Shown in pieces: positions 1-52,695 of a DNA stretch of 52,695 bases (within the stretch, counting starts at the first letter, position 1; the number at the start of each line of letters is the position of its first letter). Where the stretch lies: contig CAINYB010000025.1 of NCBI GenBank assembly GCA_903855135.1, positions 1 through 52,695 on the forward strand, read 5' to 3'. The position numbers and the translations under genes were made by a program. A model generated the notes under the pieces. The model saw nothing but the letters and a program-made list of their open reading frames with translations. It ran no database searches and had not been told where the DNA came from. Source of the DNA: an uncultured bacterium. Its GTDB lineage: Bacteria > Patescibacteriota > Patescibacteriia > UBA1558 > GWA2-36-10.

Positions 1-363
1 CAAATTATTTATTTGATAAATTTTGAAGATATTAAAATCGCTTTTTTGGGAGAATTTGGTCATCAGACTTTGACCGATAAAGACCTGGAGCTCATCGAGG
101 GGGCAGACATTTTAATTTTACCAGTCGGCGGAGGAGACTTAACTACCGCCAAAGAAGCAGTGAAAATTATTTCCCAAGTAGAGCCACGTATAGTGATCCC
201 TAGTTGCCATCAGGCTGGTATGGCTAAATTAAAAGCCGATGATATTAGTCTGTTTGTCAAAGAGTTTGGTGTCAAACCGGAAGAAATGGATAAATTAAAA
301 ATTAGTAAAAAAGATCTTCCTCAAGAAGATATAAAATTAATAATTTTAAAAACACAAAAATGA
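1..363 (+). CDS. MBL-fold (UlaG-like) metal-dependent hydrolase, C-terminal part; 5' end lies outside the window
   Basis: Frame is open from base 1 (QIIYLINFEDIKIAFLGEFGH...). ADILILPVGGG and PRIVIPSCHQ resemble the C-terminal half of UlaG-like beta-lactamase-fold proteins. The provided ORF start is a TTG at 13 and is probably not the true start. Confidence 0.7.
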   Translation, partial: QIIYLINFEDIKIAFLGEFGHQTLTDKDLELIEGADILILPVGGGDLTTAKEAVKIISQVEPRIVIPSCHQAGMAKLKADDISLFVKEFGVKPEEMDKLKISKKDLPQEDIKLIILKTQK

Positions 364-692
364 TTTTTTTTGAGACCTCAAAAAATAAAATCTTTTTTTT
401 AAGTTTTCTTGTTGTCATTAGTACCATATTTGTTGCTCTAGTTTGGTTGAAATTCGCTCCTGATAAACAAGGACTGAAAATAAAAGCAGTTGCACTTATC
501 TCGGATGAAGTGAAAACACAAGTAAATGATAATTTGCAAAACATGCAAGATTCTTTTGCATTAGGCACTGAGCAGATAAAAGACTTACAAGGTGAATTTA
601 TCCAAGAACAAAAACAAAAGGCATTATTAGAGGTCACTAAAAAATATCTAGCAGAAAAACAAGCCACCAGTACTCAAGAAAAAAATAATTAA
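360..692 (+). CDS. hypothetical protein with one N-terminal TM segment
   Basis: ATG overlaps the previous stop region; FFLSFLVVISTIFVALVWL hydrophobic helix followed by a charged coiled region. Confidence 0.6.
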   Translation: MIFFETSKNKIFFLSFLVVISTIFVALVWLKFAPDKQGLKIKAVALISDEVKTQVNDNLQNMQDSFALGTEQIKDLQGEFIQEQKQKALLEVTKKYLAEKQATSTQEKNN

Positions 693-736
693 GTAAACTT
701 TCTCTGCGATGCAGGGGTAAAATATAATTTAACAGC

Positions 737-767
737 GATGCTTCCCCCGCCGTAGGCGGGGAGCATC
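737..767. repeat. GC-rich palindrome in the gyrA 5' leader
   Basis: GATGCT-tc-CCCCGCC-gta-GGCGGGG-AGCATC immediately before the gyrA ATG (780). Confidence 0.85.
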
Positions 768-779
768 CAAAATATCTTT

Positions 780-3269
780 ATGGTCAAGAAAGTTGTAAAA
801 CAAAATTCTAATTTACCAGAAAATAATTTTAACCAAGGACGAGTAGAAAATCTTTCCATTGTTAAAGAAATGGAGACTTCTTATTTGGACTATGCCATGT
901 CTGTCATCGTGGCTCGGGCTTTACCGGATGTGAGAGATGGCTTAAAACCAGTTCATCGTCGTATTTTATATGCGATGTGGAGCATTGGCTTAAAACATAA
1001 TGCAAAGTTTAGAAAATCTGCTACCGTAGTTGGTGAGGTGTTAGGTAAATATCATCCTCATGGTGACTCTGCTGTCTATGACTCGATGGTGAGAATGGCG
1101 CAAGATTTTGCTATGCGCTACCCACTAGTCCACGGTCAAGGTAACTTCGGCTCCATGGACGGTGATAATGCCGCGGCTATGCGTTACACAGAAGCGAAAT
1201 TACATGCTTTAGCAGAGGAGCTAATGCTTGATATTGATAAAAAGACAGTGGATTTTATCCCGAACTATGACGGCTCTCACGAAGAGCCAAAAGTCATGCC
1301 GGCCAAATTACCAAATTTGCTTTTAAATGGCACGACCGGTATTGCTGTTGGTATGGCGACAAATATTCCCCCACATAATTTAAGTGAATTAATTGACGCC
1401 ATAAATTTATTGATTGCGAATCCTGAAAGCTCCATCGACGATTTATTAGCAGTAGTCAAAGGGCCAGATTTTCCGACTGGTGGCGTGATCTATAATCAAG
1501 AAGACATCAAGACTGCTTACGCTACTGGACGTGGTGGTATCGTTATGCGTGGCGAAGCTGAGATTTTAGAAAACAAACTAGGCCAGTTTCAAATCATCAT
1601 CACTTCTGTGCCTTATCAAGTAAACAAAGCCACCTTATTAGAAAAAATTGCTCAACTAGTCAAAGATAAAAAAATCGAAGGCATCAAAGATTTGCGTGAT
1701 GAGTCAGACAAAGATGGTGTTCGCGTTGTGATTGATCTAAAAAAAGAAGCCTATCCGAAAAAGATCTTAAATAATCTTTACAAGTCTACTCAATTACAAG
1801 AAACTTTTCATGTCAACATGTTGGCTTTGATCGATGGTTTGCAGCCAAGAGTTTTGACTTTGAAAGATATTTTAGAAGAGTATATCAAGCATCGTCAGAT
1901 AGTAGTCAAACGTCGTACGCAATTTGAATTGACTCGCGCTGAAGATCGGGCACATATTTTAGAAGGTTTAAAAATAGCTTTAGATAAAATTGATGCCGTC
2001 ATCAAGACGATTCGTGCTTCTAAAGATAAAGAAGTGGCGAAAACAAATTTGATGAAGCAGTTTAAACTATCAGACCGTCAAGCAACTGCTATTTTGGAAA
2101 TGCGTTTACAAAATTTAGCAAACTTAGAAAGATTAAAAGTAGAAACAGAACTAAAAGAAAAATTAGCTTTGATCAAAGAGTTGATGGCTATTTTAAAAAG
2201 TGAAACTAAAGTTTTGGCTATTATCAAATCAGAGATTGATGAGCTCAAAGAAAAATTTGGCGATGCTCGTCGTACCAAAGTTATCAAAGCCGGTGTCAAT
2301 AAAATGACCACCGAAGATTTGATCCCCAATGAAACTGCTATCATCACCATGACCCATGATGGCTACATCAAGCGTATTGCTCCAGATAATTTTAAGACCC
2401 AAAGTCGCGGTGGCAAAGGTGTGATTGGTCTGACTACCAAAGAAGAGGATGAAGTGAAATTTTTCTTTGCTACCAATACTCATGCTGATTTGATGTTCTT
2501 TACTAGTCGTGGTCGTGTCTTCCAGCTCAAAGCCTACGAAGTGCCAGCACAAAGCCGAACTTCTAAAGGACAAAATATTGTTAACTTTTTACAGCTTTCA
2601 CCTGAAGAGTCAGTTTCTTCTATTTTGCAAAGCGATGATTTCAATGCTTTTAAATTCTTTGTTATGGCTACCAAAAACGGTTTAGTAAAACGTGTAGCGG
2701 TGGACCAATTTACTCACGTCAGACGTTCAGGCTTAATCGCCATCACTTTAAAAGATAGTGATGAGTTACGTTGGGTCAGACCGGCAAGTGGAAAAGATGA
2801 TGTCATGTTGGTGACAGAAAAAGGGCAGTCTATCCGTTTCAAAGAAGTCTCAGTACGAGCCATGGGCCGATCGGCTTCTGGGGTTATGGGCATCAGAGTC
2901 AAAAAAGACGACCAATTAGTCGGCGTAGACTTGATCCCAGATGGTAAAGTAAATAAAGATGAACAATTATTAGTCGTGATGGCTAATGGCTTTGGTAAGC
3001 GTACAAACTTAAAAGAATACAAAGTCCAAGGTCGTGGTGGCTCTGGTATCAAGACCGCTCAAGTTACTACTAAGACTGGTGTCTTATGTACTGCTGGTAT
3101 TGTCAGTCAAAGAATGGAGGATGAGGACATGATCATTATTTCTCGCAAAGGACAAGTGATCCGTTTGCCATTAAAGACCGTCAGCATCTTAGGTCGTGCC
3201 ACCCAAGGCGTACGTTTGATGCGTTTTAAAGAAACTGACGATCAAGTTTCCTCTGTCACTTTCATTTAA
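780..3269 (+). CDS. gyrA: DNA gyrase subunit A
   Basis: [58 protein letters not shown]-terminal beta-pinwheel repeats with a GyrA-box-like QSRGGKG. Confidence 0.96.
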
Positions 3270-3286
3270 AATTTTTTAGTAAAGAA

Positions 3287-3340
3287 AAACCCCGCTTCGT
3301 TTTTGTGTTAGCATGAACTGTTAACTACGAATTGGGGTTT
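3287..3340. terminator. probable bidirectional terminator between convergent genes
   Basis: AAACCCC/GGGGTTT outer stem with inner TTCGT/ACGAA between gyrA (+) and the 3348-3638 ORF (-). Confidence 0.5.
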
Positions 3341-3347
3341 GGTGAAG

Positions 3348-3638
3348 TTAGACCACCCTTGCCTTGACATAACAGCTGATCTCCTGAATTTTTTCCCAAG
3401 GAATTTCCAGGATGGCTTGAGCAGTTGGCTCTCCCTCAATGTAGAAGAGACACAATTGCAGGTTGTCTTCTGGCTGGCATTCTACAACCCAACCAGTAAC
3501 CTGATCAAAAGCTTCTAACATAGAGCGAAAGCCCCAGGACTGCCTGAACCAAACGCGCCACCCATCATCAATACCGGCATCTTCTTTTAAGGTGACGCAG
3601 ACCAGTTGGCCGGTAGTAGGGACATGCAGCTTTGACAT
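3348..3638 (-). CDS. small orphan hypothetical protein (96 aa)
   Basis: Complete ORF with purine-rich SD (AAAGGGGGC) upstream of ATG and an upstream sigma70-like promoter; no family recognised. Confidence 0.7.
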   Translation of the reverse strand: MSKLHVPTTGQLVCVTLKEDAGIDDGWRVWFRQSWGFRSMLEAFDQVTGWVVECQPEDNLQLCLFYIEGEPTAQAILEIPWEKIQEISCYVKARVV

Positions 3639-3707
3639 TTTAAGCCCCCTTTCTAAGGCTTTTGTGAAGCTGTCGGTGTCATCTATTTAAGGATCGTTTA
3701 TACTTTG

Positions 3708-3735
3708 ACTATAGCTAAAATATCCATTTTGTCAA
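3708..3735 (-). promoter_or_regulatory. sigma70-like promoter for the 3348-3638 ORF
   Basis: Minus strand: TTGACA - 16 nt - TATAGT. Confidence 0.6.
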
Positions 3736-3750
3736 TATAATTAAAATTTT

Positions 3751-4764
3751 ATGGATGAACGTATTATCTCCAGTTCAGAACAGAAGCAAGATAAGACTTG
3801 GGATTTGACTTTGCGTCCCCAAAGCCTTAGTGATTATATTGGTCAAGAACAAGTGAAAGCTAATCTAGAGATTTTTTTAACAGCGGCTAAACAAAGGCAA
3901 GAATCAACTGATCATATTTTATTATTTGGCCCACCAGGTTTAGGTAAAACTACTTTAGCTCATATTATTGCTAAAGAAATGAATGTGGGAATTAAAATTA
4001 CTTCTGGTCCGACTATCACTAAAGCTGGTGACTTAGCGGCTTTGATTACCAATTTGCAAGCTGGCGATATTTTATTCATCGATGAGATCCATCGTTTGCC
4101 AAAAGTGATCGAAGAAGTTTTATATCCGGCCATGGAAGACTTTGCCTTAGATATTATTTTAGGCAAAGGACCGCAAGCGCAAATTTTACGTTTGGATTTA
4201 CCAAAATTTACCATCATTGGAGCGACCACAAGATATAATCTTATTTCCTCACCTTTGCGTGATCGCTTTGGGGCCACTTTTAGACTTGATTTTTATAATC
4301 AAGATGAACTAGCCACCATCATCAAACGTTCAGCTGATATTTTGGCAACGAAAATCTCTGAAGATGCTATTTTAGAGTTAGCTTCTCGTAGTCGTGGTAC
4401 GCCTCGTATCGCAAATCGTATTTTAAAACGTGTCAGAGACTATGTCCAAGTGAAAGCTGATGGTGACATTTCAACCGCTTTAGCTCACGACGCCCTATCT
4501 TTGATGGCGATAGACAAATATGGTCTTGATGATTTAGATAGACGTTTTTTAAAGGTGATTATTGAGAGTTACAATGGTGGGCCAGTAGGAGTCAATACTA
4601 TTGCGGCTGCTTTACAAGAAGAGGCGGGTACGATAGAGGAAATCATTGAGCCATACTTGATGCAGCTTGGGCTTTTGGCTCGTACTAGTCAGGGTCGCAT
4701 CGTGACTGACAAAGCGTATCAATATTTAAATTTGCCTTTACCAGAAAATAATAAATTGTTTTAA
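3751..4764 (+). CDS. ruvB: Holliday junction branch migration DNA helicase RuvB
   Basis: LRPQSLSDYIGQEQVKANL, HILLFGPPGLGKTTLAHIIA, DILFIDEIHRLPKVIEEVLYPAMEDF, IGATTR, GGPVGVNTIAAAL. Confidence 0.96.
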   Translation: MDERIISSSEQKQDKTWDLTLRPQSLSDYIGQEQVKANLEIFLTAAKQRQESTDHILLFGPPGLGKTTLAHIIAKEMNVGIKITSGPTITKAGDLAALITNLQAGDILFIDEIHRLPKVIEEVLYPAMEDFALDIILGKGPQAQILRLDLPKFTIIGATTRYNLISSPLRDRFGATFRLDFYNQDELATIIKRSADILATKISEDAILELASRSRGTPRIANRILKRVRDYVQVKADGDISTALAHDALSLMAIDKYGLDDLDRRFLKVIIESYNGGPVGVNTIAAALQEEAGTIEEIIEPYLMQLGLLARTSQGRIVTDKAYQYLNLPLPENNKLF

Positions 4765-4772
4765 GTTAATTA

Positions 4773-5318
4773 ATGAAAAATAAATTACTTTTGCACTCTT
4801 GCTGTGCACCATGTTCAATTTATGTTATTAAGCAGTTAATGTCCGATTGGGATTTGACTGTTTATTTTTATGATCCAAATATTCATCCACGCCAGGAGTA
4901 TAATCAGCGTCGCGATGAGATGAAAGCTTACTGCGAAAAACTAAAAGTAAATTTTATTGAAGGTCCCTATGATACTAAAAACTGGTTAGAAAAAACCAAA
5001 GGCCTCGAGCAAGAGCCAGAAAAAGGTAAGCGTTGTGACGTATGTTTTGATATTCGTTTAGGGGAAACAGCTAAATATGCAAAACTTAATAATTATCAAG
5101 CCTTTGCTACGGTTTTAAGTATCAGTCCACATAAAGACGCTAAAAAAATTAGTTCTATTGGCCAAAAATTAAGCCAAATATTTAGCGTAGATTTCTTAGA
5201 TAAAGATTGGAAGAAAAACGAAGGCTTTAAAATCGCTTGTGCTTTGAGTAAACAAGAAAATTTTTATCGCCAAAATTATTGTGGCTGTATGTATTCTAAA
5301 AGAGACAGTCTTAAATAA
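4773..5318 (+). CDS. queH: epoxyqueuosine reductase QueH (DUF208)
   Basis: LLHSCCAPCS, FYDPNIHPRQEYNQRRDEMK, RCDVCFDIRLGETAKYA, TVLSISPHKD, QNYCGCMYS. Confidence 0.9.
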   Translation: MKNKLLLHSCCAPCSIYVIKQLMSDWDLTVYFYDPNIHPRQEYNQRRDEMKAYCEKLKVNFIEGPYDTKNWLEKTKGLEQEPEKGKRCDVCFDIRLGETAKYAKLNNYQAFATVLSISPHKDAKKISSIGQKLSQIFSVDFLDKDWKKNEGFKIACALSKQENFYRQNYCGCMYSKRDSLK

Positions 5319-5324
5319 ATTAGT

Positions 5325-6368
5325 ATGGATATAAAATTATTTGATTATCACTTACCAAAAAATTTGATCGCCCAGAGCCAAGTAAAGCCTCGCGATCACT
5401 CTAAGCTTTTGGTGCTAGATAAAACTACTGGTGAAATACAAGATAGTTATTTTTATAATATTTTAAATTTTTTGAGTAATAATGACGTTTTGGTTTTAAA
5501 TGAAACCAAAGTATTCCCTTGCCGTTTGCAGGGGCAGAAAAAAACGGGCGCTAAAGTAGAAGTTTTTTTAACTAAAAAAGTAGAGCCTAATATTTGGGAG
5601 TGTTTAGTCAAAGGACATGGTTTAAAAATAGGGGATAAAATTTATTTCGAGAAAAAATTAGTCGGCGAAATAATGAGCGATGGAGCTAAGCTAAAAAAAG
5701 TAAAGTTTAATTTAGCAGGACTTGATTTTTTAAAGATAGTAGAAAAAATAGGTCACACACCATTGCCACCATATATTAAAACAGCAGATAGCCCTTCGAC
5801 TGCGCTCAGGGTTAAAAAAGATTATCAAACAGTTTTTGCCAAAACTAGTGGTTCAGTAGCTGCGCCGACAGCTGGTTTACACTTTACGCCAGCGCTATTA
5901 AAAAAAATTGAGGCTAAAGGCATTAAAATTTTGCGAGTCACCCTACATGTCGGACTTGGTACTTTTGCACCAGTAGAAGTAGAGGACATAACTCAACATC
6001 AGATACATAGTGAGTGGGCGAGTATAGATAAAACAACTGCTGAAAAATTAAATCAAGCTAAAAAATCAGGTAAAAAAATATTAGCAGTTGGTACGACTGC
6101 CGCCAGAACCCTAGAAGCCTTTAGTGATCAAAAAGGCATTTTGCAGTCAGGTGAAAAATGGGTAAATATTTATATTTATCCGGGGATAAAATTTAAATTT
6201 GTTGATAGCTTGATCACTAATTTTCATTTGCCAAAAAGCTCACTACTATTTATGGTGTCAGCTTTAGCTGGTAGGGAGCAAATCATGAATGCTTATCAGC
6301 ACGCTGTGCAAAATAATTATCGCTTCTTCTCTTTCGGTGACGCGATGCTGATAAAAGATTTTAAATAA
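5325..6368 (+). CDS. queA: tRNA preQ1(34) S-adenosylmethionine ribosyltransferase-isomerase
   Basis: FDYHLPKNLIAQSQVKPRDHSKLLVLD, NDVLVLNETKVFPCRL, HTPLPPYIK, GSVAAPTAGLHFTPALL, THVGLGTF-like and NFHLPKSSLLFMVSAL. Confidence 0.95.
   Translation: MDIKLFDYHLPKNLIAQSQVKPRDHSKLLVLDKTTGEIQDSYFYNILNFLSNNDVLVLNETKVFPCRLQGQKKTGAKVEVFLTKKVEPNIWECLVKGHGLKIGDKIYFEKKLVGEIMSDGAKLKKVKFNLAGLDFLKIVEKIGHTPLPPYIKTADSPSTALRVKKDYQTVFAKTSGSVAAPTAGLHFTPALLKKIEAKGIKILRVTLHVGLGTFAPVEVEDITQHQIHSEWASIDKTTAEKLNQAKKSGKKILAVGTTAARTLEAFSDQKGILQSGEKWVNIYIYPGIKFKFVDSLITNFHLPKSSLLFMVSALAGREQIMNAYQHAVQNNYRFFSFGDAMLIKDFK
5792..5811. repeat. palindromic element CCCTTCGACTGCGCTCAGGG inside queA
   Basis: Near-identical to the element in glyA (16281-16300); translated in frame as (D)SPSTALR(V). 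Confidence 0.8.
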
Positions 6369-6393
6369 CCCAGCATTCGCCGGGCGCAACACT

Positions 6394-6430
6394 AAACTCC
6401 ACCCAAAAGCCCTTCTGGATGGAGTTTTTA
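6394..6430 (+). terminator. intrinsic terminator downstream of queA
   Basis: AAACTCCA...TGGAGTTTTTA stem-loop. Confidence 0.6.
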
Positions 6431-6609
6431 TAATACTTCCATGTTCTTGATATTCAATTGTAATTTGTTTCTTTTCTTTTTAATCGCCAAATATTTATTT
6501 TATAATTTCTTTACTATTTTAAAAATAGTATTTTTATTTGTGCTAACTAAAAAATTAAGAAATACTAGAAAGAACTATTTGGTATTTTTAGTATAGCATT
6601 TTTTAGCAG

Positions 6610-6645
6610 ATAAAAAAAGAAGCCCAGCGCATTTCTACGCTGGGC
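6610..6645 (-). terminator. intrinsic terminator of the NYN-domain gene
   Basis: GCCCAGCG-catttcta-CGCTGGGC followed on the minus strand by a TTCTTTTTTT tract. Confidence 0.75.
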
Positions 6646-6652
6646 CAGCCAT

Positions 6653-7399
6653 TCATCGAATAGTGTTGAGTTTGATTCTGGGGATTGGTCGTAGTTCGTG
6701 ATCAATCTCTCTGCTAATGACGAATATTTGTTGTCTCAACAAAGTGCGTATAGTGGTTTCTATTTGCACCGTTGACTCAGGTCGTCTTTCTTGTGCATAT
6801 TTCATCAAAGAAGAAAAAGTAAACCATCGGTCAGGTAGCTGAGATTTTGTTTTATCAACCGTTTTGATCAGAAACTCATTCAAAGTGCACTGACTAGGGT
6901 CATCGTAAAGACAGTCAAGGAGATGAGTATGGTCACTCACTACTATTAATTCAGAATTTAAACAATTGCGTAAGGCATAGACACTGATTGTGTAATCAAA
7001 CCTATCTTTAATGCCATTTAAGGTAGCAGCAAAGTCACCGTCGCCACTTATTAGTACCAAGTGATTTATTTTACCCTGACCATCAATAGCGGTTTCCCAC
7101 AAAGAGTTAATGATCATGATGTCACTTAGCTGTTTTCCATATTGATTTTCTGGAACAGACTTGATGATTACGCCACGATTGCGTAAAAAGTTTTCCAAAG
7201 AAGAAGAAACAACATAGCGCGTTTGAGAGTGAAATTTAGCAAAAGCGATAATGACGTTTGCTTGACCTGGAATTTGTACAAAATCCAAAAGCCTTTGCCA
7301 ATCAAGTGGATAGTGATAAGTGTTCACAAAGCCGTAGCCGACATTTTCAATGTCGATAAAAACTACAGCGCGATCAGACGGACGGGAAGAAGTAGTCAT
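6653..7399 (-). CDS. NYN (PIN-like, LabA-type) domain protein, putative ribonuclease
   Basis: VVFIDIENVGYG, KQLSDIMIINSLWE, LVLISGDGDFAATLNGIKD match NYN acidic motifs; SD GGGAG before ATG. Confidence 0.85.
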   Translation of the reverse strand: MTTSSRPSDRAVVFIDIENVGYGFVNTYHYPLDWQRLLDFVQIPGQANVIIAFAKFHSQTRYVVSSSLENFLRNRGVIIKSVPENQYGKQLSDIMIINSLWETAIDGQGKINHLVLISGDGDFAATLNGIKDRFDYTISVYALRNCLNSELIVVSDHTHLLDCLYDDPSQCTLNEFLIKTVDKTKSQLPDRWFTFSSLMKYAQERRPESTVQIETTIRTLLRQQIFVISREIDHELRPIPRIKLNTIR

Positions 7400-7482
7400 G
7401 ATTTACTCCCTTGAGTTTTTTGTTGATAAAATTTGTTTTAATGAACCAATAGTCGATGAATTGAATCGAACGAATCAAAAAT

Positions 7483-7511
7483 AGACTAACATAATTAGTT
7501 TATTTAGTCAA
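7483..7511 (-). promoter_or_regulatory. sigma70-like promoter of the NYN gene
   Basis: Minus strand: TTGACT - 17 nt - TAGTCT, about 85 nt upstream of the ATG. Confidence 0.55.
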
Positions 7512-7526
7512 TAAAAAGGAGCATTA

Positions 7527-7556
7527 AAAAACTTCCTTGCTTTGCGAGGAAGTTTT
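7527..7556 (-). terminator. intrinsic terminator of ychF
   Basis: AAAACTTCCTtGC-ttt-GCgAGGAAGTTTT just downstream of the ychF stop. Confidence 0.75.
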
Positions 7557-7579
7557 GGGGTAGTAGAGAGTTAAATTTT

Positions 7580-8641
7580 TTAGTTAAAGTAAAAGTGTAC
7601 CGTATCACCATCTTGCATAGTATATTCTTTACCTTCCATGCGCATTAAACCAAGCTCTTTGGCTTTAGTCCAAGAGCCAGCCTTTAATAAATCATGACAA
7701 TTAATTACTTCAGCGCGAATAAAGCCTTTTTCAAAATCAGTATGAATCACGCCGGCGGCTTGAGGAGCTTTAGTGCCTTGCGTTATGGTCCAAGCTTTAG
7801 TTTCTTCTGGACCAGTGGTGATAAAAGTAATTAAATTTAATAAGCCATAGCTTGTTTGAATTAAATTTGTTAAACCACTATTTTTAATACCTAATTCTTG
7901 TAAATAGTTTTGTGCTTCACTTGCATCTAGTTCAGCTAATTCAGCTTCGAGCTTAGCACAGATACTCAAAGAGTTAATGGGCAGATTTAAATCTTTACCT
8001 AAATCATTTTCAGCAATATTATAAAGATAAATAATAGGCTTAAGGCTTAATAAATTTAATTGTTTTAAAATTTTAAATTCTTCTTCTGTCCAAGCAACTT
8101 GCGATAATAATTTTTCTTGTTCTAAAATATCTTTAGCTTTGCTAATGACAATTTTTTCTTGATCTAATTCTTTTTCATAAGCACCTTTCATTTTACTTAT
8201 CACTTTACTCAAGTGTTTGGTGACAGTTTCTAGATCAGCCAAAATTAATTCTAAATTAATGATTTTTTTGTCATCTTCGGGATCGATTTTCCCGCCAACA
8301 TGGATAACATTTGAGTCAGAAAAATGTCTGACCACTTGCACGATGGCATCTACTTCGCGGATGTGAGCTAAAAATTTATTACCCAAGCCTTCGCCAGTTG
8401 AGGCGCCTTTGACAAGGCCAGCGATATCGACAAACTCAATCGTGGTTGGCACGATTTTGGCAGATGCTGACATCACGCTTAATTGATTTAAGCGTTCATC
8501 AGGCACAGCGACTACACCGACATTTGGATCGATAGTACAAAAGGGATAATTAGCCGCATCGACTTTGTTTTTAGTTAAGGCTTGAAAAAGTGTTGATTTA
8601 CCGACATTTGGTAAACCAACAATACCTAAAGAAAATGACAT
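7580..8641 (-). CDS. ychF: redox-regulated ATPase / Obg-like GTPase YchF
   Basis: [91 protein letters not shown]. Confidence 0.96.
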
Positions 8642-8724
8642 AGTTTAATTTATCTTGATTAACGTGTTTTATTTAAACACAAAAAAAGGCTTTCTGTCAA
8701 TTAGCCAAGCTGAACTTTTTAGGC

Positions 8725-8730
8725 TATAAT
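8725..8730 (+). promoter_or_regulatory. -10 element TATAAT 6 nt before the pcrA-like ATG (leaderless architecture)
   Basis: TATAAT-attttc-ATG. Confidence 0.65.
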
Positions 8731-8736
8731 ATTTTC

Positions 8737-10785
8737 ATGTCAAAAATTGATTTCGCTAAAGTTTTAAACGAGGAACAATATCAAGCTGTCACGGTCAAAT
8801 CTGGACCGTGTTTGGTTTTAGCAGGCGCGGGCTCAGGTAAGACTAGAGTCTTAGTACATAAAGTTGCCTGGCTGATCGAGCAAGGTGTCAAACCAGAAAA
8901 AATATTATTGCTCACTTTTACTAATAAAGCAGCCAATGAAATGATGTCACGCACCAAAGTTTTGTTAGGTTTAAAAGATGTAGACAGATTAGCTTTGTGG
9001 GGTGGTACTTTTCATAGTGTAGCCAATAGACTTTTGAGAGTTTATGGTCGCTACTTAGATATTCCAAATAATTTTATTATTTTGGATAGCGATGATAGTA
9101 AAAGTTTGCTTAAAAAAATTTCTAAAGAAGTTTTGCATCATTTAAATCAAAAAAATTTACCCAGCCCAAGTTTGATTCAAGAGGTGATTAGCTTTGCTAC
9201 TAACTCGGACATTAGTTTAAACGAAAGTTTACAAATAAAATTTCCTGAATGGTTACAAATCGCCGAGCAGATTGTCAAAATAGCAGAAATGTATAAACAG
9301 CAAAAACAAAAATCTGGTACTTTAGATTTTGACGATTTACTACAAGCTTGGAAAAAATTAACTACTACCATGCCAACGGATAAAATTTTTGCTAATTTAT
9401 GGGAATATATTTTAGTCGATGAGTATCAGGATACTAATACTATCCAAGCGGAAATTATTTATAATTTAGCCAAAACACATCAAAATATTTTAGTGGTTGG
9501 TGATGATGCGCAAAGCATTTATTCTTTCCGCGCTGCCAATATCCAAAATATTTTAGATTTCCCTACAGTTTTTCCTAAATGTAAGATTATTAAACTAGAA
9601 AAAAATTATCGTTCTAGCCCCGAGATAGTTTCTCTTGCTAACGCTGTTATCGCTGATAATGCCAATCAATTTGCTAAAAATTTAGAGTCAGTTTTAAATC
9701 CGGGAGTTAAGCCAGAGCTAGTCGCAGAAAATAATAATTTTAGTGAAGCTAAATTTTTAGCTGATAAAATAGAATATTTATTGACCTTGGGTATAATTCC
9801 ACAAGAAATAGCCGTCTTATTTAGAGCTTCTCATCATTCACAAAATTTGGAAATAGAGCTGAATAAACGGGGGATTAATTATGAAATGCGTGGTGGCTTA
9901 AAGTTTTTTGAGCGAGCCCATATCAAAGATGTTTTAGCTCATCTTAAAGTTTTGTTTAATTTTAAAGACCAAAGTTCTTGGTCAAGAATATTACCTTTAT
10001 ATGATGGCATCGGTGAAGTCACTGAACAAAAAATTTATTCAAGCTTAAGCCAATTAGATAGTTTAAGTGAGCTTAACGATTTAAATATTAGCTTATCAGC
10101 CAAAGCAGATATTAGCTGGTCGCAGATCAGAGAAAATTTTAATAAGTTATTAAATATTAGTCAGGAAAATCTGAGTGAGCTAATTCGTTTAGTGATGGCG
10201 CAGTATAATGATTACCTAATGTCTCAATATACTGACTATCGTCAGCGTCAAGATGATTTGGAGCAACTAGCCATTTTTGCTTCAGCGCATAGTAATTTAG
10301 CAGAATTTTTAAGTGAGGTAAGTTTGCAAGAAAAATTTAGTGTCAATGATGATAAAAATAAAGCTGGTATTATTTTAAGCACTATTCATCAGGCCAAAGG
10401 TCTAGAGTGGCAGGCAGTTTTTCTTTTGAACTTAACTAGTCGCTCTTTACCTCATCCTTTGTGTCAAAGTGAAACTGAAATAGAAGAAGAGCGTCGATTA
10501 TTTTATGTAGCGGTTACTCGAGCTAAAAGATATTTGTATCTATCTTATCCTTTATCAGAATTTCGTTATGATGGCTACAAAAATTTACAGCCCAGTATTT
10601 TTTTAAGTAATTTAGATAGCAATTTATTAAACTATAATCATCTAGCTCGTTCCAGTGTTTATGCTCAAAGTGATGGCGTTGAGTATGTGCCAGAGCAAGA
10701 CAATGATTTTTATGATGAGGACAAACCACAGCCCAGACATAAAACAAAACCCGGATTTTTTTTGCCAGAAATAGATGAATGGTAG
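8737..10785 (+). CDS. pcrA: UvrD/PcrA-family ATP-dependent DNA helicase
   Basis: LNEEQYQAVTVKSGPCLVLAGAGSGKTRVLVHKVAWLI, LTFTNKAANEM, ILVDEYQDTNTIQ, VVGDDAQSIYSFRAANIQNI, LEKNYRSS, STIHQAKGLEWQAVFL, EERRLFYVAVTRAK. Confidence 0.94.
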   Translation: MSKIDFAKVLNEEQYQAVTVKSGPCLVLAGAGSGKTRVLVHKVAWLIEQGVKPEKILLLTFTNKAANEMMSRTKVLLGLKDVDRLALWGGTFHSVANRLLRVYGRYLDIPNNFIILDSDDSKSLLKKISKEVLHHLNQKNLPSPSLIQEVISFATNSDISLNESLQIKFPEWLQIAEQIVKIAEMYKQQKQKSGTLDFDDLLQAWKKLTTTMPTDKIFANLWEYILVDEYQDTNTIQAEIIYNLAKTHQNILVVGDDAQSIYSFRAANIQNILDFPTVFPKCKIIKLEKNYRSSPEIVSLANAVIADNANQFAKNLESVLNPGVKPELVAENNNFSEAKFLADKIEYLLTLGIIPQEIAVLFRASHHSQNLEIELNKRGINYEMRGGLKFFERAHIKDVLAHLKVLFNFKDQSSWSRILPLYDGIGEVTEQKIYSSLSQLDSLSELNDLNISLSAKADISWSQIRENFNKLLNISQENLSELIRLVMAQYNDYLMSQYTDYRQRQDDLEQLAIFASAHSNLAEFLSEVSLQEKFSVNDDKNKAGIILSTIHQAKGLEWQAVFLLNLTSRSLPHPLCQSETEIEEERRLFYVAVTRAKRYLYLSYPLSEFRYDGYKNLQPSIFLSNLDSNLLNYNHLARSSVYAQSDGVEYVPEQDNDFYDEDKPQPRHKTKPGFFLPEIDEW

Positions 10786-10803
10786 CTTTTTAAATATTTA
10801 GCT

Positions 10804-10827
10804 AAAACCCCACTTTAGTGGGGTTTT
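10804..10827 (+). terminator. intrinsic terminator downstream of pcrA
   Basis: AAAACCCCACTttAGTGGGGTTTT. Confidence 0.75.
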
Positions 10828-10908
10828 GATGAACTCAAAAATATAAGAAAACTCCGCTGACGCGGGGTTTCATGAAATGTTTGAAAATGTTATAATAAGC
10901 TTAAAGAA

Positions 10909-13900
10909 ATGAAGCAATATTATTTAATTAAGGGTAGTTTTAAAAGTAGAATGATAGTTAGTTTTTTGGCTATCAGTGTTTTGTCTATTTTTAATATTTT
11001 TATTTTTTTTGATAAAAATAATCCCCAAGCCACCCATAAAAGTTTAGCTGATGAATACCAATGGCAACAAGATTATACAGTCTGCCCCTTGTATAGTGGT
11101 ACTAATTGTTCCAATTTTCAGCACATTAAAGTTTTTGGTTTGCTTTATGGTGGTCGTTTAGGCAGTTCTTATAACCAATATCAAACTGACACTCTTACAT
11201 CTCTTGATCCGTCACACATATATGAGAATTTACATGATTGGTTTGCGCATCATTATGATCTGACATCTTCTGATACTGAGTGGGGCGGTGTGAGTAAAAA
11301 TATTATTACAGCTTATAATCCAAATATTTCTTCTTGGCAATACATGATCTTAGGTGGCTTGGGTTACATGGTAGATTTAGCGGTTGGTGGTATCAATAGT
11401 ATTTCGCAAAAATATTTGAATGCTGAAAGTTATGCTAGCTTGCATGGTGATAATTTTGAAAATTATTTTATCCATCATGATCAAGATAAGTTGATCCTAG
11501 ACTGTAGTTTTTATAGTTCTTGTGGGTCAGCTTATGAGGGGGTTTTTGAAAACGTGATTTATTATAATGGCTCTAGTTACAGTGATTGGACATATCAAGC
11601 CTTTGGCTATAGTTGGTCTGATTCTGGCATCAGGAAAGATTATACTTTAAGTTTTGGGCAAACAAATTCTATTTTATATTTTGGTAATTTAGAAAAATTT
11701 GATAGTTTATATATTAATTTAAGCCAAAACGCTTCTACTGATTGGCAGGGTGCTTGGGAATATTGGAATGGTTCCAGTTGGACAAATTTAGCTTTATTAC
11801 AAGACACTACAAATGAATTAACACAATCAGGTTTGATTAAGTTTTTTCCACCAACTGATTGGGCAGAGACTTTATTGGCTGATGGTAATCCCTATGCTTT
11901 GAATAGTTTAGCCTATATTCGTTTACGTACTTTAAATCAAGGCACCACTCAACCTATTGCCCATACTTATCAATTAGCTTCCGGCGGAGCTTTACAAAAT
12001 GTACCAGATATTGGTAACGAAGATCCAGGTGTTTCCGCTTTTCACACAGAATTATATTTACCAAGAACATATCAAGATTGGGATTTTAATCCTGATGACG
12101 AATCTCGTGATAGGGGTGTGGAAATAAATTTCTCTTCCGTTACTTTTCCTGGTTGGGATGATAGAAATGATGTGAGCGGTGATGGCTATGTAGATGATGA
12201 TGAGTATGCTAGTTTGGTAAATACTCAAGCTACTGCTCGTTTCAAGCATCAGTCTCGCATTTCATCTTTTTTCTATCAGTATATGTCACATGGGGGTAAT
12301 TATGGAAATAATAATTATCGTAATTTTATCGTAAATAATATAGCCAATAATGCTTATGATCCGATAAATTTTTCTGGTATTATGTTTGACAGTTTAAGCA
12401 CGAGAGTGTCTACTAGATATTGGTATAGCGATATTTCTTTTTTGGAATACACATCAGCAACCTCTACTCAGTTTGTAGATGACGTAAGACAAGTTGTGAT
12501 TGATGTGCAAAATGCTTTACCTGGCGCAATCATAGCCAACAATGATAATTTAAATTTAACTTTTGCTGATATAGTTGACGGTTCAGAAGGTGAAATATTA
12601 TTTCATATTAAAGAAACAAACACTAATAGTAGTGCGGGACAATTACCAACAAATTTAGTCAGTAAATTTAATAAAATTGTTGCTACCTCTAATCAAAATA
12701 AATTATTGACTTTAATGAGTGTTGCTACTGGCGATGATAATATTAATACAGACAGAGAAAAAATATTTGGTTTAGCTGCTTATTATTTACTAGATGATGA
12801 CTCAACTTATTTTTGGTATCAAAATCCATATAAATATAGTGAGCCTTGGAATTATTGGTTTGACGCTATTACTTATGACATTGGCGTGGCTAACAGTGAT
12901 TTTAATTATCAATGGGCAACAGGCCTAGATACAAATAACAATCAATATTATATTTTTTCTCGCAATAGAGCTAATGGTAATAAAGTTTTAGTTAAATTTA
13001 AACCTAAATCTACTTCACTTATTGATGATAGTACTATTACCACTCATCAATTAGACAAACCATATTATCTCCTGCAAGCAGATGGTACTTTATCTGATAA
13101 TACTGTAACTTCAGTTAGCTTAAGAAATAATGAGGGTGCAATTTTGATTGACCCTGCTACTTTGACAGTGGCTCCAACTTGTTCAGACAACATCCAGAAT
13201 GGCAATGAAACAGGCATAGACTGTGGAGGCTCTTGCCCAGCTTGTCCTTCTAATCCACCACCAGAAACTCCTCCAATAGCATGTGGTAACAATATCCAAG
13301 AACAAGGTGAACAATGTGATGATGGTAATACTAATAATAACGATGGTTGTTCTTATCTATGTCAAATAGAAGAAGTAACTCCTACTTCTACTCCTCATAC
13401 AATCTTAGATATCTCTAAACTTCAAGGCACATTAGTAAAACTAAATAATGACCCTAAAGTCTATTATATTAACACTAATAACCAAAGATACCTTATCCCT
13501 AACCTAAATACCTTTAAATCATGGTTTAAGAACTTTAATAGCCTTACTATTATTACTCCTCAAACTCTAGCTTCTTTTGAATACTTAGGTAGACTGACAG
13601 TTAAACCAGGTAAGCTAGTCCAATTTAAAAACTCTAACAAAGTCTATGCAGTAGAACCAGAAAAAACCTTAAGATGGATAACTACAGGACAAATCTTTAA
13701 AGACTTTGGTTATGACTTTAAAAAAATAATACATCTTCCAGAAGAAGACTTTCAATATTATACTCTAGGCGAAGACTTAAATACTTCAACTACTCACCCT
13801 ACAGGACAGTTATTAAAACATGGTAACTTTGCTCCCATCTTCTATATTAAAGACAATATTGAATACTGGATCAAAGATGAAACTACTTTCTTATCTCTAG

Positions 13901-13992
13901 GCTTTAAATGGCAAGATATTATTACTATCCCTGTAAGGTATTGGTATACTAGAGTATTAGATAACTTTAGCTTTAGATTGATGGATAGGTAA
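10909..13992 (+). CDS. large secreted protein: putative glycoside-hydrolase-like ectodomain, Cys-rich DUF4215-like segment, C-terminal KVY-RWI surface repeats
   Basis: N-terminal hydrophobic signal (MIVSFLAISVLSIFNIFIFF); CSDNIQNGNETGIDCGGSCPACP and CGNNIQEQGEQCDDGNTNNNDGCSYLCQ; then three repeats such as NKVYAVEPEKTLRWITTGQIFKDFGYDFKKII. The GH assignment is tentative. Confidence 0.75.
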   Translation: MKQYYLIKGSFKSRMIVSFLAISVLSIFNIFIFFDKNNPQATHKSLADEYQWQQDYTVCPLYSGTNCSNFQHIKVFGLLYGGRLGSSYNQYQTDTLTSLDPSHIYENLHDWFAHHYDLTSSDTEWGGVSKNIITAYNPNISSWQYMILGGLGYMVDLAVGGINSISQKYLNAESYASLHGDNFENYFIHHDQDKLILDCSFYSSCGSAYEGVFENVIYYNGSSYSDWTYQAFGYSWSDSGIRKDYTLSFGQTNSILYFGNLEKFDSLYINLSQNASTDWQGAWEYWNGSSWTNLALLQDTTNELTQSGLIKFFPPTDWAETLLADGNPYALNSLAYIRLRTLNQGTTQPIAHTYQLASGGALQNVPDIGNEDPGVSAFHTELYLPRTYQDWDFNPDDESRDRGVEINFSSVTFPGWDDRNDVSGDGYVDDDEYASLVNTQATARFKHQSRISSFFYQYMSHGGNYGNNNYRNFIVNNIANNAYDPINFSGIMFDSLSTRVSTRYWYSDISFLEYTSATSTQFVDDVRQVVIDVQNALPGAIIANNDNLNLTFADIVDGSEGEILFHIKETNTNSSAGQLPTNLVSKFNKIVATSNQNKLLTLMSVATGDDNINTDREKIFGLAAYYLLDDDSTYFWYQNPYKYSEPWNYWFDAITYDIGVANSDFNYQWATGLDTNNNQYYIFSRNRANGNKVLVKFKPKSTSLIDDSTITTHQLDKPYYLLQADGTLSDNTVTSVSLRNNEGAILIDPATLTVAPTCSDNIQNGNETGIDCGGSCPACPSNPPPETPPIACGNNIQEQGEQCDDGNTNNNDGCSYLCQIEEVTPTSTPHTILDISKLQGTLVKLNNDPKVYYINTNNQRYLIPNLNTFKSWFKNFNSLTIITPQTLASFEYLGRLTVKPGKLVQFKNSNKVYAVEPEKTLRWITTGQIFKDFGYDFKKIIHLPEEDFQYYTLGEDLNTSTTHPTGQLLKHGNFAPIFYIKDNIEYWIKDETTFLSLGFKWQDIITIPVRYWYTRVLDNFSFRLMDR

Positions 13993-14013
13993 AAATCTGT
14001 TAAAATACTTGGC

Positions 14014-14802
14014 ATGAAAGATATAATTGTTTTAGATTTAGAGACGCAAAAAACCTTTGATGAAGTGGGTGGCTTCCAGAGTAATCATCATTTATTAGGT
14101 GTATCAGTGGTGGGTGTGTATTCATATAATTTAGATAAATATCGTGGTTTTAAGGAAGAAGAATTTTCAGAATTATTAGAGCTTTTTAAAAACACCGAAT
14201 TAGTCATTGGTTTTAATAGTAAGGCTTTTGATTTTCCGGTTTTACAACCTTATTACAAAGATTTTGATTTATCTACTATTCCACATTTAGATATTTTAGA
14301 AGAAGTGGTGCATGCTTTGGGTCATCGTTTAAAACTTGAGTCTGTTGCCCAAAGCACGCTCGGCTATGGTAAGTCTGGTTCCGGGCTAGATGCTATCATG
14401 TATTATCGAAATAATGATTGGGACAAACTAATCAAGTATTGCTTAGATGACGTCAAAGTTACTAAAGAAGTTTATGATTATGGTTTAAAACATGGTAATA
14501 TCTGGTATCATAATTCAGGACAAAAAGAACCAATAGTTGCGCGTTGGTTTGATAAAAGCAATCAAACACCTATCAAAGCCATGGTGGAAAAGGCTTTAGC
14601 TGACGGCCAGCAATTGGAAATTGATTATATGGATGAAAGTGGTCAAGTGACTAAACGTAAGATTGATATCCAAGCGATCAAAGGAAATAAAATAAAAGCT
14701 TTTTGCCATATGCGTGACGCTTTAAGAGTATTTGATATAGACAGAATTAAAGATGCAAAATTAGTTGGCAAAATGCAAAGTTTTCAAAGTAGTTTATTAT
14801 AA
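14014..14802 (+). CDS. DEDD-type 3'-5' exonuclease-like (RNase H fold) domain fused to a C-terminal WYL-like domain
   Basis: IIVLDLETQKTF, LVIGFNSKAFDFPVL, LDILEEV, YCLDDVKVTKEVYDYG (DEDD motifs); C-terminal ALADGQQLEIDYMDESGQVTKRKIDIQAI...AFCHMRDALRVFDIDRIKDAKLV resembles WYL. Confidence 0.8.
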   Translation: MKDIIVLDLETQKTFDEVGGFQSNHHLLGVSVVGVYSYNLDKYRGFKEEEFSELLELFKNTELVIGFNSKAFDFPVLQPYYKDFDLSTIPHLDILEEVVHALGHRLKLESVAQSTLGYGKSGSGLDAIMYYRNNDWDKLIKYCLDDVKVTKEVYDYGLKHGNIWYHNSGQKEPIVARWFDKSNQTPIKAMVEKALADGQQLEIDYMDESGQVTKRKIDIQAIKGNKIKAFCHMRDALRVFDIDRIKDAKLVGKMQSFQSSLL

Positions 14803-14814
14803 ATATAGCAATTA

Positions 14815-14840
14815 AAAAATCGCACTAAGTGCGATTTTTT
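14815..14840. terminator. bidirectional intrinsic terminator
   Basis: AAAAAATCGCACTaAGTGCGATTTTTT between convergent genes. Confidence 0.8.
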
Positions 14841-15661
14841 TTATAAAGTTGTAAAGTATTATATAAAAGCATTGCCACTGTCATGGGTCCGACACCACCA
14901 GGTACTGGTGTTATATGAGAAGCTTTAGCAAAGACACTGCTATAATCTACGTCACCGACAGTGTAGTCTTTTACTTTATTGGTACCGACATCAATCACGA
15001 TAGCTTTTTCTTTGATCATGTCAGCGGTGATAAAAAAAGCGATGCCCGCAGCCGAGATCAAAATATCGGCTGCTTTAGTAATTTTTTTTATATCTTTATT
15101 TTTTGGATCAACAATTTCGGTGGCAACTTTTAGATCATTTAATAATTTTTTTAAAGGTCGATAAAAAATTTCACTTTTAGCGACAATAACCGCTTTTTTT
15201 TCAGCTAAATTTTCGCCTGTGCTTTCTAAAAGTCTGATAATACCTAAAGGCAAGCCAGGTATAAAATCTGCAGAGTTATTTAATAATTTTTTAATGTTTT
15301 TTGGATGAAAACCATCTACATCTTTTGTAGGATCAATGCTTTGGATGATAGTGTCAGCGTCTAGCTGTGTTGGTAATGGCAATTGGACTAAAATAGCATC
15401 CACATCTTCATCTTTATTTAAAAAATTTATAGCTTCTAAAACTTGGTCTTGTGAAATATTAGCTGGCATCAAATATTCACTAAATTCAATGCCAACTTTT
15501 TTAGCGGCTTGTTTTTTTAAAGCTACATAAAGTTTAGAAGCTTCATCTGAGCCTATTAAAATAACCGCTAAATTTGGGTGATAGAAATTTTGAAATATTT
15601 CTCCCGCAATTTCAGCTTTTATACTTTCGGCTATTTTTTTGCCATCAATTATTTGTGCCAT
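14825..15661 (-). CDS. folD: bifunctional methylenetetrahydrofolate dehydrogenase/cyclohydrolase FolD (diverged nucleotide-binding motif)
   Basis: SKLYVALKKQAAKKVGIEF, ILVQLPLPTQLD, DPTKDVDGFHPKN, ITPVPGGVGPMTVAMLLYNT. Confidence 0.93.
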   Translation of the reverse strand: MAQIIDGKKIAESIKAEIAGEIFQNFYHPNLAVILIGSDEASKLYVALKKQAAKKVGIEFSEYLMPANISQDQVLEAINFLNKDEDVDAILVQLPLPTQLDADTIIQSIDPTKDVDGFHPKNIKKLLNNSADFIPGLPLGIIRLLESTGENLAEKKAVIVAKSEIFYRPLKKLLNDLKVATEIVDPKNKDIKKITKAADILISAAGIAFFITADMIKEKAIVIDVGTNKVKDYTVGDVDYSSVFAKASHITPVPGGVGPMTVAMLLYNTLQLYKKNRT

Positions 15662-15667
15662 TTTTTG

Positions 15668-15735
15668 TCATGCTGAATTTATTTCAGCATCTATTAAGTA
15701 TAATATTTTAGCCCCTGAAACAAGTTCAGGGTGAC
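15668..15735. repeat. two tandem palindromic elements between folD and glyA
   Basis: gtcATGCTGAA-tttat-TTCAGCATc and gcCCCTGAA-acaag-TTCAGGGtgac; same architecture, and the second ends in the reverse complement of the starting GTCA motif. Confidence 0.8.
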
Positions 15736-15744
15736 TATCTAAAT

Positions 15745-17046
15745 TTACAATTCTGGATAAAGCGGAAAGTTTTGCATTAAGGCTAAAACTTTTTCTTTAT
15801 TTTCTGCTTTAGCTTTTTTATCTCGAGCCTGTCGAGAGATTAAAGTATCAATAATCACCTCAGCAATTATTTCCATCTCCGCTTCTTTTAAGCCACGGGT
15901 AGTCAAAGCGGCCGTGCCAAGTCTGATGCCAGACGGATCCATTGGTTTACGAGTATCATAAGGGATCATGTTTTTGTTAGTAAAAATCGCTACTTGGTCA
16001 AGCAGTGTTTCTGCTTCTTGACCACCTAAACCTAAAAGACTGACGTCCAATAATAACAAATGATTATCGGTACCACCAGAGACTAATCTGATACCAGCGG
16101 CTTTGAATTTGTTTTCCAAAACTTTTGCATTAGTTAAAATTTGTTTTTGATAAGCTTTGAATTCTGGGCTTAAAGCTTCTTGGAAGGCGACAGCTTTAGC
16201 AGCGATCACATGCTCTAATGGTCCGCCTTGAAGCCCGGGAAAAATAGCAGAGTCAATTTTTTGAGCTAAGTTTTTTCTTGCCCTGAGCTCAGTCGAAGGG
16301 TTACCACCTTTATCCAATCTATCTTCTATTTTAGATAAAATAAAACCACTACGTGGTCCGCGCAAAGTTTTGTGTGTAGTTGAAGTGACGATGTCGGCTA
16401 CTGGCACTGGATCAGGATGCAGACCGGTGGCTACAAGACCTGCGATATGTGCCATGTCTACCATCAAATAAGCGCCTACCTGATCCGCAATGTCTTTAAA
16501 TTTTTGAAAATCAATTTGTCTTGGGTATGCTGAAGCACCAGCTAAGATAATTTTTGGCTTATGAAGTTTGGCTTGTTTTTCTACTTCATCAAAATCAATC
16601 ATTTCTGTATCTTTATTTACACCGTAACTGACGAAGTTATAACTTTTTCCAGAAAAATTTACTGGATGTCCATGAGTCAAATGTCCGCCGTGAGCTAAAG
16701 AAAAACCTAAGATAGTATCATGTAATTCACAGACCGCAAAGTAAGCGGCGGCATTAGCTTGTGAGCCAGCGTGCGCTTGGACATTAGCATGTTCCGCTTT
16801 AAATAATTTTTTGACACGTTCAATCGCCAAAGTTTCTATCTGATCAATAAATTCATTACCGCCATAGTATCTTTTATTTGGGTAGCCTTCAGCATATTTG
16901 TTTGTCAAAATAGAACCAGTGGCTTCTAAAATTGAAGTAGAGACAAAGTTTTCGGATGCGATCATTTCGGCACCAGTTCTTTGTCTATTTAATTCTTTTT
17001 GAATTAATTCCGCTATCTGCGGATCATTGGTTTGTAAATTTTTCAT
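15745..17046 (-). CDS. glyA: serine hydroxymethyltransferase
   Basis: [109 protein letters not shown]. Confidence 0.97.
15821..15837. repeat. small palindrome TCTCGAgcctgTCGAGA near the glyA 3' end
   Basis: 6-bp inverted repeat with 5-nt loop, encoded as ISRQAR in GlyA. Confidence 0.5.
16281..16300. repeat. palindromic element CCCTGAGCTCAGTCGAAGGG inside glyA
   Basis: Reverse complement CCCTTCGACTGAGCTCAGGG differs from the queA copy at one base; encodes (N)PSTELR(A) on the glyA strand. Confidence 0.85.
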
Positions 17047-17052
17047 GACTTT

Positions 17053-17058
17053 ATTATA
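17053..17058 (-). promoter_or_regulatory. -10 element TATAAT 6 nt before the glyA ATG
   Basis: Minus strand TATAAT-aaagtc-ATG. Confidence 0.65.
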
Positions 17059-17061
17059 GCA

Positions 17062-18738
17062 CTATTTTAAATTTTTAGTCACATAAGTACCCTCTAGCTC
17101 ATAGCCAAGTTTACGATAATAATTTCTGACACCGATGCCAGAAATGACAGCAACTTTATATAGACCTTGTTCTAAAGTAATACGCTCAGCTTCGGCCATC
17201 AATCTTTTACCTAAACCTAAATGTTGGGTATTGGAAATTGCACCATCCTGAGCCTCTGGCGAAGGATCTTCGTCATCAACATTGAGAGCCGGGATCATTT
17301 TGCCATAGACATGAAGCTCACGTACTAGGGAAGCATTTTTTAATTCTGCTAAAATATTTTCTTGTGGTTTATCATTGATACGCAAACGTAAGAAAGCATA
17401 AACTTTAGTATGGTCATGATTTTCAAAACTCAAAAACCATTCGCGGCCTTGAGAGGCGCGATATTTGCGCGTGACTAATTCTACACTTTTGATATCAAAT
17501 AATTCACCCTTGACTTCACGACAACGTAAACACTGACAAGCTTTGCCTTGTTTTTTTAATTCTGCCTGTAAGTATTGTCTTAAGTTGGTGATACGGTTAC
17601 CAGCAATAATGCTTTCTTCGGGGATATCACGGATCAAGCGATTAATACGCATGTATGGTGGTACTAATTTTTTTACTTCTAACAATAAATCTAACAATTC
17701 TTTTTCACTAAAAGGTTTATATTTTCCCTCTTGAAACCATTTGTTTAATTCAGCAAATTCATTGACTACACAAGGGTAAATTTTTAGTTGGTCTGGTTGT
17801 AAATCTTCACTTTCAAAAACATATTTAAACATCGCTAAATCTTTGGCTGGACTTGAGCCTGGTAAGTCTGGCATGTAGTGATGATCGACTTTAAAACCAG
17901 CGTCTTTCAAGAGGTGAGTGGCCAAAATAGATTGCTCGACACTATGTCCGCGTTGGATCAAATCCAAAATTTTATTGTCTGTATGTTGGACGCCGAGTTG
18001 GACACGAGTACAACCTAAAATTCTTAGTTTTTTTATTTCTGTTTCATGGATAAAGTCAGGACGGGTCTCTAAAGTTAAACCAATGATTTTATAACGAGCA
18101 GTTTCATTAATAGTCTGCTCTTCACTTAAAGATAATTTTTCGCGTTTTATTATCTTCTCATTGCCATTCCTCGCCGTAGGCGAGGAATTATTAATCATTG
18201 TATTAGCTGCATAAAAACAATCACGAATAAAATCATGCTGATATTGATCAGGATAAACTGACCAAGTACCACCCAAAACTAAAATTTCTATTTTATCTAC
18301 CAAGTGGCCATTGTTTTCTAGGGCTTGGATACGCATAGTTACTTGACGCTCAGCATCAAACAAATTCATCTTGGCGCGCATGGCAGCGGGCTCGTTAGAT
18401 AGATAGCTTTTGGGCATATCTGACTCAGTTGGACAGTAGATACATTTTCCCGGACAAACAAAAGGTTTGGTCAAAACTGTGATGACTGATACACCAGATA
18501 AAGTACGAACGGCGCGTTTAGTAAACAGCTCGGCTATTCTTTCGTCATTTTTTAAACGGCCAGATTTGACTAATTGACGATAAACTAAAATTAGGTTAGC
18601 TTTAGTAGTAGGAGCTAGATGCTCAGTAGAAAAGACTTGTCTTAATTTTTTGACAAAGTCTAAATCTGAGGCATATTTGGTGTTTGCCAGCTCAATTACA
18701 ATATTTTCTAAAATTTTTTCGTCTATAAAATCTGCCAT
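17062..18738 (-). CDS. elp3: Elp3-family radical SAM / GNAT tRNA uridine(34) carboxymethyl-type transferase
   Basis: KPFVCPGKCIYCPTESDMPKSYLSNEPAAMRA, IIGLTLETRPDFI, RVQLGVQHTDN, DHHYMPDLPGSSPAKD, REWFLSFEN; GNAT tail ELHVYGKMIPAL...QHLGLGKRLMAEAERI...GIGVRNYYRKLGYELEG. Confidence 0.93.
   Translation of the reverse strand: MADFIDEKILENIVIELANTKYASDLDFVKKLRQVFSTEHLAPTTKANLILVYRQLVKSGRLKNDERIAELFTKRAVRTLSGVSVITVLTKPFVCPGKCIYCPTESDMPKSYLSNEPAAMRAKMNLFDAERQVTMRIQALENNGHLVDKIEILVLGGTWSVYPDQYQHDFIRDCFYAANTMINNSSPTARNGNEKIIKREKLSLSEEQTINETARYKIIGLTLETRPDFIHETEIKKLRILGCTRVQLGVQHTDNKILDLIQRGHSVEQSILATHLLKDAGFKVDHHYMPDLPGSSPAKDLAMFKYVFESEDLQPDQLKIYPCVVNEFAELNKWFQEGKYKPFSEKELLDLLLEVKKLVPPYMRINRLIRDIPEESIIAGNRITNLRQYLQAELKKQGKACQCLRCREVKGELFDIKSVELVTRKYRASQGREWFLSFENHDHTKVYAFLRLRINDKPQENILAELKNASLVRELHVYGKMIPALNVDDEDPSPEAQDGAISNTQHLGLGKRLMAEAERITLEQGLYKVAVISGIGVRNYYRKLGYELEGTYVTKNLK
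18166..18188. repeat. perfect palindrome inside elp3
   Basis: ATTCCTCGCC-gta-GGCGAGGAAT (10-bp perfect stem, 3-nt loop), encoded in frame as NSSPTARN on the minus strand. Confidence 0.85.
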
Positions 18739-19396
18739 GTCAAATGATTTAAAAACAATTTATAATGCGATTGCTGAAGAATTTTCTGCTTCACGAGTGT
18801 ACCCATGGGAAGAATTACAAGTTTTTATACCATATATCAAGGATAATTTCAAGGTATTAGATCTTGGTTGTGGTAATGGTCGTTTACTCAAAGTTTTGCA
18901 AGAGTCTAATAAAAAGTTTGATTACTTGGGTCTAGACTTTGCTGATAACTTGATTACGTCAGCAAAAAAGCAATTTCCTGAGTTTAATTTTCAAGTTGGT
19001 GAAATGGAAAACTTAAAATTAGAACCACAAAGTTTTGATATGGTTTTTTTGATAGCTTCTTTTCATCATTTACAAACTAAAAAAGACAGGGTCAAAGTTT
19101 TAAATAATATTTATCAAGCCTTGAAACCAGGGGGCTATTTATTTATGACTAATTGGGATTTACGACAAAAAAAATATCTGAAAAACTTTTTTAGTCAGTG
19201 GTGGAAAAAAAGAGCTTGGAATGATGTGTTTATTTCTTGGCAAAAATATTTGGGTGATAAGCAAAAACTATGGCGTTATTACCATAGCTTTACAGAAAAA
19301 GAATTAGCCAATTTATTATTACAAACTGGCTTTAGGCTCGAGCCCAAGGGAGTGTATAAAACTAAGTGGAATATTAATTGTTTAGTAAAAAAATAA
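18737..19396 (+). CDS. class I SAM methyltransferase resembling Trm9/ALKBH8-type tRNA wobble-uridine methyltransferases
   Basis: IYNAIAEEFSASRVYPWEELQVFI, VLDLGCGNGRLLKVLQ, YLGLDFADNLI, FDMVFLIASFHHLQ. The ATG at 18737 fits better than the 18650 start in the ORF track. Confidence 0.8.
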   Translation: MSNDLKTIYNAIAEEFSASRVYPWEELQVFIPYIKDNFKVLDLGCGNGRLLKVLQESNKKFDYLGLDFADNLITSAKKQFPEFNFQVGEMENLKLEPQSFDMVFLIASFHHLQTKKDRVKVLNNIYQALKPGGYLFMTNWDLRQKKYLKNFFSQWWKKRAWNDVFISWQKYLGDKQKLWRYYHSFTEKELANLLLQTGFRLEPKGVYKTKWNINCLVKK

Positions 19397-19407
19397 ATCT
19401 TAATTAA

Positions 19408-19437
19408 AACAGAACCCCGCGTATGCGGGGTTCTGTT
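19408..19437. terminator. bidirectional intrinsic terminator
   Basis: AACAGAACCCCGC-gtat-GCGGGGTTCTGTT, 13-bp stem between convergent genes. Confidence 0.8.
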
Positions 19438-19442
19438 AGTTT

Positions 19443-19757
19443 TTATTTGATTTCGTCTGGCTTAGCTAAAAGTTTTTTGACGACGATAAAGATGATAAAA
19501 GCTAAAATTAAAAAGTGAATTAAAGAGCTTAAAAATAGCCCATAAGCGATATGAAGTTTGTGCCAATTAAAAGTCGCATTTTGCCAGCCACCAAGCGGAA
19601 GCATAGGATTTAAAAGTGGCATAAATAGATTATCGACAAATGATTTGACGAGTTCATTGACCGCTTGCCCCATGACAAAGGCCACAGCGACTGATAAGAC
19701 TTTATATTCTTTTAAGAATTCTTTGAATTCATTTACTACTTTTGGTTTTTTTATCAT
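19443..19757 (-). CDS. mscL: large-conductance mechanosensitive channel MscL
   Basis: FKEFLKEYKVLSVAVAFVMGQAVNELVKSFVDNLFMPLL with two TM helices. Confidence 0.85.
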   Translation of the reverse strand: MIKKPKVVNEFKEFLKEYKVLSVAVAFVMGQAVNELVKSFVDNLFMPLLNPMLPLGGWQNATFNWHKLHIAYGLFLSSLIHFLILAFIIFIVVKKLLAKPDEIK

Positions 19758-19813
19758 AAAATTGTGTGCTTATATCTCGCGTCCGCGGGATAAAAATAGG
19801 CATTAATAATTTA

Positions 19814-20464
19814 TTATTTGATTTCTGTAGGACGAAATAGCGAAGAAATTGTAAATTTATTATATTCTAATATTTTTAAAATTATAAAAGCGATATTTAA
19901 AGCAATCAAACCAAGGGTATCTTCTGCTTCTTGCGCTAATAAAATTTGGTGAGCACTGATAAGAGGTAAGAGCAAATAGCTTAGAGATTGGACTCGTTTC
20001 CAATTTTTTTTCAACCAGCGCATAGAAAAATTATTGGAAGTCAAATATAAAATGACTAAAAATAAGCCAGCTAAAGCACCGGTAAATAGGAAATTGTTTG
20101 GTGGCAGATAATTTTTTATATTATAAATTTGTAGAGCCAAAATATGACCAGTCAAGTGAGCAAAAGCAAGATAAAAACACAAGATACCCATTTCTCGACG
20201 ATAGGTGAGTAGCCACATCAATTCTTTATAGGCAATAATTTTTACCAGTGGCTTAATAAATAATACCAATATTAAAACTTGCCAGGCCCATTCGCCAAAC
20301 TGGGAAAATAGTTTGGAGTTTTGTGTAAAAATCAAAGTGCCAAGTAGCAAAAGGGGTATAAAAAGATAAATGATAAAATGAATTTTTTGGCGAAATTTTG
20401 TTGATTGCAAATAATTAATCCATATGGATAATTTGTTTACTAGAGTATTGTTTTCATTTTCCAT
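19814..20464 (-). CDS. ferric reductase-like transmembrane protein (MsrQ/YedZ-like)
   Basis: LLTYRREMGILCFYLAFAHLTGHIL, NWKRVQSLSYLLLPLISAHQILL: spaced histidines in TM helices like MsrQ/PF01794. Confidence 0.65.
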   Translation of the reverse strand: MENENNTLVNKLSIWINYLQSTKFRQKIHFIIYLFIPLLLLGTLIFTQNSKLFSQFGEWAWQVLILVLFIKPLVKIIAYKELMWLLTYRREMGILCFYLAFAHLTGHILALQIYNIKNYLPPNNFLFTGALAGLFLVILYLTSNNFSMRWLKKNWKRVQSLSYLLLPLISAHQILLAQEAEDTLGLIALNIAFIILKILEYNKFTISSLFRPTEIK

Positions 20465-20473
20465 AGATATACT

Positions 20474-21031
20474 TTATAGCATGATTAAGCTAGTAATTAT
20501 GCCATAAATAATAACACTGGTCATATCTTGAATTACAGTGGCTATTGGCCCAGTGCCAGCTGCTGGATCTTTGTGGGCACTTTGTAATATTTGGGCTACT
20601 AATAAGGCTACTATGGGTGCGGTGGCTATAGCGATACAGGCGGATAATCCTATGCTTAAGGCAAGTAAAATATCTTGTAGCCACCACAGAACAATTAAAC
20701 CAGAAAAAAAGCCAAAGATTGAGCCAAATATTAAACCTAAAATAAATTCTTTATGTAAGTAGGTGTAAAATTTTGTTTTACCAGATTTTAAATCACGAGA
20801 ATAAATAGCTTCAGTTTGTGTGCCAATAGCATCAGCAATGTAGATGATAAAAGGCATGAAAAATGCGACATGAATATTTTCAGTTAATACCTTTTCAAAG
20901 TTAGAAGTGATGAAAGAAATGGTGATGCCCAATAAAAGACCTAGCACCAAAGATGGTGCTCTTAATCTCACTAAAGTTTTGATTGATTCAGAATCATCAT
21001 CAGCATATAAAAACTTTTTTATACTTTTCAT
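20474..21031 (-). CDS. MgtE-type Mg2+ transporter transmembrane domain protein, without N/CBS domains
   Basis: RLRAPSLVLGLLLG, FMPFIIYIADAIGTQTEAIYSRDL, DPAAGTGPIATVIQDMTSVIIYGII match MgtE TM-domain motifs. Confidence 0.75.
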   Translation of the reverse strand: MKSIKKFLYADDDSESIKTLVRLRAPSLVLGLLLGITISFITSNFEKVLTENIHVAFFMPFIIYIADAIGTQTEAIYSRDLKSGKTKFYTYLHKEFILGLIFGSIFGFFSGLIVLWWLQDILLALSIGLSACIAIATAPIVALLVAQILQSAHKDPAAGTGPIATVIQDMTSVIIYGIITSLIML

Positions 21032-21032
21032 G

Positions 21033-21653
21033 TTATTTATTTTTTTTAGCTTTTAAATATTCAAAAAGAATTGGTAATAAAGATAAAATAATAATTATCA
21101 AAATTACCCAGCTTAGATTATTTTTGATGTATGGTAAATTACCAAACAAATAGCCAGAAAAAGTAAATAGTGACACCCAGGCTAGACCGCCAATAATATT
21201 AAAACTAATAAAAGTGCTATATTGCATTTTTCCTACTCCAGCCACAAATGGAGCAAAGGTGCGGATGATAGGCACAAAGCGAGCAAGGATGATAGTTTTT
21301 TTTCCGTATTTAGCAAAGAAGTTTTTAGTCCTTTCTAAGTGTTCAACCTTGATAAATCTCGCAAAGACTTTTTCACCAAAATAATGTCCCAGCCAATAAT
21401 TTACCGTGTCACCCAAAATAGCGGCTAGACTGAGAATGAAAAATAATAACCAAATATTAAAGTCACCTAGAGCTGCCATAGCTCCAGCTACAAATAATAA
21501 AGAATCACCAGGTAAGAAGGGGGTAATGACTAAGCCAGTTTCTAAGAAAATGATCAAAAATAAAAAGCCATAGACCCAAAATCCATAGTTTGCCACTAGA
21601 GCAGCTAAATGCGCGTCTAAATGTAAAATAAAGTCTATTAAGGTTTTTAGCAT
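21033..21653 (-). CDS. DedA family (SNARE-associated/VTT) membrane protein
   Basis: FLETGLVITPFLPGDSLLFVAGAMA, LAAILGDTVNYWLGHYFGEKVFARF, FFAKYGKKTIILARFVPIIRTFAPFVAGVGKM. Confidence 0.92.
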   Translation of the reverse strand: MLKTLIDFILHLDAHLAALVANYGFWVYGFLFLIIFLETGLVITPFLPGDSLLFVAGAMAALGDFNIWLLFFILSLAAILGDTVNYWLGHYFGEKVFARFIKVEHLERTKNFFAKYGKKTIILARFVPIIRTFAPFVAGVGKMQYSTFISFNIIGGLAWVSLFTFSGYLFGNLPYIKNNLSWVILIIIILSLLPILFEYLKAKKNK

Positions 21654-21659
21654 GAGTCT

Positions 21660-21665
21660 ATTATA
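21660..21665 (-). promoter_or_regulatory. -10 element TATAAT 6 nt before the dedA ATG
   Basis: Minus strand TATAAT-agactc-ATG. Confidence 0.65.
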
Positions 21666-21755
21666 TCATTTGCTGTATTTTCAAGCAATTTAGCCACTGG
21701 GTAGCCTTTTTCTTTTTTTCTTAAAATATGCTAAAATTACCATAAAGACAGTGGT

Positions 21756-21780
21756 TTTACTCCCGCCATGCGGGAGTAAA
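21756..21780. repeat. GC-rich palindrome between divergent genes
   Basis: TTTACTCCCGC-cat-GCGGGAGTAAA, 11-bp perfect stem in a divergent intergenic region. Confidence 0.85.
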
Positions 21781-21833
21781 TTAGCCAAAGTTTTTTAAAG
21801 ATAGCGGTTTAATAATAAATTAGTAAAAAAATT

Positions 21834-22970
21834 ATGCTTAAAAAAATCTCTTATTTTTTCCTATTTTTTAGTCTTTTTGCTCTTCCCTTGAGCTTATTTG
21901 CTAAAGAGGAGATCGAAACTAAACAAGTCAAAGTATCAGTTGATCAGACTATCAATCATAATTATTATGTAGCTGGTGAAAATATCGAAATTTATGGCAC
22001 CATCAATGGTGACTTATTTTTAGCTGGCGAAAATATCCTTATCGATTCAGCTAATATCAATGGTGATGTTTTTGTAGTAGCTAAAAATGTAGATATCAAA
22101 GGTAATGTCAAAGGTAATGTCCGAGCGATTGTTGGTGAAAAATTAAATCTCACAGCTGATGTAGAGCGTAATGTTTCTTTTGCCGGTAAAGATTTGAGTC
22201 TAGCTAATACTAATAGTATCAAGGGTCATTTATCAGTTTGGGCAGAAAAAGTAGACTTGCAAGGTGGTTTGGTAGGTAATTTAGAAGGATCTATGCAAAC
22301 TTTAGTTTTAAATAATAGCATTGGTGGTTCAGCTAATCTTTATCTCTGGCAAGCCCAAGACAATAATTGGCAAATCAGTGAGACTGCTAAAATTAATGGC
22401 GACGTAAATTATCATGCTTTACAAGAGAAAAATTTTTTCAAACCAGAGCAGGTAGCGGGTAGCATTAATTTTACGAAACTAGACAAAAATCAAAATTCAA
22501 AATCTATCACTGATATTTTATGGACCATGGTTTTGAAATTTTTCTCGCTCTTAGTAGCTGGTATGCTAGCTTTATATTTCTTTAAATCATTTTTTCATAG
22601 TGCGATGGCTAAAGTACAAGCTAAACCTTGGCAATTAATTTTATGGGGCTTATTATTTTTACTAGCCGGGCCTTTAGTTTTGTTTTTAGTCGCTATGACC
22701 ATCATTGGTTTGCCAGTGGCAGTGATTGCTTTAGTTTTATGGGTGATCATGCTATATATGGCGCAAGTAGTATCAGCTTGGTTAATCGGTTGGTGGTTAA
22801 AACATAAGTTTTTTAAGGAAAAAAATTGGACAGATTTAAGCGTGCTAGCTTTTGGCATCTTAGTCTTGATTATTTTATGTAAAATACCAGTGCTTGGTTG
22901 GCTAGTCGTAGTTTATTTATATTTAGTGAGCTTTGCTTTGCTTATTAAACCAGTTTTTGCCAAGAAATAA
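21834..22970 (+). CDS. membrane-anchored polymer-forming (bactofilin-like) protein
   Basis: Signal peptide; beta-helical repeats (INGDLFLAGENILIDSANINGDVFVVAKNVDIKGNVKGNVRAIVG) followed by C-terminal TM helices. Confidence 0.75.
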   Translation: MLKKISYFFLFFSLFALPLSLFAKEEIETKQVKVSVDQTINHNYYVAGENIEIYGTINGDLFLAGENILIDSANINGDVFVVAKNVDIKGNVKGNVRAIVGEKLNLTADVERNVSFAGKDLSLANTNSIKGHLSVWAEKVDLQGGLVGNLEGSMQTLVLNNSIGGSANLYLWQAQDNNWQISETAKINGDVNYHALQEKNFFKPEQVAGSINFTKLDKNQNSKSITDILWTMVLKFFSLLVAGMLALYFFKSFFHSAMAKVQAKPWQLILWGLLFLLAGPLVLFLVAMTIIGLPVAVIALVLWVIMLYMAQVVSAWLIGWWLKHKFFKEKNWTDLSVLAFGILVLIILCKIPVLGWLVVVYLYLVSFALLIKPVFAKK

Positions 22971-22974
22971 TTAT

Positions 22975-24339
22975 ATGGAAACTAGTATTTTTAAAGCTTA
23001 TGATATCAGGGGCGTTTATCCAAAAGATCTAAATGAAGATACAGCTCGGTTTATTGCACAAGCCTTTATAAATTTATTAAGCGTAAAGCTAAATAAAAAG
23101 CCAGAAGATCTAGTCATCACCATAGGTCGTGATGTGCGTCTAGCTTCAGAGCCATTAGCCAAAGTAGCTATTAAAACTTTTTTGAGTAATGGTGTCAAAG
23201 TAGAGGATTTGGGCTTAGTGTCTACAAATGATTACTACTTTAGTCTAGGTACTTACACTTGTGATGCTGGTATGATGGTCACCGCTTCTCATAATCCACC
23301 CCAGTACGGCGGTTTTAAAATGGCTTTTAAAGAACAACCGAGCGGGCCAAATTTTTTATTTATCAGTGGTAAAGAGCTACTAGTAGAAGTAGAAAAAATC
23401 AAAATTTTACCAGAGCCAAATCTCAAAGGCGAGCTACTCGCTAGAGATATTTTTGCTGATCATTTAAAACATGTTTTTTCTTTTGTAGATCTTAAAAAAA
23501 TAAAGTCATTGAAAGTCGTAGTTGACGCTGGCAATGGTATGAATGCTATTATGGCAGAAAAAATTTTTAAACAATTACCTTGTGAGCTAGTGCCTCTATT
23601 TTTTGAACTAGATAAAGATTTTCCAAATCGCCCACCAAATCCTTTGGCTTCAGGTGCTTCAGAAAAAATTGCTAGCAAGATAAAAGAAGTCAAAGCTGAT
23701 CTAGGTGTCATGTTTGATGTTGATGGTGATAGGATGTTTTTGTTAGATGAACAAGGCAATTTATTAAAAGGGGATATAACTTTGTTGCTATTAGCAAAAG
23801 TATTTTTGACTAAATATCCAGGATCTGCCGTTGTTTATAATTTAATTTGTTCCCATGCAGTCAAAGAGCTTATCAATTCTTGGGGCGGACGTCCGATCAG
23901 AAGTGAAGTTGGCTATATGAATTCAGCTAGGCATATGAGAGAAGAGAGTGCTATAATGAGTGGTGAGGTTTCTGGACACTTTGCTTTCAAGGATAATTTT
24001 TATTCTGATAATGCTTTTATAGCTATGTTGTTGGCCTTAGAGAATATATCTGTGGACGGTAGAGCCTTGTCTGATATTAGCAAAGAGTTTGTATTGTATT
24101 TTAGAGGTGATGAAATTAATTTGACCATAGCTGATATTCCGGCGGCTTTAGAGAAAATAAGAACTAAATACGCAGGTAATATTTTAGATGAAATAGATGG
24201 CATCACCGTCGAGTTTGCTGACTGGTGGTTCAATGTCAGAGCTTCAAATACTGAGCCTTTGCTACGTATCACTATCGAAGCGAATACCCATGATATATGG
24301 GAAGAGAAAAAAACAGAATTATTAACATTATTATCATAA
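22975..24339 (+). CDS. phosphomannomutase/phosphoglucomutase
   Basis: FKAYDIRGVYP, MMVTASHNPPQYGGFK, MFDVDGDRMFLLDEQG, SGEVSGHFAFKD, RASNTEPLLRITIEA. Internal ATG at 22975 preferred. Confidence 0.93.
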   Translation: METSIFKAYDIRGVYPKDLNEDTARFIAQAFINLLSVKLNKKPEDLVITIGRDVRLASEPLAKVAIKTFLSNGVKVEDLGLVSTNDYYFSLGTYTCDAGMMVTASHNPPQYGGFKMAFKEQPSGPNFLFISGKELLVEVEKIKILPEPNLKGELLARDIFADHLKHVFSFVDLKKIKSLKVVVDAGNGMNAIMAEKIFKQLPCELVPLFFELDKDFPNRPPNPLASGASEKIASKIKEVKADLGVMFDVDGDRMFLLDEQGNLLKGDITLLLLAKVFLTKYPGSAVVYNLICSHAVKELINSWGGRPIRSEVGYMNSARHMREESAIMSGEVSGHFAFKDNFYSDNAFIAMLLALENISVDGRALSDISKEFVLYFRGDEINLTIADIPAALEKIRTKYAGNILDEIDGITVEFADWWFNVRASNTEPLLRITIEANTHDIWEEKKTELLTLLS

Positions 24340-24343
24340 GCAT

Positions 24344-25396
24344 ATGTTAAAAAAAATAAGTAAAAAATTTGAAGTAGCTTTTTTTGAAGTTGAGCCTTGG
24401 GAGCAAGACTATCTTAAACAACGTTTAAAAAATTTTAGTTTAAAATTTTTCTGTGAACCCATAGAAGAAGTACCTTTGAAAAATTTACAAAATGTTTCTG
24501 TGATTTCTCCTTTTATTTACTCAAAAATAAATCAAAAGATTTTGCAAGATTTACCAGCCGTGAAATTAATCACTACACGTTCGACTGGTTTTGATCACAT
24601 TGATATCAAAGCAGCGACTCAGGCTAAGGTCAAAGTGACTAACGTCCCTTTTTATGGAGAAAATACCGTAGCCGAGCATGCCTTTGCTTTGATACTTTCT
24701 ATTTCACGTAATATTCATCGTTCACATGAGCGTACGATGCGGGGAGATTTTCGCCTCGATGATTTACAGGGCTTTGACCTCAAAGCTAAAACGATTGGCA
24801 TCATCGGCGGTGGTCATATTGGCCAACATGTGGCTCGCATGGCCCATGGTTTTGAGATGAATGTTTTGGTCTACGATCCATTTCCTAATAAAGCTTTAGC
24901 TAAAAAATTGCATTTTCAATATGTCACTTTAGAGAATTTATTGAAAAAATCTGATGTGATTACTTTACATGCACCATATAATAAAAAAACCCATCATTTA
25001 ATTAATTTAAAGAATATTAAATTAATTAAACCAGGTGCTATTTTAATTAATACTGCTCGTGGTCAATTAGCTGATACTACTGCTTTAGTTGAAGCTTTAC
25101 GTAAGGGCATTTTAATTGGTATGGGTTTGGATGTTTTGGAAGCAGAAAAATATGTTTTTAAAGAAGAACGAGAATTAGTTTCGCCACAATTTACTGGTAA
25201 TCCTCGTCAAGATAAAGAGTGGCTCAAAACTATTGTCGAGCAACATGTGCTGATCAATTCTGATCGCGTCGTCATTACGCCACACAATGCTTTTAACAGT
25301 AAAGAAGCCTTGCAGAGAATATTAGACACCACGATAGCTAATATTATAGCTTGGTCACAAAATAAAAAATTAGCTAATCAAGTCATAATTAAATAA
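24344..25396 (+). CDS. D-isomer-specific 2-hydroxyacid dehydrogenase (D-lactate dehydrogenase-like)
   Basis: TRSTGFDHIDIKAA, GENTVAEHAFALILSISR, TIGIIGGGHIGQHVARMAHGFEM, ILINTARGQLADT, VVITPHNAF. Confidence 0.9.
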   Translation: MLKKISKKFEVAFFEVEPWEQDYLKQRLKNFSLKFFCEPIEEVPLKNLQNVSVISPFIYSKINQKILQDLPAVKLITTRSTGFDHIDIKAATQAKVKVTNVPFYGENTVAEHAFALILSISRNIHRSHERTMRGDFRLDDLQGFDLKAKTIGIIGGGHIGQHVARMAHGFEMNVLVYDPFPNKALAKKLHFQYVTLENLLKKSDVITLHAPYNKKTHHLINLKNIKLIKPGAILINTARGQLADTTALVEALRKGILIGMGLDVLEAEKYVFKEERELVSPQFTGNPRQDKEWLKTIVEQHVLINSDRVVITPHNAFNSKEALQRILDTTIANIIAWSQNKKLANQVIIK

Positions 25397-25409
25397 AATA
25401 TATAGCAAG

Positions 25410-25438
25410 AAAAGCCTCCGCCGTTGGCGGGGGCTTTT
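25410..25438. terminator. intrinsic terminator
   Basis: AAAAGCCtCCGCC-gtt-GGCGGgGGCTTTT. Confidence 0.75.
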
Positions 25439-25484
25439 ATAGAAAAATTATTCATAAGCTGGGGTTTCAACTAAATAATAACAC

Positions 25485-25515
25485 AAAACTCCTCCCGCAA
25501 CGCGGGAGGAGTTTT
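25485..25515. terminator. intrinsic terminator (trpS side)
   Basis: AAAACTCCTCCCGC-aac-GCGGGAGGAGTTTT, 14-bp perfect stem. Confidence 0.8.
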
Positions 25516-25520
25516 GGAAA

Positions 25521-26501
25521 TTAAATCTTACCTTTAAAATAATCAATAAACATTTTTTCTTTCACTTTTTCAAGAGTTTGTTTAGCTACTTTTCTGGCTT
25601 TTTTTGTGCCTTCAAAAAGTATCTCTTCAACAATTTTTGGATTTTTTTCATAGTAAGCCCTTTTTTCTCGTATTGGTTTTAATGTTCTGATAATCGCTTC
25701 AGCTAAAAGTGGCTTAAGTTCTGAATATTTTATAGTACTATTTTTGAATTGTTTGTTAAATTCTTTGATTTGTTCTTCATTTTCTGAAAATTGTTCAAAT
25801 AATCCTAATAAATTTTTAGCACCAACTTCATTAGTAATTGCAGTTTTAATTTTATTTTTAATCTCTTCTTCCGAATCTGTAAGTGTGATAGAGTTGCCTA
25901 AGCTTTTTCCCATTTTACGTCCATCCATGCCAAGTACTCTTGGAAAATCACCAATTTTTGCCTCTGGTTCTTTCAAAGTATTACCATAAATGTTATTAAA
26001 TTTTCTAACAATCTCTCTAGCTTGTTCAATCATTGGTAATTGATCAGCGCCTACTGGCACTAAGTCAGCTTGAAAAGTAGCGATATCAGCTGCTTGGCTA
26101 ACTGGATAGCCCAAAAAGCCAAAAGTGACATCATCTTTAAATAAATCTTTTTTTTGTTGAATTTCTTCTTTGACAGTTGGATTTCTTTTTAGACGAGCAA
26201 TGGTAACTAGATTAGAAAAAAAGACTGTTAGTTCAGCGATCTCAGGAATAAGCGATTGGATAAAGATGGTGGATTTTTTAGGGTCAATGCCGACGGCTAA
26301 GTTATCCATCGCAACTTCATAGACGTTTTTTCTTACTTTTTGAGGGTTATTGAAATTATCTGTTAGAGCCTGCACATCAGCAATCATGACATAGGTATTA
26401 TATTCATTTTGTAAAGCCACTCTATTTTTGAGAGCACCACAAAAATGTCCAATATGTAATTGTCCAGTTGGCCTATCGCCTGTAAGTATTATCTTTTTCA
26501 T
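25521..26501 (-). CDS. trpS: tryptophanyl-tRNA synthetase
   Basis: TGDRPTGQLHIGHFCGALKN, ADVQALTDNF, GYPVSQAADIATFQADLVPVGADQLPMIEQAREI, GRKMGKSLGNSI. Confidence 0.94.
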   Translation of the reverse strand: MKKIILTGDRPTGQLHIGHFCGALKNRVALQNEYNTYVMIADVQALTDNFNNPQKVRKNVYEVAMDNLAVGIDPKKSTIFIQSLIPEIAELTVFFSNLVTIARLKRNPTVKEEIQQKKDLFKDDVTFGFLGYPVSQAADIATFQADLVPVGADQLPMIEQAREIVRKFNNIYGNTLKEPEAKIGDFPRVLGMDGRKMGKSLGNSITLTDSEEEIKNKIKTAITNEVGAKNLLGLFEQFSENEEQIKEFNKQFKNSTIKYSELKPLLAEAIIRTLKPIREKRAYYEKNPKIVEEILFEGTKKARKVAKQTLEKVKEKMFIDYFKGKI

Positions 26502-26574
26502 ATAATTTGTATATTAGTATAGTTATTGTAATGCAAGCATAATTTTTGGTCAATCAGGCAATATTAGCCAAACA

Positions 26575-26602
26575 AAAACCCCCAGCATACGCTGGGGGTT
26601 TT
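26575..26602. terminator. intrinsic terminator of the RNase J gene
   Basis: AAAACCCCCAGC-atac-GCTGGGGGTTTT. Confidence 0.8.
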
Positions 26603-26614
26603 ATAAAAATTATT

Positions 26615-28564
26615 TTAAACTTCAATTACCACTGGTAAGATCATTGGACGGCGTTTAGTTTTTTGAAAAACAAACTGTCCAACATTATTACGTAATTTTT
26701 CTTTGATCATTTCACCGTCAGTAGCCATTTTCTGACCACTCTTATTATGATCATTGATAATTTTTTTGACTTGATTACGAATATCTTCGACGATCTCTTT
26801 ATTTTCTTTCATGTAGATAAAGCCACGAGAAATAATATCTGGTGAGCTTAATAGTTTGCCATCTTTACGAGACATAGTAGCGATCACTACTATCATACCT
26901 TCGCCAGACATCATTTGTCTGTCTCTTAAGACGATGTTAGATACATCGCCGACACCTAAACCATCGACAAAGACATAGTCAGTATTGACGGTTTCTTTGC
27001 TCATGAAGCCACCACGTTGGTCAAACTCAATCACAGAGCCATTGTTTGGGACAATGATATGATTTTCAGCAATTTTTAATTCTTTGGCAATTTTTCCCGA
27101 CTCTTTGAGCATGTAGTAGTAAGCATAAACAGGGATATAATAGTCTGGTTTAATACTTTGTAACATATGGACGATATCTTGGCGATTACCATGACCAGAC
27201 ACATGGATGTCCATCAATTCACCATGGATGACATTGTCACATTGACGATAAAGGCCATCTTTTAATCTTTGGATGGTATTTTCATTACCTGGAATGATGG
27301 AAGAAGATAAGACTACGGTGTCATTTTTTTTGATTTTGATATTACGATGAGCACCAGTGATGATGCGAGATAAAACCGCATTACCTTCACCTTGAGCACC
27401 AGTAGCGATGATGACCAGTTTATCATCTGGGTAGCCATTAGCTTCTTCGATTTTGATAAAAGTATGTTTTTGTGCTTTGATATAGCCAAGCTCTTTGGCA
27501 ATTTCAATGTTCATCTTCATACTATAGCCATCAAGAGCTACTTTCTTGCCTAGTTTTTCAGCTTGAGAAATTATCCAAGAAATTCTTTCAATCTGTGAAG
27601 AAAAAGTACCGATAATGACACGACCTGGTGCCTCAGTGATTAATTTTTCTAGATTTTTTTTCATCACTTCATGAGAAGCAGATGGTCTGACGTCGATAGC
27701 GCCTAAACTTTCGAGCATCAAAATGCGAGGACTTTTTAATTTACTTAAGTGAGAGTAGTCCAAGATTGGTTTATTATTGTTATCTCTTTCTAAAGTCCAA
27801 TCACCAGGATGTATCACTGTGCCTTGGGGTGTTTCTAAAATCACACCGACAGCATCCATGATCGAGTGTTCCATTTGGAAAAATTTTAAAGTAAAATTAC
27901 CAAATTTGAATTGATCATTTAAACTTTGGACCATCAAAGTTTTTAGATTTTTCGCATCATGTTTTTTATAATCTTCGACTTTGTGTTTGACCATGGCTAA
28001 AGTCAGCGGACGACCAACTATCAATGGATAGCCAAGTTTTTCTAATAAAATAGGGGAGGCACCAATGTGGTCTAAGTGTCCGTGGGAAAAAATTACAGCT
28101 CGGATATTTTTTTCTTTACCTTTGAGATATTCAGTATTAGGGATGATATAGTCGATGCCTGGCATATCTTCCTCAGGAAACTGTAAGCCCATATCTAAAA
28201 TGACAATATCTTGATTGTATTCAAAGATAGTCATATTACGACCAACTTCTTCACAGCCACCCAAAGGGATGATGCGTAGCTTATTTTGGTTACTAGCTTT
28301 TGGCACAAAAGTTCTTTGTGGTTTGCTAGGATTTAGTCGAATAGTTTGATTTGGTTTTTGATTTTGGCTTCTATTTTGTCTAGGCGGTTTTTGGCTAGCT
28401 ACTGGATTTGGTTTAAAATTAGTAGCTGGCACAGTAGTGCCTAAAACTTTTGGTGTTTGTTTGTTTGTGCGATGATGATAGCCTTGTCTTTTTTTGGGCT
28501 GACTACTATTTGGTGAGCCAACTGACAAAAGATTATCAGTGCTATCAGATAAATTTCTTTCCAT
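26615..28564 (-). CDS. rnj: ribonuclease J
   Basis: LRIIPLGGCEEVGRNMTIFEY, DMGLQFPEEDMPGIDYIIPN, FSHGHLDHIGASPILLEKLG, HPGDWTLERDN, SGHGNRQDIVHMLQSIKP. The ATG at 28564 (MERNLSDS) is preferred because the upstream extension is encoded by a palindromic repeat. Confidence 0.94.
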   Translation of the reverse strand: MERNLSDSTDNLLSVGSPNSSQPKKRQGYHHRTNKQTPKVLGTTVPATNFKPNPVASQKPPRQNRSQNQKPNQTIRLNPSKPQRTFVPKASNQNKLRIIPLGGCEEVGRNMTIFEYNQDIVILDMGLQFPEEDMPGIDYIIPNTEYLKGKEKNIRAVIFSHGHLDHIGASPILLEKLGYPLIVGRPLTLAMVKHKVEDYKKHDAKNLKTLMVQSLNDQFKFGNFTLKFFQMEHSIMDAVGVILETPQGTVIHPGDWTLERDNNNKPILDYSHLSKLKSPRILMLESLGAIDVRPSASHEVMKKNLEKLITEAPGRVIIGTFSSQIERISWIISQAEKLGKKVALDGYSMKMNIEIAKELGYIKAQKHTFIKIEEANGYPDDKLVIIATGAQGEGNAVLSRIITGAHRNIKIKKNDTVVLSSSIIPGNENTIQRLKDGLYRQCDNVIHGELMDIHVSGHGNRQDIVHMLQSIKPDYYIPVYAYYYMLKESGKIAKELKIAENHIIVPNNGSVIEFDQRGGFMSKETVNTDYVFVDGLGVGDVSNIVLRDRQMMSGEGMIVVIATMSRKDGKLLSSPDIISRGFIYMKENKEIVEDIRNQVKKIINDHNKSGQKMATDGEMIKEKLRNNVGQFVFQKTKRRPMILPVVIEV

Positions 28565-28589
28565 AAATGTGTTTATTAATATTTTTAAC

Positions 28590-28681
28590 CCCTCCCAGCC
28601 TCCCCTTCGCAAGGGGAGGGGGACACAAATTTTCGCGATATTTTCTCCCCCAGATCCCCGCGTACGCGGGGAAGGGGGAGA
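28590..28681. repeat. composite palindromic element upstream of the RNase J gene
   Basis: CCTCCCCTT-cgc-AAGGGGAGG plus TCTCCCCC-aga-TCCCCGCG-ta-CGCGGGGA-a-GGGGGAGA. Confidence 0.85.
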
Positions 28682-28714
28682 TTAAAGAGGAGGTTATGAT
28701 TTATTTTTTAAATT

Positions 28715-30475
28715 TTATTTAGCTAAACTTCTTTTGGTCTTGATAAACCAAGTAGAAATATTAGCTAGACGATCGGCTGGTAAATTGATAAATTTCAATT
28801 CATCAAGGCCTTTGAGTTTTTTAGCTACTGGGTAAGTATAAGTTGGATTATATAAAAAGATAGCTAAGTGTTGTTCTAATAATTTTTTTTCAAAAGTGTT
28901 TAGCAAATCAGCTTTTTCTAAATCGTTATTTGAGTTACGTAATTTTTCTAAAGTTTTGTCGATGTCACTATTACTAAAAATACTTAAATTCAAACCAGGA
29001 GCTGCCACTTGGCTAGAGTGCCAAAATGGATAAGGACCAGCATTGATATTGATAATCTGTCCATAAAGTAAGACCTGATAGTTGCGTGGCTCAATGATAT
29101 CTTGACGAACTTTACTTTTGGCTACTATATCAAGTTCTACTTTGATACCTAAAGCTTCCCAAGCTTCTTTGAGGATATTAGCTGCTTCAGTATTTTCTTC
29201 TTGATCAATCGTGGTGAGCTTGATGGTAAGCTCTTGCTCATTTTTTTGTCTAATATTTGAACCTTCTTTTAAGGTCCAGCCTAAAAATTCTAGCTCTTTT
29301 TTAGCCGCTTCTAGATCATAGTCAAGATCTTTGACATTTTCGTCATAGCCTAAAGAATCTGGTAAAATCGGCCCCTGAATCACTTGGCCGTCATTATTTA
29401 AAGCCTCTTGCAAGATTTTATTTTTATCGGTAGCAAGTGCTAAGGCACGACGAAATTTCACATCATTTAGCAAGCCATTTTGTTGGGGATTGAAAAAAAC
29501 AGCGGTATATTGTGGACTTTGTAAATTTTTATAAACAACTGAACGATTTTTTATTTGTTCTTTATAGCTTTTTGGTAAATACATCAGACCATCAACATTT
29601 TTGTTTTGCAAGGCAGAAGCTGCTGTTTCAAAGTCGGAATAAAATTTTAAGGTCAATTCATCGATATAAGGTCGACCCAAATGATAATTATGATTTGAAC
29701 TTAAAATATAATTTTTGACATTACCACTACTATCTTTAGTAAGAGTTTCAAATTTATATGGTCCACAGCCAATTGGCTTTTTGTTTAATTCTGCTAATTC
29801 TGCACCAAAGTCGGGGATGCTGTACCATAAGTGTTCTGGTAAAATGCCGATAGTTAAAATAGATAAAAAAGCAGCGAATGGTTTATCTAAAATAAATTGC
29901 ACGCGATAGTCATCAAGCTTATTAACGGTCACACCATTGAAGCTGGAGCGCAATGGACTTTTATACTCTGGATTTTTGATACGCTCGACTGTAAAGACTA
30001 CGTCGTCGGCTGTAAATGGCATGTCATCATGCCATTTGACATCATTTCTTAATTCAAAAGTATAAATTTTTTGTTCAGCATCAATGCTGTAACCGCTAGC
30101 TAAGTCCGGCACTAAATTTCCATTGTTATCGGTATTCATTAAGCCAGCAAAAACTAGCTTGACCAAATCTCGATCAACATCAGAAGTAGCAAAAGCCGGA
30201 TTGATAAAATTTGGAGCACCAATCAAACCCTCGGTGTAAGCACCTCCATGGTCTGCTTGAGAACTTGAGTTTTTATTGTACCAAGCACCAATCAAACCAA
30301 GTACACTAAAAATTAACAAGGCATAAGCTAGGCGAAAGCGAATTTTTTCTTGTTTATCCAAAACTTTTGGTAATTGTTTTAGCTGATGCCAGCTAGGTAT
30401 TTTTTTAAGGTTCAATTGCGCTAATAACTGATGATTGATATCAGTTTCTTTTTTACCGATGATTTTTGGCCACAA
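28715..30475 (-). CDS. peptide/oligopeptide ABC transporter substrate-binding-like protein (SBP_bac_5), membrane anchored
   Basis: YTEGLIGAPNFINPAFA, LASGYSIDAEQKIYTFELRNDVKWHDDMPFTADDVVFTVERIKNPEYKSPLRSSF, KFRRALALATDKNKIL. Confidence 0.88.
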   Translation of the reverse strand: MWPKIIGKKETDINHQLLAQLNLKKIPSWHQLKQLPKVLDKQEKIRFRLAYALLIFSVLGLIGAWYNKNSSSQADHGGAYTEGLIGAPNFINPAFATSDVDRDLVKLVFAGLMNTDNNGNLVPDLASGYSIDAEQKIYTFELRNDVKWHDDMPFTADDVVFTVERIKNPEYKSPLRSSFNGVTVNKLDDYRVQFILDKPFAAFLSILTIGILPEHLWYSIPDFGAELAELNKKPIGCGPYKFETLTKDSSGNVKNYILSSNHNYHLGRPYIDELTLKFYSDFETAASALQNKNVDGLMYLPKSYKEQIKNRSVVYKNLQSPQYTAVFFNPQQNGLLNDVKFRRALALATDKNKILQEALNNDGQVIQGPILPDSLGYDENVKDLDYDLEAAKKELEFLGWTLKEGSNIRQKNEQELTIKLTTIDQEENTEAANILKEAWEALGIKVELDIVAKSKVRQDIIEPRNYQVLLYGQIININAGPYPFWHSSQVAAPGLNLSIFSNSDIDKTLEKLRNSNNDLEKADLLNTFEKKLLEQHLAIFLYNPTYTYPVAKKLKGLDELKFINLPADRLANISTWFIKTKRSLAK

Positions 30476-30600
30476 GATTTTGATTTGATTTTGGGTATAA
30501 CCAAATAAAGAGTTGGCTGATTTTTTTAGCCAAAATAATAATTCTTTACTTGTGGGGAAAGATTTTCTAATAAGATTATTGTTTTAGTTTTGTCTATCTC

Positions 30601-30622
30601 ATTCTCCGCATCCGCGGAGAAT
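30601..30622. repeat. GC palindrome
   Basis: ATTCTCCGC-atcc-GCGGAGAAT followed by a second partial arm gcggagatt. Confidence 0.7.
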
Positions 30623-30656
30623 GCGGAGATTAAAGCAAATTTTTGTTGAATAAAGC

Positions 30657-30875
30657 TTAGCTTAAGAAAAAGCTAACAATAGCGGACAATAAAAATAAAA
30701 CGCTTAAGACAATAGTTGCATAGAAAATAGTCTTTTCGGCTCCACGTTTGGTACGATAAACAGTACTGGTACCACCGAAGCCAGCTCCTAAACCAGTGCC
30801 TTTTTGTTGGATCAAGATAGCACCAATCAAGAGCACAGAAATCACAATCTGTAGAATATATAAGGTATTTTTCAT
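30657..30875 (-). CDS. secG: preprotein translocase subunit SecG
   Basis: LQIVISVLLIGAILIQQKGTGLGAGFGGTSTVYRTKRGAEKTIFYATIVLSVLF. Confidence 0.93.
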   Translation of the reverse strand: MKNTLYILQIVISVLLIGAILIQQKGTGLGAGFGGTSTVYRTKRGAEKTIFYATIVLSVLFLLSAIVSFFLS

Positions 30876-30958
30876 ATTTTTTAGCTTACAGAACTTTTAT
30901 ATACTAACAAGAAAATGACAAGTTGTCAAGCTAAAATTACCACCTCTTGGCCCATCTC

Positions 30959-30980
30959 TTCCCCGGCATCCGCCGGGGAA
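30959..30980. repeat. GC palindrome between uvrC and secG
   Basis: TTCCCCGGC-atcc-GCCGGGGAA. Confidence 0.75.
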
Positions 30981-30998
30981 GCGGCAGAAGGGTGTATT

Positions 30999-32579
30999 TT
31001 AGCTTTTAGCAAAATTACGACGATGAGCTAAACGGTAGTTTTTGATGCCAAATTTATGAGCCTGATTGCGCATATTTTGGATAAATAGCGATAAAGGCTC
31101 TTTTTTGTCTAATCTAATGCTATTTTTTTTGCCAGGCAAAAATAGCTCTTCTTCTTTTTTAGCCAAAGATATCACTTTATTTTGCCAAGATTTTTTTAAA
31201 ATAGGATAGACTGTATTTAGTTGAGCTTTGCCACCGTCTAAAATGATCAAATCTGGTTCTGGCCAAGCTGTGTGTGTTTGTCTTCTGTTTAAGACTTGTT
31301 TTAAAGAAGCGACATCATTTGGTCCAGTGATATTTTTTATTTTAAATAAACGATATTCAGCAGCGGCAATTTTTTCATCTTGAAAGACAATCATCGAGCC
31401 ATAAGAAAAATTTCCTTGGATATTAGAGATGTCATAGACTTCGATGCGACGAGGTAAATTTTTTAAATTTAATAATTTTTGTAAGGCTATTAAATTTTTT
31501 CTTTCTGGTTCTCGGCTGATTTTTTTCGCATAATCTTCGGCGTTTTTATAAAGCAGATTTAAGAGCTGTTTGTTTTTGCCAATTTTGGCGACAATATTTT
31601 TCTGCAAACTCAAATTAATATTTTTTAAATCTAAACTAATCGGGCTGACTAAGAGAGGAGGAATGTCAGAATTTTTGAGATAAAATTGTTCTAAGCTTTG
31701 TTCTAAAATTTCTTGGGTATTTAAATTTAATTTATTTTGGATCACAAAATTGAATTTATCTCCCAAAACACCAGTGCGTACTTGCATAAGGGTCACAATG
31801 GCTTGGTTATTTAATAAATAAATATTTACTAGATCTTGATTTAGTTTTGGCGCACCAATTATTTTTTGTTTAGCTTGTGAACGCTCTAGAGCTTGGAGCT
31901 GATTTCTTTTTTTTAAAGCTTCTTCAAACTTTTTAGTTTGGCTTAAATTTTTAATTTCATTTTTAAGCTCATTACTTAAATTTTTTGTTTCCCCTTTGAT
32001 AATGCTAATAGCGTGATTAAGTAGATTTTGATAAAGTTTAGCATCAATTAATTTTTCACAAGGACCCAGACACAAGTCCAAGTGATATTTTAGGCATACT
32101 TTGCCTTTTGGCAAAATTTTTAAATTGCGTTTGCAAGTACGTAGTGGCACAATGCGGTGAATTAGCTGCACCAAAGTACGCGCGCTAAGAGTAGAAATAT
32201 AGGGTCCAAAATATTTGTCGTTATTTTTTAAGTTTCGACCATGTTTGACGACTAGACGCGGAAAAGCTTCATTAGTCAGCGTGATATAAGCCCAAGATTT
32301 ATCATCTTTTAAAACAATATTATATTTTGGCTGATGTTTTTTTATTTGGGCAGCCTCTAAAAGCAAGCTTTCAGTTTCATTATCTACTATCGTATATTGG
32401 ACTTTAGTGATTTCTTTGAGCATTTGTTGTTTTTGCTCACTTAGATCTTCTTGGCGTAGCCAATAAGAATTCACCCGTTTGAACAGGTTTTTAGCTTTGC
32501 CGATATATATTATTTTTCCGGCATTATTTAAGAAAAAATAAATACCTGGATTTTTTGGAATATCTTTTAAATTTAGCAT
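30999..32579 (-). CDS. uvrC: excinuclease ABC subunit C, lacking a C-terminal HhH region
   Basis: IPKNPGIYFFLNNAGKIIYIGKAKNLFKRVNSYW (GIY-YIG), VYDISNIQGNFSYGSMIVFQDEKIAAAEYRLFKIKNITGPNDVASLKQVLNRR, DLIILDGGKAQLN; ends KNYRLAHRRNFAKS. Confidence 0.92.
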   Translation of the reverse strand: MLNLKDIPKNPGIYFFLNNAGKIIYIGKAKNLFKRVNSYWLRQEDLSEQKQQMLKEITKVQYTIVDNETESLLLEAAQIKKHQPKYNIVLKDDKSWAYITLTNEAFPRLVVKHGRNLKNNDKYFGPYISTLSARTLVQLIHRIVPLRTCKRNLKILPKGKVCLKYHLDLCLGPCEKLIDAKLYQNLLNHAISIIKGETKNLSNELKNEIKNLSQTKKFEEALKKRNQLQALERSQAKQKIIGAPKLNQDLVNIYLLNNQAIVTLMQVRTGVLGDKFNFVIQNKLNLNTQEILEQSLEQFYLKNSDIPPLLVSPISLDLKNINLSLQKNIVAKIGKNKQLLNLLYKNAEDYAKKISREPERKNLIALQKLLNLKNLPRRIEVYDISNIQGNFSYGSMIVFQDEKIAAAEYRLFKIKNITGPNDVASLKQVLNRRQTHTAWPEPDLIILDGGKAQLNTVYPILKKSWQNKVISLAKKEEELFLPGKKNSIRLDKKEPLSLFIQNMRNQAHKFGIKNYRLAHRRNFAKS

Positions 32580-32585
32580 AATTAT

Positions 32586-32591
32586 ATTATA
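32586..32591 (-). promoter_or_regulatory. -10 element TATAAT 6 nt before the uvrC ATG
   Basis: Minus strand TATAAT-ataatt-ATG. Confidence 0.65.
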
Positions 32592-32611
32592 GCACTATTA
32601 TATATTCAAAC

Positions 32612-32638
32612 AAAAAACTTCGCATAGCGAAGTTTTTT
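32612..32638. terminator. intrinsic terminator of the large M14-like gene
   Basis: AAAAAACTTCGC-ata-GCGAAGTTTTTT; overlaps the last codon region of the CDS. Confidence 0.8.
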
Positions 32639-35600
32639 AGTAGTTGTATTTATTTAAAGCTGTTCTAGTGCCTGGCCCGACATAGCCGAGCGTAGCTATG
32701 TTATTTGTTTTTTGAAAAGCTTTGACCGCTGCTTGGGTAGCGGGTCCAAAATAACCAGTTGTTTGAGGGTAAGTAAAATAGCCTAAAGTTTTTAATTTTA
32801 TTTGTAGCTGTCGGACTTCCTCGCTAGTTTGACCAAGTTTTAAGAAGTTTTTGAAAGTATAACCATTATTTGAGCTAGAGAGATTTTCTCCGTCAGCATA
32901 AATAGTGCTATTAGAAATGGTTTGAATATCGCTCCATTTATAACCTAGAGCATTAAAAATTTCACCATCTGTAATCCACCTTTTTTTATTAGTTTCTATT
33001 AAATAAACTTTTGGTGAATTTGCGTATTTAATTAAAGTAGGACTTGTAGTGTCATTTAGTAAAGCTGCCATAGTTACTTCTGCACGATTGACATAAATAC
33101 TTGCAAATTTAATTTCTAGATCTTTAATACCATCATTATCTAGGTCTATTTTTTTTGCTTCATCTAATTTCAGAGTCACAATTTGTGGTTCGGAATTGAT
33201 TTGGATAGTGATAATATTATTTAGTAAATCTAAATCAATAATTTTAAAACTGTGTTCCTGGGTAGTTTGATTATTATGATTGCTAACAGTGGTGCTGAAA
33301 TTAGCAGTAGAGTTGATATAGCCCAAAACATTGGTGCCAGAATCATTGACGGCACCAATATTGCCAACTTGTCCCATATTAATAGCTTCACTAATGCGAC
33401 CTTCACCAACGGCTGCCGGTAAGGCTATTGCTCCACCACCACCAAGTGTAGGGCAGTCAGCTGTAGAAACGACCAAATTGTCAGACCAAGCCGTATCTAG
33501 ATCATCACCATTTTTCGCTTTGACTTTAAAAGTATAGTTAGTATTACAAGTGAGACTGCTAGAAGTCCAAGTTGTAGCAGTAATCAAACCAGAGTTCGTG
33601 TTAGCCGTAGTATTTTCGATATAATATTCTGTGCCAGCAGTATTACTATTAGCACTCCAACTCAAAGTAATAGCAGCCGCAGTTTGAGCTGTGCTAGCAA
33701 GTGTCGTTGGTACGTTAGCCAAAGTATAAACTTCGTCAGAAGTGGCTGATGCTGAACTTTCGCCTCTGGTATTATGGTAAGCCTTGATGCTGATACTATA
33801 GGCAGTATTTGGAGTTAAGCCAGTAGCCTGATAAGACTCACTATCTGCATCTAGATCGTCTACGTCTGTTCCCTCAGCACTTTCATAATCAATACGATAA
33901 GAATCTTCAAAATTAGCATTATCTGCCCAAGTCCAAGTAATAGCAGTGGAGGAGTCGACTGTTGGTGTGCCGATAGTTGGCGTAGCTGGTTTAGTATCTA
34001 TGCTAGAAGCTCCAGTTGCTCCACTAGCTGAACCTGCAATATTTTGAGCAATGACTTTGTATTGATAGCGTTCATTAGCGGCTGGCGGATTGGAAGCATT
34101 GTTAGTAGAGTTATCGACAAAAGTAGTAATATCAGCCGCTACAGTAGCAATTTCTGTGTAAGATCCCCAGCCAGAACCAGTGTCATCGCGACGTTGAATG
34201 ATAAAGCCATCTTCATCAGCAGAGTTGTCTGTCCAAGTAACAGTTATTTGTGTATCGGAGTTGTAAGTAGCTGTTACAGCACTAGCGTCACTGGGACTTG
34301 CTGAAGGTAAATTGTTACCCATTTGTATTTGGACATTACTAGAAACATCACTTAAATACTGGATGTAGGCAATATTGTTAGCATCATCAACATAAGAATT
34401 ATAAGCTGTTCCTAGATAAGTATCTGTGCTATGAGCAGAACCATCTTCGCTGTCTAAAAAGCTACCATTTACTTTTAAGACCGGAGCAGTAGACGCAGTA
34501 TAGCCAGTTAAAACAAAGCTTGGTTTTTTCTTAGTATAAGAATCAGCGTTAGTATAAGTAAAAATAGCGCGGTTACCACTGGCTGCAAATTTTAATCCAC
34601 CTTCAGGAGAAAAATTAGTAAATGATCCAGTGCTAACAGTAGGTGTATCAGGATGAGATATGTCATTGCTGTAAATATCAATAGCCGCTTCGTTAGTTGA
34701 AACATCATTATCTGGGTTAATTTGTTGCACCCAATTTAAAGTGATGGTTGCGCCATCAGCTTGTGTCGGACCATCTGCATCACGATAATAATTATATTGT
34801 GGTGGTCCACCAGCAGAATTGTAAGCATCATAAACCCAACCACCAGTTTGACTGATAAAATAATTCGCCAAGACTGCTTTGATGCCACCAGTACCATTGC
34901 CTACTTGCGCAAACCAATTATCTGTACCAGGAGTTGGCGTGGCATCGGTGTTATCATATAACAAACTAAAATTAGTATTAGTCAGAGAATTATATAAACT
35001 CATGTCTGACCAATCAACAGTAGAGCCAGTGTTATTAGTCAAAGAAAAATTATTCCAGATACGACCGTCTTGCCAAATCGTTTTAGTGAGAGTGTAATCA
35101 TAATTTGCTACTCCACCAAAATCTCCAGTGTAAGTAATTTTGGAAACTACAGGACCAGCTAGATAAGTGGAGGAAGTAGCGACATTAGTAGAAGCGGATA
35201 AATTGCGCGCTGTGCCATCGTTAAAAATTAATCTATCTATACCATTTGTTAGATCACCAAGTTGAGCGGTATGATCAGATTGATTTTCGATATCATACCA
35301 ATAAGTCATAGCTCCACCCTTGCTTTCATCTAAAACGGTTCTGAATTTACCTGGAGCAGTGATAAGTAGATTATCTGATGAGCCGGAGCCTTCTGTTATT
35401 TCATGGAAAGTAAAGATATCAGCGTTAGTTTCAAATTCAGATATAGCGGCCATTGCCCAAGCTCTTCCCCAAGCTCGGTTATTAGCAATTGTGGGATGAT
35501 TGTCTGCGTCCCAGCGCACATCTGGACCTTCGACGGTATAAGCGGGAGCAGCATAATTATCATAAACGACATCAATCGCATAAGAGCCAGCAGAAAAAGC

Positions 35601-37904
35601 ATTAAAAGGATAATTTAATAAAAAGGCTAAATTATCTTCCATGATTTCATGAGAAAAGCTGGTATTAGCATAGTAGGCACTTGGTGAAGCAGAAGATTGC
35701 GTGTGCATATCTAAAAAGATATCAATACTATTACCTTGAGTTGTGACCCAATCATGAATAGCAGAGTGTAAAACATATACCTCTGGTTCTTCTGTGCCAG
35801 CATTTGGTGCGCCATTATTCCATTCACGGTTTAAATCCCAACCATTAGCATTACTTCTAGTTTGTCCTAAATACATAGCATCAGGATTGACATCGGGGAC
35901 TATTTTTAAAATCCATCCTTGTCTAAATACTTTTGATTCAGGGTTGGTGGTGTCCAGATAAAAATCTACAATTGCTTGAGCAGCATAACTAGCACCTATT
36001 TCCATAGGGTGTTGGCGACTATGTACCCACATCACTTTTTTGTTAGCATAAGGTATGGGAGAATTGACATCTTCAAAAGTCAAAAGATGAATGTCTCTAT
36101 TTTGGACACTTTGACCCAAGACCACAGTAGAGGAAGCAAATGTTGAATCTTCCCAACGATCAATATCATTTAAAGCATCGGTATAAGTGTATGGTGGATT
36201 GTAAGCTATATAAACCGTGTCTTGAGTAAAGGTTTCGCTATTTCCTGGAGCATTCCAAGTAAAGGCTGGGTTATTATCCGTACCATCATTGGTGACTGGA
36301 TACCAATTTACTTGATCATAAGAATAAAAAGGTCGTTTACCTGTCCAAACATTGGTTTCAGTATTAGCACCTCTAGCGTTATTCATGGTAAAATTGATGG
36401 TTTTATTCAAAACATTAGTCATAGAAAAATAAAACCAAGTAGTTCTTAAGTAAGTGCCAGTACCGATGTCTAATTCTCCATCAAAAGTAACACTATCACC
36501 GATTCTTACAAAATCTTCACCATTGCCACCTTCAAAAGAAACATCAAACACTGTGGCGCTGTTTGTGACTTGAGGGTAATTTGTATAAGTATTAAAAATT
36601 GTTCCGTCAGATTCTACCATCCGGAAACAATAGTTTGTTTCATCAGCTAAATTGTGTGCTTGTAAAACCCAGTCGTATTCTACATCTTGTCCCACAGCTA
36701 CAGTATTAGGGTTTAAGGCGGAATTATTTTCTTCTTCATAAGTTCCGCCAACATCCGCACCAGTTAAAAGCAAAGAGCTAATAGTGGCATCATCAGCTAC
36801 TGAACCATTGCCATAGCCACGCCAAGGAGCAGTAGTAGAAGCCATTTCACCTACATCTTGCCAGTTGCTAACGCTAGCACAAGAACTACCAGTACCAAAT
36901 TGTAATTTAAAAGCTTGTGCTCCAGCTGTTAATTCGGACACGCTATTTTGGACAGACATACGTAGACGTAAAACATCATCAGTACTTGGACGATTGCTAC
37001 CGCCAACGCTAGTATTTTCTGCTAGATTAGTGCCACCTACTGGCCAAGGATCCGTCGGACTTATAGCGTCAGTATTAGCATACCAACGATATACATTTTG
37101 ATTGAAAGTTGGGTCTAGAGTAGTGCCATCATCAAAAGAAACATTATCTACATAAAAAGTACCCGCACCATCATTCCAAGAAGCAAAACTAATATAACTT
37201 GGATCAACATTAGCATAACGACTTGTTGCACCGGATACTTGAAGCATGTCATTAACATAGATATCATAAGTATCAGTGGTTGGGCTACCGACTAATTTTA
37301 CAGTATACCAAGTATCTAAAGCCAAAGTAGAGCTAGCCAAAGAAAAAGCAGTTAAAGCGTCATCACGATCACGATAAGTTAAGCTTACTGCGCCAGTAGT
37401 GCCGCCACCAACTTTCGCCCAAGAAAGTATTGCCCAACGTTCAGTATCTGTTGAGCTTGGTCCTTGAATGGCGTTACTATTATTACCTAAGAACATCCAG
37501 CCACTACGATCAGTAGCTGAGACATCAACGATTGAGTCAACATAAATATCCCATTCTACTGTAAAAGTTCCGCTAGTGATAGCAGCTGGTAGGGCTTGTG
37601 ACATGTAAGTATTATAACTTGAAGTGCCAGTAATTTTAGCTTTTTTAGTAGCATTACCAGCGATATCTGTTTCGTCTAAAGTTAATTGATTTGGACCATT
37701 GGGAGCAGAATCAGCTCGACTTTCATACCAATCTTGTCCACTATCATCTGACCTTAAAGAAGCGCTATCAGTTTCAGTGGCAAAATCGCCATTGACTAAA
37801 ACTTCTATGGCCCGAGCTGTTTGGTGGTTTATAGTTATTAGTATAGTCAATAATATTAGACTAAAGTAAAAAAATAGCCCCTTTGTTTTTTGTGATTTCA
37901 ACAT
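32637..37904 (-). CDS. giant secreted protein: M14-type zinc carboxypeptidase-like domain, fibronectin-III-like repeats, KVY-RWI repeat, C-terminal peptidoglycan-binding-like domain
   Basis: Signal peptide; VMWVHSRQHPMEIGASYAAQAIVDFYL, VPDVNPDAMYLGQTRSNANGWDLNREW, DIFLDMHTQSS (M14 metal/substrate motifs); FnIII-like TVTWTDNSADEDGFIIQR; SPKVYLIETNKKRWITDGEIFNALGYKWSDI; VRQLQIKLKTLGYFTYPQTTGYFGPATQAAVKAFQKTNNI. Confidence 0.88.
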   Translation of the reverse strand: MLKSQKTKGLFFYFSLILLTILITINHQTARAIEVLVNGDFATETDSASLRSDDSGQDWYESRADSAPNGPNQLTLDETDIAGNATKKAKITGTSSYNTYMSQALPAAITSGTFTVEWDIYVDSIVDVSATDRSGWMFLGNNSNAIQGPSSTDTERWAILSWAKVGGGTTGAVSLTYRDRDDALTAFSLASSTLALDTWYTVKLVGSPTTDTYDIYVNDMLQVSGATSRYANVDPSYISFASWNDGAGTFYVDNVSFDDGTTLDPTFNQNVYRWYANTDAISPTDPWPVGGTNLAENTSVGGSNRPSTDDVLRLRMSVQNSVSELTAGAQAFKLQFGTGSSCASVSNWQDVGEMASTTAPWRGYGNGSVADDATISSLLLTGADVGGTYEEENNSALNPNTVAVGQDVEYDWVLQAHNLADETNYCFRMVESDGTIFNTYTNYPQVTNSATVFDVSFEGGNGEDFVRIGDSVTFDGELDIGTGTYLRTTWFYFSMTNVLNKTINFTMNNARGANTETNVWTGKRPFYSYDQVNWYPVTNDGTDNNPAFTWNAPGNSETFTQDTVYIAYNPPYTYTDALNDIDRWEDSTFASSTVVLGQSVQNRDIHLLTFEDVNSPIPYANKKVMWVHSRQHPMEIGASYAAQAIVDFYLDTTNPESKVFRQGWILKIVPDVNPDAMYLGQTRSNANGWDLNREWNNGAPNAGTEEPEVYVLHSAIHDWVTTQGNSIDIFLDMHTQSSASPSAYYANTSFSHEIMEDNLAFLLNYPFNAFSAGSYAIDVVYDNYAAPAYTVEGPDVRWDADNHPTIANNRAWGRAWAMAAISEFETNADIFTFHEITEGSGSSDNLLITAPGKFRTVLDESKGGAMTYWYDIENQSDHTAQLGDLTNGIDRLIFNDGTARNLSASTNVATSSTYLAGPVVSKITYTGDFGGVANYDYTLTKTIWQDGRIWNNFSLTNNTGSTVDWSDMSLYNSLTNTNFSLLYDNTDATPTPGTDNWFAQVGNGTGGIKAVLANYFISQTGGWVYDAYNSAGGPPQYNYYRDADGPTQADGATITLNWVQQINPDNDVSTNEAAIDIYSNDISHPDTPTVSTGSFTNFSPEGGLKFAASGNRAIFTYTNADSYTKKKPSFVLTGYTASTAPVLKVNGSFLDSEDGSAHSTDTYLGTAYNSYVDDANNIAYIQYLSDVSSNVQIQMGNNLPSASPSDASAVTATYNSDTQITVTWTDNSADEDGFIIQRRDDTGSGWGSYTEIATVAADITTFVDNSTNNASNPPAANERYQYKVIAQNIAGSASGATGASSIDTKPATPTIGTPTVDSSTAITWTWADNANFEDSYRIDYESAEGTDVDDLDADSESYQATGLTPNTAYSISIKAYHNTRGESSASATSDEVYTLANVPTTLASTAQTAAAITLSWSANSNTAGTEYYIENTTANTNSGLITATTWTSSSLTCNTNYTFKVKAKNGDDLDTAWSDNLVVSTADCPTLGGGGAIALPAAVGEGRISEAINMGQVGNIGAVNDSGTNVLGYINSTANFSTTVSNHNNQTTQEHSFKIIDLDLLNNIITIQINSEPQIVTLKLDEAKKIDLDNDGIKDLEIKFASIYVNRAEVTMAALLNDTTSPTLIKYANSPKVYLIETNKKRWITDGEIFNALGYKWSDIQTISNSTIYADGENLSSSNNGYTFKNFLKLGQTSEEVRQLQIKLKTLGYFTYPQTTGYFGPATQAAVKAFQKTNNIATLGYVGPGTRTALNKYNY

Positions 37905-38061
37905 GTTTTTGATTTGGTTAGATTATGTATAAAAAAATTAGAGATTATTTTTTTGAACATCCTTATTATAACAGATTAGAGGTTTTTCTCCAAACCTTGA
38001 TTTTTTATTCAAAATATAGTAAAGTAGCTTGAACTTGAACGTTTCAAAAAAGAGGTGCACC

Positions 38062-38334
38062 ATGAAAAGTCTGCTGGCTGGACTCAAAAAACTGCCGGCG
38101 CTTTTCAAAAAGCACTGGCGGAAGATTCTGTTCTTTACTATCCTTTCACTTTCATGGAAGGTGGTGGCCATTATTTATCGTCACCACATTATTGATTTCA
38201 TCATTAACTTTTGGATTTGGTTGAGAAATATCAATCCTTGGTGGCGGCCACTCATTGTTTGCGTTTTTTGTGCCATCTTGTTTCTTGGACTTTTGCGATT
38301 AGAAACACAAATGGAGAAAGAAGAAGACAAATGA
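38062..38334 (+). CDS. small TM protein, orphan
   Basis: SD AGAGG upstream of ATG at 38062; hydrophobic segments ILFFTILSLSWKVVAIIY and PLIVCVFCAILFLGLL. Confidence 0.65.
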   Translation: MKSLLAGLKKLPALFKKHWRKILFFTILSLSWKVVAIIYRHHIIDFIINFWIWLRNINPWWRPLIVCVFCAILFLGLLRLETQMEKEEDK

Positions 38335-38344
38335 GGAGATCGAC

Positions 38345-38593
38345 ATGAGCACAAGCAATGTGTATCCTGGCGGCGTTTTTAAAACGAACGTCAATGACAG
38401 TCAGCTTTGCCTCGGTTGCAAGCAAGATCTTCCTAGGCAACGTCTTGGCAGTCAAGGCGCAGTTGAATTTGAAAAGTGTGAGTGCGGACAGTATTTGATG
38501 ATTACCGGTCGTCAAGGCTGTGGCACAATGGCTTTCACAGTGGCCATCGAAGCTTTTGAAGTTCCGACCAATCTTGTCCCTGCTGGCTCTTAG
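38345..38593 (+). CDS. small protein with a zinc-ribbon-like Cys cluster, orphan
   Basis: SD GAGGAG upstream; CLGCKQDLPRQRLGSQGAVEFEKCECGQYLMITG (CxxC...CxC). Confidence 0.65.
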   Translation: MSTSNVYPGGVFKTNVNDSQLCLGCKQDLPRQRLGSQGAVEFEKCECGQYLMITGRQGCGTMAFTVAIEAFEVPTNLVPAGS

Positions 38594-38610
38594 AGCTGGC
38601 AGGGGCTTTT
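38578..38610 (+). terminator. intrinsic terminator overlapping the stop codon of 38345-38593
   Basis: CCCTGC-tg-GCTC-tta-GAGC-tg-GCAGGG-gCTTTTCTTTTT; TAG stop at 38591-38593 begins in the apical loop. Confidence 0.8.
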
Positions 38611-38679
38611 CTTTTTGCTTTAATGATTGACGCAGAGCGATTTCTGTGCTATCCTGTCCTCGATTATTAAATGATTTTT

Positions 38680-41526
38680 ATGTCAAAAAACATTGTCATC
38701 AAAGGAGCGCGTGTTCATAATCTTAAGAACATTGATGTCGAGATTCCTCGAGATAAATTAGTCGTCATCACTGGTTTATCTGGCTCAGGAAAATCATCTT
38801 TGGCTTTTGACACTATTTACGCTGAAGGTCAGCGTCGTTATGTAGAATCACTGTCGGCTTATGCACGACAGTTTTTAGGTTTGATGGATAAACCAGATGT
38901 GGATCAAATCGATGGCTTGAGCCCGGCTATTTCTATTGATCAAAAAACTTCGTCAAGAAATCCACGCTCGACTGTCGGAACGGTGACCGAAATTTATGAT
39001 TATTTACGTTTGCTTTATGCACGCATTGGCCGACCCCACTGTCATCTTTGTGGTCAAGAAGTAGCTAAGCAATCTTTACAACAAATTGTAGAAAAAGTTT
39101 GGTCCCAAGAAGCTGACACAGATTTTATGTTACTTGCCCCAGTAGTACGAGATAAAAAAGGAGAACACCGAAAAATTTTAGAACACATGCAACAAGCTGG
39201 TTATCGTCGTGTGCGTATCAATGGTGAGTTGATGACTTTTGAAGAGGCCAGGGACTTAGTTTTAGATAAACAAAAAAAACACACCGTTGAAATCGTCATT
39301 GATCGTTTACGCCGAGACGGTAGCAAAGAAACTAAGGCTAGATTATTACAATCATTAGAAACCACTTTAGATTTAGCCAATGGTTCCGTCACTGTTTATA
39401 TTCCTAAGACAGAAAAAAATTTATATTTTAGTGAACACTTTACCTGTCCGGTGCATAGTGAAGTTTCTTTTTCGGAGATTGAGGCGCGCAATTTTTCTTT
39501 TAATAGTCCTCATGGTGCTTGTCCAGATTGTACTGGTTTGGGCACCAAACTTTTAGTAGATCCAGAATTAGTGATTCCCAATAAAAAACTATCTTTAGCT
39601 GAAGGGGCTATTCGCCCTTGGTCGCGGACAGCGGCTAATCAGACCTGGTATTTTAGAATTTTAGAGTCAGTAGCCAAAAAACATAAGTTTTCTATGACTG
39701 ATCCAGTCAGTAAACTAACAGCCAAACAATTAGATTTGATTTTTTATGGTACCGGCATCGACAGATACCAGATGGAAATGTCAGGAGAAAAATTTAACGG
39801 CGATTACAATACTACTTTTGAAGGCGTGGTAAATAATCTGATGCGTCGTTATCGGGAGACAGATTCTGATTATATTCGCAGTGAGATTGAGCGCTATATG
39901 CGCATCACACCTTGTGAAACTTGTTTGGGTAAGCGTTTGAAAAAAGAAATTTTGAGTATCACGGTAGCAGAGCAAAGCATCGCTGATGTTTCTGCTATGA
40001 CAGTAGAAAATTTAACGAGCTTTTTTGCGGGCTTAGATAAAAAATTATCTAGCCGTGAGCTGATTATTGTAAAACAAGTGCTGAAAGAAATTTTAGCGCG
40101 TTTAAATTTTTTACAAAATGTTGGTTTGAGCTATCTTACTCTAGATAGATCAGCTAATACTTTGTCTGGCGGTGAAGCGCAGCGTATCAGACTAGCTACC
40201 CAAATTGGTTCTTCTCTGATGGGAGTTTTATATATTTTGGACGAGCCTTCCATTGGCTTGCATCAGCGAGACAATGCAAAATTGATCGAGACTTTGAAAC
40301 ATTTAAGAGATTTGGGTAATACCGTGATTGTCGTCGAGCATGATGAAGAAACTATTTTAGAAGCAGACTGGGTGATTGATATCGGTCCAGGAGCGGGTAA
40401 ACACGGAGGAGAGATTACTGCTATCGGTACGCCACTACAGATCAAGAAAAATAAAAAGTCTTTGACGGGTAAATATTTGTCTGGTGAATTAAGCATCCCA
40501 AGTCCAAAAAAATATCGTCCAGGTAATGGCAAAACTTTGTCTATCATCGGTGCTTCAGCTTTTAATCTCAAAGATATTGATGTGCATTTTCCTTTGGGTA
40601 AATTTATCAGCATCACTGGTGTGTCTGGTTCTGGTAAATCTACTTTGATGACTGAGATTTTAGCGAAAGCTTTGACGCAACATTTTTATCATGCCAAAGA
40701 AAATCCAGCTAAGCACAAGATGATCAAAGGCTTGGAGTATATCGATAAAGTGATTGATATCGATCAATCACCGATTGGTCGCACGCCACGCTCAAATCCA
40801 GCTACTTACACTGGCGTCTTTACCTACATCAGAGATTTGTTTGCTGAATTACCAGAAGCAAAAATCAGAGGTTACAAAGCTGGTAGATTTTCTTTTAATG
40901 TCAAAGGTGGCCGTTGTGAAGCTTGCCAAGGTGATGGCGTAGTAAAAATTGAAATGAATTTTTTACCAAATGTTTATGTGGAGTGTGAAGAGTGCCGTGG
41001 TAAGCGCTATAATAATGAAGCTTTAGAGATACATTATAAAGGTAAAGATATTTCCGAAGTTTTACAGATGACTGTTGAAGAGGCGACTAGCTTTTTTGCT
41101 AATATCCCAAACATTCATACTAAGCTAAAAACTTTAGTGGATGTCGGCCTTGGCTACGCTGCCTTAGGTCAATCAGCTACTACTTTGTCTGGTGGTGAAG
41201 CGCAGCGTATCAAACTAGCCACTGAGCTTTCTCGTCGAGCTTCAGGTAAAACTTTATATATCTTAGATGAACCTACTACTGGTTTGCATTTTGCTGATGT
41301 CAAAAGATTGTTAGATGTTTTGCAGCGTCTAGTAGACAAAGGTAATACTGTCTTAGTGATCGAGCATAATCTTGATGTGATCAAGAGTTCTGACTGGGTG
41401 ATTGATTTGGGCCCAGAAGGTGGCGATAAAGGTGGTTATTTAGTAGCCGCTGGTACGCCAAAAGAAGTGGCCAAAGTGAAAAACAGCTTCACCGGTCAAT
41501 ATCTCGCTAAAATGTTTAAAAAATAG
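38680..41526 (+). CDS. uvrA: excinuclease ABC subunit A
   Basis: [61 protein letters not shown], two ABC signatures [45 protein letters not shown]. Confidence 0.97.
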
Positions 41527-41541
41527 TAAACTATAAGGGTT

Positions 41542-42507
41542 ATGGTAAATGCCTTGGAACAATCTATTTTAAAGACCATAGCCTTTTTTGATGTCTTTAA
41601 TCAACCTTTGACGGCTGAAGAAATTTGGAAGTGGCTTTATCGACCAAATCAAAAGTTTTCTTTACTAGAAGTCAAAATTGCTTTAGAAACTAGTCTAGTT
41701 TTACTCAAAAATTTAGTTTTAAATGAAGCTTTCTATAGCCTTCGAGATAGTAGCTATAGCTATTTGATTCGCAAGCATCACAATGATTTATCCGAGCGTA
41801 AATTTGCTAAAGTTTTAAAACTTTTAAAGATTTACAAATATTTGCCTTTCATCAAGATGATTGCGATTTGCAATTCTTTGTCTTTTTCTAATGCCAGCGA
41901 AGAGTCAGATATCGACCTCTTTATCATCACGGAAAAAAAGAAAATCTGGTTAGCCAGATTTTTTACGATTTTGATTGTCAAAATTTTAGGTTTGAGACCA
42001 ACCAAAGAGCAGCATCGTGATACTTTTTGTTTGAGCTTTTTTATCAGTGAGGATAATCTAGATATCGAAAATATTTTATTTAGTATCCATGATATTTATA
42101 CGCCCTACTGGATAGCCCAGCTATTGCCTGTTTATGATCGCGATCAGACTTATGATAAGTTTTTAGAGGCAAATTTATGGGTGAAGAGGTACTTGCCAAA
42201 TACTTATGCTAATAGTTTTTGCCAGACAGTTAAGATTAATTGGTTGACGAAAATTATTCGTCAGCTTTTAAACTTTGTATTTTCACCACCCTTACTCAAT
42301 CATTATCTGGATAATTTTTATCGCAAAATACAAAGTCGTATTATTGCTCGTAATTTACGTGAGCTGATCAATGTGGACACCAAAATCATTGTCAATGAAC
42401 AAATGCTAAAATTTCATGTCAATGATCGGCGAGAATTATTTTATAAAAAATGGAGAGAGCGCATACATAATTTATATTTAGAAAAAGATGATGAAGAACT
42501 TATTTAA
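41542..42507 (+). CDS. nucleotidyltransferase-fold protein
   Basis: IKMIAICNSLSFSNASEESDIDLFIITEKKKIWLARFF resembles the NTase S-x-x-S-D-I-D-L-F motif. Confidence 0.65.
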   Translation: MVNALEQSILKTIAFFDVFNQPLTAEEIWKWLYRPNQKFSLLEVKIALETSLVLLKNLVLNEAFYSLRDSSYSYLIRKHHNDLSERKFAKVLKLLKIYKYLPFIKMIAICNSLSFSNASEESDIDLFIITEKKKIWLARFFTILIVKILGLRPTKEQHRDTFCLSFFISEDNLDIENILFSIHDIYTPYWIAQLLPVYDRDQTYDKFLEANLWVKRYLPNTYANSFCQTVKINWLTKIIRQLLNFVFSPPLLNHYLDNFYRKIQSRIIARNLRELINVDTKIIVNEQMLKFHVNDRRELFYKKWRERIHNLYLEKDDEELI

Positions 42508-43846
42508 AGCAGATTTTATTTTTAATAGTTTCGCTTTTATTTTATTGCTCATTTTGCCCTGGCAAACTCGCTGGATTTTTCAGAGTATCAAAATAGCAGA
42601 TCAAACTTGGGAGTATGGACAGCTAGGACTTTATGCCAGCATGATTTTGCTTATTGTTTTATTAGTTTTATATTTTAAAAATACCCCCTCTGCCGCTTAC
42701 GCGCCTTCTCCCCCTAAATTAGGGGGAGATCGAGTGGGGGTACTTGTATTTATTTTATATTTAATTATTCTAGCATTTTTTAGTCCCTTAAGAACTTTAA
42801 GTTTTTATTATCTAGGCATGCTAATTTTAGCCACACTATCCATTTTAGTCTGGCAGAAAATAAAGCCCTCAGTATTTTATGCTGGCTTATTAGCTAGCGG
42901 CCTTATTCAAGCGATTTTTGTTTGGTATCAGATGTTGATGCAAACTAGCCCAGCTAATAAATGGCTCGGTTTAGCGACTCACTCGGCCGCTGATTTAGGC
43001 ACTTCAGTAGTGCAATATGATTTAAATAGGATGCTGAGAGCCTATGGCTCTTTACCGCATCCAAATATTTTAGGTGGCTTTTTACTATTTAGTTTATGGG
43101 GAGGTATTTGGTGGTGGCTACATCTTTACAGTGAAAGCAAAGAAGAGGATTGGCAAATAAGTAAAGTCAAAAAACACCTCTTGCCCTTAGTAGTTGTTTT
43201 AGTAAGTCTTATTTTGGTTTTATTTGCTTTATTTTTTACTTTTTCTCGTTCAGCTGTTTTGGCTTGGTTCGTCAGTTTAGCGGTTTTAATATTTTTGAGT
43301 GTGTGGCGTAAAAAGTTTTTAGCTTTGCAGATTTTTTCCAAAGCCTTTTTATTGAGCGTAGCAGTTTTATTAGCAGTTAATTTTTTATTTCCCGGTGCCT
43401 GGCTCACTAGGCTAAGAGCTCAAGGTGATTTAGAGGCAAGATCATTGGCAGAAAGACAATTATCTTTTAAACAAATTGATTGGCATAATTATCAGCAGTT
43501 AATTTTAGGTCAGGGTTTGGGCACTAATACTTATATTGCTTATCAAAAAAATCATTTAAGCGAACAAAAATTGCCACCTTATGTTGTCCAGCCGATTCAC
43601 AATTTTTATTTATTAGTTTTAGCTGAAAGTGGTATTATCACTTGTTTATTTTTGTTATATTTTTTGTTTCGTGCTTGGCGCAAAAAGCATTTACAAAAAC
43701 CAAATTTAATTTCTTTGGGTTTATTAATTTCTGTTGTGCTAGTAAGTTTACTAGATCATTATTTTTGGACTACTTGGACGGGTTTATTATTATTAACTAT
43801 TACTTTAAGTCTTTTTATTAAAAGAGAAAATAAATCAAATTTATGA
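42488..43846 (+). CDS. O-antigen ligase / Wzy-type polymerase-like membrane protein
   Basis: Multiple TM helices; RAYGSLPHPNILGGFLLFSLW, FTFSRSAVLAWFVSL, LGQGLGTNTYI, QPIHNFYLLVLAESGIIT. Confidence 0.82.
   Translation: MMKNLFKADFIFNSFAFILLLILPWQTRWIFQSIKIADQTWEYGQLGLYASMILLIVLLVLYFKNTPSAAYAPSPPKLGGDRVGVLVFILYLIILAFFSPLRTLSFYYLGMLILATLSILVWQKIKPSVFYAGLLASGLIQAIFVWYQMLMQTSPANKWLGLATHSAADLGTSVVQYDLNRMLRAYGSLPHPNILGGFLLFSLWGGIWWWLHLYSESKEEDWQISKVKKHLLPLVVVLVSLILVLFALFFTFSRSAVLAWFVSLAVLIFLSVWRKKFLALQIFSKAFLLSVAVLLAVNFLFPGAWLTRLRAQGDLEARSLAERQLSFKQIDWHNYQQLILGQGLGTNTYIAYQKNHLSEQKLPPYVVQPIHNFYLLVLAESGIITCLFLLYFLFRAWRKKHLQKPNLISLGLLISVVLVSLLDHYFWTTWTGLLLLTITLSLFIKRENKSNL
42682..42742. repeat. nested palindromic element inside the O-antigen-ligase-like gene
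   Basis: Outer TACCCCC/GGGGGTA, inner TCTCCCCCTAA-a-TTAGGGGGAGA; encodes NTPSAAYAPSPPKLGGDRVGV. Confidence 0.85.
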
Positions 43847-44667
43847 AAATTTTAATTATTGGCAATGGCTGGTTAGGTAATCGTTGTCATGAGGAGTGGC
43901 CAGATTCTATAATTACAGACAAAATTATTAACACCAAAGATGATGTTTTAGAATTATTAAAAACACATCAACCAGATGCAGTTTTAAATGCGGCTGGAGT
44001 AGTCGGCAAACCAAATGTTGACTGGTGTGAAACGCATCAGTTGGAAACAATTCAAGGCAACACTATTTTGCCTGTTATTATCGCTGAAGCTTGTAAAGAG
44101 ATGGGTGTATATTTATTACATATGGGGACAGGCTGCATCTTTTATGGTGAGGCAGCACATGGCGGCCCATGGAAAGAGGATGATCCGGCTAATCCAGTAG
44201 CTGTTTATTCTCGGGCTAAATATGCAGCTGATTTAGTTTTATCTACCTTAGAAAATGTTGGTATCGCTCGTATTCGTATGCCGATTGATGATAGAAAGCA
44301 CCGAGCAAATATGATTGATAAATTAGTTGCTTATCCAAAAGTGGTAGACGTCAATAACAGCGCTACCGTTGTGCCTGATATGATTTTGGCTTTTCGTCAG
44401 TTGTTAGAGAAAAAGGCTAATGGTATTTTTCATTGTACCAATCCAGGAGCTATTACTCACCGAGAGGTTTTGGCCTTGTATACAAAATACGTTGAGTCTA
44501 TTCCTGAAAAAGAATGGATTAGCCCAGAAGAGTTGGTAGATTCTGGTTTGGCTTGTAAAAAGCGTTCAAATAATATTATGCAGTCGATTAATTTAGCTAA
44601 ATATGGCATTAGCATGCGACCAATCAAAGAGGCGGTCGAGGAGACAATGAAGAATTATAAAAAATAA
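43843..44667 (+). CDS. NAD(P)-dependent SDR (RmlD-like dTDP-4-dehydrorhamnose reductase family)
   Basis: MKILIIGNGWLGNR, HQPDAVLNAAGVVGKPNVDWCE, YSRAKYAADL. Confidence 0.8.
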   Translation: MKILIIGNGWLGNRCHEEWPDSIITDKIINTKDDVLELLKTHQPDAVLNAAGVVGKPNVDWCETHQLETIQGNTILPVIIAEACKEMGVYLLHMGTGCIFYGEAAHGGPWKEDDPANPVAVYSRAKYAADLVLSTLENVGIARIRMPIDDRKHRANMIDKLVAYPKVVDVNNSATVVPDMILAFRQLLEKKANGIFHCTNPGAITHREVLALYTKYVESIPEKEWISPEELVDSGLACKKRSNNIMQSINLAKYGISMRPIKEAVEETMKNYKK

Positions 44668-44675
44668 ATAAAATC

Positions 44676-44704
44676 TTGACAAAAGATATTTAGCACTCTA
44701 TAAT
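44676..44704 (+). promoter_or_regulatory. consensus sigma70/sigmaA promoter of groESL
   Basis: TTGACA - 17 nt - TATAAT, both hexamers perfect. Confidence 0.92.
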
Positions 44705-44716
44705 GTAGAGTGCTAA
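44690..44716. promoter_or_regulatory. CIRCE operator (HrcA-binding)
   Basis: TTAGCACTC-TATAATGTA-GAGTGCTAA: perfect 9-9-9 CIRCE with the -10 hexamer in its spacer. Confidence 0.96.
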
Positions 44717-44719
44717 TTT

Positions 44720-44773
44720 AATCTCATCGAAGAGCTCTCGCCCGTTGGGCGAGGTGCTTGGACGGATAAGATT
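44720..44773 (+). promoter_or_regulatory. extended stem-loop in the groES 5' UTR
   Basis: AATCTcATC...GATaAGATT closing helix with apical CTCGCCC-gtt-GGGCGAG stem (44737-44753). Confidence 0.6.
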
Positions 44774-44802
44774 AATAATAAGATAATTAAATTGAAAAAC
44801 AT

Positions 44803-45078
44803 ATGAATCTAAAACCATTAGGAGATCGTGCGATCATCAAAGTTTTACCAAAACAAGAAACTACCAAGTCTGGTATTATTTTGCCAGAGTCAGTCACCAA
44901 AGAAAATCGCCTCGAAGGAGAAATTGTCTCACTTGGTCAAGGTGAAAAAATAAAGGCTTTAAATTTAAATGTTGGTCAAAAAGTAATAGTTTCCGAATAC
45001 GGTGGTACAGAAATAAAAGTAGATGGACAAGAATATAAGATTTTAAATCATGATGATTTATTAGCAGTAGCTGAATAA
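44803..45078 (+). CDS. groES: co-chaperonin GroES
   Basis: LKPLGDRAIIKVLPKQETTKSGIILPESVTKE; DGQEYKILNHDDLLAV. Confidence 0.96.
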   Translation: MNLKPLGDRAIIKVLPKQETTKSGIILPESVTKENRLEGEIVSLGQGEKIKALNLNVGQKVIVSEYGGTEIKVDGQEYKILNHDDLLAVAE

Positions 45079-45092
45079 GCACATGTCAAGCT

Positions 45093-45155
45093 ATTCCGCA
45101 CTTGATGCGGAATCTAGTAAACTTAAGTAACTAGGTTGCCGATCAGGTCGGCAAC
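45093..45155. repeat. two palindromic elements in the groES-groEL spacer
   Basis: ATTCCGCA-cttga-TGCGGAAT and GTTGCCGA-tcagg-TCGGCAAC. Confidence 0.85.
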
Positions 45156-45161
45156 GACTAG

Positions 45162-46829
<1,668 letters not shown>

Positions 46830-46841
46830 AAAAATAAATTT

Positions 46842-46870
46842 AAAAATCTCGAGCATTGCTCGGGATTTTT
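46842..46870 (+). terminator. intrinsic terminator downstream of groEL
   Basis: AAAATCtCGAGC-att-GCTCGgGATTTTTT. Confidence 0.75.
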
Positions 46871-46965
46871 TATTTTGGCTAAAAAATGCTATCCCGCAGA
46901 GCGGGATCTCGCTTCGCTCGATAATATTCCATAAATATGATAAATATTGTATAATACAGTCATCT

Positions 46966-47751
46966 ATGAAGCAAGATAATAAAAATAAAATCAATTTTGA
47001 TCAAGTCGAAGAATTAGATTGGCAAGCTAATGAAAATTATCCTTGGGAATATGAAGTTAAGGATGAAGTTTGGCTGGCTGATTTGTCAAAAATTGCTAAA
47101 CCGAAAAAAACTAAGAAAACTTTAGTTAAGCCAGAGGTGCAAGTTTCAATCAGTGAACAAATTATTTCTGACCCACAAAACATAGATGATAAAGTTACCG
47201 AAGAAAAAGTCACGGTCGTAAATGCGGAATTAAAATTTGATGCTAATCAAGAAAGAGAAGTATTTGAGCCAGCTAAAACCATGGTTTCAACTATTGATCC
47301 AGTGGTTGACCAATGGTTTGAAGAACAAAAACAAGAAAAGCAAGTGAACACAGAAAAGAAACCGAGTTTTGATTGGTCAGATAATTTTTCTTGGGTTTTT
47401 GCAAGTATTTTTTTATTTTTCTTGGTTTTAGCTGGTGAAATTGCTTTGCATTATATTAGTCAACATTGGTATTGGTCCGCTAATTACTTATTATTATCTC
47501 TATGGCTTTGGCGTATAGCAGTTTTGATCGGCTGGTTTTATTTAGGTGCTAGGCGTTGGTTTTTGGCGACGGAGCAAATCATGATTACTGCTGTTTTAGG
47601 CCAATTAGCCGCTGTCTTTGTTTCTGGTATTTATCGTATTTTTGTTATTAAAAGTTTGTGGACTTGGCTAAATCTAGTAGTTGAACCTATTTGGATGTTA
47701 CTTATTATTGCTGTCGCCGGTAGCTTATTTGTAAAAATAATTAATAAATAG
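46966..47751 (+). CDS. hypothetical membrane protein
   Basis: Charged N-terminal half, then several C-terminal TM helices; TATAAT 10 nt upstream of ATG. Confidence 0.65.
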   Translation: MKQDNKNKINFDQVEELDWQANENYPWEYEVKDEVWLADLSKIAKPKKTKKTLVKPEVQVSISEQIISDPQNIDDKVTEEKVTVVNAELKFDANQEREVFEPAKTMVSTIDPVVDQWFEEQKQEKQVNTEKKPSFDWSDNFSWVFASIFLFFLVLAGEIALHYISQHWYWSANYLLLSLWLWRIAVLIGWFYLGARRWFLATEQIMITAVLGQLAAVFVSGIYRIFVIKSLWTWLNLVVEPIWMLLIIAVAGSLFVKIINK

Positions 47752-47812
47752 ACCCCCTCTGTCTCCCCCTTGCGAAGGGGGAGAAACCGAGTGTAGCGAG
47801 GAGAAGGGGTGA
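47752..47812. repeat. nested palindromic element, same family as 42682-42742
   Basis: ACCCCCTCTG...TCTCCCCCTT-gcg-AAGGGGGAGA...GGAGAAGGGGT. Confidence 0.85.
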
Positions 47813-47825
47813 TAAATAGAATTTT

Positions 47826-48140
47826 ATGAGTTTAGAAAAAAATCAGCACGATATTGATAGTAATCGTTTTGTAGCAGCCTTGTCTTATATTTGGATTTTA
47901 TGTTTGGTGCCTTTATTCTTAAAACGCAAATCACATTTTGCTCAATTTCATGCTAAACAAGGATTGTTATTATTTGTGATTGAGATTGTTGGTTGGATTA
48001 TTTTTATGATTCCTGTGATTGGTTGGGCTTTATTTATTATGGTCATTGTTTATTCGGTTTTGGGAGCACAAAAAGCCATGTCTGGTAAATATTGGGTGAT
48101 GCCTATTTTAGGCAAATATGTAAGTAAGCTAAATCTATAA
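47826..48140 (+). CDS. small DUF4870-like membrane protein
   Basis: FVAALSYIWILCLVPLFLKRKSHFAQFHAKQGLLLFVIEIVGWI...PVIGW. Confidence 0.75.
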   Translation: MSLEKNQHDIDSNRFVAALSYIWILCLVPLFLKRKSHFAQFHAKQGLLLFVIEIVGWIIFMIPVIGWALFIMVIVYSVLGAQKAMSGKYWVMPILGKYVSKLNL

Positions 48141-48144
48141 AATT

Positions 48145-49578
48145 GTGAAGAAAACAAAAATAGTAGGAACCATTGGTCCAGCTTCTGCTGATCCAAAAAT
48201 TTTAGATCAATTAATTAAAGCGGGCTTAAATGTAGCTCGTCTTAATTTTTCTCATGGTAGCCATCAATCTCACCAAAAATTAATCAATGATTTACGTAAA
48301 GTAGCAGCTTTAAATAAAGTCAATTTGGCTATTATGCAAGATTTGCAAGGACCACGTTTGCGTGTCGCTAAGGTGGATGATGGGGGGATAGAGTTAATCC
48401 CAAAAGAAAAAATTATTTTAGCGGCAAGCAAAGATTTACAACAAATTAATTTTTCTAGCTTTAAAGAAAAGATTTTGCCAATTGATTATCCTTATTTAGC
48501 TGACGATGTCAAAATAGCAGATCGTATTTTGATTAGCGATGGTTTGATTCAGCTACAAGTGGAAAAGGTTCACAATCGTTTAGTCTATGCTCATGTTTTA
48601 AAAGGCGGTATAGTTTTTTCTCATAAAGGTATCAATATTCCGGGAGTAAAAATTACTGCGCCAGTGATTACCAACAAAGATAAAGAGGATTTGAAATTTG
48701 GTTTAAAACAAAAAGTTGATTTTGTCGCTTTATCTTTTGTGGCTTGTGCGCAAGATATTTTGGATTTAAAAAAATTGATTAAAAAATATTCGCCTCAATC
48801 ACAAGTCAAAATTGTCGCTAAGATTGAGCGTATGGCTGCTTTTGTAGATCGGAAAAAAATCATCGAAGTAGTGGACGCGGTCATGGTAGCTCGTGGTGAT
48901 TTAGGTATTGAAATACCAGATGCTAAAGTGCCCCTAGTACAAAAAGAATTGATTAGTGATTGTGTGGCGGCCGGTAAGCCAGTCATTGTCGCTACTCAGA
49001 TGCTAGATTCGATGATTAATTATCCTAAGCCCACTCGAGCTGAAGTAGCTGATGTGGCGAATGCAGTAGTCGATGGCACGGATGCTGTCATGCTATCTGG
49101 TGAAACAGCCTTTGGTAAATATCCAGTTGAGGCAGTCGAAATGATGCGAGATATTATTTTAGAAACTGAGGCTTCTCCTTTTCAGAGTAGGATCGAAAGC
49201 CATAGTGATAAAAGTTTTAGTAGCATCAAAGCGATTGCAGACTCAGCTTTTCATTTAGCTCATAATACTAAAGCTAAGTTGATTGTAGCTTTTACGCAGT
49301 CTGGTTTTACTGCCCAGATGATTGCTCGTTATCGACCAGATATGCCTATCGTAGCTATCACCGGCGATGAACAAGTAGCTAGACAGCTAGCTTTAGTCTG
49401 GAGTGTGGAAGCTTTGATTTTACCAGAAGCAAAAACCAGCAATGAGCTGATCAAAAATACAGTAAAAATTTTATTAAAAAATAAAAAAGTAGTCAAAAGA
49501 GATAAGATTGTTATTGTTGCTTCTCAACCATTGGGCTACAAGCAGGCGATGAACTGGATTAAACTAGAGGAAGTTTGA
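48145..49578 (+). CDS. pyk: pyruvate kinase (GTG start)
   Basis: KTKIVGTIGPASADPKILDQLIKAGLNVARLNFSHGSH, MQDLQGPRLRV, MVARGDLGIEIPDAKVPLVQKELI, GKPVIVATQMLDSMINYPKPTRAEVADVANAVVDGTDAVMLSGETAFGKYP. Confidence 0.96.
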   Translation: MKKTKIVGTIGPASADPKILDQLIKAGLNVARLNFSHGSHQSHQKLINDLRKVAALNKVNLAIMQDLQGPRLRVAKVDDGGIELIPKEKIILAASKDLQQINFSSFKEKILPIDYPYLADDVKIADRILISDGLIQLQVEKVHNRLVYAHVLKGGIVFSHKGINIPGVKITAPVITNKDKEDLKFGLKQKVDFVALSFVACAQDILDLKKLIKKYSPQSQVKIVAKIERMAAFVDRKKIIEVVDAVMVARGDLGIEIPDAKVPLVQKELISDCVAAGKPVIVATQMLDSMINYPKPTRAEVADVANAVVDGTDAVMLSGETAFGKYPVEAVEMMRDIILETEASPFQSRIESHSDKSFSSIKAIADSAFHLAHNTKAKLIVAFTQSGFTAQMIARYRPDMPIVAITGDEQVARQLALVWSVEALILPEAKTSNELIKNTVKILLKNKKVVKRDKIVIVASQPLGYKQAMNWIKLEEV

Positions 49579-49618
49579 TATAATTAAATAAATTAATAAA
49601 TTAGCCCTAAAAAATTTT

Positions 49619-52027
49619 ATGCAAGCCAAGAAAAATAAATTTATTTTGTGGTTTAAAGACACGACCATCAAAGATATCCCTAAGGTTGGTGGTAAAAATG
49701 CTTCTTTGGGAGAAATGTATAGTAAGTTAACCAAACAAGGCGTTGCTGTGCCAAATGGTTTTGCAGTCACAGCCTATGCCTATGATTATTTCTTAAAAAG
49801 TGCCGGCATCAAAGATGATATTGAAAAAATATTATCAGATTTGGATACCAACAGTATCAAAAATTTATCAGAACGCGGTGCAAAAGTCAGGGCCACTATT
49901 TTGGGGGCAAAATTTCCAGAGGATTTAAAAAAAGCCATCACAGACGCTTATCATCAACTTTCAAAACAATATAAAAATAATTTTACTGATGTAGCAATTC
50001 GTTCTTCAGCGACTGCTGAAGATTTACCAGACGCTTCTTTTGCTGGTCAACAAGAATCTTATTTACATATCAAAGGCGATGCTCAAGTTTTGGAAGCTTG
50101 TAAAAAATGCGTTGCTTCATTATTCACTGATAGAGCTATTTCTTATCGGGTGGATAAAAAATTTAGTCACTTTACTATCAAACTATCTATCACTGTGCAG
50201 AAAATGGTAAGATCAGACAAAGCTTGTTCTGGTGTGATGTTTTCCATCGATACTGAGTCAGGCTTCAGACAGGCAGTTTTGATCAACGCTGCTTATGGTT
50301 TAGGAGATTATATTGTGCAGGGTGTGGTGACTCCAGATGAATATTATGTTTTTAAAACAAATTTAAAACCAGGTCTAGTACCAGTTATTAGTAAAAACTT
50401 AGGGGCTAAATTAAAAAAATTAGTTTACAATACCGATGCCAAGGGTCCAAATATCAAAGGTATGGCAACTACCCCAGAAGAGCGCGGTCAATATGTTTTA
50501 ACTGATAAAGAAATTTTACAGCTAGCCAAATGGGCAGTACAAATAGAAACGCACTACAAAAAACCAATGGATATGGAGTGGGCAAAAGATGGGGAAACTG
50601 ATAAATTATTTATTGTCCAAGCCAGACCAGAAACTGTACGTAGTCAGGCAGATGTCAATGTCTTAGAAGAATATATTTTGAAAGGCAGCGGCAAATTATT
50701 AGCCACTGGTGCTTCAGTTGGTGCAAAGATTGGTAAAGGCAAAGTGCATGTAATTGAAAATGTTGCTAATATAGACAAGTTTGTTCAAGGCGAAGTTTTG
50801 GTGACAGAGATGACTGATCCAGACTGGGAGCCGATTATGAAAAAAGCTTCAGCTATTGTCACTAACTCTGGTGGCAGAACTTGCCATGCGGCTATTATTT
50901 CTCGTGAGCTTGGCATTCCTTGTGTGGTCGGTACTAAAGATGGCACCAAAACTATTAAAAATGGCATAGACGCTACAGTCTCTTGTGCTGAAGGAGAAAA
51001 AGGTCATGTTTATGAAGGTTTATTAAATTTTGAAGTCAAAAAAACTGACTTGAAAAAAATTCCTAAACCAAAAACTAAGATCATGATGAATATCGGTAAT
51101 CCCGAAATGGCTATGGCTCAAAGTTTTATCCCAAATGAAGGTGTGGGTCTTGCTCGTGAAGAGTTTGTGATTTCAAACTACATTCGTATTCATCCTTTGG
51201 CTTTATTAAATTTTAACAAACTTAAAGATGAAAAATTAAAAAAACAAATAGCTAGTCTTACCACCACTCATGAAAATAAAGCACAATTTTTTGTGGATAA
51301 ATTAGCCGAAGGCATTGCTCGCATTGCGGCTGCTTTTTATCCTAAAGATGTGATTGTGAGACTTTCAGATTTTAAATCAAATGAATACGCGGGTTTGATC
51401 GGCGGTAAGGGTTTTGAGCCAAGTGAGTCAAATCCGATGATTGGCTGGCGCGGAGCATCTCGCTACTATGATCCAAACTATATCACTGCTTTTAAATTAG
51501 AATGTAGAGCCTTAGTCAAAGTGCGTAAAGTGATGGGCTTAACTAATGTCAAAGTAATGATTCCATTTTGCCGTACCGTTGAGGAAGGTAAAAAAGTTTT
51601 AGAGATTATGAAGGTCAATGGTTTAGAGCGGGGTAAAGATAATTTACAAGTTTATGTGATGTGTGAGATTCCTTCCAATGTTATTCTAGCTGATGAATTT
51701 TCTAAAATTTTTGATGGTTTTTCGATCGGCTCAAATGATTTGACGCAATTGACTTTGGGAGTAGATAGAGATAGTGAATTAGTTGCCCATGTTTATGATG
51801 AAAAAAATATGGCAGTCAAAACCTTAATTGCCGAAGTGATCAAGAAAGCTAAAAAGAATAAACGCAAGATTGGCATCTGTGGTCAGGCACCATCGGATTT
51901 TCCAGATTTTGCTCAATTTTTGGTAGAGCAAGGCATAGACTCGATTTCTTTAAATCCAGACACCGTAGTCAAGACTATGATTGCTATCAATGAAACAGAA
52001 AAAAAGCTTAAACGTAAAAAGAAGTAA
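49619..52027 (+). CDS. ppsA: phosphoenolpyruvate synthase
   Basis: GGKNASLGEMYSKL, DVAIRSSATAEDLPDASFAGQQESYLHIKG, VTNSGGRTCHAAIISRELGIPCVVGT, IGICGQAPSDFPDFAQFLVEQGIDSISLNPDTV. Confidence 0.95.
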   Translation: MQAKKNKFILWFKDTTIKDIPKVGGKNASLGEMYSKLTKQGVAVPNGFAVTAYAYDYFLKSAGIKDDIEKILSDLDTNSIKNLSERGAKVRATILGAKFPEDLKKAITDAYHQLSKQYKNNFTDVAIRSSATAEDLPDASFAGQQESYLHIKGDAQVLEACKKCVASLFTDRAISYRVDKKFSHFTIKLSITVQKMVRSDKACSGVMFSIDTESGFRQAVLINAAYGLGDYIVQGVVTPDEYYVFKTNLKPGLVPVISKNLGAKLKKLVYNTDAKGPNIKGMATTPEERGQYVLTDKEILQLAKWAVQIETHYKKPMDMEWAKDGETDKLFIVQARPETVRSQADVNVLEEYILKGSGKLLATGASVGAKIGKGKVHVIENVANIDKFVQGEVLVTEMTDPDWEPIMKKASAIVTNSGGRTCHAAIISRELGIPCVVGTKDGTKTIKNGIDATVSCAEGEKGHVYEGLLNFEVKKTDLKKIPKPKTKIMMNIGNPEMAMAQSFIPNEGVGLAREEFVISNYIRIHPLALLNFNKLKDEKLKKQIASLTTTHENKAQFFVDKLAEGIARIAAAFYPKDVIVRLSDFKSNEYAGLIGGKGFEPSESNPMIGWRGASRYYDPNYITAFKLECRALVKVRKVMGLTNVKVMIPFCRTVEEGKKVLEIMKVNGLERGKDNLQVYVMCEIPSNVILADEFSKIFDGFSIGSNDLTQLTLGVDRDSELVAHVYDEKNMAVKTLIAEVIKKAKKNKRKIGICGQAPSDFPDFAQFLVEQGIDSISLNPDTVVKTMIAINETEKKLKRKKK

Positions 52028-52037
52028 ACTTACTTAG

Positions 52038-52062
52038 AAACTCTCGCCGATGGCGGGAGTTT
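52038..52062 (+). terminator. intrinsic terminator downstream of ppsA
   Basis: AAACTCtCGCC-gat-GGCGgGAGTTT. Confidence 0.7.
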
Positions 52063-52070
52063 TATTATTA

Positions 52071-52099
52071 TTGACTAAATATGTTTTAAATGCTTTAAT
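52071..52099 (+). promoter_or_regulatory. sigma70-like promoter of the 52175-52486 ORF
   Basis: TTGACT - 17 nt - TTTAAT. Confidence 0.55.
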
Positions 52100-52174
52100 G
52101 ATATTTGTCGCTCTATTTGTTTGCAACTTTCCCAAGGTGGGAGAGTGCACTATACACAATCAGAGAGGTTCTTT

Positions 52175-52486
52175 ATGTCGGACAGTATTCGGGCTCGTCT
52201 GCGTGACAGTTTTCAGCGTCGTCTTCATCCGGAGATCACGCAAAATGGCAACACTTTGATCGTCAAGATCGAGACTCATCGTCTGCGTTTGCCTCAGCAC
52301 AAGATCACCGAAGCACAGCGTAAGCATGCTTGCTGTAGGTTTGAGACCGAACACCTAGTCATGGAGGGTGAGCACGATCATCTGTGTCAGTGCATTGACT
52401 TCCTTGCCCAAAGTGAGGAAGATCCCTGGGCAAGTGCTCATGCTCGTGCTGGTCGCCGCCAGGTACCCAAGTCCACAGTGCGTTAA
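52175..52486 (+). CDS. small orphan hypothetical protein
   Basis: ATG at 52175 preceded by AGAGAGG SD-like sequence; GC-richer than its neighbours; followed by a strong terminator. Confidence 0.65.
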   Translation: MSDSIRARLRDSFQRRLHPEITQNGNTLIVKIETHRLRLPQHKITEAQRKHACCRFETEHLVMEGEHDHLCQCIDFLAQSEEDPWASAHARAGRRQVPKSTVR

Positions 52487-52505
52487 GCACCAAGTTCATT
52501 CCCGT

Positions 52506-52538
52506 CCCAGGCGCGTTCGCGTGCCTGGGGCTTTTTTA
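52506..52538 (+). terminator. intrinsic terminator
   Basis: CCCAGGC-gcgttcgcgt-GCCTGGG-gcTTTTTTA. Confidence 0.8.
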
Positions 52539-52567
52539 TTGACTTTTTAGTGATAAAAAATTATAAT
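52539..52567 (+). promoter_or_regulatory. sigma70-like promoter of tRNA-Ser
   Basis: TTGACT - 17 nt - TATAAT upstream of the tRNA. Confidence 0.8.
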
Positions 52568-52589
52568 TCACACCGTTACAGTTTTATCT

Positions 52590-52679
52590 GGAAGGGTCGC
52601 ATAGTGGTCGAGTGCGCTTGCTTGGAAAGCAAGTGTACCGTAACAGGTACCGCGGGTTCGAATCCCGCCTCTTCCGCCA
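52590..52679 (+). tRNA. tRNA-Ser(GGA), with encoded CCA
   Basis: Acceptor GGAAGGG/CTCTTCC, anticodon stem CTTGC-TTGGAAA-GCAAG (anticodon GGA), long variable arm GTACC-gtaaca-GGTAC, T-arm GCGGG-TTCGAAT-CCCGC, 3' GCCA. Confidence 0.95.
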
Positions 52680-52695
52680 GTTACAAAAATTCAAA

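Follow-up and report, generated by a model that had tools for sequence, protein, structure and literature searches.

The window analysed here, a 52,695-nucleotide stretch of bacterial DNA, carries two 20-mers, one within queA and one within glyA (Table 1), which very probably arose when a single short mobile repeat, a REP-like hairpin consisting of 20 bp and a 4-nt tag, was recently inserted at each site separately. The occurrence of the same element inside these two genes, proposed in a preliminary description of this DNA, is borne out: both 20-mers are in place, the two ORFs are confirmed by Pfam profiles, and the chance expectation of the 20-mers in shuffled sequence is 0. Besides these two, no copy with up to 3 mismatches is found in the window. 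The tag is TTAA in the queA copy and CTTG in the glyA copy. QueA has several solved homologues (1yy3, 1vky, 1wdi).

Table 1. The two element copies, their host genes and the oligonucleotide form of the element (positions in the window)
Feature	Position	Strand	Reading or basis
queA, S-adenosylmethionine:tRNA ribosyltransferase-isomerase, host of copy 1	5325..6368	+	ORF; PF02547, E 5.6e-130
Copy 1, 20-mer CCCTTCGACTGCGCTCAGGG	5792..5811	+	QueA codons 157-162, PSTALR
Possible full 24-bp unit in queA (20-mer + TTAA)	5792..5815	+	Boundary by analogy with glyA
glyA, serine hydroxymethyltransferase (SHMT), host of copy 2	15745..17046	-	ORF; PF00464, E 1.7e-167
Copy 2, 20-mer CCCTTCGACTGAGCTCAGGG	16281..16300	-	GlyA residues 250-255, PSTELR
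24-bp inserted unit in glyA, CCCTTCGACTGAGCTCAGGGCAAG (20-mer + CAAG), adjoining an A-run	16277..16300	-	Comparison with G009
Hairpin oligonucleotide form of the element, CCTGAGCGNAGTCGAAGG			

Genomic copies and empty sites in relatives

The genome that contains the window (810 kb in 28 contigs), which by its size and gene content is probably a member of the Patescibacteria, harbors 18-20 copies of the element at up to 3 mismatches. The control pattern, read in reverse, has 0, so that the 20-mer is commoner than expected by chance. Four copies are clearly genic: those in queA and glyA, which were identified by Pfam profile, and those in the N-terminal half of a transketolase and in an NAD(P)/FAD oxidoreductase-like gene, both named by eye from the sequence. 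The remaining copies are intergenic or lie within doubtful short ORFs. Several non-genic copies cap terminator-like stems with matching outer arms, for example, CCCCCGC-CCATTCGACTACGCTCAGGG-GCGGGGGTTTT, a stem at which an automatic terminator scan restricted to loops of 3-8 made no call. Rfam gives no match at the element, only two tRNAs nearby. At locus L004, a copy (1501-1520) is located a short distance upstream of the tRNA gene at 1560-1631 and is embedded in a longer compound palindrome, CCGCCTTCG-element-CTTCGGTGG.

Alignment of QueA and GlyA with close relatives, the check proposed in the preliminary description, shows that the element is absent from the corresponding sites. In queA, PSTALR is present in 0 of the 25 aligned relatives: where this genome reads D-S-PSTALR-V-K-K, G009, a member of the same genus with an 85% identical queA, has D-S-AD-I-K-K, and G004 has D-S-RL-I-K-K. 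The net gain over these two genomes is only 12 bp, so approximately 12 bp were also lost or replaced at this site. Judged by alignment, the glyA event is a clean 24-bp insertion relative to the congener G009: removal of CCCTTCGACTGAGCTCAGGGCAAG leaves GGTAAAAAAAAC, and G009 has GACAAAAAAAAC, which differs at two bases; the site is empty in G004 and other relatives as well. The oxidoreductase-like gene is exactly 24 bp longer than its counterpart in G009 (the 20-mer plus CAGG), and the transketolase gene shows a net gain of 15 bp. The queA and transketolase gains (12 and 15 bp) are not clean 24-bp insertions and count as evidence against the reading proposed here. The reverse case is found in an Elp3-like gene, where the linker of the G004 protein contains PSTSLR and this genome has a different sequence.

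In the window, the same linker of the Elp3-like gene (17062-18738) encloses a different, perfect hairpin, ATTCCTCGCC-GTA-GGCGAGGAAT (18166-18188), with a 10-bp stem and a GTA triloop, which may represent another type of palindrome inside genes. A relative of this hairpin, CCCCGCCTACGGCGGGG, is found at 745-761, just upstream of an ORF that starts at 780.

The history of the glyA insertion might be more complex than a single recent event. In the more distant G015 (L314; contig C6: 6855-6874), the exact glyA site, which is empty in relatives closer than G015, is occupied by a decayed copy of the same length, CCCTTCGGCTTCGCTCATGACTAG. Its presence implies common ancestry followed by losses, exchange between lineages, or repeated use of the target, and the glyA insertion may itself be older with losses, exchanged, or repeated. 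The search for target-site duplications, also suggested previously, yielded no clear case, and at glyA the insertion lies at an A-run in which a duplication could not be told apart. Outside genes, G009 carries a terminator-like copy beside a helicase gene (L485 8164-8183; contig C6: 19163-19182), between blocks that align to window positions 7580-10794 and 14014-17046; the window has no copy there.

A covariation-supported hairpin and its distribution

The description of the element as a palindrome holds only in part: the arms CCCT/AGGG and two inner pairs are Watson-Crick complementary, but the core TTCGACTNCGCTCA does not pair with itself by the usual rules. A plain palindrome was rejected: the 20-mer alone folds no better than shuffled sequences (ViennaRNA, in which tandem G.A is not credited). 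Among 92 distinct variants collected from genomes of this bacterium's family, the covarying columns 4-17, 2-19, 7-14, 9-13, 1-20 and 3-18 occupy ranks 1-5 and 7 of the 171 column pairs ranked, and double changes are complementary in 34 of 35 cases; columns 5, 6, 15 and 16 are near-invariant, and column 8 is free to vary. The outer pairs recur in an independent set that represents other families and phyla, in which the inner pairs hardly vary; support for the inner pairs comes mainly from one family. The covariation supports a predicted hairpin on the strand opposite the 20-mer, 5'-CCCTGAGCGNAGTCGAAGGG-3', that would consist of the outer CCCT/AGGG stem, a tandem G.A with geometry predicted from the sequence, a G-C pair, a bulged T, a C-G pair and a GNA triloop, the N of which is the sole free position of the core. 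GNA loops closed by G-C pairs are extraordinarily stable DNA mini-hairpins (PMC4686876). In the glyA copy, the GNA loop has been lost through one substitution (GCGNAG to GCTCAG).

Among the matches listed, exact copies are found in many phyla, including Bacteroidota, Chloroflexota, Cyanobacteria, Acidobacteriota, Spirochaetota and Proteobacteria, and viral contigs contain exact copies in 114 stretches. An exact copy of the core is present in 61 of the 287 Patescibacteria genomes, compared with 0 of 287 for the reversed control core. Copy number ranges from 0 to 30 within a single family, the copy-rich members of which (G018, G019 and G011) have 17-30 copies each. The flanks of the Patescibacteria copies differ between genomic contexts: a YGTC-type tag accompanies 33 of 120 intergenic but 6 of 71 genic copies (3 and 1, respectively, at the mirror position, which served as a control), whereas CAG or CAA follows the core in 23 of 71 genic and 9 of 120 intergenic copies. 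A replication-strand preference was considered and rejected, given that none is evident from the local GC skew at 189 Patescibacteria copies; where a strand bias is apparent, in G153, the copies form clustered arrays. Within dense clusters on contig C1 of that genome, copies at 108194-108483 and 775339-775460 are arrayed in tandem and regularly spaced, at 68 and 52 bp.

Possible routes of spread and the fate of genic copies

Under the insertion scenario, the unit length of 24 bp, divisible by three, and the absence of stops from five of the six core frames would allow a copy that enters a flexible loop to be translated and to survive as a short, probably neutral peptide, and gene-breaking copies would be lost. 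Genomes of this type are mostly coding; that ORFs contain only 69 of 189 copies is what is expected if most genic insertions are purged. The element would spread via a single-stranded hairpin intermediate, which would be copied or pasted in the course of host replication and repair or, alternatively, by an enzyme that acts in trans and whose gene does not adjoin the element.

The identity of the mover is the weak step of this scenario because the transposase domain Y1_Tnp (PF01797), despite its phylum-wide association with the element, is missing from the copy-richest genomes of the family, and Y1 genes elsewhere are not flanked by copies. In this genome, Y1_Tnp has no match even at E 10, and a RAYT or IS200 enzyme of its own was accordingly rejected as the mobiliser. 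The domain is likewise missing from G018, G019 and G011 and from G153, which has 20 exact copies. These absences are consistent with the possible, if tentative, route in which the hairpin spreads without any transposase, through template switching during replication or repair combined with local conversion between hairpins. Such a process would also fit the terminator-like stems tipped by element copies, with their matching outer arms, and the replacement of sequence, in addition to its gain, in two of the four genic events. It agrees less well with the two clean 24-bp insertions and the constant unit size, which have the look of a defined element, and it would have to be supplemented by transfer to account for near-identical cores in distant phyla.

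Mobilization by a Y1 HUH transposase of the RAYT or IS200/IS605 type, acting in trans or in the past, as thought for REPs and REPINs, appears distinctly unlikely. Among the 287 Patescibacteria genomes, Y1_Tnp is found in 42 of the 61 that carry the element vs 97 of the other 226 (odds ratio 2.9, relatedness ignored), and the element, as a structured single strand that bears a 5' tag of 4 nt, recalls the anatomy of REPs. Against this stand the Y1-free genomes listed above, the lack of a replication-strand bias in local GC skew, and the neighborhoods of the Y1 genes themselves, with an element copy within ~300 bp in only one of 20 regions. The probability that remains beyond these two routes is left to other trans-acting enzymes. 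More generally, the 24-bp single-stranded hairpin, with its core of tandem G.A and GNA-type triloop almost letter-identical across phyla and viral contigs, could be a mini-element that propagates itself, does without a dedicated transposase and repeatedly adds new loops to proteins; we consider this generalization speculative and rather doubtful.

The element is present in terminator-like stems and in genes alike, as are the uptake sequences of Neisseria and Pasteurellaceae. Nevertheless, it is very improbable that it is a DNA-uptake sequence maintained for transformation: copies average roughly one in 40 kb, far short of the known densities of uptake sequences, and the range within one family extends from 0 to 30 copies.

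The identical reading of the two window copies as PST[A/E]LR, which had been highlighted in the preliminary description, is confirmed at the level of the peptides (PSTALR and PSTELR) but carries no special sign. Of the 189 Patescibacteria copies, 69 are located within ORFs of 130 aa or more, some of the shorter of which might be spurious, and these are read as FDxAQG (19), PSTxLR (18), PERSRR (14), LSxVEG (11) and LRLRSG (7); the sixth frame holds a stop and is by construction uncountable. Two random genic copies thus agree in frame with a probability of ~0.22. All five open frames are also seen outside Patescibacteria, in loci of other phyla and of viral contigs, and frames other than PSTxLR occur in relatives from the same family as well. 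The four clear genic copies of this genome all read PST[A/E/T/S]LR, for which the probability, calculated after the fact, is ~0.01-0.02. The frame shared by the queA and glyA copies is chance, not signal. Selection for a PSTxLR peptide, with the shared DNA following protein function, would suit the uniform reading in this genome but is contradicted by the frame counts, in which other frames dominate elsewhere, and by the non-coding location of most copies, the unrelated host enzymes and the orthologues that do without the motif, and is hardly credible.

GlyA had been noticed to be longer than other SHMTs at this site, and solved SHMT structures indeed have 18 residues fewer there; however, ~10 of the ~18 extra residues (DRLxPxDKK) belong to an older extension common to relatives without the element, so only ~8 are accounted for by the insertion. 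The suggestion that the inserts form surface loops fares better for GlyA than for QueA: in the AlphaFold models, the GlyA insert (residues 249-256) falls within or next to a coil (239-253; block pLDDT ~70), whereas the QueA insert (157-162) has a pLDDT of ~60, at which its placement is unreliable. The simplest reading is neutral tolerance, within a loop, of an inserted peptide that probably has no function of its own.

Relationship to known repeats

No description of the element motif or its peptides was found in the main text of the open literature searched. Among known repeats, the GTAG REPs, REPINs and RAYTs share with the element the combination of a hairpin with a 4-nt 5' tag and a non-autonomous, dispersed mode of existence. 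By tag counts at the outer pair, the element lacks the GTAG tag; furthermore, no RAYT-type gene is present in this genome, and Y1 genes elsewhere in the Patescibacteria have no flanking copies.

Elements of the RPE-1 type, the Rickettsia palindromic elements compared here by description, are longer. They are referred to as longer palindromic insertions in the survey of CGTC-tagged REPs (PMC3733652). The resemblance to Rickettsia palindromic elements pointed out in the preliminary description otherwise stands: the element is a genome-wide repeat that inserts in frame into variable loops of unrelated, otherwise conserved genes, is tolerated as an extra peptide, and faces empty sites in close relatives.

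The CGTC-tagged REPs, the nearest superfamily described, which include RPE-4 and RPE-6 of Rickettsia and dRS3 of Neisseria, have some units inside genes and lack a transposase of their own (Di Nocera et al., 2013, PMC3733652). They are defined by a stem of 8-9 bp starting with two A-T pairs, a loop of 4-5 nt and an unpaired CGTC (or TGTC/CCTC) tag at one end, and REPs with bulges may, by the authors' own account, have escaped the search (PMC3733652). Like these repeats, the element is a short dispersed hairpin in the range of 20-30 bp, mostly intergenic and in some cases in-frame genic, that is found in several phyla without association with transposase genes, and some copies in other genomes carry a YGTC tag and an A-T pair beside the core. 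In contrast, the window copies are tagged TTAA and CTTG, and their stems start with C-G, C-G and lack the terminal A-T pairs; the element's covariation-supported stem comprises four pairs, the tandem G.A and two pairs with a bulge, and its loop has 3 nt. Given these differences in tag and stem, the window copies are not classified as members of the CGTC-tagged REPs. With the present findings, the conversion of repeat hairpins into protein loops, known from Rickettsia and Proteobacteria, extends to Patescibacteria, where close relatives show the sites empty, and the covariation-supported core suggests a concrete structure. As the motif recurs in many phyla and in viral contigs, the question posed by Di Nocera et al. 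(PMC3733652) of what moves CGTC-type REPs that lack a dedicated transposase can now be addressed in a very small genome that offers few candidate enzymes.
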